Source of the DNA: Myxococcota bacterium | Lineage (GTDB): Bacteria > Myxococcota_A > Polyangia > Polyangiales > Houyiibacteriaceae | NCBI GenBank assembly: GCA_028284955.1 | Contig: JANQQS010000115.1 | Coordinates: forward strand, 1 to 64,000 | Reading direction: 5' to 3' | Length of the DNA: 64,000 nucleotides | Shown: piece after piece, positions 1 to 64,000 of the stretch | Numbering within the stretch: the first letter of the stretch is position 1 | How the letters are laid out: each line of letters starts with the position of its first letter | The notes under the pieces: model-generated | Seen by the model: the letters and a program-made list of their open reading frames with translations, nothing else | Databases searched by the model: none | Told to the model about the DNA's origin: nothing | Translations under genes and position numbers: made by a program

Positions 1-99
1 CGAGCGCCCCCACAGCAAACGACTGAGGAAGGCTCCGAGCCTTTCGCAGGGAGAGAGCGAGGAGGTAAGCCGCGCTCAGGCCAAAAGGCCGCCGCTCTA
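1..99 (-). mobile_element. MITE-like inverted-repeat element, copy 1 (truncated by window edge)
   Basis: Read on the minus strand, this segment matches 44402-44500 at 94 of 99 positions. It begins with TAGAGCGGCGG, whose first three bases are the stop codon of sctJ, and contains the palindrome GGCCTTTTGGCC. The other end lies outside the window. Copy 2 shows the full structure: 126 bp, about 29-bp imperfect terminal inverted repeats, flanking TA. It could alternatively be a REP-like or terminator element. Confidence 0.75.
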
Positions 100-852
100 G
101 CTCGTGCGGAGGCGGCGAGGGATTAGAAACACCAACAACAACCCGGCCATCACCAGCAGCGCCAAGAAAGCAGCGCCGAGTACCGCTTTGGCGGCCATTG
201 CCGTGCCGGCAGTGACTGCGATGGGGCCGAGGTGGACCAAGCGAGCGCGTTTGCCCAGAGGCGATGCGCTCGTTTTGCTGACGATGGCAACGTCTGACGG
301 CTGCATGCCCACCACTGCGCCGGCTACCAGCGAGCGGATCTCGTCGTCGTGGTAGGGCTTAGCGCCCGCCCGCCGTCGAATGAGCACCGATGCGCGGGGA
401 GTCGCCGGAGTCGATTCATCGAGATTGGCGGTGGAGTGGGGTAAGGCGATATGCACGCGGGCGCCGACTACACCATCGATGGTTTGAATGGTGTCGGCGA
501 GCTCGCTGCCGAGCGCGGCCACGTAGCGCGCGCGTTCTTCCACGGCCGTAGGAACGAGGCCTCCTTCGCCAAACACGTCGAAGAGCCCAGGGTCGGAACG
601 CGCCGGAACTCCGGATTCCTGAAGCGTTTGCAGCGCGCGCCCCACGTCGTCCGAAGAGACTTGCACGCGGAACCGGCCGGCGTTTCCCAAACCTTGTTCG
701 GGCTCTTTTTGAGCTCCAATGTTGCGGCTGTGAAGGAGCGCTAGGACGTTGTTCGCCTGCGCCTCCTCAAGCCCGCTTTCGAGCGTCGTTTGACATGCGC
801 AAAGGAGCACGATGAGAGCGCACCCCGCGGCGCGAGCAAACCGATTGGTCAT
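97..852 (-). CDS. sctJ: Type III secretion inner-membrane ring lipoprotein SctJ (YscJ/PrgK/FliF family)
   Basis: SctJ forms the lipid-anchored inner-membrane ring of the type III secretion basal body. The 251-residue protein starts with a lipoprotein signal peptide whose lipobox is L17-C18-A19-C20. It then has the family's two ring-building domains (roughly residues 25-190), including the typical stretch around VVGARVHIALP, and one C-terminal membrane helix (about 222-243) followed by basic residues. Length is normal for SctJ. The start lies 18 bp after the stop of the upstream pseudokinase gene, so the two are probably co-transcribed. The stop codon TAG is formed by the end of a MITE-like repeat. 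Flagellar FliF is a relative, but it is much longer and not a lipoprotein. Confidence 0.9.
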   Translation of the reverse strand: MTNRFARAAGCALIVLLCACQTTLESGLEEAQANNVLALLHSRNIGAQKEPEQGLGNAGRFRVQVSSDDVGRALQTLQESGVPARSDPGLFDVFGEGGLVPTAVEERARYVAALGSELADTIQTIDGVVGARVHIALPHSTANLDESTPATPRASVLIRRRAGAKPYHDDEIRSLVAGAVVGMQPSDVAIVSKTSASPLGKRARLVHLGPIAVTAGTAMAAKAVLGAAFLALLVMAGLLLVFLIPRRLRTS

Positions 853-870
853 TCCAACCCGTTTCGTACA

Positions 871-2865
871 CTATTCGACGGCGAAACGGTAGCGGGCGCC
901 CATTCTCGGAGCCCCGAAGGACGGAAATCGCACGCTTCGGGTCGCTTTCCCGATGCAACCACGAAATTGCGCGCTCCCTTGCCGCGCGCTCGCCCCGAGC
1001 ACGCTCCCGTTTCCCGCGATCGCGATGTCGATTTGCACCTGGCTGAGATTGCCCCCTCGTCGCAGCTCAGCAGGCACGCATTGGCGGTAGATCCGGTTGA
1101 CATGCTTGTTCATGACCGAGGCGACTTGGTTCGGGGTGAGGCGCGTGGCGTTGTCTGCTTTGGTGACGTCGCCCAATTCAATGCCTTGGTTCATGGCGTC
1201 TTCGTAGCTCAACCCGCCCCTGCCGGCGGCTCGGCCTCCGCCCGTCGCTCGAGACCTCTTGCGTCGACCTCGTCGCGGGCCGGTACGATCAGGAAGAAGG
1301 CCTGCGCTGCCGGTGATTTCGATTTCTCCGAGTTCGTACAGATCATCGAGTTTCGCTTCCTGCGTCTCTTCGTTGGCGTCGTTTTCCCTGGTGAGAAAAA
1401 ACACTCCGCCGCCAATGCCGAGCGCCGCGAGTATCGCCGCCGCGATGGTTATCTTCGCGAAGCCGGTTCGCTTTTCGACCTTTTCGGTGCGGGCAACCGC
1501 TGCTTTGTGGTCCTCATCCGCCTTGCGCAGTTCGTACTGTTTAACGAACTGTTCAAACTCGGGCCATTCGCGTAGAGACTTGCGCGCCCCAGTGTCCATA
1601 TTCAGGAGGCCGTGTTCTTCCCGGATCTCTCCTTTGACGATGAGATCAACGAGCTCCCTCCCCGAAAATGGCCCGTGGTCCAGGTTGTTTTTGACGAACA
1701 TCCAGCGCGGCGCGTCGTTTTCGGTGATCGACGCAAGCGCTTCTCCCAGGTCGACCTGATCTGCCGATGTTCGGGCGGAGGTTTGGGGGCTTTCCGCGAC
1801 AACTTCGGCGAGCGACGGGCGAAACGGTTCGTGCATCGATACACGCATGCCGACCGCTGGGACGTTGGGTACGTCCGGAGCGCGATCCGGAATTCCCGGC
1901 GCTTTGGGCACCCCCGGCGCGGTGGGAATGTCGGGCACCCCGGGAACGCGCGGCGGCGCGGCGGCGGGGGCTGACGGTGTGATCGACAGCGAGATATCGA
2001 CTTCGACCTGGAGGTCGTCGAGCTCCTGTACTTCGGGGGCGTGCGACACGGTGGGTAAGAGCGCGCTTCGAACTTCGTCAGGGTTACGAAATCGGGCGTT
2101 CGGATCGGTCGCCAAACATTTGAGCAAAACCTTGTCGATCGCCTCGGTCGCGTCTGGATGGGCTTGGGAAGGGGGGACGAAACCGTCGGCCGGTGAGCGA
2201 CCGGTCAACAGTTGATACAGGATGGCGCCTAGCCCGAATATATCGCTTGCCGCTGTCGCGGGCTTTCCGAGTTTGATTTCGGGTGCGAGGCACGCTTGCT
2301 CTAAGGTTCCGAGCGCCGCGGCGCCTCGCGCTTCTACGATGGTTTTTCCTACTCCGAAGTCGCCGACTTTGATTGCTCCGGAAGCCCCGATCCACACTGC
2401 GCTCGGTCGCAGGGTACCGTGGCACAGATGTGGCTGAGCGTAGGTCAGCGCGCGACAGAGGTGGGCGATGACATTGTAGGCGCCGCGGAGCGACATGCCT
2501 CGGCCGGCTTCCTGTTCGCGCTCGATCACGCGCGAGAGCGGGGTTCCATCGATCCATTCACAAGCTACAAAATGGTCTTTGGTGGGCGTTGTGCCTACGC
2601 CGTAGGTGGCCACGATATTGGAGTGGCTCAGTGACGATGCGACGCGCGCGCTTTTACGCAGCGTTTTCGATACTGCGTCGGTGATCAGACCTGCGGCGAG
2701 GACGCGCAACGTGATCGGTCGGTTGGTTTTTTTGTCTTTCGCCGCGAGGATCCATCCCAAGGGGTCTTGGTGCACAACGCGGTCCACCACGAACCGCCCG
2801 CCCACTACGGTTCCGGAAGCGAGCGACGGAGAAGAAATGTGGGGTGCGGCGGCCTGTTCGCTCAT
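871..2865 (-). CDS. Membrane-anchored Ser/Thr pseudokinase with GYF-like and AgmX/PglI-type C-terminal domains
   Basis: This 664-residue protein has a Hanks-kinase fold (about residues 18-275) that looks inactive. The glycine loop is absent, the VAIK lysine is arginine (ITLRVL), and the HRD motif reads HGTLRPS, lacking the catalytic Asp; DFG is kept. After it come a Pro-Val-rich linker of PGVP-like repeats (about 305-340), a GYF-like domain (about 395-450, WMFVKNN...HGPFSGREL), one membrane helix (about 475-495) and a C-terminal domain like that of AgmX/PglI, with the pattern V.....R.CV...LRR and a conserved second Cys. It sits directly upstream of sctJ, so I infer a scaffold or regulatory role tied to type III secretion. 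The ATG at MSEQ was preferred over upstream in-frame starts, which give a poor basic extension. Confidence 0.8.
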   Translation of the reverse strand: MSEQAAAPHISSPSLASGTVVGGRFVVDRVVHQDPLGWILAAKDKKTNRPITLRVLAAGLITDAVSKTLRKSARVASSLSHSNIVATYGVGTTPTKDHFVACEWIDGTPLSRVIEREQEAGRGMSLRGAYNVIAHLCRALTYAQPHLCHGTLRPSAVWIGASGAIKVGDFGVGKTIVEARGAAALGTLEQACLAPEIKLGKPATAASDIFGLGAILYQLLTGRSPADGFVPPSQAHPDATEAIDKVLLKCLATDPNARFRNPDEVRSALLPTVSHAPEVQELDDLQVEVDISLSITPSAPAAAPPRVPGVPDIPTAPGVPKAPGIPDRAPDVPNVPAVGMRVSMHEPFRPSLAEVVAESPQTSARTSADQVDLGEALASITENDAPRWMFVKNNLDHGPFSGRELVDLIVKGEIREEHGLLNMDTGARKSLREWPEFEQFVKQYELRKADEDHKAAVARTEKVEKRTGFAKITIAAAILAALGIGGGVFFLTRENDANEETQEAKLDDLYELGEIEITGSAGLLPDRTGPRRGRRKRSRATGGGRAAGRGGLSYEDAMNQGIELGDVTKADNATRLTPNQVASVMNKHVNRIYRQCVPAELRRGGNLSQVQIDIAIAGNGSVLGASARQGSAQFRGCIGKATRSVRFPSFGAPRMGARYRFAVE

Positions 2866-3023
2866 ACGGCGCCTCCAGGTTATCGGATGAGGGCTATATG
2901 TCGCAAGACGACGCCGCACTCCGAGAAAAGGAACCCTGCGAAGTGGGAAATCCTGCGCTACGGTGCGCCCGCGGGACTTGTCCGCCCTACAGCAGGGCCA
3001 CTCGGCGGGGTCACTGCTGGGTC

Positions 3024-3071
3024 GCTGGGCGGCAGGACTGCTGGGCGTCAGGATTGCTGGGCGTCAGGGTC
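3024..3071. repeat. Three 16-bp tandem repeats upstream of egtB
   Basis: Three consecutive units of the type GCTGGGCGTCAGGATT (period 16) lie in the gap between the divergent pseudokinase and egtB genes, ending 10 bp before the egtB ribosome-binding site. The period is not a multiple of three, so the tract is probably non-coding and a copy change would alter promoter or leader spacing. Confidence 0.7.
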
Positions 3072-3098
3072 TTTCGAAGTGGAGGAGCCGTGGATTGT

Positions 3099-4400
3099 AT
3101 GAATCTTCGCACTCAAACCCACGATCATTTTCAGCAGGTTCGCAGTCAGACCGAGCGCCTATGCCACGGGCTCGAAAAAGAAGACTTGGTGGTGCAATCC
3201 ATGCCTGACGCGAGCCCCGCGAAGTGGCATCTCGGGCACACCACGTGGTTTTTCGAAACGTTTGTGTTACGAAGCGAGCTTCCGAGGTATACCGAATTTC
3301 ACGATCGGTTCTGCGACCTTTTTAACTCCTACTACAACGCGGTGGGGCCTCAGTTTGAACGCGCTCGCCGCGGGGTGCTCTCTCGACCGACCGTGGACGA
3401 GGTCTATTCCTACCGGAGCACCGTCGATCGCGCGGTGCATCATCTGATCGATGAGGCTGCCCCGGAGCAATTTGGTCGTGTCGCCGAGCTCCTTACGCTC
3501 GGGTTGCATCACGAGCAGCAACATCAGGAACTGCTGCTGACCGACCTCAAGCATGCCTTTGCGCAGAACCCGATGTGCCCTGCGTATCGAACGCGTACCG
3601 ACCAGCCGTCCCGTTCCCCCGACGACCCGCCCGATGCTTCAGCGGGGAGATACGACGAATTCGTCTCGTTTCGTGGCGGAGTGTTGAAGCTCGGGTTTCA
3701 CGAAGAAGGCTTCTGCTACGACAACGAGGCCCCGTCCCACGAGGTATTGGTACAGCCTTTTGGGCTCGCGAGAGGACTCGTGACCAACCGAGCGTTTCGC
3801 GAGTTTGTTGAAGATGGGGGGTACGAACGAGCGGAACTGTGGCTTTCGGACGGCTGGGAGCACAAAAACAAACACCGCTGGCGACACCCACTGTATTGGA
3901 AGCGCGAAGGCGAACGATGGGTCGAAATGACGCTTCACGGCGTGCAGGAGCTCAGCGACTGCGCTCCGGTATCGCATATCAGTTTCTACGAGGCCGACGC
4001 GTTTGCGACGTGGGCAGGGTGTCGGTTGCCCACCGAAGCCGAATGGGAACACGCGGCGCGAACAACCGACTTGGATGAGAGTCGTGGGACTCTACTCGAG
4101 GATGAACAATATCATCCCGTCGGAAGGTCGACGGCGGATGGATCCGTGTTCAACCACCTCCTTGGTGAAGTATGGGAGTGGACCGGCAGCGCGTACCTGC
4201 CTTACCCAGGGTTTGTCCCAGCGGCCGGCGCGCTGGGCGAGTACAACGGAAAGTTCATGAGCGGGCAGATGGTTCTACGCGGGGGGTCCTGCGCGACTCC
4301 TGCGTCCCATATTCGTCCGACCTATCGAAACTTTTTTCCGCCCCATGCGAGATGGCAGTTTTCGGGGATTCGTTTGGCGGCTCTGGGAAAGACTCCATGA
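3099..4400 (+). CDS. egtB: Hercynine oxygenase / sulfoxide synthase EgtB
   Basis: EgtB is the non-haem iron enzyme of ergothioneine synthesis that joins hercynine to a cysteine-type thiol using oxygen. The 433-residue protein has an N-terminal DinB-like domain with the iron ligands His47 (WHLGH) and HX3HXE (H138, H142, E144). It has a C-terminal formylglycine-enzyme-like domain ending in the typical RGGSCATP...RPTYRNFF...SGIRLA pattern. The ATG at 3099 has a strong Shine-Dalgarno GGAGGAG 11 bp upstream. Its stop overlaps the start of egtD (ATGA). No egtA, egtC or egtE lies nearby, which fits a cysteine-using EgtB or unlinked genes. OvoA is unlikely because the C-terminal methyltransferase is encoded separately. 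Confidence 0.92.
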   Translation: MNLRTQTHDHFQQVRSQTERLCHGLEKEDLVVQSMPDASPAKWHLGHTTWFFETFVLRSELPRYTEFHDRFCDLFNSYYNAVGPQFERARRGVLSRPTVDEVYSYRSTVDRAVHHLIDEAAPEQFGRVAELLTLGLHHEQQHQELLLTDLKHAFAQNPMCPAYRTRTDQPSRSPDDPPDASAGRYDEFVSFRGGVLKLGFHEEGFCYDNEAPSHEVLVQPFGLARGLVTNRAFREFVEDGGYERAELWLSDGWEHKNKHRWRHPLYWKREGERWVEMTLHGVQELSDCAPVSHISFYEADAFATWAGCRLPTEAEWEHAARTTDLDESRGTLLEDEQYHPVGRSTADGSVFNHLLGEVWEWTGSAYLPYPGFVPAAGALGEYNGKFMSGQMVLRGGSCATPASHIRPTYRNFFPPHARWQFSGIRLAALGKTP

Positions 4401-5458
4401 ACCAGACACAAGAAGACTCACCGCAGAAAAACACAGAAAAAAAATATCGAGTGCTCACCGAACGCGAGGTTGGTGCGGTCACCGATGGCGCGGAGGAGTT
4501 CGCGTGCGATGTGTTGATGGGTCTTTCAGGCCAGTCAAAGAGCCTGCCATCAAAATACTTCTACGACGACGCGGGCAGCGAATACTTTCAGCAGATCATG
4601 AATCTCGAGGAGTACTATCCCACGCGGTGCGAATACGAGATCTTCGAGCGTCACGCCGATCAGATCGCGGAGGTTTTGGCTGGTCGTCCGGTGGACATCA
4701 TTGATCTGGGAGCCGGCGATGGCGCGAAAACCTTGGTGCTTCTCGAGGCGTTTACCCGTGCAGGCCACGATTGTCGCTATATTCCGATCGATATTTCAGA
4801 AGGCGCCATGCGCAGCGTGGTGGCCTCCCTTGAGCAAAAGCTTCCTCAGTTGCCGATCGCGGGATTGGTTTCGGAATACACCAATGGGCTTCGCTGGATA
4901 CGCCAGCATGACCCCGGTCGAACCAAGCTTGTGTTGTTCTTGGGTTCGAATATCGGAAACTTCAGCCGCGCTTCGGCGCGCGCGTTTCTGAGACGGCTGT
5001 GGAGCGTGCTCGAGATCGGCGACTACGTGTGCATGGGGTTTGACCTCAAGAAGGATATCGAGGTCTTGCTGCGGGCGTACGCCGATCCGCATGGGATTAC
5101 TGCCGCCTTCAATCTCAACTTGCTCAAGCGCATCAACCGCGAGCTCGAGGGTGAGTTCGACCTGCGAAAGTTCCGGCATTTTGGCACCTACAACGTGTTT
5201 TCGGGCGCGATGGAGAGCTATCTCATCAGTCTCGAGACGCAGTCGGTCTACGTCGGCGCATTGGAGCACGAGTTTTCGTTCGACGCGTGGGAGCCCATTC
5301 ACACCGAGTATTCTTACAAGTATTTGCCCTCCGATATTCGCAGCCTCGCCGCAGATACAGGGTTCCATATTGCTTCGGAATATACGGACGCTCGGGAGTG
5401 GTTTTGTGAGTCGCTGTGGCGTGTGGAGAAGCACACGCGAGAGCAAAACGAATCATAA
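4397..5458 (+). CDS. egtD: L-histidine N-alpha-methyltransferase EgtD
   Basis: EgtD trimethylates histidine with three S-adenosylmethionine to give hercynine, the substrate of EgtB. The 353-residue product has the family sequence: LPSKYFYDDAGSEYFQQI near the N-terminus, a SAM-binding motif DLGAGDGAKT, and FLGSNIGNF further on. Length is slightly above the usual 320 or so because of a short polar N-terminal tail. The start codon overlaps the egtB stop by 4 bp (ATGA), so translation is probably coupled. The order egtB-egtD is a minimal two-gene ergothioneine operon. Confidence 0.93.
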   Translation: MNQTQEDSPQKNTEKKYRVLTEREVGAVTDGAEEFACDVLMGLSGQSKSLPSKYFYDDAGSEYFQQIMNLEEYYPTRCEYEIFERHADQIAEVLAGRPVDIIDLGAGDGAKTLVLLEAFTRAGHDCRYIPIDISEGAMRSVVASLEQKLPQLPIAGLVSEYTNGLRWIRQHDPGRTKLVLFLGSNIGNFSRASARAFLRRLWSVLEIGDYVCMGFDLKKDIEVLLRAYADPHGITAAFNLNLLKRINRELEGEFDLRKFRHFGTYNVFSGAMESYLISLETQSVYVGALEHEFSFDAWEPIHTEYSYKYLPSDIRSLAADTGFHIASEYTDAREWFCESLWRVEKHTREQNES

Positions 5459-5543
5459 TTCATACGCGGGCGAGATATCGCTCGCTCCTTGCCGCGGATT
5501 TGCCTCTTGCCGTGGATCGCTGGGCCGGGTAATCCCTTTCTTC

Positions 5544-7082
5544 GTGTCCGGCTCCGCTCCTGTTCGCACCCGTCCGCTGATCGAAACGCGGCTATCCGTC
5601 AACCTCGAGCGCGTCGCCAAGGCGGGCAATATTGGCATCGTCACGATGCTCTTCGGCGCCGCCCTGCTCGGCTACTTCGTATCGTTCTATTTCCACTTCC
5701 TTACGGTGGCGTTGCTCCTGCTCAACCTCGTCAACTTCTACTGGCGAAGGGTACAAAAGACGCACTCATTGCTCGCAAACTTCGGCTTTCTGGCCCAGGG
5801 GCGCTACCTCATGGAGAGCATTGGGCCCGAGTTTCGGCAGTATTGGTTTTCCTCGGATACCGAAGAAAAGCCGTTTTCGCGGCTCGAACGCTCTGAGGTT
5901 TATCGCAAGGCCAAGGGCATCGACAGCTCGGCGGCGTTTGGGTCCCAGCAGAGCTTTGACCGCAGCGAGATCAAGCTGCGTCATTCATTCTTTCCGGCGC
6001 CGCATGACACCATCGAGCCTTTTCGAGTCACGTTCGGGGAAGAGCGGGGGGTGGATACCGCATTCACCATCACGCGGCCCATTCTGATCAGCGCGATGAG
6101 CTTTGGTGCGCTGGGGCAAAATGCGGTGCGGGCGTTTGCCCGGGGCGCGCGCAAAGCCGAGATTCCGATGAATACGGGGGAGGGCGGTTACCCAAAATAC
6201 CATCTCATGGAAGGTGCCGACCTGATTTTCCAGATGGGCACGGCGAAGTTCGGCGTGCGCCATGAAGACGGTCGGCTCGACGAGCAAAAGCTGGCGGAGC
6301 TCGCGGCCAAGCCCGAAATCAAAATGGTCGAAATCAAGCTTTCTCAAGGCGCCAAACCGGGCAAGGGAGGATTGCTGCCGTCGGAAAAAATCACCGCTGA
6401 GATCGCGGAGCTGCGCGGTGTGCCGATGGGTCGCGACGTCGTTTCACCCCCCTATCATGCAGAATGTACAGATCCGGCTTCGACCGCGGCGTTCATTCGT
6501 CGGGTGCAGGAGATCGCGGGCCTTCCTGTGGGCATCAAGTTTTGTTTGGGGCGCGATGCCGAGCTTCGGGCGCTGGTTTCAGAAATGAAGCGCCAAAACG
6601 TGTTCCCCGATTGGATGACGGTGGACGGCGGGGAAGGGGGAACTGGCGCAGCCCCGAAGAGCTTTATGGATTCGATTGGCCTGCCGCTGTTTAGCGCGCT
6701 GCCGCTCGTGCTCGACGTTCTCGAGGAAGAAGGCGTGAAGGATCGGGTCAAGCTCCTCGCGTCGGGCAAGCTCGTCAACGCCGGCCGACAGATTACGGCG
6801 ATGTCGATGGGCGCCTCGGCCTGCTACACGGCGCGCGGATTTATGCTGGCGCTCGGTTGCATTCAGGCGCTCCAGTGCAACCAAAACACGTGCCCCGTGG
6901 GCATCACGACCCATCACGGACATCTGCAAAATGGCCTCGATGTGGAAGCCAAATCGGAGCGAGTGAAAAACTACGTTCTCGGGTTGCACCATGACCATAT
7001 CGAAATGATGTCTGCGCTCGGCAAGACGTCGGCGACGCAGCTCGACCGCAAGAATCTATACCTGCCTGCGAGTGGATCATGA
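5544..7082 (+). CDS. FMN-binding glutamate synthase-like protein with N-terminal membrane segments
   Basis: The protein carries the FMN/iron-sulfur synthase domain of glutamate synthase large subunits: ILISAMSFGALG, GGYPKYH, IKLSQGAKPGKGG, MTVDGGEGGTGAAP, and a Cys cluster CIQALQCNQNTCPVG for a 3Fe-4S centre. It lacks the glutaminase domain, so it belongs to the stand-alone GltB-like family; its substrate is not evident. One or two hydrophobic helices (LFGAALLGYFVSFYF and following) anchor the N-terminus. The start is uncertain: GTG at 5544 gives 512 residues, while the first ATG at 5646 gives 478; neither has a strong ribosome site. The stop overlaps the following doxX-like gene (ATGA). Confidence 0.85.
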   Translation: MSGSAPVRTRPLIETRLSVNLERVAKAGNIGIVTMLFGAALLGYFVSFYFHFLTVALLLLNLVNFYWRRVQKTHSLLANFGFLAQGRYLMESIGPEFRQYWFSSDTEEKPFSRLERSEVYRKAKGIDSSAAFGSQQSFDRSEIKLRHSFFPAPHDTIEPFRVTFGEERGVDTAFTITRPILISAMSFGALGQNAVRAFARGARKAEIPMNTGEGGYPKYHLMEGADLIFQMGTAKFGVRHEDGRLDEQKLAELAAKPEIKMVEIKLSQGAKPGKGGLLPSEKITAEIAELRGVPMGRDVVSPPYHAECTDPASTAAFIRRVQEIAGLPVGIKFCLGRDAELRALVSEMKRQNVFPDWMTVDGGEGGTGAAPKSFMDSIGLPLFSALPLVLDVLEEEGVKDRVKLLASGKLVNAGRQITAMSMGASACYTARGFMLALGCIQALQCNQNTCPVGITTHHGHLQNGLDVEAKSERVKNYVLGLHHDHIEMMSALGKTSATQLDRKNLYLPASGS

Positions 7083-7483
7083 GCAACCGCTACGTTCTGC
7101 TGGTGTTTCGGTTGGCCGCGGCGGCGGTGTTGATTCCCGTGGGCGTCCAGAAGCTCGTCGGCGGAGCTACCGACGTACAGCTTTTCGAGATACTTGGCAT
7201 GGAGCCCCATGGGCGCGTGATCATCGGGTTCATCGAAATTGGCGCGGGCGTTCTTTTGCTTTCTCCCGCGGCGGCGCTCGGCGCGCTGCTCTCGATCAGC
7301 GTGATGCTGGGCGCAGTCATCGCGCACACCACGGTGCTCGGGTTCGACGTGGGCGACGGAGGCAAACACGTTTTTCTGCTCATCGGGGTATTTCTCAGCT
7401 CTTGCGTGGTGCTGGCCGCGCGACGTTCGGAGCTGCCGCTGGTTGGCAAGACGCTCACCAGCGATCCATCGTCGAGCCCCTAG
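7079..7483 (+). CDS. DoxX-family membrane protein
   Basis: A 134-residue protein with four predicted membrane helices and the DoxX-type N-terminus (FRLAAAAVLIPVGVQKLVGG) followed by the EIGAGVLLL segment. DoxX-like proteins are small integral membrane proteins linked to quinone or thiol redox functions; the exact role here is unknown. The ATG overlaps the stop of the glutamate-synthase-like gene, so the two are probably translated together and may act together at the membrane. Confidence 0.8.
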   Translation: MSNRYVLLVFRLAAAAVLIPVGVQKLVGGATDVQLFEILGMEPHGRVIIGFIEIGAGVLLLSPAAALGALLSISVMLGAVIAHTTVLGFDVGDGGKHVFLLIGVFLSSCVVLAARRSELPLVGKTLTSDPSSSP

Positions 7484-7600
7484 CTATTTGCCCCCCAGCG
7501 CAACTACAACGGCGTAACCACAATGGCCGTGCAGGCATAACGAAACACATCCAACGCGATTCCATTCTCTCGAAATCCCAAGCCACCGTGGGAGGCGCCT

Positions 7601-9259
7601 ATGAAGGTCAGTGATTTGTTGGTTCGAGCGCTCGAAAACGAGGGTGTTGAATACATCTTCGGAATACCTGGCGAAGAGAATCTCGATTTTTTGGAGTCGC
7701 TACGAAAGTCCTCCATCAAGCTCATATTAACTCGGCACGAGCAGGCGGCAGGATTCATGGCCGCGACCTATGGGCGGCTCACGGGGCGCACGGGGGTGTG
7801 CTTGTCGACGCTCGGGCCGGGCGCGACCAACTTTTTCACGGCGGCCGCATACGCCCAGCTCGGCGGCATGCCGGTGATGTTTCTTACCGGCCAAAAACCC
7901 ATTGGAAAGAGCAAGCAGGGTCGGTTTCAAATCGTGGACGTGGTGGGGATGATGAAACCGGTCACCAAGATGGCGCGGCAAATCGTCGACGGGAACAATG
8001 TTCCCTCGCTTGTGCGCGAGGGCTTTCGGGTGGCCGAAGCGGAGAAACCCGGACCTGTTCATTTGGAGCTTCCCGAAGACGTGGCGGCCGAGGAGGTCGA
8101 TCGCGTGCCGTTTGAGGTCACGCGCTGGGACCCGCCCGGCGCCAGCCAATCGGCGCTCAAGAAAGCCGCCGACATGCTCCACCAGGCGAAGCATCCTCTG
8201 CTCGTGGTGGCTTCGGGCGCCAATCGCGATCGCACGCACCGGGCAGTGCGCGCGTTTGTGGAGAAAACGGGCATGTATTTCTGCGCGACTCAGATGGGCA
8301 AAGGGGTCGCCGACGAGCGGCATCCCCGCTGCCTTGGCACCGCCGCGCTATCAGACAAGGACTACCTGCACTGGGCGATCGACAAAGCCGACCTGATCAT
8401 CAACGTGGGCCACGACGTCAACGAAAAGCCGCCGTTTTTTATGCATGAAGGAGGCGCCCCGGTCATCCACGTCTCGTTCTTTCCCGCCCAGGTCGATGAC
8501 GTCTATTTCCCTCAGCACGAAGTCATTGGATGCATGACTGCGAACATGCGTTCGCTCGCGGAGATGGTCGAGCCGTCACAGAGTTGGGATTTTTCGTTTT
8601 TTGAACGCGTGCACGCCGAAATCGAGGAACACGTCTACGGCGCGATTGACCACGAAGCGTTTCCCAGCCCGCCGCAATGTCTCGTCAGCGATTTGCGAGA
8701 GGTGGTTCCAGACGACGGGATTCTTTCGTTGGACAACGGGATGTACAAAATCTGGTTTGCGCGGAACTACCGCGCGGCGGAGCCGAATACCGTATTGCTC
8801 GACAACGCGCTGGCCACCATGGGTGCGGGGCTTCCTGCCGCCATCGGCGCAAAAATGGTGCATCCGAATCGCAAAGTAGTCGCGATCTGCGGCGATGGAG
8901 GGTTCATGATGAACTCCCAGGAGCTCGAAACGGCGGTTCGTTTGGGGCTCGATCTGGTGGTTCTCATATTGCGAGACGACGCCTACGGCATGATTCGCTG
9001 GAAGCAGGCGGGAATGCAGTTCGACGACTTTGGTCTCCAGTTCAATAACCCGGACTTCGTAAAGTACGCCGAATCCTACGGAGCTCGGGGGCATCGGGTG
9101 CAGGCGGCCGGCGAGCTGAAGACGTTGATGAAGCAAGCGTTTGATCAGGGAGGAGTTCACCTTATCGAGACGCCTATCGACTACAGCGAGAATGAGCGCG
9201 TTCTGTATGAAGAGCTTGCCAAGAAAACCCTTTCCCTAAGTGAGCATCGCCATGCCTGA
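7601..9259 (+). CDS. Thiamine-diphosphate enzyme, acetolactate synthase large-subunit-like
   Basis: The 552-residue protein has the three-domain architecture of acetolactate synthase-type enzymes. These are an N-terminal pyrimidine-binding domain with catalytic Glu47 (TRHEQAAGFMA) and LGPGATNF, a central domain, and a C-terminal ThDP-binding domain with the GDGGFMMNSQELETA motif. A Shine-Dalgarno (GGGAGG) precedes the ATG. It overlaps the aldehyde dehydrogenase gene by 8 bp, and no regulatory small subunit follows. Together with the dehydrogenase this suggests a catabolic 2-oxo acid pathway, with an aldehyde product possibly oxidised next, rather than branched-chain amino acid synthesis. A decarboxylase or oxalyl-CoA-type activity cannot be excluded. 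Confidence 0.85.
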   Translation: MKVSDLLVRALENEGVEYIFGIPGEENLDFLESLRKSSIKLILTRHEQAAGFMAATYGRLTGRTGVCLSTLGPGATNFFTAAAYAQLGGMPVMFLTGQKPIGKSKQGRFQIVDVVGMMKPVTKMARQIVDGNNVPSLVREGFRVAEAEKPGPVHLELPEDVAAEEVDRVPFEVTRWDPPGASQSALKKAADMLHQAKHPLLVVASGANRDRTHRAVRAFVEKTGMYFCATQMGKGVADERHPRCLGTAALSDKDYLHWAIDKADLIINVGHDVNEKPPFFMHEGGAPVIHVSFFPAQVDDVYFPQHEVIGCMTANMRSLAEMVEPSQSWDFSFFERVHAEIEEHVYGAIDHEAFPSPPQCLVSDLREVVPDDGILSLDNGMYKIWFARNYRAAEPNTVLLDNALATMGAGLPAAIGAKMVHPNRKVVAICGDGGFMMNSQELETAVRLGLDLVVLILRDDAYGMIRWKQAGMQFDDFGLQFNNPDFVKYAESYGARGHRVQAAGELKTLMKQAFDQGGVHLIETPIDYSENERVLYEELAKKTLSLSEHRHA

Positions 9260-10649
9260 ACAACTCGAAGTGCTCAGCGCCTACGATGAACGCGCCATCG
9301 GCTCGCTTTCGTTTCAAAGCACCTCCGAATGCCTCGTCAAGCTGGAGCAGGCCCATGCCCTCCATCTCGATCGCGACGGCTGGCTGCCCAAACATCAGCG
9401 GATCGAGATTCTCGAACGCGCGGCGGCTTTGGTCGAGGCGCGTGTCGACGAACTTGCGACGCAGGCGGCTCGAGAAGGAGGGAAACCTCTCGTCGACTCG
9501 ATCGTCGAGGTTCGGCGCGGAGCAAACGGAATTCGCGCGGCCATCGCCGAGCTTCACCACCTCGGCGGCGAAGAGATCCCCATGGGGCTGACGCCGTCCG
9601 CACAAGGGCGCATTGCGTACACCTATCGAGATCCACGTGGCGTCCTGCTCTCGCTCAGCGCGTTCAACCATCCATTTAACCTGATCGTGCATCAGGTCAT
9701 CCCGGCGGTGGCGGTTGGGTGTCCAGTGGTCGTGAAACCAGCGTTGACCACGCCGCTGAGTTGCCGAGCTTTGGTCGACATTCTGCATGAAGCGGGGCTA
9801 CCCGAAGCATGGTGTCAGATGGTGGTCTGCGATAACGAAACAGCTGGAACGCTGGTTTCTGATTCGAGGGTGTCGTTTTTGAGCTTCATCGGGTCGGCGA
9901 AAGTGGGATGGATGTTGCGCGGCATGTTGCCGCCGGGTGCGGGATGCGCGCTCGAACACGGAGGCGTGGCCCCAGCTATTGTCGACGAATCGGCAGACCT
10001 CGACGACGCACTGCCGCTCTTGCTCAAAGGCGGCTTCTATCACGCGGGCCAAGTCTGTGTTTCGGTGCAGCGCATCTACGCCCACCGTACGATTGCTGAA
10101 TCCCTGACCGAGCGGTTGGTTGCGAAGGCGAAGAAACTACGCGTGGGAGATCCCGAATCGCCAGATACCGAGGTAGGACCCCTCATTTTGCCCCGCGAAG
10201 TCGACCGCGTGCACGCTTGGGTGCAGGAGGCGGTCGAAGGGGGCGCAAAGCTTCTCTGCGGCGGTGAAAAACTCAGCGCGACGACCTACGCGCCGACCGT
10301 TCTGCTGAACCCTCCTGCCGACGCCAAGGTGTCGACTCAAGAAGTGTTCGGCCCCGTAGTGAGCATCTATGCCTACGACGACCTCGACGACGCGATCGCG
10401 CGCGCCAATGCGCCCGATACGTTTTTTCAGGCGTCTGTATTTACGCGGAACCTCGAAACGGCGTTACGCGCCCATCGCCGACTGCGCGGCATGGCGGTGA
10501 TGGTCAACGACCACACGGCCTTTCGCGTCGACTGGATGCCTTTTGGTGGGCATCTCACTTCTGGTTTGGGCCTTGGCGGCATCGGATACACCATGCGCGA
10601 CCTGGTGCTTGAGCGGATGATGGTGATCCGCTCGCCTGAATTCCGTTAG
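9252..10649 (+). CDS. NAD(P)-dependent aldehyde dehydrogenase
   Basis: A 465-residue aldehyde dehydrogenase with the usual landmarks: a cofactor-binding segment VVVKPALTTPLS, the general-base Glu in LEHGGVAP, the catalytic Cys in HAGQVCVSVQ and the C-terminal EVFGPVVSIYAYDD and PFGGH segments. The ATG at 9252 was preferred over a GTG at 9240. It overlaps the upstream ThDP-enzyme gene, so they form an operon. The substrate is not predictable, but the neighbour suggests an aldehyde released from a 2-oxo acid. Confidence 0.88.
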   Translation: MPEQLEVLSAYDERAIGSLSFQSTSECLVKLEQAHALHLDRDGWLPKHQRIEILERAAALVEARVDELATQAAREGGKPLVDSIVEVRRGANGIRAAIAELHHLGGEEIPMGLTPSAQGRIAYTYRDPRGVLLSLSAFNHPFNLIVHQVIPAVAVGCPVVVKPALTTPLSCRALVDILHEAGLPEAWCQMVVCDNETAGTLVSDSRVSFLSFIGSAKVGWMLRGMLPPGAGCALEHGGVAPAIVDESADLDDALPLLLKGGFYHAGQVCVSVQRIYAHRTIAESLTERLVAKAKKLRVGDPESPDTEVGPLILPREVDRVHAWVQEAVEGGAKLLCGGEKLSATTYAPTVLLNPPADAKVSTQEVFGPVVSIYAYDDLDDAIARANAPDTFFQASVFTRNLETALRAHRRLRGMAVMVNDHTAFRVDWMPFGGHLTSGLGLGGIGYTMRDLVLERMMVIRSPEFR

Positions 10650-10779
10650 TTGGAGAACAAACTTCTAGGCGATGGGTGTACGGTGATCCACGGGACTATT
10701 TTAACCCCGGTTTGAAATTACTTCGCATTTATGAAAACATACTGAATGCCGCCGCCAGCGGGTTGGGGAGGCCAGGTTG

Positions 10780-13700
10780 GTGGACCCAGATTGGGAGGAG
10801 GCTGTGCAGCTACCAGGTTATTCGGTCGAAGAGCCCGTTTATCAGACGGAGCGGGTGCGTGTCGTTCGCGCGCGGCGCGACGAAGATGGTCGGCGCGTGG
10901 TGGTGAAGTTGCTCAAGGACGAGCGCCCGACCTCCCACGAGCTCGCCCGTATCCGGCACGAGTACTCGTTGCTCAAGTTAATTTCTCAACCGTCGGTGGT
11001 GCAGCCTCTCGAGCTGATCGAAAAAGGCCACACCATCGCGCTGGTTTTGGAAGACGCCGGCCGCAAGACGCTGAACGACCTGATCAAGGATCAGGCGCTG
11101 TCGGTCGCGGGCGCGCTTTCGTGGTCCATCGCGCTTGCGCATGCAGTCGACCAGCTGCACCAGCGCGGCATCGTCCACAAGGACATCAAGCCAAAGAACA
11201 TCGCGGTAGACGTTCAAAATAAGAGCGTCAAGCTACTCGACTTCGGCTTGGCGACGCGGCTCGCGCATGAAACGGCGCAGGCGAGCCCGATTCATGATCT
11301 GGAGGGTACGCTCACCCATACTTCTCCGGAGCAAACGGGACGCGTGAATCGTTCCGTGGACGCGCGCAGCGACCTCTATTCGTTGGGGGTTACGCTCTAC
11401 GAGCTATTCACGGGGCAGCTGCCTTTTGAGTCGGAAGACCCCTTGGTGCTGGTGCATAGCCACATCGCGGTGGCTCCGACGGGGCTTCACAAAATTCGCA
11501 GCGAGATTCCCGAGGCGGTCTCGGACATCGTGCTGACATTGCTGTCGAAAGAACCCGAAGACCGCTATCAGAGCGCGTACGGATTGCAGCGTGATTTAGA
11601 GCTCTGCCTCGAGCAGTGGAAAGAGTCGAATCGCGTCCGGCCGTTCGCGCTGAAGGAACATGATCGCATCGAAGCCCTTCATATTCCTCAAAAACTCTAT
11701 GGCCGCGAGGCTGAGCTTGCGGCGCTTCGGCGATCGTTTGACCGAATTTCTCACGGCGCAGTCGAACTCCTCCTGATTACTGGATCCGCTGGAATCGGAA
11801 AATCGGCCTTGGTTGACGAAGTGAATCGAGGAATTGCCGAACATCGTGGCGGCTACTACGTGGTGGGGAAGTTCGATCAACGCAATCGGTCGACTCCTTT
11901 TGTCGCAATCGCGGCGGCGTTTCGCGATTTGATGAAGCAGATGCTCGCGGAAAGCGAAGCGCGACTTGCCGAATGCAAGCGCAACCTCAGCGCGGCGCTG
12001 GGTTCGAACGGAGCCGTGCTCATTGACCTCATCCCGGAGCTCGAATGGATTGTTGGTCCGCAACCGGCGGTGGCTGAGCTCGGGCCGGCGGAATCGCAAA
12101 ATCGTCTCGCGCTGACCTTTCAGAACTTTATCCGCGCTGTGGCCGATGTGGATCATCCTTTGGTGGTGTTCCTCGACGATCTGCAATGGGCTGAACCCGC
12201 CTCGCTCAAACTACTCGAGCTCCTCCTCACCAGTTCCCAGAGCCAGTATGTGTTGGTGGTCGGCGCGTATCGCGGAGAAGAAGTCGGCGCTTCGCATCCG
12301 CTCAGCCGCGCCTTGGAATCCATTCGTGCCGCGGAGCGATCGTTTGATGCGATACGCCTTTCCGCGTTGCCCTACGACGACGTGCATCGCTGGGTTGCGG
12401 ATACTGTGCAGCGTGTTCCTGAGTCGGTAGAGGCGCTTTCAAAGCTGGTGTACGAACGAACCCACGGGAATCCGTTCTACGTTCAGCAGTACCTGGAGTT
12501 CCTCCATCGAGAAGGCCTTTTGGTGTACGACACCGAGAAGCGGCGCTGGACGTGGGATATCGAGAGCATTGGCCGCACCTCGGTAATGGACAACGTCGTC
12601 GATTTGATGACGGAGAAAATTCAACGAGCTGCGCCGAAGACCCAGCGAGCGCTCAGATACGCGTCTTGTGTGGGGCACCGTTTTGATCTTCGGACTCTTG
12701 CGTCGGTATGTGACACATCGCCAGAGGAGCTTGCGGAATCGCTTTGGGAGGCGCTCGAGGAGCGGCTTCTCTTGCCCCTTGACGCAGGGTATCGACTCGC
12801 CGCGCACCAAGGAGAGGAAGGAACGGCCAGCGCGCTGTATCGGTTTTCGCACGACCGGATTCAGCAGGCGGCGTACACGCTGATTCCGGTGGAGGAGCGA
12901 GCAGGCATTCATCTGCGCATAGGCCGCTATCTCAAGGCGGATTATGAAGCGCGCGCCGCTGAGGCTCCCGAGCTGCTCTTCGATTTGGTGGAGCATCTGA
13001 ACCTGGGCGCTTCGGAAATCTCAGAACCCAGCGAACGCGCGGCGTTGGCTCGTTGGAACCTTCAGGCAGCGAAAAGAGCACAGTCGTCCACGGCGTACGA
13101 TGCCGCGGCGGTGTATCTCGACGCGGGCTTGGCGATGCTCGATTCGGAGAGCTGGGCCGAGCACTATGATCTGGCCTATCCCATGCACGTCCGGCGAGCC
13201 GAGTGTGCCTATCTCACGGGCGACTTCGAGCGAGCGGAACATCTCTTCGAGAAATCGCTGAAACACGCGGCGTCCACGCTCGATCAGGCCCGAGTTCATA
13301 ACTTGCGGATGGTGCTCGACACAATGCTCGGGAAGTTTCCCGACGTCGTGGCGGTGGGCCGCGTCGCACTGGCTCTTTTTGATGTCGAAATTCCTGAACG
13401 CCTCGAAGCACTCGAGCCGCAGATTGGTCACGAGCTGGGTAAGGTTCAAAAGCATTTGGAGCAGCAGGCGATTTCCGCATTGGTGGAAGCGCCTCCGCTC
13501 AGCGATGCGACGGATTTGATGATCGCCGAGCTGCTCGCCAACATGACCCAGTCCGCCTACTTTGTGAGCCCGCCTACGCTGGCCGTGGTGGTTGCCAAGC
13601 AAGTCAACCTCTCCCTCGAAAAGGGGCAGTCGATGTACTCTGCCTGGGGCTACGCTTGGTACGGCATCATGATGGCCCTCCAAGGCCACTACGGTCGCGC

Positions 13701-16152
13701 TCGCGAGTTTTGTGAGCTCGGGGTATCGGTATCCGAACGACAAGCCAACCGTGACCTCAACTGCCGCATCAACTTCATTCTTGGGTCAACGCTGGCCCAT
13801 TTTGTGGCTCCGCTTCCTGAAGCGATGGAGTGCTTGCAGCGGTCGATCAACTACGGCTACGAGACCTGCGACTTTACCTTCCTTACCTACGCGCACATCT
13901 TCACCGTGACCACGCGGTTCAACCAGGGTCAGCCTCTGATGTCGATCGAAGAGGATGTCCATCGGCTGCAGGATTTGGGTCGCAAGACCAAGGAGCAGTT
14001 TGCGGAGATTCAGTCGCCCATGTTGGAGCACGTTGTGCGCAACTTGCTGGGCGAGACGCATGGTCCCGACACGCTGACGAGCGGTGACTTCAGTGAAGAG
14101 GGGTATCTCACGAAGGTGCGAAGCGGCCCCGAATACACCGTGCACTACGGCCTCTACAACTCCCTCCGAGCGCAGCTCCATGTGCACTATGGCGAATTCG
14201 ACAAAGCCAAAACGGTCCTCGAAGCCATGACCGCAGTGCTCCAAGCTGCCCAGGGCGCGCAGTATGTGACTGAGTTTCCGTTTTTTCGGGCCATCACGCT
14301 TAGTTCTCTCTGCGAAGGGCAAGAGGAAGAGGAGCAAGAGCGGTTCAAGGCGCTAATTCAGACGGACCTCAGCGAGCTTCAAATGTGGGCGGAGGCGTGC
14401 CCCGAGAACCAAAGACACAAACAGCTCTTGGTAGAGGCCGAAGTCGCTCGGCTCGAAAGCGATGAAGTTGCCTGCTTACGCCTCTACGACGAAGCCATCG
14501 CCGCGGCGCGAGACCAAGGGTTTTGGCAACATGAGGCATTGGCCAACGAATTTTGCGCGCGCTACCACCTCTCCCGAGGTCGACACGCGGTGGCGAGAGG
14601 CTACCTCGAGGAGGCGGCGTACAGCTACGATCGATGGGGCGCAAAAGCGAAAGTCACACACTTGCTTGCGGCCTATCCAACGCTGCTCAAGCTTCGCGGC
14701 GAAGCGGGCGGATCCACGCATGCATCGGTGACGCGGAATAGCCGGGGCAAACAAAGCGCGGCGCGTCGGCTGGATCTTGATGCACTGACCGCAATTCGCG
14801 CCGCTCATGCCATGTCGAGCGAGCTCGAGCTCGACAAACTAATCGCTCAGGTGCTCGAGGCCCTGGCTCAGAACGCAGGCGCTCAACACGCCGCGCTCTT
14901 TCTGTCGCAGGACAATCTTGTTCGTCTGGAAGCGATGGTCGAGGTCGACGGTGAAGACAGCGTGAAGACCGGGCTCGATCAAGCGGTTGGTGAAGCGGAA
15001 GGAGTGGCGCGCAGCGTGGTGCACTATGTCACTCGGACGCAAGAACAGTTGGTGCTCAGCGATCCCACTGGAGACCGACGATTTTCCCACGATCCGCATG
15101 TGCAGCGGCGCCAGCCCAAGAGTTTGCTTTGCGCACCGATGACCTATCGCGGCCAGATGATCGGCATCCTGTACATGGAAAATCACGTGACTCGGGACGC
15201 GTTTTCGGAAGAACGATTGGAGATTCTCCAGTTGCTCTCGGCGCAGGCCGCGGTTGCGATCGAAAACGCACGGCTCTACGCGAGCGTGAAAGCGTCCAAC
15301 GCGATGCTCGAAGAGCGGGTGGCGGAGCGAACCGAACGCCTCGAGGTGACGCTCAAGGAACTGTGGAGCGAAATGGATCTCGCGCGCAAGATTCAGACCG
15401 TGCTCCTACCCGACCCGAGGGAAATCTGCGGCTACGATGTGCACGCGCGTATGCTTCCGGCGCTCAATGTGGGCGGCGACTACTATGACTTCATCCAAAC
15501 CGGCGATATTGGATGGGTGCTGGTAGGAGACGTGTCAGGGCACGGCGTCAGCGCGGGGCTCATCATGATGATGGCGCAGACCGCAATTCGCACCGCGACC
15601 TCCAGCTTCGCGGCGCGCGGCATTGAGCTCTCCCCGTCGATGCTGCTCGGTGCGGTCAACGAGGCGATTTGGGAGAACCTGCAGAAGATCGGCGAAGGTC
15701 AGTATATGACCGCGTCGGCGCTCCGCTTGGATGGAGACCGCATTCATCATTCTGGGCTGCACCAGGATTTGCTTGTCTATCGTGCGGCCTCCGGGTCGAT
15801 CGACCGTATTCCGTCGCGCGGCCTCTGGCTTGGAATTGAACAGGACGTATCCGAGGTCATGACCGACGATTCCTTCGACATGGCGCCCGGGGATATCGTG
15901 CTGTTGTACTCGGATGGGGTCACAGAGTCGCGAGTTACGGAGTCGCGGGTTACAGAGACCCAGGATACAGAGTCGCGAGTCGGCAACGCTTCTTCCCACA
16001 AGGTCCTCGGCGTGCACGGGCTGACCGAGCTTTTCCTCCGGCGTGCTGGAGAAACCACAAACCTCGAGCAAATCGTTCAAGGATTGCTCAAAGATATCGA
16101 GCCTTACGAAAACGACGACGACACCACTTTGGTGGTGCTTCGTCGCCAATAG
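10780..16152 (+). CDS. Giant signalling protein: Ser/Thr kinase - AAA ATPase - TPR-like - GAF - SpoIIE phosphatase
   Basis: The 1790-residue cytoplasmic protein has five parts. An N-terminal Ser/Thr kinase (about 1-270) appears active: VVVKLLK lysine, HKDIKPKN, DFG. An AAA/STAND ATPase follows (from about 300) with Walker A GSAGIGKS and Walker B VVFLDDLQWAEP. A long helical TPR-like region (about 700-1300) precedes a GAF domain (about 1340-1490) and, after a coiled coil, a SpoIIE/PP2C-type phosphatase (NVGGDYYDF, LVGDVSGHG, LLYSDGV). The first four resemble the large kinase/ATPase/GAF sensor histidine kinases, but the histidine kinase is replaced by a phosphatase. The GTG start is supported by GGGGAGG 8 bp upstream. 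It is followed by receiver, FIST and hybrid-kinase genes, so I infer partner switching with two-component signalling. Confidence 0.85.
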   Translation: MDPDWEEAVQLPGYSVEEPVYQTERVRVVRARRDEDGRRVVVKLLKDERPTSHELARIRHEYSLLKLISQPSVVQPLELIEKGHTIALVLEDAGRKTLNDLIKDQALSVAGALSWSIALAHAVDQLHQRGIVHKDIKPKNIAVDVQNKSVKLLDFGLATRLAHETAQASPIHDLEGTLTHTSPEQTGRVNRSVDARSDLYSLGVTLYELFTGQLPFESEDPLVLVHSHIAVAPTGLHKIRSEIPEAVSDIVLTLLSKEPEDRYQSAYGLQRDLELCLEQWKESNRVRPFALKEHDRIEALHIPQKLYGREAELAALRRSFDRISHGAVELLLITGSAGIGKSALVDEVNRGIAEHRGGYYVVGKFDQRNRSTPFVAIAAAFRDLMKQMLAESEARLAECKRNLSAALGSNGAVLIDLIPELEWIVGPQPAVAELGPAESQNRLALTFQNFIRAVADVDHPLVVFLDDLQWAEPASLKLLELLLTSSQSQYVLVVGAYRGEEVGASHPLSRALESIRAAERSFDAIRLSALPYDDVHRWVADTVQRVPESVEALSKLVYERTHGNPFYVQQYLEFLHREGLLVYDTEKRRWTWDIESIGRTSVMDNVVDLMTEKIQRAAPKTQRALRYASCVGHRFDLRTLASVCDTSPEELAESLWEALEERLLLPLDAGYRLAAHQGEEGTASALYRFSHDRIQQAAYTLIPVEERAGIHLRIGRYLKADYEARAAEAPELLFDLVEHLNLGASEISEPSERAALARWNLQAAKRAQSSTAYDAAAVYLDAGLAMLDSESWAEHYDLAYPMHVRRAECAYLTGDFERAEHLFEKSLKHAASTLDQARVHNLRMVLDTMLGKFPDVVAVGRVALALFDVEIPERLEALEPQIGHELGKVQKHLEQQAISALVEAPPLSDATDLMIAELLANMTQSAYFVSPPTLAVVVAKQVNLSLEKGQSMYSAWGYAWYGIMMALQGHYGRAREFCELGVSVSERQANRDLNCRINFILGSTLAHFVAPLPEAMECLQRSINYGYETCDFTFLTYAHIFTVTTRFNQGQPLMSIEEDVHRLQDLGRKTKEQFAEIQSPMLEHVVRNLLGETHGPDTLTSGDFSEEGYLTKVRSGPEYTVHYGLYNSLRAQLHVHYGEFDKAKTVLEAMTAVLQAAQGAQYVTEFPFFRAITLSSLCEGQEEEEQERFKALIQTDLSELQMWAEACPENQRHKQLLVEAEVARLESDEVACLRLYDEAIAAARDQGFWQHEALANEFCARYHLSRGRHAVARGYLEEAAYSYDRWGAKAKVTHLLAAYPTLLKLRGEAGGSTHASVTRNSRGKQSAARRLDLDALTAIRAAHAMSSELELDKLIAQVLEALAQNAGAQHAALFLSQDNLVRLEAMVEVDGEDSVKTGLDQAVGEAEGVARSVVHYVTRTQEQLVLSDPTGDRRFSHDPHVQRRQPKSLLCAPMTYRGQMIGILYMENHVTRDAFSEERLEILQLLSAQAAVAIENARLYASVKASNAMLEERVAERTERLEVTLKELWSEMDLARKIQTVLLPDPREICGYDVHARMLPALNVGGDYYDFIQTGDIGWVLVGDVSGHGVSAGLIMMMAQTAIRTATSSFAARGIELSPSMLLGAVNEAIWENLQKIGEGQYMTASALRLDGDRIHHSGLHQDLLVYRAASGSIDRIPSRGLWLGIEQDVSEVMTDDSFDMAPGDIVLLYSDGVTESRVTESRVTETQDTESRVGNASSHKVLGVHGLTELFLRRAGETTNLEQIVQGLLKDIEPYENDDDTTLVVLRRQ
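15919..15978 (+). repeat. Four 15-bp in-frame tandem repeats in the phosphatase domain
   Basis: Four units close to GTTACAGAGTCGCGA encode a pentapeptide run (VTESR, VTESR, VTETQ, DTESR). The tract follows directly after the LLYSDGV metal-binding motif of the SpoIIE domain, in a loop position. The period keeps the frame, so copy changes would lengthen or shorten the loop without breaking the gene. Confidence 0.85.
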
Positions 16153-16204
16153 CCCCAGGGACTAAACGCTTAAGAAACTCTCGAAAAGACCGTTCCATTC
16201 CTTG

Positions 16205-16627
16205 GTGACCCGCCTTCCCGAAAAAGCCGCGAAAGTATTGCTCGTAGACGACAACGCCATCGTCCGAGAAGTGGTTCGAGAGGCTCTAGGGGCCGCGGGG
16301 TTTGAAGTCGTAACCGTCAGCTCGCCGTTTGCGTTTAGCGCTGCGCTGCTTCGTGAACAGCCGGACGTAGCCCTGATCGATGTATCCATGCCGGCGCTGT
16401 CGGGCCCAGAGCTGGTAGATTTCTTCCGGCGCCATAGCGCCCAGCGGCTTAGCGAGGCACGAAACGATGCCGGAGAGCGATGCGCGCTGGTGCTCTTTTC
16501 GGACAGTGAAGAAGAAGAGCTAGCCCGCTGGGCTTCCGAGTGTGGCGCTGACGCATTCGTATCCAAGCGACGCGGATATCCTTTTCTTGCCAGCCGTCTT
16601 AGCGAAATCGTCGATCAAATAAGGTGA
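16205..16627 (+). CDS. Stand-alone response-regulator receiver protein
   Basis: A 140-residue single-domain receiver. It has the acidic pair in VLLVDDN (D15, D16), the phospho-acceptor Asp59 in ALIDVSMP, a Ser in LVLFSDS and the conserved Lys in FVSKRRG. There is no output domain, so it probably acts by protein interaction, for example accepting phosphate from the hybrid kinase downstream. There is no ATG; GTG at 16205 is the likely start, with TTG at 16202 as an alternative. It lies 52 bp after the giant signalling gene and 4 bp before the FIST gene. Confidence 0.82.
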   Translation: MTRLPEKAAKVLLVDDNAIVREVVREALGAAGFEVVTVSSPFAFSAALLREQPDVALIDVSMPALSGPELVDFFRRHSAQRLSEARNDAGERCALVLFSDSEEEELARWASECGADAFVSKRRGYPFLASRLSEIVDQIR

Positions 16628-16631
16628 CCAG

Positions 16632-17783
16632 ATGAACAACACCCTTCAGGTAAAAAAAGGCGCTTCTCAATCGCTAGACCCTCAAATCGCGGCTCGCGAA
16701 CTTCGTGCGGCGATTGACCAACCTGATATCCGCTTTGCCCTCTTCTATTGCTCGCCAGATTACGATCTTGAGTCTCTTTCTCGCTCGCTCGCGGAGGAAT
16801 TCGGTTCGGTACCGCTTATCGGATGCACAACGGCGGGAGAGATTACTCCGATCGGTTATTTGGATGGTTCCATTACCGGCGTGAGCATCGCGTCGGAAGA
16901 CGTTTTTGCAGTCACCACGCGCGTCGATCGCATGGCGGATTTCGAGTTCAATCGAGGCGAGCAGGTCGCCCAGACGCTAGTTCAATCGCTTGAATCTACA
17001 GGTCGGAGCGCAGCCCCCGAGAAAACGTTTGCTTTTCTGCTGGTCGACGGTCTCTGCATGAAAGAGGAACAGCTGGTGAGCGCGCTGCATCGAAATCTTG
17101 GCAACGTGCAGCTCTTCGGAGGCTCCGCTGGAGATGGAGTTCGTTTTCAAAAGACGTACATATATCACGATGGCGCGTTTCATACCGATTGCGCGGTGCT
17201 CACCCTCGTCCACACAGAGCATCCTTTCATGGTGTTCAAGACGCAGCACTTCTTGAGCTCCGAAAAGCGGCTGGTGGTCACCGAGGCCGACCCGTCGCAG
17301 CGTCTGGTCACCGAGATCAACGGCGAACCCGCAGGTCGCGAATACGCGCGCATGGTAGGCCTCGAAGTCGACAAGCTGACTCCTCTGATTTTTTCAACCT
17401 ACCCCGTGGTGGTCAAAGTCGGCGGCGCGTACTACGTGCGCTCGATTCAAAAGGTGAACGAAGATGAAAGCCTGACTTTCTTTTGCGCCATTGAAGAAGG
17501 CATCGTGCTTACCGTCGCCCAAGGCGTCGACCTGGTGGAAAACTTGGAGGAGTTGTTCGCCGACGTGCATGCCCAGGTCGGCCCGCCCGAGTTGGTGCTC
17601 GGCTGCGACTGTATCTTGCGCAACTTGGAGATCGGCCAGCGCGACATCAAAGATCAGGTGGCCGATATCATGATGCGCAACAACGTCGTAGGATTTGCCA
17701 CGTACGGCGAGCAGTACAACGCGATGCACGTGAATCAAACATTTACTGGTGTCGCGATCGGTGCTCGGAGCGCGGGCACCTGA
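16632..17783 (+). CDS. FIST N- and C-domain signalling protein
   Basis: The 383-residue protein has a FIST N domain with [11 protein letters not shown] and the GGSAGDG motif, followed by a FIST C domain (roughly 220-370). FIST domains are thought to sense small ligands, possibly amino acids, and usually sit next to histidine kinases or chemoreceptors. Here the start is 4 bp after the receiver gene, with AAGGTGA as ribosome site, and the stop is 7 bp before the hybrid kinase. I infer an input module for that kinase. The ligand is unknown. Confidence 0.88.
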
Positions 17784-17790
17784 GCCAACG

Positions 17791-19743
17791 ATGAGCGACT
17801 CCTCCGATTCAGAATCTCTCGCTGAACTGTCACGCGCAGACCTCGAGAAACAAATACGCAAGCTGCGCAAGGTCAATCATGTACTGATGGACCGAGTGGA
17901 GCGGGGCACCGATATGCAGGGCGGCGCGTTTTCCCTTTTTGCTGCTGCCTCGGTGCTCGAAAAAGAAGTCCAAGTTCGTACCGCCGCGCTCAAGCAGGCG
18001 ATGCGGCAGCTCGAGCGATCCAACGGACAGCTGCAGCAGGCGAAAGAGTCGGCGGATGCCGCGAATCGCGCGAAATCTGAGTTCCTCGCCAACATGAGCC
18101 ACGAGATTCGAACGCCCATGAACGGTGTGCTCGGCTTTGCGGCGCTGCTGCTTACCACTCGGTTGACGGACCGTCAGAAACGTCTTGCCGAAACCATTCA
18201 GAAATCTGCGGAGTCGCTGCTCGGCATCATCAACGACGTGCTCGACTATTCGAAAATTGAAGCAGGAAAACTCGATCTCGAACACATCGATTTCGACCTC
18301 CGTTCGGTGGTGGAAGAGACGACCGAATGGATGATGGAATCCGCAACCGCCAAGGGACTACAACTCTTATGTCAGCTTCCGCCTGAATCAGAAATGCCTG
18401 AATCGGCCATGGCGGTGCGCGGCGATCCAAGTCGTTTGCGTCAGGTGCTGACCAATCTTTTGAGCAACGCGATCAAGTTTACAGAGGCCGGGGAAGTTGT
18501 CTTGCGCGTGACCACGGAGGGTATGCAAGGTGGACAACGCGTGCTCCGTTTTGAGGTCATCGATACCGGTTTGGGCATCTCAGACGAAGCCCAAGCGAAC
18601 GTCTTCGAGTCATTTCGACAGGCCGACGGATCGACCACTCGGAAGTTTGGAGGCACCGGGCTCGGGCTCACGATTGCGCGTCAGCTGGTTCACCTAATGG
18701 GTGGCGAAATGGGTCTCCAGAGCCAGCTCGGCGAAGGCTCTACATTTTGGTTTACTGCGCTCTTTGCAGAGGGAGAGCACCACGCGCCGAGCCCCGATGT
18801 TCAGGAAGATGGATTGACGCCGATGCGGTCGCGGGGGATCCATGTGCTGCTCGCTGAAGACAATGTCATCAACCAGCAGGTTGCGGTGGGATTGCTCGAG
18901 ATGTTTGGTTGTGTGGTGCATCTGGTTCAGAACGGCCGTGAAGCGGTCGACGCGGTTGAAGAATGCACCCACTTTGATGTGGTGTTAATGGATTGTCAGA
19001 TGCCCGAAATGGACGGGTTCGAGGCCACGCGACGCATTCGCGAAATTGAGTCGCTCGCCCCTGGTCGGCGGATTCCGATCATCGCACTGACCGCGAACGC
19101 AATGACTGGCGATCGCGAGCGGTGTCTCGACGCGGGGATGGATGACTTTCTTAGCAAACCATACAAACCTCGAGATTTGCGAGAGGTTCTCGAGCGATGG
19201 ACGCGCTCTCATGCGGGCGAGGAAAAGCGCCGCGATGTCAGGACGACTCTAGAGCCGTCGAGCATTGAATCTTCACGAAGCGAAGTGCTCGACCCAGACG
19301 CACTGGAAGAGCTTCGCCGCTTACAGGCTCCCGGAGCTTCTTCGCTTATCGCCCGAGTCGCACATCGATATTTGGAATCGACCCCGGAGCTCCTGCGCAC
19401 GATGAACGAGGGCGCGGATTCGGGGGACTTCGACCTGATTCGCCAGGGAGCACATAGCCTCAAAACGAGCGCAGCTCATCTGGGCGCCAAGGAGCTTTCG
19501 AGCCTCTGCAACCACGTCGAGACGTTGGTGCGCGAGGAAGCGTTGACCGACGCCCGCTCTTGGGTGACGCGGATCGAGCAGCTTCAGCAGACCGTGGTGG
19601 CAGAGATCGCGCGTCTCAAGTTGACTTCGTCCCTCGGGCCGCCGGGAACCCGACTCCCCACCGGCGCGATGGCCTCCGCGCCCAAGCCTGCGGTTTCGAG
19701 CTCGACGACCCGCCGTGAGCGGCGCAGCCAGTTCCCCGCCTAG
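17791..19743 (+). CDS. Hybrid histidine kinase (HisKA-HATPase-REC-Hpt)
   Basis: A 650-residue soluble hybrid kinase. An N-terminal coiled coil leads to the H-box with His104 ([12 protein letters not shown]), then a HATPase domain with the N-box [10 protein letters not shown] and GTGLGLTI. A receiver follows with the Asp in [13 protein letters not shown], and a C-terminal Hpt domain has its His in [12 protein letters not shown]. There is no membrane segment or PAS domain, so the signal probably comes from the FIST protein encoded just upstream. The ATG at 17791 is preferred to an overlapping GTG in the FIST gene. The gene converges on the cyclase gene with only 5 bp between the stops. Confidence 0.92.
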
Positions 19744-19748
19744 GCGGC

Positions 19749-21515
19749 CTATTTCGACTGCATTCGCCACACCCCGTCCCAATCTGGGCCCGGAGGATGT
19801 TTTTGCAGTTCCTCCACGCGGCGGAGAAACGTTTGGCTCGGCGCGTCGTCGCTACGAATCTCGAGGCAGTGCTCAAAATGCTGGGTAGCTTCGGTCCATT
19901 GTTGCGCCCGATAAGCTTCGAGAGCGATTTCGAAATGTTGGTGAAGCTCGAGGGCAGGCTTGGCCAGTTCTCCCTTTTTTGCGACAAGCTCGAACACCCG
20001 AACCGATTCTTCTTTGCCGACCACCTGCAACGTGTCGATTTCGCGAGTATCGAAATCGTTCTTGATGAGACGGTGGGTAGATTCCGCCATAAGAATGCGC
20101 GTGCCGTAGGCTTTGTTGGCCCCTTCGAGCCGAGAGGCAATATTGACGGTATCGCCCATGACGGTAAACGACTTCGAACGGTCCGAGCCAATATTGCCCA
20201 CGACCAAGTCGCCTGTGCACAGGCCAACGCGAATATCGATGTCCACGATGCCCTTGCGAAACCCGAGTAGCTCCGGAAGCATTGCGCGAAAGCGCTCGAG
20301 CTGGTCAAACTGCGCGAGCGCCGCGGTACATGCGAGATGGGCGTGCTCTTTGGGGGTCGTGAACGGCGGCCCCCAGAACGCCATGATGGCGTCTCCAATA
20401 TACTTGTCGACCACTCCGTGGTGTTCGGCGATCGGTTCGGTGGCGAGTGTTAGGTAACGGTTGATGACTTTGACCAAGCCGCTTGGCGTCATGCGTTCGG
20501 ATAACTGGCTGAACCGAGCGACGTCTGAAAACATGACCGTCATGATTTGGCGCTCGCCTTCGCTTTGCACCGCCCCCATATCGTCGATGAGGTTTTCGAC
20601 AATGCGCGGGTCGACATATTTTCCGAACGCCTCTTTGATGCGCTCACGAGAGCGGAGCTCGTCGACCATACGGTTAAACGCCTCGCCAAGTTTGCCCACT
20701 TCGTCGCTGGAATGTACCCGCACATGGGCGCTCAAGTCGCCACGGGTGACGTCATGCGCCGCGTTCACTAGATCGTGCAGCGGCCGAACAATGCGTCTTG
20801 TGATCGCCGCCGCCACGGCGATGCCCAGCAGAAATGCAAACACGGCCAACGCGAGTTGTTCGAGCGACAAAATAAAAAAAGCTTCCTCGCTCTTGCGCAG
20901 GCGCTTGGCTCGATTCTCGGTGAATTGCTCGAGCCCGCCCAGCACCTCAGCGACCGACGCTTCGAGCTGATCTTCGGAGGCGTCGAGGCGTTCCTCGAGA
21001 TTGAGCCGTAGCTCGACGTCTAGCGGAGACTCCTCCTGCTCGTTTAACTGTTCGTAACGCCGCAGAACTTCCTGGGCTAGCTTGTGGTAGCTTCGGTACT
21101 CTTTGCGCAGACCTTGAAGAAAGACTTGTACCCGCGCGAGCTCGACTGCGTCTTCGACGACACGCGCCTTGGTCGCTCCGGTTGCGGCGAGGCGTTCGGC
21201 TCGATGCATGCTGCTCTGTACTTCGCCGCCGAGTGCGCGAAATCTCTCGCGGTCTTTCTCAAGCAGCGCAGAATTGCGGCGAACGTCACGCAAACGTCGG
21301 AGCGTACGCTCAAGAATACGCTCCTGCTCCAGCGTTCGTGCATCGACAGTCGTGAGCGCGTTGACCAGGGGAATCAGCTCGTCACTAAGGTCGACGACTT
21401 CTTCCCGGAGCTCTCGTGTCTGAAAAAACGAGTAGGTTGCTACCGCCAACATAAGCAACAGCGAAATGCTTACCAGGCCAACCACCTTTCGCCCGATGGG
21501 AAGCGCTTTGAACAT
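19749..21515 (-). CDS. Membrane-bound class III adenylate/guanylate cyclase with HAMP domain
   Basis: A 588-residue protein with an N-terminal membrane helix (about 12-30), a long periplasmic helical sensor region, a second helix (about 222-245), a HAMP domain and a class III cyclase domain (about 325-500). The catalytic elements are present: the metal Asp in VMFSDVARFS, VDKYIGDAIMAFWG with the purine-binding Lys, VMGDTVN and the NIASR transition-state arginine. A TPR-like tail follows (HFEIALEAYRAQQW). Lys and Asp at the specificity positions favour ATP, so cAMP is the likely product. It is convergent with the hybrid-kinase gene, with no room for a separate terminator. Confidence 0.9.
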   Translation of the reverse strand: MFKALPIGRKVVGLVSISLLLMLAVATYSFFQTRELREEVVDLSDELIPLVNALTTVDARTLEQERILERTLRRLRDVRRNSALLEKDRERFRALGGEVQSSMHRAERLAATGATKARVVEDAVELARVQVFLQGLRKEYRSYHKLAQEVLRRYEQLNEQEESPLDVELRLNLEERLDASEDQLEASVAEVLGGLEQFTENRAKRLRKSEEAFFILSLEQLALAVFAFLLGIAVAAAITRRIVRPLHDLVNAAHDVTRGDLSAHVRVHSSDEVGKLGEAFNRMVDELRSRERIKEAFGKYVDPRIVENLIDDMGAVQSEGERQIMTVMFSDVARFSQLSERMTPSGLVKVINRYLTLATEPIAEHHGVVDKYIGDAIMAFWGPPFTTPKEHAHLACTAALAQFDQLERFRAMLPELLGFRKGIVDIDIRVGLCTGDLVVGNIGSDRSKSFTVMGDTVNIASRLEGANKAYGTRILMAESTHRLIKNDFDTREIDTLQVVGKEESVRVFELVAKKGELAKPALELHQHFEIALEAYRAQQWTEATQHFEHCLEIRSDDAPSQTFLRRVEELQKHPPGPDWDGVWRMQSK

Positions 21516-21587
21516 GAATCAGCCTACTAAGGTACCCTCCGGGAGGGTCGGCTGTCTCTGCAAAAACGACCCACTTGGGACGCGCGG

Positions 21588-22688
21588 TTATTCCTGCGGT
21601 CGAATCAAGTTCGCCATGCGCTCGAGGTGTTCGGCAGGGTGTAGCCCGCTCAGACGCCAGCCGAGCTGAGATTCGTCAAGCGCGCCGTCTGGTCCGCGCA
21701 CGCGCGAGGCGTCAATGTCGCATCGACGCAGTGCATGTGGGGGCGTGGCGATAGAGTTGAGTCCCCACGCCGTGGTGACGGCGCGCGCGTAGCCGGCTTC
21801 CTGGGCAGCAGCCTCGGTTCGCAAGTCACAGTTCCCGTTTGGGTAGCAAAACGATTCCACGGGTTTTTCAACGACATGCTCAAGCGTTCGTTTGGAAGAC
21901 CCCATCTCCGCGTTGAGTTCCTCAAACGAGCATTGTGTCATGATGGCGTGGGAAACGCTGTGGGAGCCGATTTCGTGGCCCTCTTGAGCCAAGATCGCGA
22001 CTTGGTCGAAGCTCATCATCCCCGCCCAGTCTGGCGCCATGGTCGAACCGTTGAGCGTTCGTGCGTTCTGCACAAACTCTCGCCGTTCGCGGGTTGACAG
22101 CTGTTTCGCCGCACGAGCGACGGTGTCGAGCACCGCGCTCGGTCTCAGTTCGGTAAGCGCGACATGGGTCAGCGAACGAGTGGCATGCTGAAGCCCATGC
22201 TCACCGAGCAGTCGCAGAAATGCGGGCCACGCCGCCGCGCTTTCGAGCGCTCCCTTGACCGCAAACCCGAGTTGATCGTGCCACAGCAGTTGCCCTGTCG
22301 ATACGGCTTGTGTGGGCACAAAAAACGAGGCGGTTACCTGGTGTTTTCGGAGCACTGGGCGTGCGAATTCGAAGTTGTCGAGTTGGCCGTCGTCGAAGGT
22401 GATCGCGAGCAGGGGTCGCTCGGGCAGTGGACGCCGCAGAAAGCGCCGGTGCATGTCGGCGAGAGTGCCGCAGGTGTAGTAACGAACGAAGTGAGCGAGC
22501 AGCCAATCAAGCTCCTGAGGGGTGACCGCGAGACCGGGATAGGGATAGGCGCGCCGGAGTTCTTCGGGCAACACGCGATGAAACGTGACCACCGTGAGCC
22601 ATTTGCGCCGAGCGGCGGATGGTCGGGTAAGGCGGGCGTTCCACAGCGCTTGCCCGGCGAAGCCTCGAATCATGGGTTTGAGGAGCAT
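21588..22688 (-). CDS. Polysaccharide deacetylase (NodB homology domain)
   Basis: A 366-residue carbohydrate esterase family 4 protein. The NodB domain shows the metal/base motif TFDDG and the His pair HSVSH, followed by SFCYPNGN. These enzymes remove N- or O-acetyl groups from polysaccharides such as peptidoglycan or exopolysaccharide. There is no classical signal peptide, so it may act at the inner face of the membrane, as in polysaccharide-export loci. A second ATG 15 bp inside is equally possible as start, and neither has a clear ribosome site. A 15-bp tandem repeat lies upstream. Confidence 0.85.
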   Translation of the reverse strand: MLLKPMIRGFAGQALWNARLTRPSAARRKWLTVVTFHRVLPEELRRAYPYPGLAVTPQELDWLLAHFVRYYTCGTLADMHRRFLRRPLPERPLLAITFDDGQLDNFEFARPVLRKHQVTASFFVPTQAVSTGQLLWHDQLGFAVKGALESAAAWPAFLRLLGEHGLQHATRSLTHVALTELRPSAVLDTVARAAKQLSTRERREFVQNARTLNGSTMAPDWAGMMSFDQVAILAQEGHEIGSHSVSHAIMTQCSFEELNAEMGSSKRTLEHVVEKPVESFCYPNGNCDLRTEAAAQEAGYARAVTTAWGLNSIATPPHALRRCDIDASRVRGPDGALDESQLGWRLSGLHPAEHLERMANLIRPQE

Positions 22689-22756
22689 ATTCCGAGCGTA
22701 GGTTGTTCCGGCATCGAGACGGGGGCAAGCCCCCTTACCGGTTTGACTCTACTTCG

Positions 22757-22826
22757 CGATCAGTCGGGGGGCGATCAGTCGGGGGGCGATCAGTCGGGGG
22801 GCGATCAGTCGGGGGGCGATCAGTCG
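22757..22826. repeat. Intergenic 15-bp tandem repeat (4.7 copies)
   Basis: Four perfect copies of CGATCAGTCGGGGGG plus ten bases of a fifth lie between the lipoprotein stop and the deacetylase start, about 70 bp upstream of the latter. Each unit holds a GATC site. The lack of mutations between units points to recent expansion. It sits where the deacetylase promoter would be expected. Confidence 0.9.
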
Positions 22827-22875
22827 AGACTGCGCAGCCGGTTCGGTCCCGGCCAATCGAAATCGCCTACGGATT

Positions 22876-23637
22876 CTACGGGAGAAGATAGTTTGTCAGC
22901 TTGGCCTCCACCGTCGCTCCTCCTTCGGTCGTGGAGGAACGGACGAGACCAACTCCGTCTGCGAACCACAGTGTTTGCTCGAAGTCGTCTCCACTGCGTT
23001 CGATGCGGATGGCGAGAAAGGTTTGGGCCGGTACGACGACGTTTTCGTTTTCTGAGGTCACCAGCCATTGGCGCGTGATGGTTTTGACATCTTCGCGAAT
23101 TAGCTGGTTGCTCAGGTTGAACTCGCGCTCGACCAACCGGTAAGTCCACGTCCACCGAGCGCCTGGACGAACACGCCCTGGGCTGCCGTCGAACATAAGC
23201 CGACCCGGCATGTAGCTACGCGTGACGATGCGATTCGTGGTTTCCCGCGTCTCCTCCAGCATCTCTACGATTCCGTTTCGATATCTCAGCGTTTGCGTAG
23301 AGAAACTCCCCGTCTGACTGATGCGCCGCTGGAACAAGTCGCCGTTGTTTAGGGAGTCGACGGTCACGGTGGCCAGCGAACTATCGGATGGGTTGATTTG
23401 CTGGTAGGTCATCCTGGCCCCAGGAGTGACCAAGCCGACGACGAAATTAGGTTCTTCCTTTTTTTCCTCAACCGGCTCGCTCTTGGTCGGAGGGTCGTCG
23501 TTGTCCGTGTTCGGCGTGCGGGTTCGGTTGACCACCATCACGGCAGGGCGCTCGGAGTTCATGCCGGCCGTCTCCAAGGTGCACCCGACGGCCAACAGCG
23601 CTAGGCACGTCCACAACAGCGCTAGGCACGTCCACAT
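22876..23637 (-). CDS. Hypothetical lipoprotein with internally duplicated signal peptide
   Basis: From the ATG at 23637 the product is 253 residues. It begins with a lipoprotein signal in which the heptapeptide WTCLALL occurs twice in tandem, followed by the lipobox LAVGC. The mature part starts with a charged linker (DDPPTKSEP, EEKKEE) and continues as a beta-rich domain with no family I can name with certainty; it resembles DUF3108/TapB-like lipoproteins. The frame stays open upstream for 80 codons of hexapeptide repeats, so a longer translation start is possible but would bury the signal peptide. Its job is unknown. Confidence 0.7.
   Translation of the reverse strand: MWTCLALLWTCLALLAVGCTLETAGMNSERPAVMVVNRTRTPNTDNDDPPTKSEPVEEKKEEPNFVVGLVTPGARMTYQQINPSDSSLATVTVDSLNNGDLFQRRISQTGSFSTQTLRYRNGIVEMLEETRETTNRIVTRSYMPGRLMFDGSPGRVRPGARWTWTYRLVEREFNLSNQLIREDVKTITRQWLVTSENENVVVPAQTFLAIRIERSGDDFEQTLWFADGVGLVRSSTTEGGATVEAKLTNYLLP
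23591..23632 (-). repeat. 21-bp duplication inside the lipoprotein signal peptide
   Basis: Two adjacent 21-bp units with the core CAACAGCGCTAGGCACGTC encode WTCLALL twice. The duplication exactly lengthens the hydrophobic core of the signal peptide by one unit and keeps the frame. Confidence 0.85.
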
Positions 23638-23676
23638 GGTGGCGCCCGTTGCCGACCTGATATTCGCTACCAGATT

Positions 23677-23820
23677 GGCACTCTGCATCAGGCCGGCACT
23701 CTGCATCAGGCCAGCATGTTGCGTAAGGCCGGCACGTTGCGTAAGGCCGGCACGTTGCGTGAAGCTGGCACTTGGGATTAGGTTCGCACCTCGCATCGGC
23801 GTGGCACCTGGCTCCGAACT
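23677..23820 (-). repeat. Eight degenerate 18-bp repeats upstream of the lipoprotein
   Basis: Eight consecutive 18-bp units, such as GGCACTCTGCATCAGGCC and GGCACGTTGCGTAAGGCC, lie 40-180 bp upstream of the chosen lipoprotein start. On the minus strand they are in frame with it and would encode hexapeptides like GLTQRA and GLMQSA. They may be a translated N-terminal extension or a repetitive leader. The remaining gap up to the lon start (23821-24055) holds the divergent promoters, but no convincing consensus is visible apart from a TTGACT at 24022. Confidence 0.8.
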
Positions 23821-24055
23821 GGCCTCCCGCGTCGGGGCGGCCGTTAGAGAAGCGATGGAGTGTCGAGACTCTCTCACGCTGTCCTCTTACGGCCTCCTTC
23901 CGTACGCAATTTATGCCACAGTTCACGACGTGGCGCTACCCGTCGTTTTTCCTGCGCGCAATCTCACATTCCACACCCCGTTGTGTCGCATTCTTCGGAA
24001 AACGCAGTATTTAGCCGGGGGTTGACTCGCTTTTTTGCGAACTTACTTTCACCTT

Positions 24056-26539
24056 ATGTCGCAACACGAATCCTCGGGCGGCGCGCCCACGCTGCCCTTT
24101 TTGCCCCTCAGAGTGCAGGCGGTGCTTCCAGGTAGCGTGGTGCCAATTCCCATTGGCAGAGCGCGCTCTCGGGCTCTTGCCCGCGCGCTCAAGCCTGGCG
24201 ATCGATTCGTGCTGGGAGTTCAGTACGACGCCGAGATCGAAAACCCAGCGATCGCCGACGTGCATCCGATTGCGGTTCTCGCCGAACTCAAGGACAAGAG
24301 CGAACGCGGAAATCGTGGGGTCATTTTGGCGACCCAAGCGCTTGAACGCGTGCGTCTAACTGCGTTGAAGGTTGCGGTATCGGGCCAGACGGCTTCCGAC
24401 ATGACCGGTTCGGAATCATCGAGTTCCTACTGGGAAGCTCGATATGAGCCGGTGAGCGAAACAAACGCCGAGTCAGCCGAGAGCAAAGCGTTGGCGGATA
24501 GCCTTCGCCGGTTCGTTGGTGAACTCGCCGATGAATCCGGCGTGCACGCAACACTCGAGCGCACGAAGCACCCCGGACAACTCGCCGACCGCGTTGCCGG
24601 ACTGATCGAACTTTCGCCGGACTCCCGAACCGAAGTACTCCTGTCTCTGGACGTTGAGGCACGCCTGCGGCTCGTCACCAAGCTTCTGCGTGAGGCGCGC
24701 ACGCACGCGGAGCTGCGCCAGAAGATCGATTCGGAGGTTCGTCAAGGCATGACCGAATCGCAGCGCGAAGCGGTATTGCGTCAGCAGCTGCGGGCGATTC
24801 AAAAAGAGCTCGGAGACGGCGATAGCGACGAGACCGAGCGGCTTCGCAAGCGTCTCGACGAAGCCGACCTCCCCGAAGACGTTCGGAAAACAGCCGACCG
24901 CGAGCTAGAGCGCTTGTCGACGATGCAAGCGGGCCACGCGGAAGCTCACGTCATCCGTACCTACCTCGAATGGATTGCCGATCTTCCGTGGAATGGACGG
25001 GCGACACCAAATCTCGAGCTCGACGCGATGGCGAAGACGCTCGACGCGGATCACCATGGTTTGGAAGAGGTCAAGCGACGCATCTTGGAGCACATGGCTG
25101 TGCTCAAGCTTTCCCAGAAACATCAGGGAACGATTCTGGCCTTGGTAGGCCCTCCCGGAGTCGGGAAAACCAGCCTCGCCCAATCCGTTGCACGAGCTAC
25201 GGGACGACCGCTGGTTCGCGTGTCGCTTGGCGGCGTGCGTGATGAATCCGAAGTGAGAGGACATCGCCGAACCTACGTCGGCGCCATGCCTGGCCGGATC
25301 GTTCACGCTCTGCGCAAAGCAGAAGTGAAAAACCCGGTCATGGTGCTCGACGAGATCGACAAGCTCGGCCGAGGTTGGGCTGGAGACCCAGAAAGCGCGC
25401 TGCTTGAAGTGCTCGACCCCGAGCAGAACCACACCTTTACCGATCACTATCTCGGCCTGCCGTTTGATTTGTCGGAGGTGCTGTTTATCACCACCGCGAA
25501 CGATATTTCGACGCTTTCGCCTCCTCTGCGCGATCGACTCGAGATCATCGATGTGAATGGCTATACGGTCGACGAGAAGGTGGATATCGGGCGCGATCAC
25601 CTGTGGCCTAAGAAGCTTGAAGAACACGGCTTGGACCAAAACGCGGTGCACTTGCATGACGACGTGATCGCCGCGATCGTCAAAGACTACACGCGCGAAG
25701 CTGGCGTGCGGCAGCTCTCACGGGAGTTGGCCAAGATATGCCGGTCGCTCGCGCTTGTCGTGGCACGCCAATCGGAGCAGGCACCTCAATCGGAACAGGC
25801 ATTGGCGGAACCAGCAGAACGAACCGAAACATCAGTCACGCGATCGGACCTTCACGGCATCTTGGGCAAGCCCAAGTTTTGGAACGAGCTCAGAGAGCGT
25901 ACGCAAACGCCAGGCGTTGCGGCGGGGCTAGCCTACACCCCGGTGGGCGGCGACGTGCTCTACGTGGAAAGCACCAAAATGCCTGGCACGGGGAAGATAG
26001 AAATCACAGGCCAGCTCGGAGACGTGATGAATGAGTCGGCTCGCGCGGCGCTTGCCTTCTTGCGGACCCATGCCGATGAGTTCGGGGTCGACGCGGATTT
26101 TCTACGTCAGCACGATCTTCACATCCATGTGCCAGCGGGAGGTATTCCCAAAGATGGACCTTCGGCGGGGGTGACCATCTTTACGGCACTCGCATCGCTT
26201 TTGAGTGGTCGACGCGTACGTCCGGATACCGCGATGACCGGCGAGGCCACCCTGCGAGGGCGCGTGCTTCCCGTGGGCGGCATCAAAACGAAAGTGCTTG
26301 CCGCTCATCGCGCGGGCTTCACTCGAGTCGTACTTCCTCAACACAACGAACGCGACCTCGATGAAATCCCGGGCCGCGTGCTTGAGCAGATCGAAGTCGT
26401 GTTCGCATCGGATATGCGCGAGGTCCTCGACGCTGCGCTGGAACCGATGGCCGAACCTCGTCTCACTGGTCCGAGACGCTGCAAGCGTCCGTGCTCAGAC
26501 GACCAAGCCAGCGATCGCGAACCGCCGCTCGCGGCTTAA
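24056..26539 (+). CDS. lon: ATP-dependent protease Lon
   Basis: A LonA protease of 827 residues. It has an N-terminal substrate-binding domain ([21 protein letters not shown]) that is more divergent than usual, a coiled coil, an AAA domain with Walker [14 protein letters not shown] and Walker [11 protein letters not shown], and the Lon peptidase domain. The catalytic dyad is Ser703 (PKDGPSAG) and Lys746 ([11 protein letters not shown]). It degrades damaged and regulatory proteins in the cytosol. A linker between AAA and peptidase domains carries an 18-bp tandem duplication at 25769-25804 ([12 protein letters not shown]). The ATG at 24056 was chosen; a TTG 21 bp upstream is the only extension. 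The variable N-domain suggests a second, specialised Lon copy rather than the only one. Confidence 0.92.
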
Positions 26540-26545
26540 ATGGCA

Positions 26546-26580
26546 AAGCTCCTCGGAACGTTGGGAGTACCGAGGAGCTT
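26546..26580. terminator. Stem-loop between convergent lon and EF-hand genes
   Basis: AAGCTCCTCGG pairs perfectly with CCGAGGAGCTT (11-bp stem, 13-nt loop). It begins 6 bp after the lon stop and ends 19 bp before the stop of the converging gene, so it could serve both. There is no U-tract on either side, so it may be an intrinsic terminator of weak type or a 3'-end stabiliser. Confidence 0.6.
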
Positions 26581-26599
26581 GCGTCGAATCCCGAATGAT

Positions 26600-27340
26600 C
26601 TAATCCGCGGCGCAGTAGGCTTGGAATCGCTCTTGGACGCGGGCGCGGAAGATCGCCTTTTCTTCGTCGTCGATACCATCGCGAGGGTCAACGCCGAGAT
26701 CGGATAGACGGTCCGCGCGGGCTTGCTTGCGCTCTTCGCGATCCAAAACACCATCTTCGTTCGCGTCGTACTCGCTCAGAATCTCTTCACGGCGAGTCTC
26801 GCGGCGTTCTTGACGATGGGCGCGACGGGCCGAGCGCAGGGCGACGCGCTCTTTTCGGTCCAGCCTGCCGTCATTGTTGGCGTCGAACTTTTCGAGCAAC
26901 GTTGCTTTGCGAGACTCGCAGCACGCGGCGATGTCGGTCACTGCGGCTTGAAGCTCTTCGTCACTGAGTCCATCGGCATCGGCGTCGTAGGAGAAGAGAA
27001 CCCGGGAAAATGCGCGGCGCAGCGGTCTCGGCGTGAGCATGAAACGTCGTTTGCGAGGACGGGCATCGCCACGGCGACCTTTTTCTGCCGCGCCCATCTC
27101 ACGCTTTTCGACCAAACGTTCGGCGATCGCGCGAATCCGATCTTCGTCACAGAGCATGCCGGGGTGCTCATCGTCGATGACATCATCGACGGTGCTGGAC
27201 GGCTCCGCATCGGCCATCTCTTCGTCGGCCATGTCTTCGACAAGGTCTGACGCGGTCGTTCCGACGTTGTCCGATTCGGAGCTGCATGCGACGAGCGAGA
27301 GCAAGAGTGCGCTTAGGGTAAAAGAAACGGTGTAGTGCAT
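26600..27340 (-). CDS. EF-hand repeat lipoprotein
   Basis: A 246-residue secreted lipoprotein: a signal peptide with lipobox LVAC, then an acidic stretch (SDLVEDMADEEMADAEPSS) and four EF-hand-like calcium loops (DADADGLSDEE, DANNDGRLDRKE, DANEDGVLDREE and a shorter DPRDGIDDEE). Very basic helices rich in Arg separate the loops. It is likely a periplasmic or surface calcium-binding protein; the partner is unknown. Such EF-hand lipoproteins are frequent in myxobacterial genomes. Confidence 0.8.
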   Translation of the reverse strand: MHYTVSFTLSALLLSLVACSSESDNVGTTASDLVEDMADEEMADAEPSSTVDDVIDDEHPGMLCDEDRIRAIAERLVEKREMGAAEKGRRGDARPRKRRFMLTPRPLRRAFSRVLFSYDADADGLSDEELQAAVTDIAACCESRKATLLEKFDANNDGRLDRKERVALRSARRAHRQERRETRREEILSEYDANEDGVLDREERKQARADRLSDLGVDPRDGIDDEEKAIFRARVQERFQAYCAAD

Positions 27341-27583
27341 CGCGATCCTTCCTCGTTATCTATTTCTATTCGCAAAACCCTGCGCGAACGACCAAGCGTT
27401 CGCTCATGCGCGCGCTCGTCGTCGGGGGCTTTCGGGCGATAGACGAGATGGTCGAGACGAAGGTTCCCGCTGGGTCTATTTATTTTTTATTTTTTGCAGA
27501 ATCCTTTTCTTTCTCGCCGCATTCTTTCTCGCCACATTCTTTTTCGTTTTCGAACGAGGCTTTGATGTGCTGCAATTGTGTAA
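27341..27583. other. Gap between EF-hand and sigma-factor genes with pyrimidine-rich repeat
   Basis: This 243-bp divergent gap holds an AT- and pyrimidine-rich tract around 27478-27560. It includes two near-identical copies of CATTCTTTCTCGCC and a third degenerate one, shortly before the ECF sigma start. It is much more AT-rich than the rest of the window and probably contains the sigma promoter. I could not define -35/-10 boxes with confidence. Confidence 0.5.
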
Positions 27584-28177
27584 ATGACCCGAGGTGCTCG
27601 CGAAAGCTCTGCGGAAGAAGCGCGCCTTGTATTGCTGATCGAGCGATCTCAGGATGGAGATGTGGCGGCCTTTGAGTCGCTTGCAGCAGAGTTTTCACCA
27701 CAGATTCGAAGATTCGCGCGTGGGTTTGTCGACTCGGAGGCCGACGACGTAGCGCAGGAGGCGCTGATCAAAGCCTTTCGCACGGTTCGTTCCTACCGCT
27801 TTGACGCGTCATTTCGAACGTGGCTGTTTCGGATTGTCCGCAACGCGTGCATCGATGCCGTCCGGCGACGCAAATCACATCGACGCAAACAACACGCGCT
27901 CGGGGAAGAAGTTGGCGTGGCAAACGCATCGGGAGGCCCCCGCCCGGATCGCGAACTGCTCGAGAGAGAACGTCACGAGCAACTATGGAGACTGATTCGC
28001 GCGCTTCCTCACCGCTTTCGTACGCCGCTTATTCTCTGTGATATTGAAGGCCTGTCGTATCAGGAAGCGGCTGCGATCGAACGGATACCTGTTGGGACGG
28101 TGCGATCTCGATTGGCTCGCGCGCGGCGGAAGCTACGGGAGGAATTGGCGCAAGCAGGAGAGTCGAATGATGAATGA
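27584..28177 (+). CDS. ECF-type RNA polymerase sigma factor
   Basis: A 197-residue sigma-70 family protein of the ECF type. Region 2 shows the -10 recognition and core-binding pattern (DVAQEALIKAFRTVRSYRFDASFRTWLFRIVRN) in two parts around residues 55-85. Region 4 ends with the helix-turn-helix GLSYQEAAAIERIPVGTVRSR. Three further genes follow with overlapping stops and starts, ending in an outer-membrane-type protein, so the sigma factor probably controls an envelope function. The ATG at 27584 lacks a good ribosome site. Confidence 0.9.
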   Translation: MTRGARESSAEEARLVLLIERSQDGDVAAFESLAAEFSPQIRRFARGFVDSEADDVAQEALIKAFRTVRSYRFDASFRTWLFRIVRNACIDAVRRRKSHRRKQHALGEEVGVANASGGPRPDRELLERERHEQLWRLIRALPHRFRTPLILCDIEGLSYQEAAAIERIPVGTVRSRLARARRKLREELAQAGESNDE

Positions 28178-28367
28178 TTGCTCCCTGAGTCGCGACGCTG
28201 GAAAGTGGTACACTGAGGATGTGGTGGATGGGGCGCAGATGTGTGTTTTTGTCGTCACGCGGAACTTTTTCGCGTGGCGCTACGTCCCACTGACAACGCC
28301 CGTCCAACGGTTGGACCCGCGAAACAAGTACACGAAACGAGCAACGTCAGCCTCGATCGACATATGA
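28167..28367 (+). CDS. Small overlapping ORF (66 aa) between sigma factor and membrane protein
   Basis: This short frame starts inside the last codons of the sigma gene (ATGATGAATGA) and its TGA overlaps the ATG of the next gene (ATGA). Both junctions are typical of coupled operon genes. The product begins MMNDCSLSRDAGKWYTEDVVDG, which loosely resembles the start of a small zinc-finger anti-sigma domain, but the HxxxCxxC pattern is absent. No homolog is recognised. It could be a degenerate anti-sigma protein, a regulatory leader peptide or chance. Confidence 0.4.
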   Translation: MMNDCSLSRDAGKWYTEDVVDGAQMCVFVVTRNFFAWRYVPLTTPVQRLDPRNKYTKRATSASIDI

Positions 28368-29080
28368 GCAGCGCCACGAGACAGCCGCCGCCGGACGCAC
28401 CGAGCGGCGTTTCCGATAGCGAGCTTCGTCAGCGTCTCGCGGAGCTGCGCCGAACGCCGAACCTTGAGTCTGATGCGTTCGACGCGAACCTTCGAAGTGC
28501 TTTACAACAGGCTGGCGAACCCGACGCACCACCATTGCTCGCTGCGGTTCGCGAATGGTTTTCCGGTCGGCCGTGGACTATGGGGGCGGTCACGGGAGCT
28601 GCAGCCACCGCCGCGCTCATATTCGTTTACCAAGGGCTCACCCATTCGAAGGATTCATCCACGGCGCTTTCGGCTGATGATGTTCCCGCGCTTCAGACTT
28701 CGGCGCAGCAAGCTTCATCAACGAGCTCGGACCGTGATGCGCCTTCCGGCGAAGAAACCTTGGATGCGACGACCCTGCCAAAAAACAAGGTCGCGCTCAT
28801 TCGCTTCGAGTTTCGTTCGGAAGTTTCGATCGAGGACGCCGAGTTTCATATCGAGCTCCCGGAAGGCCTCGTATTCTGGTCGGAAGGTCGCGCTCTGGCC
28901 GACGCGAGTTTCTCTTGGACGGGAGCGCTTCAGCAGGGGAACAACACTGTCGTGACGGCGGTTCGAGCCAGTCGCGAAGGTCGCTATCGCGTGCTCGCCA
29001 CGGCGTGGGTTGATGGCGAGCCTCTGATTCACGAAGTCATTCTTCACGTCGTGCCTTCGGAGGAGAACGGTGCGAGCTAG
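28364..29080 (+). CDS. Single-pass membrane protein, candidate anti-sigma factor
   Basis: A 238-residue protein with a cytoplasmic N-terminus of about 75 residues (SDSELRQRLAELRRTPNLESDAF in two parts), one membrane helix (MGAVTGAAATAALIFVYQGL), a Ser/Thr-rich linker and a periplasmic beta-rich domain (about 130-235). The topology, and a position two genes after an ECF sigma factor, fit an anti-sigma factor, although no zinc-binding motif is visible. The periplasmic part, with alternating hydrophobic strands, looks like an immunoglobulin-like sensor domain. The next gene starts 11 bp before its stop. Confidence 0.65.
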   Translation: MSSATRQPPPDAPSGVSDSELRQRLAELRRTPNLESDAFDANLRSALQQAGEPDAPPLLAAVREWFSGRPWTMGAVTGAAATAALIFVYQGLTHSKDSSTALSADDVPALQTSAQQASSTSSDRDAPSGEETLDATTLPKNKVALIRFEFRSEVSIEDAEFHIELPEGLVFWSEGRALADASFSWTGALQQGNNTVVTAVRASREGRYRVLATAWVDGEPLIHEVILHVVPSEENGAS

Positions 29081-29633
29081 GTCCATGCAAGCGGCCGCGC
29101 TTCGAGTACCTCTTTTTTGGGGGGCGCTTGGTCTTTTCTCCGGGGCGCTCCTTTTTTCGGGAGCGGAGAGCGCACAAGCCCAAGGCAACCGCGAAGCTCA
29201 GCGTACGAACGAGGCAGCGCGCAAGGTGCCTCTCGTGCACGCGAAGAGCGCGAACACGCGAAGGGGAGCGGCGAATCGCAGGTCGCATGACCGGAGAAAA
29301 CTCGAAATTCAGTCGCAGATCGGCATTGTCGACCCTCATGAGCCAATCGACGACATCATCAGTCGAGTGCGAGCGAGACGGGGATCTGGACGGTACCGCG
29401 AAATTCACCCCTCGCGGATCCGAGATCGTGCTGCAAACCAACCCCGACCTCGAAGGCCGGCGCGAGAAAAGGGAATGGGCAAGCCTTCTCCGAGGCGAGG
29501 GGATGCCATTGGGCGAGGGGATGCCATTGGACGCCGGGATAAACAGCGCGCGCCAACCAAAACGCGCCGCCGGATCGATCGCAATCGACGGGTGCCAGCA
29601 CGACCGGCTCGCCCTCCCACGAAAAGGCGGTAG
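29070..29633 (+). CDS. Secreted Arg-rich hypothetical protein
   Basis: A GTG at 29070 is preceded by GGAGGAG at good spacing and gives 187 residues with a clear signal peptide (LFWGALGLFSGALLFSG, cut near AESAQAQ). The mature part contains a normal-looking stretch (KLEIQSQIGIVDPHEPIDD) and then a very basic tail. An 18-bp duplication at 29495-29530 repeats RGDAIG. A second frame on the same strand stays open until 29700 and overlaps the next ATG (TGATG), so a frameshift or sequencing error in this gene is possible. No family is recognised. Confidence 0.5.
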   Translation: MRARSMQAAALRVPLFWGALGLFSGALLFSGAESAQAQGNREAQRTNEAARKVPLVHAKSANTRRGAANRRSHDRRKLEIQSQIGIVDPHEPIDDIISRVRARRGSGRYREIHPSRIRDRAANQPRPRRPAREKGMGKPSPRRGDAIGRGDAIGRRDKQRAPTKTRRRIDRNRRVPARPARPPTKRR

Positions 29634-29699
29634 ATCTGAGCAAGCTTGTGCGGCGCTCCATTCTGAAAAGCCAAGGCCCGCGCGAGAACCCGTAACCTG

Positions 29700-31415
29700 A
29701 TGCGACACAGCAATCGCTCCGTCCAACGCTCGCCCGCTGACGCGGGACTGGCTGCCCTAGGGGCAGCAGTGGTGGGACTTATTGCGTTCGAATGGGTCGC
29801 GCCGCGTCGCTACGTTTCGGTCGGAGCGGCCCAGGAAAGCATCGAAGCAAGCGCCCAGGAAAGCACCGAGGAACCAGGAAGCGCAGCCGCAACCACGGAG
29901 GCTTCCAATGCAGCGCGAGAAGCCAGTACTGAATCGGAACGCGAGAGCGCGATCGAATCGGCAGTCGAAGCTTTTCGGAATGGAGACTTTTCCGCAGCTC
30001 TTGGTTTGTTCGATCAGGCGCTCGAGAAAGAGCCGCCTCATGCTTCCGGACGCATCCACTACAATCGCGGCTCCTGCTTGCTCGAGCTCGGTGAACTAGA
30101 ACAAGCCAAGCGAGCTTTTGAGGCAGCCGCGTCCCGCGACCCGGAGCTGCGCGTACTGGCGATGTTGAGGGTGGCAGAAATTCATCACGCGCTCGGAGAG
30201 TACGAGGATGCGCGGAGTATTTTGCGATCCACGAAAGAGGCGTCGTCGGCCAGGCCGGAGCTGGCTAAACTCTGGGCCGCCATCGACGAAGAGCTCCGCG
30301 TCGTCAATCAGAGCCCAGCGAGAGAAGCGGTTCCGGGCGAAACAGAGAGCACCGCGCGTCACACAGGGCCTTGGTCGGCAGGGCTCTTGGTGGAGATGGG
30401 CGGCGGCTATGACAGCAACGCGTTTCAAGTAGGCCTATCGGGAACCGCGGGACTTATCACCGGGCTCAGTCCGGAGGGTAGCGGCTACGGGAGCACCACC
30501 GTCGCCGCGACCTTATACCGAACCCTCAATGCGCGTAGTGAGTGGGAGCTCGGATACGGAATTTCGCAGCTCGTGTATCCACAGGAACGTTTCGACGAGT
30601 TGAGCCTTCAGATTCAGACGTTGAACACGGGGCTCTACTATGAGCTCTCGCCCAAGGTTGCGGTTCGGAGCGAGCTTTTGGGAAGCCTCGTATTCGCCGG
30701 TCTACGTTCATTCGACGCCGCAGATCTCGAAGGCGGATTGCGGCTTTCGGTGCACCTCTTTCCGCATGACCGATGGCAAACCGATGTGGCGCTGTCTGCA
30801 CTCGGCGTCCTCAATCTGGGCGACGCATTCGCGTTTCTTCGAGGTCATCGTGTGCGCGCGGACATTCGAGAGCTGTACCGCTGGGGAGAGCAGCCCACGC
30901 GCGGTTCAGTCGAGGTTGGGGTAGGTTACCGAGCCTATACGCAGGGAACACAGCGCGATTCCACCGAACCCAGCACGGAAAGCGAAGTTGTCGAGCGGCT
31001 CTGCGCTGGGCGCTGCACGCCTTTTTTGGGCATTCCTCTGGCCTACGACGCCCCGACAGCCCACCTTCGCTTGGGCTTGACCCTATGGGAGCAGGTTCAT
31101 TTGAGCATGGGCACGGAGCTCGGGTGGCGGCTTTATCGAGGCTCGGTTTCGGAAGGATGGGTGACGCCGAGTGACGTGGTGATTCGCACAGGGGAAGCGC
31201 GTCGACGCGACATCCGCTTGACGACGTCTGCCGAAGCGAGCGCCCGCATCGTGCCCGATGCGTTCTTGGATCTTCGCTATACCTTTACTCTGAATGCATC
31301 GAGTCTTTCGGATACGGATTTCGGAACCACCGGGAATCTGGCGGACTACGATTTTCGGGCGCACACGATATCCCTATTCTTGCGATGGGAGCCGAAGCTC
31401 GGCCCGTTCGGGTAG
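29700..31415 (+). CDS. TPR protein with C-terminal outer-membrane beta-barrel-like domain
   Basis: The 571-residue product has an N-terminal hydrophobic segment (about 17-32), an Ala/Ser/Glu-rich linker with a 24-bp tandem duplication (AQESIEAS, AQESTEEP; 29829-29876) and two or three TPR units (about 85-185). From about residue 220 it has alternating strands with aromatic ends typical of an outer-membrane barrel, ending ...TISLFLRWEPKLGPFG. Similar TPR-barrel proteins occur in surface assembly or export systems. As the last gene of the ECF operon it is the most likely effector. The ATG overlaps a stop in another frame (TGATG). Confidence 0.75.
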   Translation: MRHSNRSVQRSPADAGLAALGAAVVGLIAFEWVAPRRYVSVGAAQESIEASAQESTEEPGSAAATTEASNAAREASTESERESAIESAVEAFRNGDFSAALGLFDQALEKEPPHASGRIHYNRGSCLLELGELEQAKRAFEAAASRDPELRVLAMLRVAEIHHALGEYEDARSILRSTKEASSARPELAKLWAAIDEELRVVNQSPAREAVPGETESTARHTGPWSAGLLVEMGGGYDSNAFQVGLSGTAGLITGLSPEGSGYGSTTVAATLYRTLNARSEWELGYGISQLVYPQERFDELSLQIQTLNTGLYYELSPKVAVRSELLGSLVFAGLRSFDAADLEGGLRLSVHLFPHDRWQTDVALSALGVLNLGDAFAFLRGHRVRADIRELYRWGEQPTRGSVEVGVGYRAYTQGTQRDSTEPSTESEVVERLCAGRCTPFLGIPLAYDAPTAHLRLGLTLWEQVHLSMGTELGWRLYRGSVSEGWVTPSDVVIRTGEARRRDIRLTTSAEASARIVPDAFLDLRYTFTLNASSLSDTDFGTTGNLADYDFRAHTISLFLRWEPKLGPFG

Positions 31416-31486
31416 AGATTGATTGAACTGCGGTTTCGTGTTCTGCTCACCTTTCAGGGGGAGCATTCGCGAAACGGGGGACAGGC

Positions 31487-32551
31487 ATGCCGCAGGCACT
31501 AGCGAAGAAGAAGAAGCCAAAAATACGCGCTCCGCATTTTTGCGCGTTGCCCGAGGTCAAACCACGCCGGTTTGAGGCGGGGGTTCATCCGCGCCGCGCC
31601 GCAGCGATCTTGGCGCTGGACAAAAAGTGGGTGAACCAAACGGCGCTGCACTATTGTTTTTTGGAGTCTTTCGCTGGACCGCAGGCGCAACAAGATGTGG
31701 TCCGCGCGGCGTTTGAAGAGTGGGCCCAACTTCCGATTGGTCTACAGTTTATTGAAGTAGACGAGCCTGGCGAATCTGAGCTTCGCATCGGGTTCGGAGC
31801 TGGCGAAGGCAGCTGGTCGTACGTGGGGCGCGACTGCTTGAGCATTGGTCCATCTGAGCGGACGATGAATTTTGGCTGGGATTTGACTCAAGATTCTGAT
31901 ACCGCGCTGCACGAAATTGGGCACGCATTGGGCTTGCCGCATGAACATCAAAACCCAAACTCGGGCATTGTATGGGACGAGGCCGCGGTACTCGAAGCGC
32001 TGGCCCAGCCCCCCAATAGCTGGAGTGAAGAGCAAACGCGCTGGAACATCTTGCGCAAGCTTAACCCGGCCGAGGTTGAAGGGTCGAAATGGGATTCCAA
32101 CTCGATCATGCACTACCCGTTCGAAGCGGGCATGATCCTCGAGCCGAAGAAATATCGAACCCAGCCGCTGATTCCTGAAGGGGGCCTGTCTCGGCAGGAT
32201 ATTCGCTGGGCGAAGAAGTTTTACCCAGCACGAAAGCGATCTCGGCAGCTGCACATGCTCGAATCAGAGCGCCTCGACATCAACCCTGGCGAGCAGGTGG
32301 ATTTCGAACTCAATGTACCGACCTCGGGCGAATACCGGATTCAAACCTTCGGTATCTCCGACATGGTGATGGTGCTATTCGAAGTTGTCGACGACACTCC
32401 CCGCTACATGAGCGGCGACGACGACAGCGGCTACGCCACCAACGCGAGCATCGAAGCGCGCCTCAGGCCCGAGCGAACGTATATTCTGCGACTGCGCCTC
32501 TACTACGAAGACCGCGCCGGAGAAACCGCCGTCATGATGTGGCCATGCTAA
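31487..32551 (+). CDS. Astacin/matrixin-like zinc metalloprotease with PPC domain, no signal peptide
   Basis: A 354-residue metzincin. The zinc motif is HEIGHALGLPH (His142, Glu143, His146, His152), followed by a Met-turn in SIMHYPF as in astacins. The C-terminal 100 residues (GEYRIQTFG...DDDSG.ATNA) match a bacterial pre-peptidase C-terminal domain. Unusually there is no signal peptide: the start is MPQALAKKKKPK, and the ATG is backed by GGGGGA 5 bp upstream. It is therefore either cytosolic or exported by a non-Sec route. It ends 1 bp from the convergent methyltransferase stop. Confidence 0.85.
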   Translation: MPQALAKKKKPKIRAPHFCALPEVKPRRFEAGVHPRRAAAILALDKKWVNQTALHYCFLESFAGPQAQQDVVRAAFEEWAQLPIGLQFIEVDEPGESELRIGFGAGEGSWSYVGRDCLSIGPSERTMNFGWDLTQDSDTALHEIGHALGLPHEHQNPNSGIVWDEAAVLEALAQPPNSWSEEQTRWNILRKLNPAEVEGSKWDSNSIMHYPFEAGMILEPKKYRTQPLIPEGGLSRQDIRWAKKFYPARKRSRQLHMLESERLDINPGEQVDFELNVPTSGEYRIQTFGISDMVMVLFEVVDDTPRYMSGDDDSGYATNASIEARLRPERTYILRLRLYYEDRAGETAVMMWPC

Positions 32552-32552
32552 G

Positions 32553-33305
32553 TCAGCTTCGCTTCACGGCCTTCACGCGGAGGCGCACGTAATCTGCGTA
32601 CCAAGTGCCGTCGCTGTCGCATAAGGTCGGTCGCAGAAGTTCGGTCACCTCTCGTCTTGCTGGTTCGCGAAGCGGTTCGGGGAGTCGATTGATCATGGCT
32701 CCGCCTAGGGTTGTGAGCCAGCCTTCCATTCCTTGCGGGAGGCGGGTGAGTCTCGGAACGAGCTCGATGCGTTCTACGCGAAACCTCTCTTCTTCGAGCA
32801 TTTTTTGATAGAGCGGGGGGCTCGGGAAAAACTTTGGGACGCTATCGTCGACCTCATGCTGGCGGAGCACCGCGCGCATCGCGGTCACGATCGCGGCGAT
32901 GTTTCCGAACCCTCCGAACTCGGCAACGAACCTGCCCTCAGGCTTGAGCGCGCGATAGACGCCTTGAAGTACGCGCCTCGGTTCCAACATCCAGTGCAAC
33001 GCCGCGTTCGAAAACACCGCGTCGAACTCTCCTTCGAAATCCAGCGCATGGGCGTCCATGAGCCGCCCGTCGATTCCGAGCGAACGAGCTGAGCGGATCA
33101 TACTTTCGCTCGCGTCGACGCCGACGGCCTCCGCGCAGGATTCTGCCAACGTGCGCGTCAAGGCTCCATCCCCGCAGCCGAGATCGAGTATCCTTTCCGA
33201 AGCTTCGGGGGCAAGCCACTCCAGGATGATGCTTCCTAGTTCGGCAACGTAGGCCGCGTTGCGCCGGTATTCAGCGGCATCCCATCGCTGAAGATTTTGT
33301 TCCAT
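32553..33305 (-). CDS. SAM-dependent methyltransferase, trans-aconitate methyltransferase-like
   Basis: A 250-residue class I methyltransferase with motif I ILDLGCGDGALT, an acidic motif II (EAVGVDAS) and the SNAALHWM segment characteristic of trans-aconitate 2-methyltransferase and close relatives. The substrate cannot be set from sequence. It is convergent with the metalloprotease gene, with one base between the stops. Confidence 0.85.
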   Translation of the reverse strand: MEQNLQRWDAAEYRRNAAYVAELGSIILEWLAPEASERILDLGCGDGALTRTLAESCAEAVGVDASESMIRSARSLGIDGRLMDAHALDFEGEFDAVFSNAALHWMLEPRRVLQGVYRALKPEGRFVAEFGGFGNIAAIVTAMRAVLRQHEVDDSVPKFFPSPPLYQKMLEEERFRVERIELVPRLTRLPQGMEGWLTTLGGAMINRLPEPLREPARREVTELLRPTLCDSDGTWYADYVRLRVKAVKRS

Positions 33306-33453
33306 GCGGAAACGTTTAGCACGCGATCGGGGGGGTAGAATACGAGGAACCTCGCGAGACGACGCTCTATGTTCCAGACGCCCGCAATCGTCGTTCGTCG
33401 CTTGCGTGGCGATGGGCCCAGTATTAGCGTCAAGACCCGAAGGGTCGCCATAA

Positions 33454-33527
<74 letters not shown>

Positions 33528-33605
33528 CCCACGTGGAGGTGGCTAGAGTGCTCGAATCGCTTCGTTTGTAGGCGAGAGCGCATTTGTCCGACGTAGTGGC
33601 TGATT

Positions 33606-33713
33606 GCCGCCGATGATGGACGCCGGACGGTTGCCGCGCAGTTCCAACTGACGAACCACCTCCCGTTTGAACTCTTCAGTAACCTTTCTTCTTTCTTTTT
33701 TCCCAATGGTCGA
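33606..33713 (-). pseudogene. IS3-type transposase OrfA remnant
   Basis: On the minus strand about 35 codons read GKKERRKVTEEFKREVVRQL and then ELRGNRPASI. This is the hallmark N-terminal helix of IS3-family OrfA transposases. The start codon appears lost (ATTGGG where ATGGG would be expected) and the similarity stops abruptly. The rest of 33528-33882 holds no gene. It lies directly downstream of the tRNA-Arg gene. Confidence 0.65.
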
Positions 33714-33882
33714 GCTCCCAGAGCCATCTTGGCCCCTCGGGCTCTCTCCATCAAATCCGGGCAGGCTCAAGTCGAGCAGGCTCGGCATCCGAAGTGCCCA
33801 CGTCGTATCAAACGACGATTCAACTTTTGGGGGACACGTTGCTGACTTCGAATACTCCACATCGTATGGTCCAGAGGAGTAT

Positions 33883-34605
33883 ATGCTCGGACCCTTTCAC
33901 GAAGCGATCGTGTACGTTGACGAGAGTGGCGACCATGGCCCGGTGTCGCAGGATTACCCCGTGTTCGTTCTGGCCTTCTGCATCTTCGACAAGAGCGACT
34001 ACGCCGAGAACACAACGACTCGTGTACAACGCTTCAAGTTCAAGTATTTTGGGCACGATGCTTTGGTGCTGCACGAACGCGACATTCGGAAGGAGCAGCC
34101 GCCGTTCGATATTCTTCGCCGACCGGGAGTGCGAGATGCCTTCTACGAAGATCTCAATCGTCTTATCGAGGAGACTCAGTTCACACTCGTGGCCGCGGCG
34201 ATTCGAAAAGACAAGATCGGCGGTTCTGTCGATGTGTACTCGTTGGCGATGGAGTTCGGTCTGGAGCGTATCGCTCTTCACTTCAATCTGAAGCCAAACG
34301 ATCCAAAGCTCCACGTTGTTTGCGAGAGTCGAGGAAAGCGAGAAGATGATGAGATGGAGTTGGCGTTCAGGCGTATTTGTGCGGGCAGCAATTTTCGAAA
34401 TCTAGTTTTGCCGTGTGACCTAGTGTTCGCGAGGAAAGAGCGAAGTCATGCTGGCATGGAGTTCGCCGATCTTATAGCTCGCCCCATTGGGCGACATGTA
34501 CTTCAGCCGCAGCAAGCCAACAGAGCCTGGGACATCCTGGAAAAGAAGTTTCGACGCGGGCCAAACGGTGGGGCACGTGGGTGGGGGCTCAAGGTGTTCC
34601 CTTAA
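33883..34605 (+). CDS. DUF3800 domain protein
   Basis: The 240-residue product starts with the family's acidic motif VYVDESGD and has a later SHAGMEFADLIARPIGR segment, the two conserved ends of DUF3800 (an RNase H-like fold of unproven function). Such proteins are common on mobile islands and near defence genes. The ATG at 33883 follows AGAGGAG; longer frames upstream run through transposase debris. Position next to a tRNA and an IS remnant supports horizontal acquisition. Confidence 0.82.
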   Translation: MLGPFHEAIVYVDESGDHGPVSQDYPVFVLAFCIFDKSDYAENTTTRVQRFKFKYFGHDALVLHERDIRKEQPPFDILRRPGVRDAFYEDLNRLIEETQFTLVAAAIRKDKIGGSVDVYSLAMEFGLERIALHFNLKPNDPKLHVVCESRGKREDDEMELAFRRICAGSNFRNLVLPCDLVFARKERSHAGMEFADLIARPIGRHVLQPQQANRAWDILEKKFRRGPNGGARGWGLKVFP

Positions 34606-34934
34606 AACGAAACGCCCCGGCAACACCGAGGCGAAGCGCCGACCGAGCCAACCCAGTCCACTACTTAAGGTGGGCAGGATGACGCAATCTGTCAAGAGAG
34701 GAGAACCAACGGCCCGTTCTTGCTTTTTCCATGGCTTGTGCAGCTCGGACCGGATCAGCGTCAATGAAGCGGTGGTTGGTTCAGGCTACAACAGCTCGCC
34801 GCAGTTCAATCATGAGTTTAAACGGGTCACAAAGCGCACGCACTCCATACAATCTCAGCGCGTGGGTTGTCGAACTTCGTTCCGTGACGTGACATGTCTA
34901 GCCCGCGCGATATCGTGGGTGCCGGAACCTATCC
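34606..34934. other. Gap between DUF3800 and transporter genes
   Basis: This 329-bp stretch has no convincing gene. A hairpin CGCCCCGG/CCGAGGCG (7 of 8 pairs) lies around 34610-34634, just after the DUF3800 stop, and may terminate it. No clear promoter for the downstream gene was seen. Confidence 0.5.
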
Positions 34935-37280
34935 ATGGGCGCGCGAAAGAAGTGTAAACCTTCAAGCCAGCAAGCTTCGTCGTTTGTTGTGGGCCTTGCG
35001 ACCATCGTTGCCACGACGATGATCGCGCAACAAATCGCATCCAAAGCAATTCGTGACGGCTATTTTCTCGATCAGTTCGATGTCACGCTGCTGCCTGTTG
35101 CCGTGATCGCCGCGTCGATCGCGTCGTTTGCTTCGGCATTCGTCTTCGGACGGTTTATCTCGAAGGTTTCGCCGTTCGCTGCGGTTCCTATCTTGTTTGC
35201 GGTACACGGGGCTCTGTTCTTGGCAGAATCAGCTCTCGCAGCAGCCGCCCCCCGGGTGGTGGCCAGTCTTCTCTATCTTCATACGGCGGCGTTTGGGGGC
35301 GCAGTCGTTTCTGGTTTTTGGTCGGTCATCAACGAGCGTTTCGATCCGTACACCGCACGCCAAGTGATGGGAAAGATCGCCGGGGGTGCGACGTTTGGTG
35401 GCTTGCTTGGCGGCGCGCTCACTTGGTTCTTCTCGCAGTTGCAGGTACCTACCCTCCTGGCGGGACTCGGCGCGGCGAACTGGATCTGCGGCCTTGTAAC
35501 GCTGATGATGATCCGAACTTCATTGAATGAGCCGGCGACTTCTGGACAAGAACCGCGTGTGGCAAAAGACCGTTCTGACGTGCCGGCTCCTGTTCGCTTA
35601 TTCGACGGAATTTCGGTCCTGTTGAAGGATGCGTATCCACGCAATATCGGGTTGCTTGTCCTTTTTGGAGCCGCGACAACCTCGCTCGTCGACTATGCGT
35701 TCAAAGCCGATGTGAGCGCTGATAGCGAGTCGCTCGTTGGTTTCTTCGCGATGTTTTATACCGCGACCGGCGTGTTGACGTTTTTGGTTCAGACGTTCGC
35801 CACCCATCGGGTTCTGAAGCGAGCTGGCGTGGTTTCGACGGTGGCTGCGTTTCCGATCGTGATCGGAGTTGGGCTGTTCGTGGCGGTCTTGTTTCCTTCG
35901 CTTGTCGTTCTCGTCGCGGTTCGTGGCGCCATGATGGTGGTGGAAAACTCTTTTTACCGTTCTGGCTACGAACTGCTTTATACGGCGGTCCCTAAAAGAC
36001 AAAAGCGAAGCGCGAAGATCCTCATTGATCTCGGCGCTGACCGGATCGGCACGGCGATAGGAAGCGGAATGGCATTAGCGCTTGTTGCTATCGCGGCCGC
36101 CTCTGTTAACCGCCTGCTTCTCGGCATTGCACTTACGGTGGCGCTCGCTTTGCTGGCGGTGTTGTTCCGGCTGCGTGCGGAGTATTTGACCTCGCTCGCG
36201 CATCGGATCCGCCGCTCCACCAACTCAGTGCCGCCACCAGATCCGTCTGCTGGCGGCACCCGCGCGCTCGCGAACACCTTCGTAGATGGTTCGTTCGCGT
36301 ACCCTTCCAGCGATACGCCATCGTCGTCAACAACTCCAGGGCACGAAGCGACGACGCCTGATCTGTCTCACGAAGAGCTCATGGCCATGGTGTTCGTGCG
36401 CGCCGAAGCAAAGAAGTCGAAAGCTACGTCCAGCTACTCATCAGTGAGCTCGTCATCCAGCTCAGTGCGCTTGTCATCCAGCTCAGTGCGTTCGCCATCC
36501 AGTGAGGCCGAACCCGTTTCGTTGCTCGCGACCCCACTTGCCCAGTTGTTGCGGAGCCCCTCCGTCGACGACAAACGGTGGATGGCATTGTGCCGCCAGG
36601 CTCCCCAGGTTGTCGGACAATTGAGCGATGTGTTGCTCTCCGCACGTGAAACCATCGTGACGCGCATTCGGTCGGCCGAGCTTCTTGCCACCGTTCCGGC
36701 TCACCGTGTGGTGTCCGCGCTCGTCGAGGCTCTATCGAGCGACGAGTTTCGCGTGCGACGTTCGGCGGCGATCGCGCTGGTTCGGATCGTTCGACAACGG
36801 CCATCACTTGCCCCCAACAAGCGGTTGCTTTCCGAACTGGCGATCGCCGAGCTTAGGCGACCGGCGCGAACGCAAGAAGAGGACACTGCGTATGAGCTCA
36901 CCTCCTCGTTTCGCAGCGACGCGCGAGGACAGCAGCTGGCGCCGAGTTTAGAACTCGTCTTCTTGCTGCTTTCGATCGCCGGCGACGAGGCAGCGCTGCG
37001 ACTTGCGCTTGATGCGATTACGTCGAGCGACGCAGCGGAGCGAGGCACGGGGCTTGAGTATCTCGATAACTTGCTTCCTGCGAATGTGCGGTCTCAGATT
37101 CTTGGTCTCGTGGAGCATCCCGAGCGGACCCGAGCCAGTCACCATTGGCCCGCGGATACCATCGCCTCCATTGCTGCTCGAATTCGAATGAAGAAGATCG
37201 GCGTCAGCCAAGCGAGGCAGGAATACCGTCGGTTTCGACAAGCGGAATATTCTCGCGCGGACAAGGCTTTAGAGCTCTAA
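34935..37280 (+). CDS. NTT/MFS-like multi-pass transporter with C-terminal HEAT repeats
   Basis: A 781-residue protein with about eleven or twelve membrane helices in the first 410 residues. The arrangement resembles the ATP/ADP translocase (NTT, Npt1/Npt2-like) branch of the major facilitator fold (RDGYFLDQFD, GGATFGGLLGG). A Ser-rich linker with 21-bp repeats (36452-36504, SSSSVR units) leads to a soluble part with HEAT-like helical pairs (about 565-740: SDEFRVRRSAAIALVRIV and following). The cargo is unknown; transporter-HEAT fusions of this sort may be regulated or non-transporting. Its stop overlaps that of the convergent kinase gene by 3 bp. Confidence 0.72.
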   Translation: MGARKKCKPSSQQASSFVVGLATIVATTMIAQQIASKAIRDGYFLDQFDVTLLPVAVIAASIASFASAFVFGRFISKVSPFAAVPILFAVHGALFLAESALAAAAPRVVASLLYLHTAAFGGAVVSGFWSVINERFDPYTARQVMGKIAGGATFGGLLGGALTWFFSQLQVPTLLAGLGAANWICGLVTLMMIRTSLNEPATSGQEPRVAKDRSDVPAPVRLFDGISVLLKDAYPRNIGLLVLFGAATTSLVDYAFKADVSADSESLVGFFAMFYTATGVLTFLVQTFATHRVLKRAGVVSTVAAFPIVIGVGLFVAVLFPSLVVLVAVRGAMMVVENSFYRSGYELLYTAVPKRQKRSAKILIDLGADRIGTAIGSGMALALVAIAAASVNRLLLGIALTVALALLAVLFRLRAEYLTSLAHRIRRSTNSVPPPDPSAGGTRALANTFVDGSFAYPSSDTPSSSTTPGHEATTPDLSHEELMAMVFVRAEAKKSKATSSYSSVSSSSSSVRLSSSSVRSPSSEAEPVSLLATPLAQLLRSPSVDDKRWMALCRQAPQVVGQLSDVLLSARETIVTRIRSAELLATVPAHRVVSALVEALSSDEFRVRRSAAIALVRIVRQRPSLAPNKRLLSELAIAELRRPARTQEEDTAYELTSSFRSDARGQQLAPSLELVFLLLSIAGDEAALRLALDAITSSDAAERGTGLEYLDNLLPANVRSQILGLVEHPERTRASHHWPADTIASIAARIRMKKIGVSQARQEYRRFRQAEYSRADKALEL

Positions 37281-38827
37281 CTCGCGCGGACCAAATTGAC
37301 GCCATTCTCTTGGGTGCTGGTCATGATTTCACGATGCTCAGTCCACCAAACACGTGCGTCATCACTGCTCCATGTTTCGTCGTTGGCGCACGCGAGGAGC
37401 AAATCTCGCAATGCATTTGCATCGCGAGGACGCGTCGCAGGGTCCTTGCGGAGGCACTGCATCATCAAGTCATCGAGAGCCCGACTGCCAGAGGAGGGTG
37501 GCTCCGGAATCGTTACAAGGTGGTCGCTCAAAATTTCTGCCAAGTCGCCGTTCGAAAACGGAGGTTCGCCCGTGGCCAAGAAATAGGCGGTGGCGCCGAG
37601 TGCATACACGTCGCTCTCCGGAGAAAACCCAGCTTCATCGACGATAACCTCCGGGGCGAGGTAGAACGGAGTCCCGGTCAGTGTCGATCTCTCTCGGGTG
37701 GATTCCTCTTGGTCCGCGGCCTTGGCCAGGTCATGGACCAAACCGAAGTCGAGCACCTTTAGTGTATCGAATTCTCCTCCGCGCTCGCATACCATCAGAT
37801 TCGAGGGCTTGATATCTCGATGGACCAAACCACGCCGATGAGCTTCGCTAAGTGACCCCGCGGCTTGCATGAGCAGGTGGACGATCCTCGTCGCGGGCAT
37901 TGGGCCGGTTCGCGCTACGATCTGTTCGAGTGTTGCTCCTTCGACGAACTCCATCGCGAAATAGAACACGCCATCCGGAGTTCGGCCGTAGTCGTAGATT
38001 TCGACGGTGTTCGGATGCGTGAGGCCGCTGGCGATTTGAACTTCCTGCTGAAAGCGCCCGCGTGCAGTCGCTTCTGTGGCGTCTTTGAGCAACTTGATGG
38101 CGGTCGGCCGGTTGAGCAATGCGTGCTTGGCTAGATAGACCTCGCCCATTCCGCCGCTTCCGATCCGATTTTGCAGCTCGTATTGGCCAAGCTTCGTCGC
38201 CGCTTGAACGCTGATTTGTAGGCCGTAGATGATATTGGAAGTGAGCGTGGTGACGACCACCACGACCACGCCGAACATCGCCAGCCAGATCGAAGCCACA
38301 AGACTATTTTCGACGTTCGACTGCAACGTAAGCCCGACGAGACCGAGCATCGACAGCGATCCGACGACGGCGGTTCCCACCGCCGGGCTCGGAACCAACG
38401 AGGACCGAAGTACCAACACGATCGTGACGGCCAATATGGCATACACCGGAGATTCAGGCCGAGGAACATCGACCAACCCAACCGTGATCCAGATGTAGTT
38501 TCCGTTGAGCAACAACGTGACCACGGCCTGGATGAGAACCGCCACATAAAAGCGCGGCAGCGTTTGTCGAACGTAGATCCAGATGCCGCCATTGATCAGC
38601 GTCCAGACCCCCATTTGCACAAGAATTTCTTCTTGCCTCTCGTACTGGTTGCTGTCGATTCCCGATAGTCTCAGCCCGGCTGCACCCACCCACAAGAACA
38701 GGTTCATCAAAAAGGTGACCTTGAGGTACAGCTCAACCCTGCCTGCAAACGCGGAATCCATTCCGCCCGACAGACCGAGTTTCCTTCTGGCGGACGAGGA
38801 ATTAGTGGACTGGGACTGAGTGCTCAT
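37277..38827 (-). CDS. Ser/Thr protein kinase with six N-terminal membrane helices
   Basis: A 516-residue protein: about six membrane helices (residues 25-205), then a cytoplasmic Hanks kinase (about 215-480). All catalytic elements are present: GSGGMGEVYLA, AIKLLKD, HRDIKPSN, VLDFG and LAPE. The ATG at 38827 has GAGGAG 6 bp upstream; upstream TTG codons were rejected. The membrane part has no recognisable ligand domain. It lies inside the putative island and is convergent with the transporter gene. The upstream gap holds a 15-bp tandem repeat. Confidence 0.9.
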   Translation of the reverse strand: MSTQSQSTNSSSARRKLGLSGGMDSAFAGRVELYLKVTFLMNLFLWVGAAGLRLSGIDSNQYERQEEILVQMGVWTLINGGIWIYVRQTLPRFYVAVLIQAVVTLLLNGNYIWITVGLVDVPRPESPVYAILAVTIVLVLRSSLVPSPAVGTAVVGSLSMLGLVGLTLQSNVENSLVASIWLAMFGVVVVVVTTLTSNIIYGLQISVQAATKLGQYELQNRIGSGGMGEVYLAKHALLNRPTAIKLLKDATEATARGRFQQEVQIASGLTHPNTVEIYDYGRTPDGVFYFAMEFVEGATLEQIVARTGPMPATRIVHLLMQAAGSLSEAHRRGLVHRDIKPSNLMVCERGGEFDTLKVLDFGLVHDLAKAADQEESTRERSTLTGTPFYLAPEVIVDEAGFSPESDVYALGATAYFLATGEPPFSNGDLAEILSDHLVTIPEPPSSGSRALDDLMMQCLRKDPATRPRDANALRDLLLACANDETWSSDDARVWWTEHREIMTSTQENGVNLVRAS

Positions 38828-38849
38828 CCCGCTCCTCAACAATCGTTTT

Positions 38850-38894
38850 CATCCCCACATAGTTCATCCCCACATAGTTCATCCCCACATAGTT
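38850..38894. repeat. Three perfect 15-bp tandem repeats upstream of the membrane kinase
   Basis: CATCCCCACATAGTT occurs three times without a mismatch and continues as three decayed copies (CGTCGCGGCATGGTT and similar) up to about 38940. The tract starts 23 bp upstream of the kinase start, so it covers the region expected for its promoter. Confidence 0.9.
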
Positions 38895-38986
38895 CGTCGC
38901 GGCATGGTTCCGTCGGGACATGGTTCCGTCCGGGCGTGGTTCCTTGGTCATGTCTAATCGGATGTATCGATCTCTTCACGATTTCG

Positions 38987-39024
38987 AAACCGTAGGTCAC
39001 ACGTTCGATTCGCGCCAGGAGTGC
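38987..39024 (+). other. Partial copy of the tRNA-Arg 3' half (candidate attR)
   Basis: 38 bp match 33491-33528 of the tRNA-Arg(CCT) gene at 33 positions, from AAACCGTAGGTC in the anticodon arm through the T arm and 3' acceptor strand. Four of the five differences are transitions. The 5' half of the tRNA is absent. Same orientation and tRNA-end boundary are what site-specific integration leaves behind. A decayed second tRNA gene is the main alternative. Confidence 0.65.
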
Positions 39025-39087
39025 TTTTGTTTCGTCGCGCGCGCGCGATTCGTCTAAAATACTCGGTTGTTGACACTTCGGTGGAAT

Positions 39088-40428
39088 ATGCTCATCGCGG
39101 CGTCGTTGTTCGTGGCGTGTCGTCCCGGCCCGCCCACGCAAACGGTGGTGTGTGTCTATAGCGAAGCGCGGACGGCGGCGCTGGCCGACGAGCTCGAAGT
39201 CGTCGTGCGAGATGCCGAGGGCAACGAACAGCGACGCCAGGCGCAACCTTCCGACGACTTCGAGTTTCCTGCGCGCATTCCCCTGGTCCCCAAAAGCTCA
39301 GCATCCTCGGGGTACCACGTAGAGGTCGAGCTACGCGGCGGAGGCATGGTGATCGGCCGTAGCTTGGCGCGTGGTGCCTATCAGAATGGGCAACTTATGG
39401 CGGAACGCATCTGGTTTTTGGATGCTTGCCTCGAAACCGACTGCGCAGCGGGTGAGCGCTGCGTGATTCAGAGCGGAGAAGCGACCTGTGTAGAAGCGAC
39501 ATCGTCCGCGGTGCGCGTTGAGGAGCGCAGTTTTGAAGCGTCGTGCCCCGCGGACGGAGGATGCTCCGGTGGGTGCGACAATCCGTGCGAGTCCTGTGTG
39601 GATGGCGCGTGCGTGCCCCGCCCGGAAGGGAGCGCTTGCGGTCCCTGCGCTGAAGATCGCTGCGTCGCCGGGACTTGTGTGACGCGAGAACCGGGGTCGA
39701 ATGCGATTTTGGCGCTGTATCGCTTCACGGAGGAGGAGCCGGCCAACGTTGTTCGCGACGCGGTGGGCGCTTTCGACGGGCTCATTCGCGGCGAACCGGA
39801 GTTCGTGGAGGACACGCCGAAACTTTGTGGCGCGGCGATTCAGTTCCCCATCGGTGCCGGGACCTTCGTGGAGATTCCTGACGATCCAGCGTGGGATATC
39901 GAGGATGGCTCGGTAGACTTTTGGGTGCGCTCAAGCCCGCAGGGGGCAGGGGCGCACCGTGGTTTGGTTTCGCGAGACGCAGATTTTTCAGAACTCCCGG
40001 GTCATTTTGGGGTGTATCTGGACACCGAAGATCGGATCGTGGTGCGCATCCAATCGACGAACGACAGAATGGTGCTTTGTTCTGAGGAGACTCTCGAAAC
40101 GAACCGATGGACTCACGTGGCCATCAACTTTGGTCGACCTGAAGGCGAGCTGTTTATCGATGGCGTCGAGGTAAGCGAGGCGTCTTCGGGCAGACAGATC
40201 AGAGCTCCTTGGGTCACCAATGAAAATTTTCGTATCACCTGCGGCGAAGGAAAAACCCTCGGGCTTGGCATTACTGGAAATGACAACCCTTGGGTGCTTG
40301 GAGCGAGTTCTCACGTTTCGGCAGAGGGCGCAGCGGAGCCCATCCAATGGTTTACCGGAGGTGCCATGGATACCTTGCACATCAGCGCGGTGCGCCGCGA
40401 TTTCGCTTCTATTTTTGCGGCGGAATGA
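39088..40428 (+). CDS. Lipoprotein with Cys-rich region and LamG-like lectin domain
   Basis: From the ATG at 39088 the product is 446 residues with lipobox FVAC. It has a beta-rich N-terminal part, a Cys-rich EGF-like segment (about 115-195, GCSGGCDNPCESCVDGACV) and a concanavalin-like LamG domain (about 210-445) with the typical DGSVDFWVR and RWTHVAINF strands. Such proteins bind carbohydrate or protein ligands at the cell surface. The substrate is unknown. It is convergent with the TPR gene 12 bp downstream. Confidence 0.8.
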   Translation: MLIAASLFVACRPGPPTQTVVCVYSEARTAALADELEVVVRDAEGNEQRRQAQPSDDFEFPARIPLVPKSSASSGYHVEVELRGGGMVIGRSLARGAYQNGQLMAERIWFLDACLETDCAAGERCVIQSGEATCVEATSSAVRVEERSFEASCPADGGCSGGCDNPCESCVDGACVPRPEGSACGPCAEDRCVAGTCVTREPGSNAILALYRFTEEEPANVVRDAVGAFDGLIRGEPEFVEDTPKLCGAAIQFPIGAGTFVEIPDDPAWDIEDGSVDFWVRSSPQGAGAHRGLVSRDADFSELPGHFGVYLDTEDRIVVRIQSTNDRMVLCSEETLETNRWTHVAINFGRPEGELFIDGVEVSEASSGRQIRAPWVTNENFRITCGEGKTLGLGITGNDNPWVLGASSHVSAEGAAEPIQWFTGGAMDTLHISAVRRDFASIFAAE

Positions 40429-40440
40429 TCCTCTATTGGA

Positions 40441-41271
40441 TCACGGGACGCGCAATGTGCTCGTGACCCCGAACACATCGTCTTCGAGCGCTTCGACATT
40501 CGAACGGCGGATTAAGAAACCTGCGCTTAGCGCCGCCGCAATCACGACGCCTGCGACTCCCACCCACAACCACGGAGATCTACGTAGCGGGCGATCGGCC
40601 TTTGCATCTGCATTCGGCGCCGGAGGACCTCGGCCTTTGTTCGTACTCTGGAGCGCGGGATCGGGTGCCAACCAGACCGTGCGTCGCGCTCCGGCGCGTA
40701 CTTCGATCTCTCGCCGGCTCATTCCGCCGCCTTCAAACTGCGCGGTCACGCGATGGCGCCCCGGGTCGACTCTCAACTCGAGACGTCGGTTGTTGGTCAT
40801 CGTGCCGCGGTGGATTCGGTCCACCACCACGGTTGCGGAGTCGGCGATCCGGGTCTTCAGCTCTAGAGTGGCAAGAGATTCTCTTGCTTGGTCTTGAAGC
40901 TGCGCTACTTGGGTTCGTTGTGTTGGGTCGAGATTGCCGTACTTGAGCTCCAGCAGATCTGTAAACACAACAAGCGCTTCGGAAAAGCGGTCCGCCGAAG
41001 AAAGCGCGACCCCAAGGTTGAACGCCGTGCCCGCATTGCGGACGAGATCGAGCGATCGACGAAGTGGCGCGACCGCGTCTTGAGGTCGCTCCGAATGCAG
41101 CGCTCGTCGTCCTTCTTCGAAGAGCGCGCGGGCTTGCTCTTGAACTGTTTCGTCTTCTGGCTTCCTATTGTCCGGCAGCAGAGGTTCTTGCCCGAACGCG
41201 AGCGAGACTGCTCCAAACGACAGCAATGTTCCGAACCACAGCCATGTGACGAGAAACCAGCGCATGTTCAT
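40441..41271 (-). CDS. TPR and PEGA-like membrane protein paired with kinase
   Basis: A 276-residue protein with a signal peptide (cut near AFGQEP), a TPR region (about 45-125), a short beta domain resembling PEGA (about 135-195) and a C-terminal membrane helix (about 228-250). Its ATG overlaps the stop of the upstream kinase gene (ATGA), so both are co-translated. In myxobacteria such TPR proteins often accompany Ser/Thr kinases as periplasmic partners; that role is inferred. Confidence 0.75.
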   Translation of the reverse strand: MNMRWFLVTWLWFGTLLSFGAVSLAFGQEPLLPDNRKPEDETVQEQARALFEEGRRALHSERPQDAVAPLRRSLDLVRNAGTAFNLGVALSSADRFSEALVVFTDLLELKYGNLDPTQRTQVAQLQDQARESLATLELKTRIADSATVVVDRIHRGTMTNNRRLELRVDPGRHRVTAQFEGGGMSRREIEVRAGARRTVWLAPDPALQSTNKGRGPPAPNADAKADRPLRRSPWLWVGVAGVVIAAALSAGFLIRRSNVEALEDDVFGVTSTLRVP

Positions 41272-42722
41272 TGCCAATCCCACGACGGCAACGCGCCGCG
41301 TTCTTGTTTCGCTGGCTTTGCCGGCGAAGATGGCTGGTCGGATGACGACGAACGCCTCCGCTTCATTGCGCGCCGGGGTTTGGTGGTCTTGCGGCGCCTG
41401 CGCTTCACCGGTTTTGCCTCGAAATCTTGCTCGTTCGCCGAGCGCGGCGCGGTCGAGGCTGTTTCAGAGGTTCGCGCGGACGGCTCGATCTCCTGCTGAA
41501 CCGACGAAGCTCTAGAGTTGTCGGAATCTCCGCGCAACACCTTCTGATCCAATCTCTCCGCACGACCACCTGCTGTCGCATTCGTCGAATAAAGCATCCG
41601 GTATCCAATTATGCCGATCGCGGCTCCGAGCGCGATCATCAACGCGAGCGAGAACACGCGTCGCGGTTCCCATGCCTCGCGAAAAGGCCAAACGTGAAAC
41701 GATCGATCCTTGGGTGATTCGCTCGGCTCTGCCTGCTGCGAGGCTTGCCGCGACGCTTGGTGAATGGCTTGCACCAAGCGCGTTCGGTCTTCTGCGCATA
41801 GCTCGGAGACATAGCTTGATACCGAGACACATTCATGAATCGATTTCTCATCGTGAATCATGTCGCCCAGGCGCTCGGCGACTTCATGTGCTGTCCGAGG
41901 ACGAAATTCAGGTTCTTTGGCGAGCATTGACAGCAGGAGTTCAACCAGCGCATCGCTCACATCTTCTCGCTCTTCCCCGATATCAGGAGCTGGCTCAAGA
42001 AGACAACGGCGCGCCCCATCCACTTTCCCACCAGACGGGTAGAGCCGTCTGCCGGAGAGCAATTCGTAGAGCACAATGCCCAATGAAAAAATATCGGTGC
42101 GCCGCTCGACCTCGCGATACATGAGTTGCTCCGGCGCCATGTATCCAAATTTTCCCTTGATCACTCCAGATTGAGTATGCGTTTGTCGACCCACCGCTTT
42201 CGCCACTCCGAAATCAGTGACCCGTGTGATTCCGTCAAAACCAACCAGCAAGTTGTGCGGGGATACATCTCGATGCACCAAACCCAGCGGCTCTCCATCG
42301 TGCGCACGCAGCTCATGAGCGGCGTGGAGCCCAGACGCTGCTTGTTGCGCGATTTGTAGCGCTACATGAACGGGAATACGTCTCGACTGCTCTGTGGCAC
42401 GCTTGATCAACACCGAAACCGAAACCCCCTCAACAAACTCCATGGCGAGGAACGGTCCTCCAGCATCCACCCCGAGATCGACCACGCTTACGACATGAGG
42501 GTGTCGTACAAGGCCTGCCAAGCGTGCCTCATCCATAAACATGGTGCGCACGTCGGGGTCTTTAGCGAGATGCGGATGCAGTCGCTTGATGGCGTAAATG
42601 CGTTCGAAGTCGCCGTTTCGGCGCACGCCGAGATAGACCGTCCCCATTCCCCCGGAGGCGATCTCGCTCAACAGAGTGTACGCGGTGTGGCTCTCGGTGG
42701 TGCGCGGGAAGGAGTAGTCCAC
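41268..42722 (-). CDS. Ser/Thr protein kinase with single membrane helix
   Basis: A 484-residue protein with a complete Hanks kinase (about 14-280): ASGGMGTVYLG, AIKRLHPH, HRDVSPHN, TDFGVAK and MAPEQL. The SPHN variant is common in myxobacterial kinases. One membrane helix (about 355-377) leads to a short periplasmic tail that is very basic (KRRRRKTTKPRRAMKRRR). A perfect TATAAT lies 17 bp upstream of the ATG. It is divergent from the winged-helix gene and coupled to the TPR gene. Confidence 0.92.
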   Translation of the reverse strand: MDYSFPRTTESHTAYTLLSEIASGGMGTVYLGVRRNGDFERIYAIKRLHPHLAKDPDVRTMFMDEARLAGLVRHPHVVSVVDLGVDAGGPFLAMEFVEGVSVSVLIKRATEQSRRIPVHVALQIAQQAASGLHAAHELRAHDGEPLGLVHRDVSPHNLLVGFDGITRVTDFGVAKAVGRQTHTQSGVIKGKFGYMAPEQLMYREVERRTDIFSLGIVLYELLSGRRLYPSGGKVDGARRCLLEPAPDIGEEREDVSDALVELLLSMLAKEPEFRPRTAHEVAERLGDMIHDEKSIHECVSVSSYVSELCAEDRTRLVQAIHQASRQASQQAEPSESPKDRSFHVWPFREAWEPRRVFSLALMIALGAAIGIIGYRMLYSTNATAGGRAERLDQKVLRGDSDNSRASSVQQEIEPSARTSETASTAPRSANEQDFEAKPVKRRRRKTTKPRRAMKRRRSSSSDQPSSPAKPAKQERGALPSWDWQ

Positions 42723-42738
42723 GGTACTTCGACATTCT

Positions 42739-42765
42739 ATTATAGGGATCCGCTACCCTGGTAGC
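42739..42765. promoter_or_regulatory. Divergent promoter with palindromic operator candidate
   Basis: On the minus strand TATAAT (42744-42739) is a consensus -10 box for the kinase, with a weak TGGCTA 17 bp upstream. Within the spacer lies the inverted repeat GCTACC-CT-GGTAGC (42752-42765), placed to let a dimeric regulator block the promoter. The 53-bp gap serves both genes. Confidence 0.5.
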
Positions 42766-42775
42766 CACGATCGTC

Positions 42776-44404
42776 ATGCGGGACAGTCTAGTCGCAAGGG
42801 TTCACGAATGTGCGCTGCAGGCCGAGGGCGGAGATTTTCGTCGGCTACCGCCGTTACTCGTGCAACTTCGCGAGCAGTTCGATGTGAATGGCGATCTTGA
42901 ACTCCGTGCTCACGCGCAGCGGCTCGAAGGGTTGCAGCAGCTGGCAGGGGTTTTGGAGACAGAACCTATCTCACCCGAGGAGTTCCAGGTCTATCGGACC
43001 GCTTCGAGATCGGCGCGCCGCGCAGCGTCTCTCGCGCTGGTACCTCTCGAGCGGATGAGTGTGTTGCAGTTTGATGGGGCCGTGCTTCAGCGCCTGGTCG
43101 AAGTCCATCGTTCGCTCCTCGAAGGCATCGAACACGCACCTGAGGAGCGCGTGCATCTGGAGACCGCGGGTCACTGGGCGGCCTTCTATGCCGGAACGCC
43201 GGCCCATGAAACGGAGCTGCGAACGCTTGAGCGACGCTGCGCAGAGCTTGCCATGGCCAGCTTGGTCATCGAGCTCGCTTGTCTACGCGCCTTAACCGCT
43301 ATGGGCGAACAGGACCTTGAGCGTGCGGTGGAACAAGCCAGGCGAGCCTCGCGAATGGCGCGTACTGAATCGAAGCCGCAAAGCGAATACCTTGCCAATG
43401 TCGTGCTCGCTCGCTTGCGTCGCATGAGCGAACGGCCGCATCTCGCAACGCGAATCCTAGGTGCACTGCGCGCGACCGCGCCACCCGCGTGGCACGCCTG
43501 GATTGATTGGGAACGTTTTTTCGCCGGGGTCCTCGAGCCGAACTACGATGTGCCGACAGGTCAGTTGAACGCTTTGCTCGATGCTGCGCGGCAAGGCCAC
43601 CGAGAACGGTTTGATACGCTACAGGAATCGTTGCTGCGCGCGTGCGTGCATTGCGCGTTCGCGCAGGACGACGTTTGCGCCTTGCTGATCGGCATCGATC
43701 CTGGCTTCGAACCTCGAGCTTTCTCCGAAGCGCTCCGGTCGCAACAAGACGCCTGGCGGGCAGGAATCTCTGAGATGCCTCCGTTTGGCATCCGTAGCGC
43801 GTGCGCCCGTCACCGCGTGACAAGCGACGACGCGATCGCATTTGTGCACGCTGACGCGAGCAAACATCGTGCGGTGCGTTTGCTTTCTCCAGGGCTCGGC
43901 CTGGTGGACGAATCGGTACCGCGACTTCCCCAGCGGCCGCGCCGCCGAGGGCGTGCGGAGACCGCGTCGGCGGCGCTTCTGCTGGCGGGACCACAAGGTC
44001 TCGAAGACGCCGCGTTGTTCGAGACGGTCTATGGTTTCGCATATCGGCCCGAGACGCACGAAGGCACGTTTTCCGTCATGCTGCACCGGATGACGAAATG
44101 GCTCGGCGACCATGCAACTCTGCAGCGTTCTCAGGGGCGAGTCGCGCTCGATTGCCAGCGCGAGGTGATCGTTCCCGACCCGAGGTGCGCGCAAAACGAT
44201 GAAGATCGAATCGCTGCCGCGATGGCCCACGCCGGGCCGATGCGCGCAGGGGATATCGCGCAGCAGGTCGAACTGCCGCTTCGTACCGTGCAACGCGCGC
44301 TTTCGCGTCTATCCAGCGAGGGCGAATGCACGGTCGAGCGGTCTGGCCGAGTGGTTCGATATCACGTGGAGGATACGACGTTTTCAGAGCCCACTTTGTT
44401 TTAG
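42776..44404 (+). CDS. Large hypothetical protein with C-terminal winged-helix domain
   Basis: The 542-residue product is mostly helical, TPR-like sequence (about 1-340), then a basic linker (RPRRRGR). From about residue 470 it has a winged helix-turn-helix (AGDIAQQVELPLRTVQRALSRLS). A central segment (AALLLAGPQGLEDAALFETVYGF in two parts) recalls SARP or transcription-factor C-terminal effector domains. I infer a DNA-binding regulator, possibly acting on the divergent kinase operon. There is no visible ribosome site before the ATG, so translation may be leaderless. The stop TAG is part of a MITE end. Confidence 0.65.
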   Translation: MRDSLVARVHECALQAEGGDFRRLPPLLVQLREQFDVNGDLELRAHAQRLEGLQQLAGVLETEPISPEEFQVYRTASRSARRAASLALVPLERMSVLQFDGAVLQRLVEVHRSLLEGIEHAPEERVHLETAGHWAAFYAGTPAHETELRTLERRCAELAMASLVIELACLRALTAMGEQDLERAVEQARRASRMARTESKPQSEYLANVVLARLRRMSERPHLATRILGALRATAPPAWHAWIDWERFFAGVLEPNYDVPTGQLNALLDAARQGHRERFDTLQESLLRACVHCAFAQDDVCALLIGIDPGFEPRAFSEALRSQQDAWRAGISEMPPFGIRSACARHRVTSDDAIAFVHADASKHRAVRLLSPGLGLVDESVPRLPQRPRRRGRAETASAALLLAGPQGLEDAALFETVYGFAYRPETHEGTFSVMLHRMTKWLGDHATLQRSQGRVALDCQREVIVPDPRCAQNDEDRIAAAMAHAGPMRAGDIAQQVELPLRTVQRALSRLSSEGECTVERSGRVVRYHVEDTTFSEPTLF

Positions 44405-44527
44405 AGCAGTGGCCTTTTGGCCCGACCGCGGCTTACCTCCTCGCTCTCTCCCTGCGAAAGGCTCGGAGCCTTCCTCAGTCGTTCGCTGTGGGGGCGCTCG
44501 CGCTCAGACCAAAATTCCACTGCTCTA
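44402..44527 (+). mobile_element. Complete MITE-like element (126 bp, copy 2)
   Basis: The element is bounded by perfect 11-bp inverted repeats TAGAGCAGTGG and CCACTGCTCTA. These extend to about 29 bp with 5 mismatches. The outermost TA on each side fits a TA target-site duplication as made by IS630/Tc1-type transposases. The inside holds further hairpins (GGCCTTTTGGCC, AGGCTCGGAGCCT). It has no coding capacity. Its left end forms the TAG stop of the upstream gene, as in copy 1 at 1-99 (94 of 99 positions identical). Confidence 0.8.
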
Positions 44528-44561
44528 TGAGATGCTCCTTGCGCTGCAATCAGCCCAGCTG

Positions 44562-44747
44562 ATCACTGCTCTGGAGCAGTGTCTGCTTGCGTTGATCGAA
44601 ATCACGCAGCGTAAAGACATTCGACGAACTCCCTGACAACCATGTCACGTGCCTCCTGGCGGGGGAGTTTGGGTGAATCGGCGGGGTCGTACCCCGACGA
44701 GAGGGTCTGGGTGCCAGACCCTCAGGCAAACTGATCAGCGCTCTAGC
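44562..44747. repeat. Decayed MITE ends and hairpins between convergent genes
   Basis: CACTGCTC-TG-GAGCAGTG (44562-44579) looks like two element ends joined back to back. At 44736-44745 the motif CAGCGCTCTA again resembles an element end and forms the stop of the DUF721 gene. Between them CGGGGT/ACCCCG lies at about 44682-44696. The whole 338-bp interval 44405-44742 thus holds repeats and hairpins and no gene. Confidence 0.55.
44701..44723. terminator. Strong hairpin between convergent genes
   Basis: GAGGGTCTGG-GTG-CCAGACCCTC is a perfect 10-bp stem with a 3-nt loop, 20 bp downstream of the DUF721 stop on the minus strand. No T-run follows, so it may be a terminator lacking the U-tract or a transcript-end stabiliser. 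Confidence 0.6.
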
Positions 44748-45204
44748 TTCGGGCGATGGCGGTGCACGCCGCCCGCGCAATAGCTTCCCGGAGCGCGTCG
44801 TCGTGTACGGTGGCGAGGGCCCGGCCGACGTCCTCGGGAAGTTGTTTGAGAGGCACCGGTGCGCTCTTGGAGCGTTCATTCGTCACGCGGATCGGTCTCG
44901 GAGGAAGCTTCGCGACTCGGTAGCGGATGGCTTGCACGATCGCTTGAGGAACCTGCTTTCGAATTTTCGCGAGAAACGTATCGTTCAAGAACGATAGCTC
45001 TTGCGCCCAGGCGGAGCTCGAGACGTGAACGGTGAGCACGCCGCGCCGAAGCTGGACGGGGCGGGCATGTCGCGCCACGCGGTCGGGCACGGTTCGATAC
45101 CACCAGCCGAACACGCGAATTCCGCGCATCGACTCTCGCCCCGACATCACGTTCGAGAGCACGTCGTCAATACGCAGGGGGTGAAGGTTTTTTCGGCGCC
45201 GCAT
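44743..45204 (-). CDS. DUF721 / DciA-like protein
   Basis: A 153-residue basic protein whose middle part (residues 30-85) shows the DUF721 signature: W..TVPDRVARHARPVQLRRGVLTVHV, then SSAWAQELSFL. DciA proteins of this family load the replicative helicase DnaB in bacteria that lack DnaC. The C-terminal half is variable. The stop TAG coincides with a MITE-like end. Confidence 0.8.
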   Translation of the reverse strand: MRRRKNLHPLRIDDVLSNVMSGRESMRGIRVFGWWYRTVPDRVARHARPVQLRRGVLTVHVSSSAWAQELSFLNDTFLAKIRKQVPQAIVQAIRYRVAKLPPRPIRVTNERSKSAPVPLKQLPEDVGRALATVHDDALREAIARAACTAIARS

Positions 45205-45307
45205 GAGAGCTCAAGGGTGGCAACAAGCGTAACAGGGCTTACACAAATTCCCAAGGCGCGAAAACGCATCGCGTGACCTCGTAGAAAGCGTCCGGTAATC
45301 TTGTCGG

Positions 45308-46162
45308 GTGCTCAACGTAGACGAGTTTGAGAGCGTCTTTCGGGCAGCCGACAAAAAGCAGTTTCATGTAGACCCCCCAGCGATTGAGCGCGTGCTTGTC
45401 GTGAGCGACGTCGAAGGCGAAGAGGAGCAACATTATCTCCGCGCCATCCAAACGCTCCTCGGGCCCCTGGGCGACGATATCGCATGGGTCACGCGCGGAA
45501 AGGGAACGTGGTCGGGGGTCGAAGAACTCCTGCACGAGACCCGCGACATCGCGCCCGACATGGTCGTCGCCTATCGAAATCTCTATTCGGATGCGTGGGG
45601 CTGGTCCTACAGCCTTGGCGTCTATCTCAGCGCGCTCACCCGCGGCACGCCGCATCCCGTTCTCGTGACGCCCAATCCGCACGCTTCGCGCGAACGAAAC
45701 TGGTACGGCGCCGGCTCCCGCAGCGTCATGGTGATCACCAATCACCTAACGGGAGACGACCGGCTCGTAAACTGGGGCATCCGGGCGTGCCACCCTGAAG
45801 GCAGCCTTCGCGTGATGCATATGGAAAACGACCAGGTCTACGCGCGATACGTCGAGGCGATTTCAAAAATTCCCGAGATCGATACCGAATCCGCAAGCGA
45901 ACAAATCAAGACCCAGCTGGTGCGTGAGCCCACCGACTACATGGATACGGTTCGACAGTATCTAGCCCGCGCACGAACGTCGATGCAATTCCATGGAGAA
46001 GTCGCGATGGGTCATCGCGTCGCAGATTACAAGCAGCTGATCGAACGGCACAACGTCAACCTACTGGTTTTTCCTACGCTCGAAGAAGACTGCATCGCGC
46101 TCGACGGTATCGCCTATTCGCTGGCCGTCGAGCTCGTCGACACGCCGCTGCTGATGATTTAG
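45308..46162 (+). CDS. Tandem universal-stress-like protein linked to an ion antiporter
   Basis: The 284-residue product shows two USP-like alpha/beta halves: RVLVVSDVEGEEEQHYLRAI with DMVVAYRNL near the N-terminus, and RSVMVITNHLTGDDRLVNWGI...LLVFPTLEED at the C-terminus. The start is a GTG without a strong ribosome site. It ends 3 bp before the antiporter ATG, so they form an operon; I infer that it regulates the transporter. The nucleotide-binding GxxG signature typical of ATP-binding USPs is not obvious. Confidence 0.72.
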   Translation: MLNVDEFESVFRAADKKQFHVDPPAIERVLVVSDVEGEEEQHYLRAIQTLLGPLGDDIAWVTRGKGTWSGVEELLHETRDIAPDMVVAYRNLYSDAWGWSYSLGVYLSALTRGTPHPVLVTPNPHASRERNWYGAGSRSVMVITNHLTGDDRLVNWGIRACHPEGSLRVMHMENDQVYARYVEAISKIPEIDTESASEQIKTQLVREPTDYMDTVRQYLARARTSMQFHGEVAMGHRVADYKQLIERHNVNLLVFPTLEEDCIALDGIAYSLAVELVDTPLLMI

Positions 46163-46165
46163 CGC

Positions 46166-47545
46166 ATGCATCATCCTCCCTCCACCGCGGTCAGCGTCGT
46201 ATTTCTCTTCGTCCTCGTCGGCATGGTGGTCGCGCTAGCTCTCGAAGAGCGAATCCACGCCAAAAAATCGTGGATTACGGGAGTCTTTGCCGCGCTCAGC
46301 CTTGCCCTCGGCCACGCCTTCAATGTGCTTCCGTTCGGGCCGCTCGAAAACGTTCTGCACGAGAAGTTCGCGCTGCCGGTGTACATTCCTGGCGTCGATT
46401 GGGAAGTCATCGCGATCATTCTCGGCTCGAGCCTGTTCGTCGATGTAGTGGGCAAGTCGGGCGTGTTCACCTTTATCGCGATCCGGTTGACCAAATCTTC
46501 CGAGGGCGACCCCTGGCGCTTGCTCACGCTCTACGGCGTGATGACGGTGCTCTTTTCAGCCTTGCTCAACAACGTCACCGCCATGATCATCGTCGGCTCG
46601 CTGACCGCGGTCTCGCTGGAAAAGCTGGGTCAACAAAAACGTCTCGTGGGTTTCCTGATGATCGAGGGATTGCTCACCAACGTCGGTGGTCTGCTCACCC
46701 TGATCAGCTCGGTGCCAAACATTATCGTGGGCAACGCCGCCAACATCAGCTTCGTTTCGTTCTTTGTCAAAGCTGCACCCTATGTCGCGCTGGCCACCGC
46801 AGCAACGATCTGGATGGGCCGACGGCGTTATGAAATCGAACCGCTCGCGAGCGCCGAAGAACGGGCTCAGGCGTCGGAGCTGATCTCGACATTCGACGAG
46901 CGCGACGGGATCGATTCCATGCGCTTTTTTTGGTTCTCTGCTGGCATGCTGGCTGCATTTATCATCTGCATCGCGGCGAGCTCGGTGCTCGAATACCCGC
47001 TCGGCATGGGCGCAGTGGCGATGGCCTTCGGCATCATCATGCTGGCTCGCTACAAGAGCACCGTTGACCGCTTCTATCGCGCGCTCGACTGGGACCTGCT
47101 GCTCTTTTTTATCTTCCTCTTCATCGTCATCAACGTCATGGAGCATGCCCACGTGCTCGCCCTCATCGGTCACGTCGTAGAAGACATGATCAGCATGAAC
47201 GACACGCTCTCAGGGCTCGGCACCGCCGCTACCTTGGTCAGCGCAGCCGCATTCAGCGCCGTCACCGACAATATTCCCCTCGCCGCGATGCTCGCCAAAA
47301 TCCTCGCGCAGCTTCCTGACCTCGGCGACTCTCGTCTATGGTGGAGCGTGATCTTCGGCGCCAACCTCGGCGGCAACATCACCCCCATCGGCTCTGCAAG
47401 CACCGTCGTCGCCGTCACCCTCATGCACAAACACGGCGCGCCCATGCCCTTCGCCAAATTCGTCCGCGATGCCGCCGGCTTCGCTGCCCTGCACATCGCG
47501 CTCGCTGTAATGTACGTGCTGTGGATCGTGCCTCTACTGCCCTAG
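46166..47545 (+). CDS. Ion transporter superfamily permease (NhaD/ArsB/SLC13-like)
   Basis: A 459-residue membrane protein with about eleven or twelve helices. The conserved half-repeats of the ion transporter superfamily are visible: SALLNNVTAMIIVG, GGLLTLISSVPNIIVGNAAN, FSAVTDNIPLAAML and GANLGGNITPIGSASTVVAV. These fit a NhaD-type Na+/H+ antiporter or a relative; the ion is not certain. It is co-transcribed with the USP-like gene. Confidence 0.85.
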   Translation: MHHPPSTAVSVVFLFVLVGMVVALALEERIHAKKSWITGVFAALSLALGHAFNVLPFGPLENVLHEKFALPVYIPGVDWEVIAIILGSSLFVDVVGKSGVFTFIAIRLTKSSEGDPWRLLTLYGVMTVLFSALLNNVTAMIIVGSLTAVSLEKLGQQKRLVGFLMIEGLLTNVGGLLTLISSVPNIIVGNAANISFVSFFVKAAPYVALATAATIWMGRRRYEIEPLASAEERAQASELISTFDERDGIDSMRFFWFSAGMLAAFIICIAASSVLEYPLGMGAVAMAFGIIMLARYKSTVDRFYRALDWDLLLFFIFLFIVINVMEHAHVLALIGHVVEDMISMNDTLSGLGTAATLVSAAAFSAVTDNIPLAAMLAKILAQLPDLGDSRLWWSVIFGANLGGNITPIGSASTVVAVTLMHKHGAPMPFAKFVRDAAGFAALHIALAVMYVLWIVPLLP

Positions 47546-47561
47546 CCCTGCCTGCACTAAA

Positions 47562-47969
47562 TCAACTCGCCAGCCCACAGCTGTTCAAGAAATAGGCGCC
47601 ACGGCAGAATGCGAATGCCCTGCACAGTTCTCGGTTCTTTTTCTCTGCACACGAGAAGTGCGTGTTTGTCAGGAGAAACGACGCGTCGCGATTTTCGATC
47701 AGCCAGTGCACTTCGTCGAGGAGAGCAGGAATCTTCTGGATCTCGTCAATGACCGTGAAGCGCCCCGACCATCGTTCTCGAAGCAACGCCGGGCGGGATG
47801 CGTACTCCGCGAAGACATCGGTCTTCAGAAGGTCGAGGTACGTTTCCTCTCCAGTCGTGAAATGGTGTCGAATCCAGTACGTTTTCCCGACTTTTCGTGG
47901 ACCCCACAAGAACGCTGAGCGTCCGGGAGGAAGCTGTATCTCCAGAAGACGCCGTGCAATTCTGCCCAC
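47562..47969 (-). pseudogene. Truncated AAA ATPase (DUF4143 family) remnant
   Basis: The first 95 residues are a normal start of a DUF4143-type ATPase: Walker A FLWGPRKVGKT and Walker B FTVIDEIQKIP. Then the sequence runs out of register (NTHFSCAEKKNREL), and the last part reads GIRILPWRLFLEQLWAGEL in another frame. This indicates an internal deletion joined out of frame to the original 3' end, losing most of a protein usually near 400 residues. A palindrome TTATCCGGATAA lies just upstream (47978-47989) near the likely promoter. Confidence 0.7.
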
Positions 47970-48094
47970 TCAGGTTATTTTATCCGGATAATATTTCCCA
48001 ACAAGGTAAAATTGTTCGATCCATACCGGAAGCCCAGCCCGCGCTCGCGGTGATGTACGAGTCGCCCGTGACCTGACAGGTTCTCAGTCGGCTG

Positions 48095-49780
48095 TCAGTG
48101 GAAGGACGGAAGACCGGGTCTCGGGTCGGTCGTCGCAGGCGCGCTTTGCACGGAAGCCGCGTCTGTCCGGATGCGGAACGAGCTCACAACCCGGGAGAGT
48201 TCGCTGAGCAGAGCGAGCACTTCGCGCGATTGGTCGGAAGAATCTTGCGCGGATGCAACCGATCGGCGCGTGAAGTTAGAGAGAGACTCGGACAGCGTGA
48301 CCACCGACTGAACCTCCGAAGTTTGGCGCGCGGAAACATCGGCGACTTTGTTCATGGTCGTGTCGACCTCAGAAACCTTCGCTTCGATCGCTTGAAACGC
48401 CGTGTGCATATGCTCCCCGATCTCCACGCCCTTTTCCGCCTTCTCAATCGCTTCCTGAATCCTCAGCGTCGTCTGGCGAGCTGCCTCCGCGCTTTGCCCG
48501 GCCAAGCTTCGAACTTCTTCGGCGACAACCGCAAACCCTTTGCCCGCGTCGCCGGCGCGCGCCGCTTCCACTGCGGCGTTGAGCGCGAGCAAGTTGGTCT
48601 TGAAGGCAATGTTGTCGACGGTCTCGACGATCTTCGCGGTCTCTTGGGCCGCGACTCGGATATGGCGCATCGCGTCGACCGCATCGGTCACATGGCGATG
48701 GCCTTCTTGCGTTGCGACGTGCGTGAGTTCAGTCAGTTTGCGCGCCGAAGCGGCCGATGCTGCGCTCGTTTCTGCCGATTGAGCAAGCTTCGCGAGACTC
48801 TCGCTCACGTTTTCTAGCGTCTCGGTCTGCCGATGCGCATCGTTCGCAGCAGCCGTGCTCGACTCATTGAGGCCGCCCGCGATGGCGGTCGCTTGCGACG
48901 AAACATGCGCCACCTGAGTCAGGCCGCGCGCCATATTGTCAGTCGCGACGTTGAGCGAAGCGACGACAGACTGAAATGCCTCCTCCGAGACAGTGTTCAT
49001 GCGTGCGGTTAAATCGCGGTCGGCCATCTTCCGAAGCACGTGCCCCGTCGACTCGAGGAACTCGCGCAGCCGGCGACCTTGTTCTTCTCTGCTTTCATGA
49101 ACCGCCTGCATTTGCTGTCGTTCCGTTTCGAGTTCGCGAACCAGATCTTGCGTACGGTCGCTTCGCTCGAGCTTCGCTTGTTGCGCTGACTGAACTCGCA
49201 ATTCTTTCACCGAATCGCGAATCGAGATCACGAGAAACACATCTTCGAAAATCACATAGGCGGCGTGTTCGACGACGCGCCAGATATCGGCGGTAAGGAT
49301 TCCAAAGACCGATTCAGGATAGAACACCCCGCGAAATACATGATCGAGGGCTGTGACCGCGGTTGCCGTGATCAGCACGTTCACGTCCCGATAGGCGGCG
49401 ACAAACGCGAGAGAGCCAAAGATAAAAAAGTGGGTCTCGATTCGTCCGCCCGTGAGATGGATCAAGAGCGCAGCAAAACCGAGCTGTCCAAAGGCCACCG
49501 AGTGGCGGGTGAAGACTTCGCCGGGTTGCTTCATGGCGAAATAGATCGGCGGCAGGAGCAAAAGCGCGCCTAGAAAAAGTCCCGCATAGACGTGGATATG
49601 GACATCGCTGGTTTGCCCTGCCCAGGTACGCGGCGTGGCAAAAAGCGCGATCGCGATACCGGCAACCCACTCGACCACCATCAGCTTGGCGAAACGTCGG
49701 TCGGTACGCGCGCATGCTTCACGAAACGTGGTGTCGAAGAGCGCTTGCGCATGCTCGTCGTAGTTCTCAGTACTATCCAT
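48095..49780 (-). CDS. Methyl-accepting chemotaxis-type receptor with multi-pass membrane sensor
   Basis: A 561-residue protein. The N-terminal 185 residues hold five or six membrane helices of a sensor module with conserved His residues ([25 protein letters not shown]) and no periplasmic domain. A coiled coil and a HAMP-like segment lead to the signalling domain, with the hairpin tip [22 protein letters not shown]. The ATG at 49780 was preferred over a longer start because it overlaps the redB-like stop by 8 bp. The overlap suggests joint function, perhaps redox or energy sensing. Confidence 0.88.
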
Positions 49781-50345
49781 TGTTGCTTGACCTTTGAATG
49801 GGGCAGCCAAAAACATCGGCGTCGCGAGAAGATCCGACTTCCTGAAGCGCCTCAAGCGCGGCTCGTCGTCCCACGCTTGGGCCTTCGTGCCCGCGCGACG
49901 GGGTGATCCCGCCGCTAAACCTCACTGCGCCGCTAGAGCCGTAGATGACAAGGTGCCCGGAGGTCAGCGCGCCGAGAGAGGCGGACATCGCGCCTACGGG
50001 ATCCGCGCGGGGCTCAAACCCGGGCAGCGTCTTCGCTCGCTCCCAAAGCGAACCCGCAGCCCACGCTTCGTCTTCGCCGGCGGGAACGAAAAACAAAACA
50101 AAACCAACGGCGCGACCGCCAGTTTCCGCCACCAAGCGCTCAAGCTCCGACATCGTCGCACGAGAACACGGACAGTGAGGATGCATCATCAGCACTGCTG
50201 TTGGAGTGCTCTTCGAACGGGAAAACGGCAGATCGGCAGGCCATTGCTCGGGAGCCTCGCCCCTCGCGCCCGGCGAAGTAGAATAGACCGCCAAGCCCGC
50301 CATGCTGGCGAGCACCGCCAGCGCCCAGACTCCTTTAACCAACAA
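49773..50345 (-). CDS. RedB-like membrane-anchored thioredoxin-fold protein
   Basis: A 190-residue protein with one N-terminal membrane helix or signal anchor and a thioredoxin-like domain whose redox motif is CPC (HPHC58PC60SRAT). The order helix, CPC motif and ASGLG-like turn ([10 protein letters not shown]) fits RedB-type proteins of myxobacteria. It faces the periplasm. The gene overlaps the chemoreceptor gene by 8 bp; a redox sensor-receptor pair is an inference. Confidence 0.75.
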
Positions 50346-50473
50346 GGCGAACCCCCATACATCGTTCCGAACGGTGGGTTCTCAGGCTTTTTAACTGCTC
50401 AAACGCTGATCCGCAGCGTGCTCCACAAATACGTATCGGGCCGGCTGCGGGAGCGCGACACCGACTAAGATGG

Positions 50474-51265
50474 TTATCCAATTTTAAATATGGTTTTCCA
50501 CAATGCTCCCATCTGTTCCTGAAGTTGATTCAATCGGGCAAGCACGTCGGCGTCGGCGTCGCCCAGCCTGCGTTTGAGCAACTTGAAGAGCCGTTTGTGC
50601 ACATCCAGAAACTTGGAACCGGAGGTGGAATCGAAACATTGGGAAGGGTCTCTTTCAAGATCTCGACCTAATGCCTCGAGCGCAAAAATCACTTGCTGTA
50701 GGATCGAAGCATCGTAGCCTGGAGCGTAGAGAATCTGTTGCAGATGATGGACGGCGTTTTGAAGCCGCTGATGTCTGGGATCCATTACGTTCGGAAGGCA
50801 ACTGTCTACGTCTCTGAACGCTGCGGCTAGATCCACTCCAATTTGCGTAGCGTCTTCGCCTCCCTCCTCCGCGGCCTCGACAGCCGTAAGCGCTACACCG
50901 AGCGCCAGCCGCTTGGCGGCGCTGAGGCCTGATTCGTTGATCGCGGAGCGAACTTGCTCTGTGGTGCCAATGCGGTGTTTGTTCCCGTCTTGAGTCGCGA
51001 AAAATATCGAGCCCCCGATCGCGACCACCGGGGGCACCGCGAGAGTAAGGCCTTTAACTGTCGCACCCGCTGCTGTTTTGGTGAGCAACCAAACAACCAG
51101 CCCCCCGATGGGAATGGCGATTTTTTCTTCTTGTTCAACTCCGAGTGCTCCATCGCTCGCCGCGCAGCCAGGTAGCAAGCGCAGCGGCGGTGAAGATGCT
51201 GATGAACACGAATCGATTTCGACAAACATCTGGACTTCGATACATCGCGCGGAAATGTGACCCAT
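50474..51265 (-). CDS. Hypothetical lipoprotein with probable frameshift in the signal peptide
   Basis: The frame encodes a membrane-type protein with a glycine-rich hydrophobic segment (IPIGGLVVWLLTKTAAGATVKG in two parts) and a helical C-terminal domain (about 100-260) without a known family. Its N-terminus is odd: LRLLPGCAASDG has a lipobox, but no hydrophobic core precedes it. A good signal core (RFVFISIFTAAALAT) lies in another frame over the same bases (about 51170-51215). One single-base shift would join the two, so this is probably a frameshifted gene or a sequencing error. It may be non-functional. Confidence 0.5.
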   Translation of the reverse strand: MGHISARCIEVQMFVEIDSCSSASSPPLRLLPGCAASDGALGVEQEEKIAIPIGGLVVWLLTKTAAGATVKGLTLAVPPVVAIGGSIFFATQDGNKHRIGTTEQVRSAINESGLSAAKRLALGVALTAVEAAEEGGEDATQIGVDLAAAFRDVDSCLPNVMDPRHQRLQNAVHHLQQILYAPGYDASILQQVIFALEALGRDLERDPSQCFDSTSGSKFLDVHKRLFKLLKRRLGDADADVLARLNQLQEQMGALWKTIFKIG

Positions 51266-51353
51266 ACCCGGCTGGATCGCCAACGCTCACGCCGAATCCG
51301 ATGCTGATGCCGAAACCGATGCTGTACCTGTGTCCGAACCTGATCCCGAGCTA

Positions 51354-51560
51354 GATTCCGTCTTGGCATCGGTCTCGGCACCTGATCCTGATTCGGCGTC
51401 AGCATCAGGTTCGGCGTCAGCATCAGGTTCAGCGTCGGCGTCGGGTGCGGCATCAGCATCAGGTTCGGCGTCGGGTGCGGCATCGGCGTCGGCATCAGGT
51501 TCGGTGTCGGGTGCAGCGTCTGGGTCGGCATCCGGTTCGGCGTCAGCATCAGGTTTCGAT
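51354..51560. repeat. Low-complexity Asp-Ala / Ser-Ala coding repeat tract
   Basis: About 200 bp are built from GCATCAGGTTCGGCGTC-like hexanucleotide-based repeats. On the minus strand one frame is open for exactly 100 codons (51589-51290) and reads PDADAEPDADAE-type sequence, as in lipoprotein linkers, but it has no start codon. On the plus strand the same bases give Ser-Ala-Gly repeats. No complete gene is supported in 51266-51596. It may be the decayed linker of the neighbouring lipoprotein. Confidence 0.6.
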
Positions 51561-51596
51561 GGCGCAGCGTCTGGGCCGGCATCAACGGGTCACTGT

Positions 51597-53585
51597 CTAT
51601 CTTCTCAAGACCCCGTCCGACGTCGGATCCCGGCTGATCGCGCCAGTGCCATCAAGGGAGTTCAGATCGGCTTGGATGAGTTCGACGCGGGGGGCGAACA
51701 CTTCTTTGTGGAACGCATCAACGATTCGTTGCGCGAGCTGGTCGAGCGATTGATTGGTTTTGGGTGGCGCGGTGCCGCACGCAAATCGAACGCCGCTAGC
51801 GCCGAAGAGGCAGGCTTGGGCGCTGCTTTGGGCTGGCGAGATGCGCACCAGGAGGCCGCTCGAGACGTCGAAGCGCACCGACCGACGAATGGCTGAGGCG
51901 AGTTCGTCCGACAGTGCATCGCCGGTCGATTCGATGCGCACGGGGAGTTTGAGTCCGAGGCGACGAAATACGCCCGGGTCTTTCTGCAATGCTTGTTCGT
52001 AGTGGGGCAGCGCAACGCGAATCGATCCTTCTTCGTACGCGGAATCGGCGAGGAGCGCGTGCATTCGGGCGCGGAGGAGCGCGTCAGACGGACCGAGCCG
52101 AGACAAGGCGCGGGTTCCGAGCTTCCGCGCTGTTTGGTATTCGCCGAGAGCCCACGCCGCTTCCGTCGCAAACGCGTCGTAATAGGCGCTCGCGCCGGGG
52201 CGCTCATCTTGAGCGCGAGCCCTCGCGATGGCATTGCGGACGACGGTCGGCCCCATCGTTGAAACCAGCTCGCCGATAAGCCACGGCGGCGTGATCGCGC
52301 TCCGCGCCGTGCCCACCCGAAAGATGCCCACGAGCTTGTCGGTTTCGGATAGCGTCTGCACAGTTTGGCGTTCGCTCATCCACGCCAAGAACCGAAACTT
52401 CAGCGAACGCGCGTAGGCCACGGTTCGCCGCCACCAACTGCGCGCGCAGGCTTTTTCTCGCTCAAATTCTGCGGAGAGAAGGTTCGCGCGCCGATCCAAA
52501 AGCGTGGTGACGGCGCGATCTTGGTACGGGTCTCGGCTGGTATGGGCGCGGCGGTCGGGAAATACCATCGCTTCGCCGGTAATACGCAGCGCCTCCACAG
52601 GGCGACCTGCCGCGACGAAAAACGCACTCAGCGCTCGCCGACCTTCGTTGCGATCGGCGTCGCGCACGTGCGGCGGTCGTTTCGCGCGATAGGCAGGAAC
52701 CTTTTTGAGCGCCTGCAATGCTTCAGCAAATCGCGCTTGCCGAGTATAAAGCTCGGCAAGCTCAAGCCAGGGGTTGCCATACCAAGAGACCGGAGCTTCG
52801 GTGGCATCGAGAAGCACGCGCTCCGCTTCGTCGAGTTTAAACAATGACCGCGCCGCTTCCGCGAAGTTGGCGAGATCTACGGCGGTCGGTTTGCTGCCCT
52901 TGGCCCGAGCGTATTCGACCGCTTCTCGGCACGCACGGTAGCTCGCGCCGTCGTGCCCCGCCTCAAACTCAATGGCGCATTTTGCATTGAGGGCGATTTC
53001 GATTTCCCGTTCATCGCTGGTCGCCAAGCCTTCTTGCAGCGCGGTTCTCGCAGCATTGTATTTGCCGAGCTTCATCAACGGCCAAGCCCGTTCGGCAACC
53101 GCCTTGGGCGCGTATTGCGCATTGTACTTGGCGAGAAATTCCAATCGTTTTTCGTACTGGTCGAGGTCGCCATGCGCCGCCGCGATCTCTTTGAGAAGCC
53201 GGGCATGCCAGCGCCAGGGCTGGTTCGGCGTAGGCTTGCTTCCATGTTTCGCCTCGAAGAGCGAAAGCGATTTGCGCAAGAAGAAGAGCGCGCGAGGAAA
53301 GTTTCCCTCGGCGTAGTGGTGCACGTAGCCGAGCACGAAATGGGCAATGTACGAGCGCGGCTTCTTCTTGGCGATGCGTTCGGCCGCGGTGCGTGCGCGC
53401 GCGAGTTTACCGACGCGCACCAAATCCCACGCGCGAAGCTCGTCTGGCGCACCTTCCGCGCCGGGCTCGGGAGGCAGCTGTATCCCCTCTGGTATTTCGT
53501 TCTGCGCGAGCGCGGGCGAGCCGGTGCACCCGATGTTCGCCGAAAGGGTGAGCAAGGCTCCGCAGACGCTCGCGAAGCCCCGCAT
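51597..53585 (-). CDS. Large TPR lipoprotein
   Basis: The 662-residue protein has a lipoprotein signal (lipobox ANIGC) from the ATG at 53585, which follows GGAAGGGTC. TPR-like helical pairs run through most of the sequence (ARTAAERIAKKKPRSYIAHFV, NPWLELAELYTRQARFAEALQAL and others, each given here in part). The last 120 residues form a small alpha/beta domain (LPVRIESTGDALSDELASAI) of unknown kind. It is the last gene of the DUF58/transglutaminase/MoxR operon, where such TPR proteins are common, probably as periplasmic partners. Confidence 0.75.
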   Translation of the reverse strand: MRGFASVCGALLTLSANIGCTGSPALAQNEIPEGIQLPPEPGAEGAPDELRAWDLVRVGKLARARTAAERIAKKKPRSYIAHFVLGYVHHYAEGNFPRALFFLRKSLSLFEAKHGSKPTPNQPWRWHARLLKEIAAAHGDLDQYEKRLEFLAKYNAQYAPKAVAERAWPLMKLGKYNAARTALQEGLATSDEREIEIALNAKCAIEFEAGHDGASYRACREAVEYARAKGSKPTAVDLANFAEAARSLFKLDEAERVLLDATEAPVSWYGNPWLELAELYTRQARFAEALQALKKVPAYRAKRPPHVRDADRNEGRRALSAFFVAAGRPVEALRITGEAMVFPDRRAHTSRDPYQDRAVTTLLDRRANLLSAEFEREKACARSWWRRTVAYARSLKFRFLAWMSERQTVQTLSETDKLVGIFRVGTARSAITPPWLIGELVSTMGPTVVRNAIARARAQDERPGASAYYDAFATEAAWALGEYQTARKLGTRALSRLGPSDALLRARMHALLADSAYEEGSIRVALPHYEQALQKDPGVFRRLGLKLPVRIESTGDALSDELASAIRRSVRFDVSSGLLVRISPAQSSAQACLFGASGVRFACGTAPPKTNQSLDQLAQRIVDAFHKEVFAPRVELIQADLNSLDGTGAISRDPTSDGVLRR

Positions 53586-53624
53586 ACTCGTTCGACCCTT
53601 CCTGCCCGCGCGCTGGTACAAGAG

Positions 53625-54698
53625 CTAACCCTTCGTGGTGTGTTTCGCGAGCCGCTCGAGCTGTTCTCCGACGTGCTCCCGCACCACGTCCATCGGATCT
53701 TCAACTCCGGCCGCGCACTCCAGTCGATGAGGAAAGACTCGAGAGGCGAGCGCTTGAAGGTCGTCTGGCGATACATAATCGCGCCCGGCCAATAGGGCGC
53801 GCGCTTGGAGCGCAGGGAGCATCAAGATAAGCGAACGCGTCGACGCACCTTGCAGCACACGCGGGTCGCTTCGAATGCCGCGCGCGAGGTCGACCAACGC
53901 GTCCTTGATCGCCGAAGCAATCTGCACCTCGGCGCGAAGCACGCTCCGCGCCTCGAGCACCTGGTCGCGGGTCACCTGGGGCAGACTCGCCGCGCTTTCG
54001 AGAGCGGAAACCGGGTACGCGCTGAGCAGCTCGAGCTCTGCTGCGCGCTCGATGTGTTCCATGCGAATCTTGAACAAGAAACGGTCGAGCTGCGGGGTTG
54101 GCAGAGGATAGGTGCCCGCCACGTCGAGCGGGTTCTGCGTAGCGATCACGAAAAACAGCTCGTCGAGGGGATGCGTTTCGTTGTCGATCGTGACCTGCTT
54201 TTCAGCCATCGCTTCCAACATCGCAGCCTGCACCTTGGGAGACGTCCGGTTGATTTCGTCGGCAAGAACGACGTGGGCAAAAATCGGGCCGCGCCGAAAC
54301 GCAAACGAGCCTTGGTTCACATCAAACACGTTGGTGCCGGTGATGTCGCTAGGGAGGAGATCGGGAGTAAATTGAATGCGGCGAAACTCCGGCAATCGGG
54401 CGGATGCTTGGGCTGAGCCGGAATGTTCGGCAATGGAGAGGCCGAGCGCCCGCGCCAGCGTGGTCTTTCCAGAACCCGGAAAATCTTCAAGCAATACATG
54501 TCCGTCGGCGAAAAGGGCGACGAGCACGAGATCGATCACCTCATCGCGCCCTCGAATGGCAGCGCGCATGCGTGCGCGCAGCGTCTCCGCCACGCGATGA
54601 GCGCCTTCGAGCTCGCCCCGTGACGTCGAATCAAGGGATCCATGAGAAGCTGGTAGAGAAGATGGACTCGGTGGGTTCGTCACAGCGTGTTCCGACAT
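53625..54698 (-). CDS. MoxR-family AAA ATPase
   Basis: A 357-residue MoxR ATPase with Walker A EDFPGSGKTTLARALG, Walker B VVLADEINRTSPKVQAAMLEAM, sensor 1 VIATQNPLDVAGTYPLP and the arginine-finger region. MoxR proteins act as chaperones, usually with DUF58 and transglutaminase partners encoded alongside, as here. The ATG at 54698 has GGAG 7 bp upstream; another in-frame ATG at 54719 is possible. Confidence 0.92.
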   Translation of the reverse strand: MSEHAVTNPPSPSSLPASHGSLDSTSRGELEGAHRVAETLRARMRAAIRGRDEVIDLVLVALFADGHVLLEDFPGSGKTTLARALGLSIAEHSGSAQASARLPEFRRIQFTPDLLPSDITGTNVFDVNQGSFAFRRGPIFAHVVLADEINRTSPKVQAAMLEAMAEKQVTIDNETHPLDELFFVIATQNPLDVAGTYPLPTPQLDRFLFKIRMEHIERAAELELLSAYPVSALESAASLPQVTRDQVLEARSVLRAEVQIASAIKDALVDLARGIRSDPRVLQGASTRSLILMLPALQARALLAGRDYVSPDDLQALASRVFPHRLECAAGVEDPMDVVREHVGEQLERLAKHTTKG

Positions 54699-54743
54699 TG
54701 AGGTCTCCGTTGATCGCATTCATTCATGTCATTTCCGTCATCG

Positions 54744-57026
54744 CTAGCGAGACCAGAGCCACGACCACGGGGTCGCGATTCCGAGCGCGCGACGCCACCA
54801 AGGAATCGCGCGTTGCAGTTCTCTTCGTACCAGGCGCATCTGCGCGGGCAGCATGGCACGCTGAAGCTCGGCGCGCCGGCTGCCCAGCGCCAACCCGAGA
54901 TGGGTTTCGGTGACGGCGGCGAAACTCGGCGCAATGTTTCCTATGCGCTGAGCGAACGCTTCTCTCGATTCGCCGCGGCGGCGCGAAAACGAGAGCTCGC
55001 TGAGCCGGTCGAGACAGGCCCGATACATCAGCCGGCCGTGACGCCTAGGCGCGGCCCAGCGAGGCGTCACGCGGCGCCAAACTTTCACCAGCACCAGCCA
55101 TACCAGCGCCAGCCCCAGCCCAAAGACCAAGGCCCGCGCGGCCATCGAACGCAGCCACGCAAGCGCACGACCAAGCCGCGGGATCGCCGCTTCCGCGGTC
55201 TGCGGCAGCGGCTTTTGACCGCGCGCGAGCTCGCCGAGAAGCCGCTGCAAATCGGCGTCCGGAGGCGGAGGCGGCGGGTCCAGCGCCTGGCGCGGAGACA
55301 CATCCATCACCACCCAACCAAAATCTCGCAGGTACACCTCGGGCCAGGCGTGGGAGTTGCGACCCGATACCAAGAGCGCAGACCCTCCCTGCCGGGCTGA
55401 TTCTTCCACCATATATCCAGTGGCGACCCGTGCCGGGACGCCCTGCGTGCGCATGAGGTACACCGCGGCGTGGGCGAAGTGCACGCAGTAGCCCGTCTTG
55501 TTGCCGAAGAGAAAGCTCGCGGTGGGATCGTCGGCACCCGCGTGCCGGCTGCGCAGGCTGTAGATGCCTTCTTCGCTGAGCCACTGGGTGACCGCGATGG
55601 CTTTGGCGGTGGGGTCATCGAGCAGTTCGGGTCGCAAAAAATCACGCACCACGCGGCCTGCGAGCTCACGATAGCGCGAATCCTCAGGAGCGCGGAGATA
55701 ATGTTGCCAATCTTCCTCGGTCCAGCCTGCATCCCCCGCTTCTGCGCCGAGCATGGATACCAAATCGGCGGTGAGGGCTCCCGAGCTCGCTTTGTAGACC
55801 CGACGAAACCGATGCGCATCGGGGTTGGGAAGAGGGCGGAGGCGGAACGGGGATTCGAGCGCGAACGGCCGAGCGTGGTCGGCAAGCAGAGCCACGGTCG
55901 TATCCACATGGGCGCGGTACGCGTTGACCGGAGGAGCGCCGGCAATGGTTACACTATCAGTCGGAAACGACGAGGCGATGTCTTGATCCATACCGGCTCG
56001 CGTTGCGGTCACCAACCGCCGACCGTTGAACTGGCTGAACGCGCCCTGCCGAAGATAGTAAACCCCTGTGGGCGATGAATAGTCGCTATGAAAAATCACC
56101 ACGCCCACCGGTACATCTTGGGTGGACGGGTTGTAGTCGTCGCGAAACTCAAGCTGCTCGTTGTTGCGCGTACCGGACGATCCGCCGCCTTTGTCTTGTT
56201 TGTCCGAATCTGAGGGTTTGTCGTCCGGTCGCAGCCCAAGGCCACCGCCCGTAGCCGGAGCGCCTGGGGGAATCCAAAAACGCGCGGCCATGAGCGCCGC
56301 CCACAACAGAACCGCGGCTGCTCCCACGTGCAACGCAAGCCGAAATACGTTGCCCTCCACAAGCAGCAGCGAAACGATCGCAGCCGTCGCCATCGCGCCC
56401 ACCGCGAGAAAGAGCCACGTGGGGTCGCCGCCCGAAGCGATGATCGGGTCGACCAAGGAGAAGGGACGGTTGATGGCGTGGTTGCGGTGCGCGACCACGA
56501 GCTGAGCGAACGCAAGCCCCACCGCCAGCACTTCGAGAATTCCAAACGAACGACGCCAGGTCGAAAGCGCGCGCAACGTTCCTGACGCGGTGACGCATCC
56601 AAGCCCGAAGAGCGCCGCGTCGCCCAATCGCAACGCCGCCGCCGGGCCCAGACCGGACACTACTGCGTCAACTCCCGTCAACGTGCCTCGCGCGAGCGCG
56701 CCGAGCGCGAAAGGCAACACGAGCGCAAGCCCAACCCCGAGCGCGCGCAAACGACGAGACAAAAAGGGGCCGACTATCGCGCCAGCCATCGCGCCGACCG
56801 CGGCAGAACACACCGACTCGAGCCGAGCCAACGGAAACACCCACGCGGCAGCGGCCACCGCATGCGTCGCGCCACCCAGCAACACTGCGAGAAACGGGAC
56901 ATTCCTCGCCAGGCGAAAGCGCACTCGGCCTCCGGGTGCCCCGGTTGAACCGCCCTGCCGGGTTTCGCCCAGCGTTGCGGTTTGACGCACCCTCGCCTGA
57001 CTCGGCGCGGTCGAGGCTTCCGCCAT
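54744..57026 (-). CDS. Transglutaminase-domain membrane protein (TgpA-like)
   Basis: A 760-residue protein with about six N-terminal membrane helices (about 40-220), a periplasmic transglutaminase-like domain (about 390-580) and a C-terminal membrane helix plus cytoplasmic tail. The catalytic triad is visible: Cys in GYCVHFAHA, His in NSHAWPEV, Asp in WVVMDVSP. A poly-Pro stretch follows (LDPPPPPPD). The start overlaps the DUF58 stop (TGATG). This is the standard DUF58-transglutaminase-MoxR arrangement. Substrate unknown. Confidence 0.9.
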   Translation of the reverse strand: MAEASTAPSQARVRQTATLGETRQGGSTGAPGGRVRFRLARNVPFLAVLLGGATHAVAAAAWVFPLARLESVCSAAVGAMAGAIVGPFLSRRLRALGVGLALVLPFALGALARGTLTGVDAVVSGLGPAAALRLGDAALFGLGCVTASGTLRALSTWRRSFGILEVLAVGLAFAQLVVAHRNHAINRPFSLVDPIIASGGDPTWLFLAVGAMATAAIVSLLLVEGNVFRLALHVGAAAVLLWAALMAARFWIPPGAPATGGGLGLRPDDKPSDSDKQDKGGGSSGTRNNEQLEFRDDYNPSTQDVPVGVVIFHSDYSSPTGVYYLRQGAFSQFNGRRLVTATRAGMDQDIASSFPTDSVTIAGAPPVNAYRAHVDTTVALLADHARPFALESPFRLRPLPNPDAHRFRRVYKASSGALTADLVSMLGAEAGDAGWTEEDWQHYLRAPEDSRYRELAGRVVRDFLRPELLDDPTAKAIAVTQWLSEEGIYSLRSRHAGADDPTASFLFGNKTGYCVHFAHAAVYLMRTQGVPARVATGYMVEESARQGGSALLVSGRNSHAWPEVYLRDFGWVVMDVSPRQALDPPPPPPDADLQRLLGELARGQKPLPQTAEAAIPRLGRALAWLRSMAARALVFGLGLALVWLVLVKVWRRVTPRWAAPRRHGRLMYRACLDRLSELSFSRRRGESREAFAQRIGNIAPSFAAVTETHLGLALGSRRAELQRAMLPAQMRLVRRELQRAIPWWRRALGIATPWSWLWSR

Positions 57027-58435
57027 CAGGCCACCGCTTTCCGAGCCACAGATTTCTGCTCGAGGCTGCGGTTCCAGTGCTGAGCCGCGAGCACGCGACC
57101 GGTGGAGCGATCGAAGACCACGACGTCGCAGTGCGCCACGCGCAGCCGCGCATGAACCGCCGCCAAGTCCGAGGCGCTCACTGCGCGAAGATCCCCATCG
57201 CGCATCAACCAGCGCAGGCTTCTCCTCACGCCGCGAGCTGGCGGTTTCTTCGCGGCGTCGATTCCGTCCACTCCGATCACAACCCGAAGCCCCCCGCTGC
57301 CTCCAAATGGCCCCGCTCCCGCACCCGTCTGCGTTCCGCGCCCGCGAGGCGCCGCCCGACAACGGGCGAGCGCCACCACGTGCTCCATCCACAGGCCTGG
57401 TCTTGGAGGCGCGAACAAGATCAGCATGGCGGGCCCCTCTTGCTCGGCACGGCGTACAAACGCCGCGAGATCCACGCCGCCCCGTTCGCGTTCGCGAATC
57501 GACCGCGTGATCAACGTAAGCGCTTCGTCTACCGATTGCGTGCCTTCGGGGGCCCCATCCGCGCCAAAGATCCATTCGTCCCCAAACGCTTTTTGTTCCA
57601 CCGCAACCCGCGCCGCGGCGGCAGTGGCGTCGTCTTCGGGCCCGGCGATTTGATAGGCGACCGTGCGACGGCTGCGGGTCAGTGCTCGTTCGGGAATGCG
57701 CACCACGAGCTTGCGGTTGCGGGCGAAAGCCTTCCAATGAATAAGGCGCGCGGGGTCGCCCGGGGCATAGCGACGCAAATCTACTCGGTCGCCGTCTTCG
57801 AGACCCATGGGGTGAGGAACGTCGTCTCCGCCGGCGAGCGACGTGAGCACAGGGACGCGCCGAAGCGCTCCAAGACGAGGCCGCACGTGAAACGATTCCG
57901 TCTCCTTGAAGCGAAACGCGAGCCGAGAGAGCCCAAACACGTCTTCGACGACCACCCTCCGGACGACACGGTCGTGTTCTCCTCGTTCGCCAAATGCAAC
58001 CGATTCGTAGTTCCGAAACGACCGGCGAACGAGCGACACCGCACTGCCGACGGGCCGAACCCAGCCGAGCCGCACCCGCACCCAAGGCACCCACACGAAA
58101 GACGGCAACGCGTATCCGGTTTCGCGCGCCAGCCCGGTTTCAAAGAGCTGAGGCCCCTCGCTGAGCGCGCGGGTGTGCCGCCGGCGCACGATCAGCAACG
58201 CAAGCGCAGACAGCAGCACCAGCAGGGTCGACACCCCGACCAATCCGAGCGCGGCGTAGCCCAGCACCAGCCACACCAGGTCGAGCTCGGCGTAGGCAAA
58301 GTAGACGAGCCCAAGGGATGCCCCGGCCCCAACCCAGAGCCCCAGCGGGGTCCACGGAAATACATCCAAGGCGCGAACCATCGCCCGACGAAGCCGAGAA
58401 GCGACCAAAAACCTTGGGACGTCAAAACGAGGCAC
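57026..58435 (-). CDS. DUF58 domain membrane protein
   Basis: A 469-residue protein with two N-terminal membrane helices (about 30-85), a beta-rich segment and the DUF58 domain with its core GDRVDLRRYAPGDPARLIHWKA (about 225-250, shown in two halves: YAPGDPARLIHWKA). A von Willebrand A-like region follows. These proteins are partners of MoxR. It is the first gene of the operon and is divergent from the NTF2-like gene, with 146 bp between starts. Confidence 0.9.
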   Translation of the reverse strand: MPRFDVPRFLVASRLRRAMVRALDVFPWTPLGLWVGAGASLGLVYFAYAELDLVWLVLGYAALGLVGVSTLLVLLSALALLIVRRRHTRALSEGPQLFETGLARETGYALPSFVWVPWVRVRLGWVRPVGSAVSLVRRSFRNYESVAFGERGEHDRVVRRVVVEDVFGLSRLAFRFKETESFHVRPRLGALRRVPVLTSLAGGDDVPHPMGLEDGDRVDLRRYAPGDPARLIHWKAFARNRKLVVRIPERALTRSRRTVAYQIAGPEDDATAAAARVAVEQKAFGDEWIFGADGAPEGTQSVDEALTLITRSIRERERGGVDLAAFVRRAEQEGPAMLILFAPPRPGLWMEHVVALARCRAAPRGRGTQTGAGAGPFGGSGGLRVVIGVDGIDAAKKPPARGVRRSLRWLMRDGDLRAVSASDLAAVHARLRVAHCDVVVFDRSTGRVLAAQHWNRSLEQKSVARKAVA

Positions 58436-58581
58436 GCTGACTCTCTACCCAACGCGGCAAGGGTCGACAACATTCCGTAGCGCGGCCAGAGAGCGCCGCG
58501 AGTTCGTCTAACCGCGTGAAATCCCTAGACATCGAGAAGTGTTGGTGGCGGGAGGGCCAAAGTGGGCCCTAAACTTGTAGT

Positions 58582-59010
58582 ATGGAAGTAATTGAGGCAG
58601 CCGTGCGGGCGGCCAACCGTGCATTCTACACTGCGTTTCAAGAGCGCAACCTTCAGGCGATGGAAGCGCTGTGGGCGCGTGAGGCGCCGGTTGCGTGCAT
58701 GCATCCCGGCATGGCCGTGCTGCTCGGGCGGGCCGCGGTGATGAATAGCTGGCGAGGTATTCTGCGCCATCCCAGCGCACCAACGCTTCTTTGCAGCAAC
58801 GTACGCGTTCATTTGCTCGGTACATCCGCGTATGTGACGTGCCTCGAGGGCGCCGCCGACGGGCGACCCAAGTTGATCGCAACGAATGTATTTACGCTTG
58901 AAGACGGCCACTGGCGCCTCGTACACCACCACGCCGGCCCGCTTTCTCCGGCCGTTTCGGCAGAGCCCGCGAAGAAGAAGCCCTCGCTCGACCCATCTCA
59001 GCTCAACTAG
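58582..59010 (+). CDS. NTF2-like (SnoaL/DUF4440-type) protein
   Basis: A 142-residue protein with the cone-shaped NTF2 fold signature: ANRAFYTAFQERNLQAMEALWA at the N-terminus, VRVHLLGTSAYVTCLEG strand, and FTLEDGHWRLVHHHAGP at the end. Family members bind small molecules or act as enzymes; the role here is unknown. It stands alone, followed by hairpin repeats. Confidence 0.82.
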   Translation: MEVIEAAVRAANRAFYTAFQERNLQAMEALWAREAPVACMHPGMAVLLGRAAVMNSWRGILRHPSAPTLLCSNVRVHLLGTSAYVTCLEGAADGRPKLIATNVFTLEDGHWRLVHHHAGPLSPAVSAEPAKKKPSLDPSQLN

Positions 59011-59018
59011 TTAATTTG

Positions 59019-59224
59019 AGGGGTCTTTCGCTAAGACCCCTCGGCTGCGGGATTCGATCCCGCACCCTTCACCCCAAAACGGGCTCGCTCTACGCTCGCT
59101 TTTCGCATCTTTCGCTAAGACCCCTCGGCTGCGGGATTCGATCCCGCACCCTTCACCCCACTGCTTTTTTTTCAGGGGTCTTTCGCTAAGACCCCTCGGC
59201 TGCGGGATTCGATCCCGCACCCTT
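59019..59224. repeat. Three-copy hairpin repeat array
   Basis: Three copies of a roughly 55-bp unit (about 59019-59076, 59109-59160, 59174-59224) share GGGTCTTTCGCTAAGACC, then CCTCGGCTGCGGG and ATTCGATCCCGCACCC without mismatch. Two hairpins lie in each: AGGGGTCTT/AAGACCCCT (9-bp stem; its left arm is missing in copy 2) and TGCGGGAT-TCG-ATCCCGCA (8-bp stem). The spacers differ. The second hairpin resembles a tRNA T arm, though its loop is out of register. Likely REP-like elements or serial terminators after the NTF2 gene. Confidence 0.85.
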
Positions 59225-59281
59225 TTCGTGGCGGTTCGTGGTTTGCCCAAATCCGAGCGACGCATTACGTTGCGCTCCCGC

Positions 59282-60139
59282 ATGACGGTTCGGGACCTCG
59301 GATACCAGCCCTACGAGGGCAAGCGGCTCGCCTCGGGGCACAACACCTGGGTGATGTTCCGGCATGGGCTGGGGCGGGTGTGGAGCTCTTGGCTGGTCAA
59401 ACTGACGGCGTTCCTGTGCTGGGTGCCTACGGTGGTGGCGTTGACCGTGGTCGGGATACGTTTCTATATCGAGAAGAAGTCGCCATTTCAGGCGGAAGCG
59501 AGCGCCTTCGATCCAGCCGATGTCATCCATACGCTGTACGCCTGGCAACTCTGGCTCTTCGTGACGCTCGTCACAGTAGGCGCAGGCGCTACCGTCGTCG
59601 CGGAGGACCTGACGTTCCGCTCGTTTTCCTTCTACTTCGCAAAGCCCGTAGCGCTATGGCAGTACGTTGTGGGTCGGCTTAGCGCGGTGGGGCTGTGGTG
59701 TTTTCTGCTGACGTGGGTGCCTGGCGTATTGGTCACGATGGCGATTGTTTCGACCCGGGAGGGCGAGGAGCGGATGGAGGCGCTCAGCCTGCTGTTCCCT
59801 GTATCCACCTATGCGGCCGTGATTGCGGTTGTCATGACCGTGGTATCGGTCGGGGTATCCACGCTCAGCGCGAGTCGAGCGCTCACGCGAAGCGTATGGC
59901 TCCTGGTATTTATCGTTCCGCACGTCGTCGCGATCATCGCCGAGACGGTCAGCGGAGCGCCGTGGTTCGATCTCGCGTCGATCCCCGCGATGGTGGGTCA
60001 TATCGGACGGTCTTTGCTGTGGATGGACCCTGAGGGACCGGTTCGTTGGCACCACGCCGCGGTGGTCCTCGCGACGCTCCTGTCGCTCAGCCTAGGACTT
60101 ACCCACTACCGATTGCGCAATGCCGAGGTCATCGCATGA
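59282..60139 (+). CDS. ABC-2-type transporter permease
   Basis: A 285-residue permease with six membrane helices and the N-terminal motif DLGYQPYEGKR seen in this branch of ABC-2 permeases. From the ATG at 59282 it precedes the ATPase gene with an ATGA overlap. The cargo is unknown. Confidence 0.85.
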   Translation: MTVRDLGYQPYEGKRLASGHNTWVMFRHGLGRVWSSWLVKLTAFLCWVPTVVALTVVGIRFYIEKKSPFQAEASAFDPADVIHTLYAWQLWLFVTLVTVGAGATVVAEDLTFRSFSFYFAKPVALWQYVVGRLSAVGLWCFLLTWVPGVLVTMAIVSTREGEERMEALSLLFPVSTYAAVIAVVMTVVSVGVSTLSASRALTRSVWLLVFIVPHVVAIIAETVSGAPWFDLASIPAMVGHIGRSLLWMDPEGPVRWHHAAVVLATLLSLSLGLTHYRLRNAEVIA

Positions 60140-61182
60140 GCGCGGCGGAAACCACCGAGGGCACCTTGGGTGACGCAACCATCCGAACCGTTCGACTGTC
60201 GAAGTGGTACGGAAAAGTGACCGCGCTCCAGGATGTGTCGCTTCACCTTCATGCGTCAGGGCCCAACACGTCAGGAATTTGGGGATTGCTTGGCCCCAAT
60301 GGCTCAGGAAAATCTACATTTCTCGGGCTTGCCGCTGGCCAGCTACGACCGAGCCTGGGCTCGATTCGCGTGGGCGGCGTTTCCCCGTTCGCCAACCCGA
60401 ACGTGCTGGCGCATATCGGGCTGTGCCCGGAAGCCGACGCGCTATACGACGACCTGAGCGGCCTCGAATTTGTGTCGGCAATGGCCCGGTTGAGCGGGTG
60501 TCGCCGGCAGGAATCTCGCGACCGAGCCGCGGCCGCACTCGAACGCTTCGGGCTCAAGAACGAGATGCATCGACCCATCGGAGGGTACAGCCGGGGAATG
60601 CGCCAGCGCACAAAGCTGGCCCAGGCTACCGTGCACGAGCCCCGGGTATTGCTTCTCGACGAACCGCTCACTGGGACGGACCCAAAATCTCGAAGCGTGA
60701 TCTTGGACCAAATTCGTGAGCGCGCCGCGCAGGGATGCCTGGTCGTCTTTTCGACGCACGTATTGCACGAAGTCGAAGCGCTTACCGAACAGGTTCTGCT
60801 CATCGCGCGAGGCCAGTTGGTGGCGCACGGGCATGTGCACGAAATTCGCGATTTGCTGGAGGAACACCCGCACCACATTCGCGTGGTGTGCTCCGATAGC
60901 CGCCGGCTGGCCGCCCGACTGGCCAGCGAAGAGCAAGAAATCGTCGGCATTCGATTCCCTTCGGAGAGTTGCGTGGAGTTTGAAACCACGGCTCCCGAAG
61001 CGACCTACGCCGCCATCACAAAGGCTCTGGTACAAGATGAGCACCGACTTGAGTCGATTACGAGCCCCGACGCCACGCTAGAAGCCCTGTTCCACTATCT
61101 TGTCGCCCGCGGCACCCACGGCGCCGGGACGGGCGCAGACGCGGAAGTGGGCCAGCACTCTCCTTCACCTTCGCTCCGATGA
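60136..61182 (+). CDS. ABC transporter ATP-binding protein
   Basis: A 348-residue ATPase with Walker A LLGPNGSGKSTF, Q-loop region, signature YSRGMRQRTKLAQ, Walker B VLLLDEPLTGTDP and H-loop STHVLHE. About 110 extra C-terminal residues follow the ATPase core, as in drug/lipid exporter-type ATPases. It overlaps the permease genes on both sides by 4 bp (ATGA), giving a permease-ATPase-permease transporter. Confidence 0.92.
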   Translation: MSAAETTEGTLGDATIRTVRLSKWYGKVTALQDVSLHLHASGPNTSGIWGLLGPNGSGKSTFLGLAAGQLRPSLGSIRVGGVSPFANPNVLAHIGLCPEADALYDDLSGLEFVSAMARLSGCRRQESRDRAAAALERFGLKNEMHRPIGGYSRGMRQRTKLAQATVHEPRVLLLDEPLTGTDPKSRSVILDQIRERAAQGCLVVFSTHVLHEVEALTEQVLLIARGQLVAHGHVHEIRDLLEEHPHHIRVVCSDSRRLAARLASEEQEIVGIRFPSESCVEFETTAPEATYAAITKALVQDEHRLESITSPDATLEALFHYLVARGTHGAGTGADAEVGQHSPSPSLR

Positions 61183-61994
61183 CACCCTCAACATCAAACT
61201 CAAATCTGGATGCCGCACCGACGCCTCATTCGTCTCTGGGGGCTACGCTTGCGGTGTTTGGGCTTCAGATCCGCCGTACTCGGGTTGGCCGCAAGCCCAT
61301 CGTCGCCGCCGTGTCGGTCGTCTTGGTGCTCGCTGCGGCAATCATCACCCGATATACGTCCGAGCAGGTCACCGCGCACGATGCGGTCGAACGAGCGCTG
61401 CAATACGGCGTATTCGGATTGTTGGTGTTCATTCTGCCGTTCCTTTTCTCCGCGGGCAGCATCTCTGAAGAGGTAGAGTCGCGCACGTTTGTCTATTTGA
61501 CCGCGCGCGCGGTGGGGCGATGGAACGTCGTGCTGGGAAAGTATCTCGCAGGCACGTGGTTCGTGTGGCTGTTTTTGATGGGGGCGGTAGCCCTGCTTTA
61601 CGTCGGCGCATTCGCCTCCCACCCTCGAGAACTCCTCGAGCTCGGCGAAGAGCTCGTGCGCGTGATTTCAGCGCTGACATTCCTCGCGTTCTTGTACACC
61701 GCAGTGTGCCTTTTTTGGGGCACCTTGGTCCCCGAAGCAGGAGGTATTTTGAGCGCGGTCTATCTGGCTTCGGTCGAGTTCGGTGGCGCTTGGCTACCCG
61801 GCCCGCTGCGGCTGATGTCGATGAACTACCAGGCCCAACAAATCGCCGGGCTTCCCAAGGGCGGGTTGCTCGCCGAATATGCGCCGAACGTGTCCGAAGG
61901 TTGGGCTGCCGCGGCGGCCATCGCGCTTACTATGATATTCTTGGCCGTCGCCATGGTGATCACGCGCCACCGCGAATATCGGTGGGCCACCTGA
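61179..61994 (+). CDS. ABC-2-type transporter permease (second subunit)
   Basis: A 271-residue membrane protein with six predicted helices. The SGSISEEVESRTFVYLTARAV-like stretch (SISEEVESRTFVYL) matches the cytoplasmic coupling region of ABC-2 permeases and corresponds to EDLTFRSFSFYFAKPV in the first permease. The two permeases presumably form a heterodimer with the ATPase. Confidence 0.85.
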   Translation: MTPSTSNSNLDAAPTPHSSLGATLAVFGLQIRRTRVGRKPIVAAVSVVLVLAAAIITRYTSEQVTAHDAVERALQYGVFGLLVFILPFLFSAGSISEEVESRTFVYLTARAVGRWNVVLGKYLAGTWFVWLFLMGAVALLYVGAFASHPRELLELGEELVRVISALTFLAFLYTAVCLFWGTLVPEAGGILSAVYLASVEFGGAWLPGPLRLMSMNYQAQQIAGLPKGGLLAEYAPNVSEGWAAAAAIALTMIFLAVAMVITRHREYRWAT

Positions 61995-62013
61995 AGTCTG
62001 GCGGGCCTGCCTT

Positions 62014-62658
62014 ATGCGTACCCTGTCGCATACCAGCGTCGCTGCCGCGGAAGTGCGCGGGTACCCACTTCGCCGCCATGCAGGGACGAGGCTCGAAGGC
62101 GGACGCGCTTTCGCGGTGGTCTCCGGCATTGGACGACCACGAACTTGGCAGTATGCGAGCACCCACGCGCTTCGTGGATTTCGCGACGGGATCGAAAAAG
62201 CCCAGGGTCACGGTCGGGGCGACGAGCGGCTGCACGCCGCGTACCGCTCCGCGCGCAGCGAACTCGCGAGCGCCTGCAATATGTTGATCGAACGCGAGCC
62301 GCCCGATGCCGCGCTGCTTGGTCTCTTGGTCGACCAGGGGATTTTGCACGTGCTCGTAGCCGGACCGGGCCGCGCCTACTTGCACCGACGAGGCACGCCA
62401 AAGCGGCTCACGCGCGGCACCGATAGCGGGCCAGGCATGTTGCGAACCCAAGCCGCTCAATCATCGGTGGCCCTCGATTCGGGAGACTTGATCCTTGCCG
62501 GCTCGATTTCGGCATTCTCGGCGCGCGCGGTCGAACAGGCTGCCGAAATCCTGAACGCCGACCCGGAGGTGCCCCCGCCGGTCCTGGCGTCCGTACTCAC
62601 GGAGCCTGCTGCTGAAGCCGGGGTCGGAGCCATCGCCCTGGTGATTCGGGCGATCTAA
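62014..62658 (+). CDS. PP2C-family pseudophosphatase
   Basis: The 214-residue product follows the PP2C fold from AFAVVSGIGR to GAIALVIR. The metal-binding motifs are changed: the DGMGG of active enzymes reads SGIGR, the SDG of the second motif reads GSISAF, and the C-terminal DN reads VG. No metal-binding Asp remains, so it is most likely catalytically dead. It lies 19 bp after an ABC operon, and the window holds several Ser/Thr kinases it might bind. Start choice is moderately secure. Confidence 0.65.
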   Translation: MRTLSHTSVAAAEVRGYPLRRHAGTRLEGGRAFAVVSGIGRPRTWQYASTHALRGFRDGIEKAQGHGRGDERLHAAYRSARSELASACNMLIEREPPDAALLGLLVDQGILHVLVAGPGRAYLHRRGTPKRLTRGTDSGPGMLRTQAAQSSVALDSGDLILAGSISAFSARAVEQAAEILNADPEVPPPVLASVLTEPAAEAGVGAIALVIRAI

Positions 62659-62772
62659 ATCACATCGCTCGAACAATCACGCAGGGCCCGGGAATAAAAT
62701 CCAAAGTCCGGGTATTCGTGGGATATCTCCATGCTCGCCAACCCCCAACCCTTCCTCGAATCTGGTGCCACC

Positions 62773-62800
62773 TTGACTTGCCACCACGCGCGGGTACCAT
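62773..62800 (+). promoter_or_regulatory. Candidate sigma-70 promoter of the Gld-type ABC operon
   Basis: TTGACT, a 16-bp spacer and TACCAT lie 43 bp before the ATG of the ABC ATPase gene, in a 185-bp gap. The -35 matches five of six consensus bases and the -10 four of six. Spacer length is slightly short. Confidence 0.4.
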
Positions 62801-62843
62801 CCGCCGCCCGTCTAACCACATCGAACCCGCATGAGGCTTCGCG

Positions 62844-63929
62844 ATGAACGACGTGATGATCGAAGCTCGGGACCTCAACAAAGCATACGGCCCCGTGCAC
62901 GCCCTTCGGGATGTGAACTTCGAAATCCGCAAAGGGGAAGTGCTTGGTTTTCTCGGACCGAACGGTGCCGGCAAAACCACCACCATGAAAATTCTCACGT
63001 GCTTTATCGCGCCCAGCGGCGGCACGGCGAAAATCAATGGCGCGGACATTTTCGAGCAGCCCATCGAAGTTCGGAAGTCCATTGGATACTTGCCGGAGAG
63101 CACGCCGCTGTACCCCGAAATGTTGGTGCTCGAATACCTCGAGTTCATCGCCCGAATGCGTGGCTTTCGAGGCGATGAGGTCAAGAAACGAATCCGAACC
63201 GCGGTGGAGCAAACGTCGCTGGGCGACGTGATCTCGAAAGAAATCCGCGCGCTCTCCAAAGGATATCGACAGCGGGTGGGTCTGGCCCAAGCGCTGATTC
63301 ACGAGCCTTCGATTCTGATTCTCGACGAGCCGATGAGCGGGCTCGACCCGAATCAGGCATCGGAGATTCGCAACCTCATCCGGAGCATTGGTCGCGAGCG
63401 CACCGTGATCCTGTCCACCCACAACCTCGCCGAAGTCCAGGTAACGTGCGGACGGGTGCTGATCATTGCGAACGGCCGAATTGTGGCCGACGACACCCCC
63501 GACGACCTTCGCGACCGCGCAGGTCAGGCGTCCTACATCGCCACGGTCGCATCTCCCGAATCGGGATATCGAGACGCGAAGTTTGAAACCCAGGTAAGCG
63601 AGGCCCTCACTCAGATTTCCCGGGTCAAGACCGTCAAAAAAGCCGAGGGCGACACCAGCGACGAACTGCAATTTCACGTACTGCCCAAAGACAATCACGA
63701 CGTGCGGGCTGATATTTTCAAGGCCGCGGTCGACGGGGGGTTTGTTCTTCTCGGCCTCGAAAAGACCAGCGAAGACCTGGGAGCAGTGTTCCGCGGTCTA
63801 ACCACTGGCGACGTTTCCGAAAGCACGGCCGGAAGCCGCAAGTCCAAGGGCGACGCCGATGCACACGCGGCAAACGAAGAGCGCGCTTCCCAGGCCGATT
63901 CCGACGAGAACACCAGCGAGGAAAGCTGA
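62844..63929 (+). CDS. ABC transporter ATP-binding protein, gliding-motility GldA-like
   Basis: A 361-residue ATPase with Walker A FLGPNGAGKTTTMK, signature LSKGYRQRVGLAQ, Walker B ILILDEPMSGLDP and H-loop STHNLAE. The core matches the GldA-type ATPases of gliding or gas-vesicle-like ABC systems. An acidic, Ser-rich tail follows (residues about 325-361). The next gene, a GldF-like permease, starts within its stop (TGATG). Confidence 0.88.
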   Translation: MNDVMIEARDLNKAYGPVHALRDVNFEIRKGEVLGFLGPNGAGKTTTMKILTCFIAPSGGTAKINGADIFEQPIEVRKSIGYLPESTPLYPEMLVLEYLEFIARMRGFRGDEVKKRIRTAVEQTSLGDVISKEIRALSKGYRQRVGLAQALIHEPSILILDEPMSGLDPNQASEIRNLIRSIGRERTVILSTHNLAEVQVTCGRVLIIANGRIVADDTPDDLRDRAGQASYIATVASPESGYRDAKFETQVSEALTQISRVKTVKKAEGDTSDELQFHVLPKDNHDVRADIFKAAVDGGFVLLGLEKTSEDLGAVFRGLTTGDVSESTAGSRKSKGDADAHAANEERASQADSDENTSEES

Positions 63930-64000
63930 TGCAAAACACGCTTACGATCGCGGGACGACAGTTCCGTAGTTTTTTCAACGGAGCCACCGCCTACATCGTC
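63929..64000 (+). CDS. ABC-2 permease, GldF-like (5' end only)
   Basis: Only 24 codons are in the window. MQNTLTIAGRQFRSFF, then NGATAYIV, matches the N-terminus of GldF-type permeases, which read REL.SYFNSP.AYIV. The overlap with the ATPase gene supports one transporter. The remainder lies beyond the window. Confidence 0.7.
   Translation, partial: MQNTLTIAGRQFRSFFNGATAYIV

Follow-up and report, generated by a model that had tools for sequence, protein, structure and literature searches.

Does a kinase-like protein that has lost its catalytic residues, and is encoded beside a type III secretion system (T3SS) gene, form part of that secretion system, or does it serve the cell envelope in some more general way? 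The locus that raises this question lies in a 64,000 nt stretch of DNA (hereafter the window) from a Myxococcota bacterium (Polyangiales; Houyiibacteriaceae), assembly GCA_028284955.1, contig JANQQS010000115.1, labelled G000 in our genome set. The initial annotation had read the protein, here termed P0001, as a dead kinase tied to a secretion system.

Layout of the locus

The features on which the argument rests are as follows, with the positions of the whole window:

871..2865, minus strand: pseudokinase-GYF-TM-TonB-like protein P0001, 664 aa from the ATG at 2865
2041..2817, minus strand: pseudokinase domain with a PknB-like two-lobe fold, residues about 17-275
2704..2706, minus strand: Arg54 instead of the VAIK Lys
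2413..2421, minus strand: His149-Gly150-Thr151 instead of HRD
2353..2361, minus strand: DFG motif, residues 169-171, retained
1714..2040, minus strand: Pro-rich linker of low model confidence, residues about 276-384
1546..1707, minus strand: GYF_2-like domain, residues about 387-440
1390..1461, minus strand: TM helix, residues about 469-492
1180..1353, minus strand: conserved segment, very probably periplasmic, with the juxtamembrane sequence DLYELGEIEITGSAGLLPD and a SYEDAMN motif, residues about 505-562
874..1140, minus strand: TonB/TolA-like C-terminal domain (AgmX/PglI type), residues about 576-664
97..852, minus strand: sctJ, T3SS inner-membrane ring lipoprotein, starting 18 bp past the pseudokinase stop

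An alternative GTG start at 2919 would give P0001 a length of 682 aa; the stop codon occupies 871-873. No terminator-like site separates the pseudokinase gene from sctJ in the window. The start of the window coincides with a contig end (G000:C184:1), which hides whatever lies past sctJ in this genome.

Elsewhere in the window, a short tandem repeat (3024-3068; 2.8 copies of the 16-bp unit GCTGGGCGTCAGGACT) lies between the pseudokinase gene and the divergent plus-strand gene that comes next. Judged by their translations, the two plus-strand genes upstream of the pseudokinase (3099-5458) resemble an EgtB/EgtD-type (ergothioneine-like) pair. The translation of 10780-16152, a protein of 1790 aa, has the look of an active-type kinase (HKDIKPKN, DFG), followed by an ATPase-like middle, a GAF-like region, a phosphatase-like C-terminus and, near the end, a VTESR repeat.

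A kinase fold without catalytic residues

P0001 matches the Pkinase profile (E 6e-18, residues 38-235) and NCBIfam PknB (E 6e-35, residues 18-277), and its AF2 model adopts a kinase fold (pLDDT about 89) whose best PDB matches are PknB and PknA (Foldseek to PknB, 5e-19). As the initial annotation had proposed, the glycine loop is gone, being replaced by VVHQDPLGWI; VAIK has become TLRV, which puts Arg54 in the place of the beta-3 Lys; HRD has become HGT; and DFG is kept. Further losses affect the catalytic-loop Lys (Arg153) and the catalytic Asn (Ala156).

These losses extend across the family. Of 67 aligned homologues, 51 have a two-lobed kinase domain, and all of these 51 lack the beta-3 Lys, the HRD Asp and the catalytic-loop Asn. 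By contrast with these sites, the APE Glu and the alpha-I Arg, which maintain the fold, are retained in 67/67. An active kinase is thus rejected, at least as far as alignments can speak, and homologues with intact catalytic residues, which would have contradicted the initial annotation, were sought without success among the two-lobed proteins. That P0001 is a Hanks/PknB pseudokinase, catalytically dead throughout its family, is strongly supported by these substitutions, and we infer that it makes no use of ATP.

The DFG motif leaves room for a different reading, in which the pseudokinase binds ATP and Mg through DFG and acts as a conformational switch that gates a partner. The DFG Asp is indeed present in P0001 and in 26 of the 51 two-lobed homologues, but that leaves it absent from half of the family, and neither the glycine loop nor the beta-3 Lys nor the catalytic Asn remains. 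Moreover, in families f7 and f12 the alignment of the 15 proteins covers the kinase C-lobe only (profile position about 106 onward), and several of their ORFs start within about 20 residues of that position, so that these do not encode the N-lobe. We regard such nucleotide sensing as very improbable.

In genome G033 the reduction goes further: no kinase domain is detected, and the GYF-TM-C-domain portion still lies beside sctJ. The non-kinase part of P0001 is matched in 56 of 57 related genomes. (A scan with a generic kinase pattern is a poor guide to the family, orthologues making up 7 of its 80 loci.) The retention of GYF, TM helix and C-domain alongside C-lobe-only or absent kinases argues that binding surfaces, not ATP chemistry, are what is kept; as read from these alignments, selection has preserved putative binding modules and not catalysis.

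The GYF-like domain, the membrane helix and the C-terminal domain

The fusion of a GYF-like domain, a membrane helix and an AgmX/PglI-like C-terminal domain to the kinase fold, also part of the initial annotation, is borne out, although with profile scores under the curated cut-offs, for which reason we name both domains as "like" and do not file them as members. GYF_2 (PF14237) is sub-threshold on P0001 (E 0.018 on the whole protein, 0.006 on the tail alone; 16.8 bits against a cut-off of 25.8) and reaches E<=0.01 in 7 of 31 relatives (best 1e-4). Family conservation supports the assignment: the DHGP of the GYF region, Asp396-His-Gly-Pro399, is invariant in 67/67 homologues. For the C-terminal domain, the myxo_SS_tail profile (the AgmX/PglI C-terminal domain, NF033768) gives E 2.1e-5 on P0001 (24.6 bits, and 26.3 bits in a second scan, both below the 40-bit cut-off) and E<=0.01 in 25 of 31 relatives (best 1.4e-8). 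The GltJ model matches 8/31 family tails and the GltG model 6/31; with GltJ (NF033761) it is only the C-domain of the relatives that matches, at E about 1e-5 and far under the 450-bit cut-off, with no full-length equivalog match.

Modelled alone, the C-domain is predicted with a pLDDT of 77. TonB/TolA C-terminal domains, whose fold is alpha-beta-beta-alpha-beta, fill most of the top Foldseek rows, albeit with weak E-values (best 0.01), and most of the best rows in VIA-align at modest Z-scores of 4-6.2 over about 80 residues; 4qe0 (DUF5043) shares first place with TonB. The structure-match rows listed include no ring-building fold of SctD or SctJ, and the tail profile matched nothing meaningful among PDB sequences. 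Cys596 and Cys637 are invariant in all 67 homologues, an invariance from which a disulfide lock between them is probable.

TonB/TolA energy transducers carry a His or Ser in the TM helix for coupling to ExbB/TolQ. The TM helix of P0001, AKITIAAAILAALGIGGGVFFL, has neither residue, which makes anchoring or docking more likely than force transmission. Basic residues lie on the N-terminal side of this helix, the pattern of an N-in, C-out protein. In the genus g2, which lacks a T3SS (see below), we also came upon small stand-alone proteins with the SYEDAM motif and a TonB-like domain, up to 49% identical to the pseudokinase protein (L314:5067-5531, L315:5000-5521, L316:4655-5236 and L317:4930-5295); wherever their N-terminus is complete it is of the lipoprotein type. 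Because basic residues precede the TM helix and the SYEDAM/C-domain unit sits behind lipoprotein-type N-termini in g2, the C-terminal side of the pseudokinase protein is very probably periplasmic.

Pairing with sctJ

The identity of the neighbouring gene rests on matches to SctJ TIGR02544 (E 1e-41; 142.8 bits, under the cut-off of 161.95) and YscJ_FliF (E 3.4e-25), together with a lipobox-like LCAC and a C-terminal TM segment visible in the sequence. Its product is the sole short non-flagellar YscJ/FliF protein in G000.

Key genes at the fetched loci were located by profile on all ORFs, and linkage was counted both ways, that is, from pseudokinase loci and from sctJ loci picked regardless of the pseudokinase. 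Counted from the pseudokinase, sctJ lies directly 3' on the same strand in 31 of 41 loci; the other 10 are eight from g2 (two of which hit a contig end), G012 and G044. Counted from sctJ, at loci with enough upstream sequence, the architecture that the initial annotation had suggested looking for near other myxobacterial sctJ genes is directly 5' in 29/38 and 1.4 kb off in one, while 8/38 have no pseudokinase nearby. Linkage is therefore conserved across the order, so that the other outcome which would have contradicted the initial annotation, a lack of such linkage, did not occur either. The genes flanking the pair at the examined loci are either those for a DEAD-box helicase, glutamate dehydrogenase and MlaE, or those for EPSP synthase and HisG. 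The two genes share a strand, often with a very short gap or none, and where sctJ is present they are probably co-transcribed.

A scattered non-flagellar T3SS

We rejected the idea that this sctJ belongs to a T3SS gene cluster, since the pseudokinase and sctJ form an orphan two-gene unit far from other T3SS genes. SctV/FlhA, SctR/FliP, SctU/FlhB and SctN/FliI are each present twice in G000, which thus has a non-flagellar set besides the flagellar one; the flagellar set is on contig C23, the non-flagellar genes on C155 (SctV), C202 (SctR), C8 (SctU), C147 (SctN) and C184 (SctJ). In G043, a single 10.3-Mb contig (C1), the single copies lie at 1.96 (SctU), 5.48 (SctJ), 5.80 (SctV), 7.98 (SctR) and 9.78 Mb (SctN). 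The sctV, sctR, sctU and sctN genes thus each stand alone, at distances of hundreds of kb to Mb. Housekeeping genes recur beside the scattered sct genes, namely priA, dnaJ and, judged from sequence, recR/ybaB-like genes. Near sctV in three genomes there is also a protein weakly resembling the OMP_b-brl beta-barrel (E about 2e-5; L111:11742-12605, L112:8035-8916, L113:7869-8783), which could be a partner or mere synteny.

In the literature, the T3SS genes of myxobacteria sit together in clusters (PMC3459982, PMC10433427). Myxo systems were confined to Cystobacterineae in a survey from 2012 (PMC3459982); another, from 2023, reported T3SS of myxobacteria chiefly from the order Myxococcales (PMC10196010), and multiple sctV/sctR copies have been noted in Polyangia (PMC11509652). 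Our data indicate that myxobacteria outside Cystobacterineae carry a non-flagellar T3SS with singly scattered genes, which is just what cluster-based searches miss.

A search of the genomes for SctD with TIGR02500 gave no match over the cut-off; almost all matches were of the N-terminal FHA type, and these swamp the search, T3SS-free genomes included. TIGR02500 is absent from the families that match P0001, and the locus is absent among the genome-search matches listed. The apparent lack of SctD invites the suggestion that P0001 is a dedicated basal-body part which stands in for SctD, holding the inner ring and linking it to the cytosolic sorting platform in the manner of EssB/YukC. The topology would suit such a part, SctD likewise being a single-pass protein with a cytosolic scaffold and a periplasmic domain beside SctJ; the pseudokinase is directly 5' of sctJ in 60 loci examined; and EssB/YukC provides a precedent for a pseudokinase as a core secretion-system hub (PMC9600267). 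On the other hand, its C-domain matches TonB/TolA folds and no ring-building ones among the rows listed, sctJ loci without a nearby pseudokinase exist, and the distribution of the two genes, described next, speaks against it.

Adjacency, controls and independent loss

Does adjacency mean function? In a set of nine genomes the pseudokinase is next to sctJ in eight, but sctU is next to priA in 5/9 and sctN next to dnaJ in 4/5. Neither priA nor dnaJ is a T3SS gene, and these neighbourhoods are conserved without a plausible function; adjacency alone is therefore no proof of function, and we rejected it as such.

The gene contents of individual genomes bear on the same point. No SctJ was found in the 17 listed genomes of g2, and those tested have no SctV, SctR, SctU or FliI/YscN-type ATPase over the cut-off. 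Their pseudokinase is intact and, at the loci read, still follows the same DEAD-box helicase. Pairwise dN/dS is mostly 0.05-0.2 in the kinase, GYF and C-domain: the g2 pseudokinase is under purifying selection without a T3SS. G012 likewise lacks SctJ and keeps the pseudokinase. Conversely, in G003 the helicase is followed directly by sctJ, SctV and SctR are encoded elsewhere, and the pseudokinase tail was found nowhere in the genome. Losses in both directions imply that neither the pseudokinase nor the T3SS genes strictly need the other.

A protein kept under selection in T3SS-free g2, and absent from G003 despite its SctJ, SctV and SctR, fits poorly with a dedicated SctD substitute, which we consider unlikely. 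A more elaborate version, that the pseudokinase is the inner-membrane scaffold of a scattered and possibly needle-less T3SS, replacing SctD beside SctJ, while related families gradually lost first the N-lobe and then the whole kinase, strikes us as more doubtful still.

At the other extreme, P0001 might serve some other envelope machine (e.g. gliding or polarity) and sit beside sctJ purely through frozen gene order. The priA and dnaJ controls, the independent losses in G003, G012 and g2, and the relationship of the C-domain to GltG/GltJ all fit such a bystander. Yet the pseudokinase-sctJ adjacency is tighter and wider than that of the controls, being found in almost every family sampled and in part of f12, on one strand, often with little or no gap and, in the window, with no intervening terminator-like site. 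We judge pure synteny improbable as well.

The claim that the dead kinase is tied to a secretion system is thus partly supported: the order-wide adjacency to sctJ stands, while the orphan state of the pair, the control pairs and the independent losses in g2 and G003 tell against a strict tie.

Favoured mechanism

The reading we prefer, and hold to be somewhat better than an even bet, is that P0001 is a non-catalytic inner-membrane adaptor between cytosol and periplasm, whose core role is independent of the T3SS and which possibly has a further role at the SctJ ring. Because g2 kept the pseudokinase intact after losing the T3SS, the protein probably serves the envelope in general and is not dedicated to secretion. 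On the cytosolic side, protein partners and proline-rich peptides would dock on the pseudokinase and the GYF-like domain; beyond a single TM helix, the SYEDAM motif and the TonB/TolA-like domain would touch envelope partners in the periplasm. As with GltG/GltJ or EssB/YukC, the protein would act by binding and not by phosphorylation. This core role would need no T3SS; in genomes with sctJ, the SctJ ring or its immediate surroundings may be a further site of action. The topology and partners of the adaptor, and all its interactions, are what we infer. Adjacency in 8/9 genomes, against 5/9 for sctU-priA, exceeds what a pure bystander needs, and the part played in the T3SS may be greater than we allow.

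What emerges is an order-wide family of putatively non-catalytic kinase adaptors, with a natural test set: genomes with adaptor and T3SS, with the adaptor only (g2, G012), with T3SS genes only (G003), and with a C-lobe-only or kinase-free protein (f7/f12, G033).

Comparison with known systems

SctD (YscD) resembles P0001 in being bitopic, with a cytosolic scaffold and a periplasmic domain, and is the partner of SctJ. What sets SctD apart is its FHA-like cytosolic domain and its ring-building motifs, and the TIGR02500 search showed no homology between the two. PknB-type Ser/Thr kinases share the fold, provide the closest sequence matches and are likewise bitopic with an extracytoplasmic domain; P0001 differs from them in having lost the catalytic Lys, Asp and Asn and in having no PASTA domains. 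The parts of P0001 are thus of known kinds. Their combination and the order-wide pairing with sctJ appear new to us: the literature searched, outside which most subscription papers lie, held no description of a pseudokinase-GYF-TM-TonB-like family.

The needle-less T3SS* of Myxococcus is, like the system here, a non-flagellar myxobacterial T3SS with SctJ, SctN and SctRSTUV (PMC10433427, PMC3459982), but it forms one cluster, MXAN_2434-2464, whereas here sctJ, sctV, sctR, sctU and sctN each stand alone. GltG (PglI) and GltJ (AgmX) of Myxococcus gliding combine, as P0001 does, a cytosolic interaction domain, a TM helix and a TonB-like periplasmic C-terminal domain, and GltG is built like P0001 with FHA in the place of the pseudokinase (PMC3169522). 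Unlike P0001, they have no pseudokinase and are located in motility clusters, not beside sctJ.

EssB/YukC, finally, is a dead kinase that serves as the hub of the T7SSb without binding ATP (PMC9600267). It shares with P0001 a cytosolic Hanks-type pseudokinase without P-loop, VAIK or catalytic motifs, one TM helix and an exported C-terminal domain (PMC9600267), and, likened by published description only, a link to a secretion system, in which EssB/YukC is an interaction hub (PMC9600267). By the same description, it differs in having no GYF domain, another extracellular fold and another secretion system; it is integral to the T7SSb, whereas the P0001 family persists without a T3SS. Were P0001 to replace SctD after all, a dead kinase would have become a secretion-system hub for a second time, independently of EssB/YukC.
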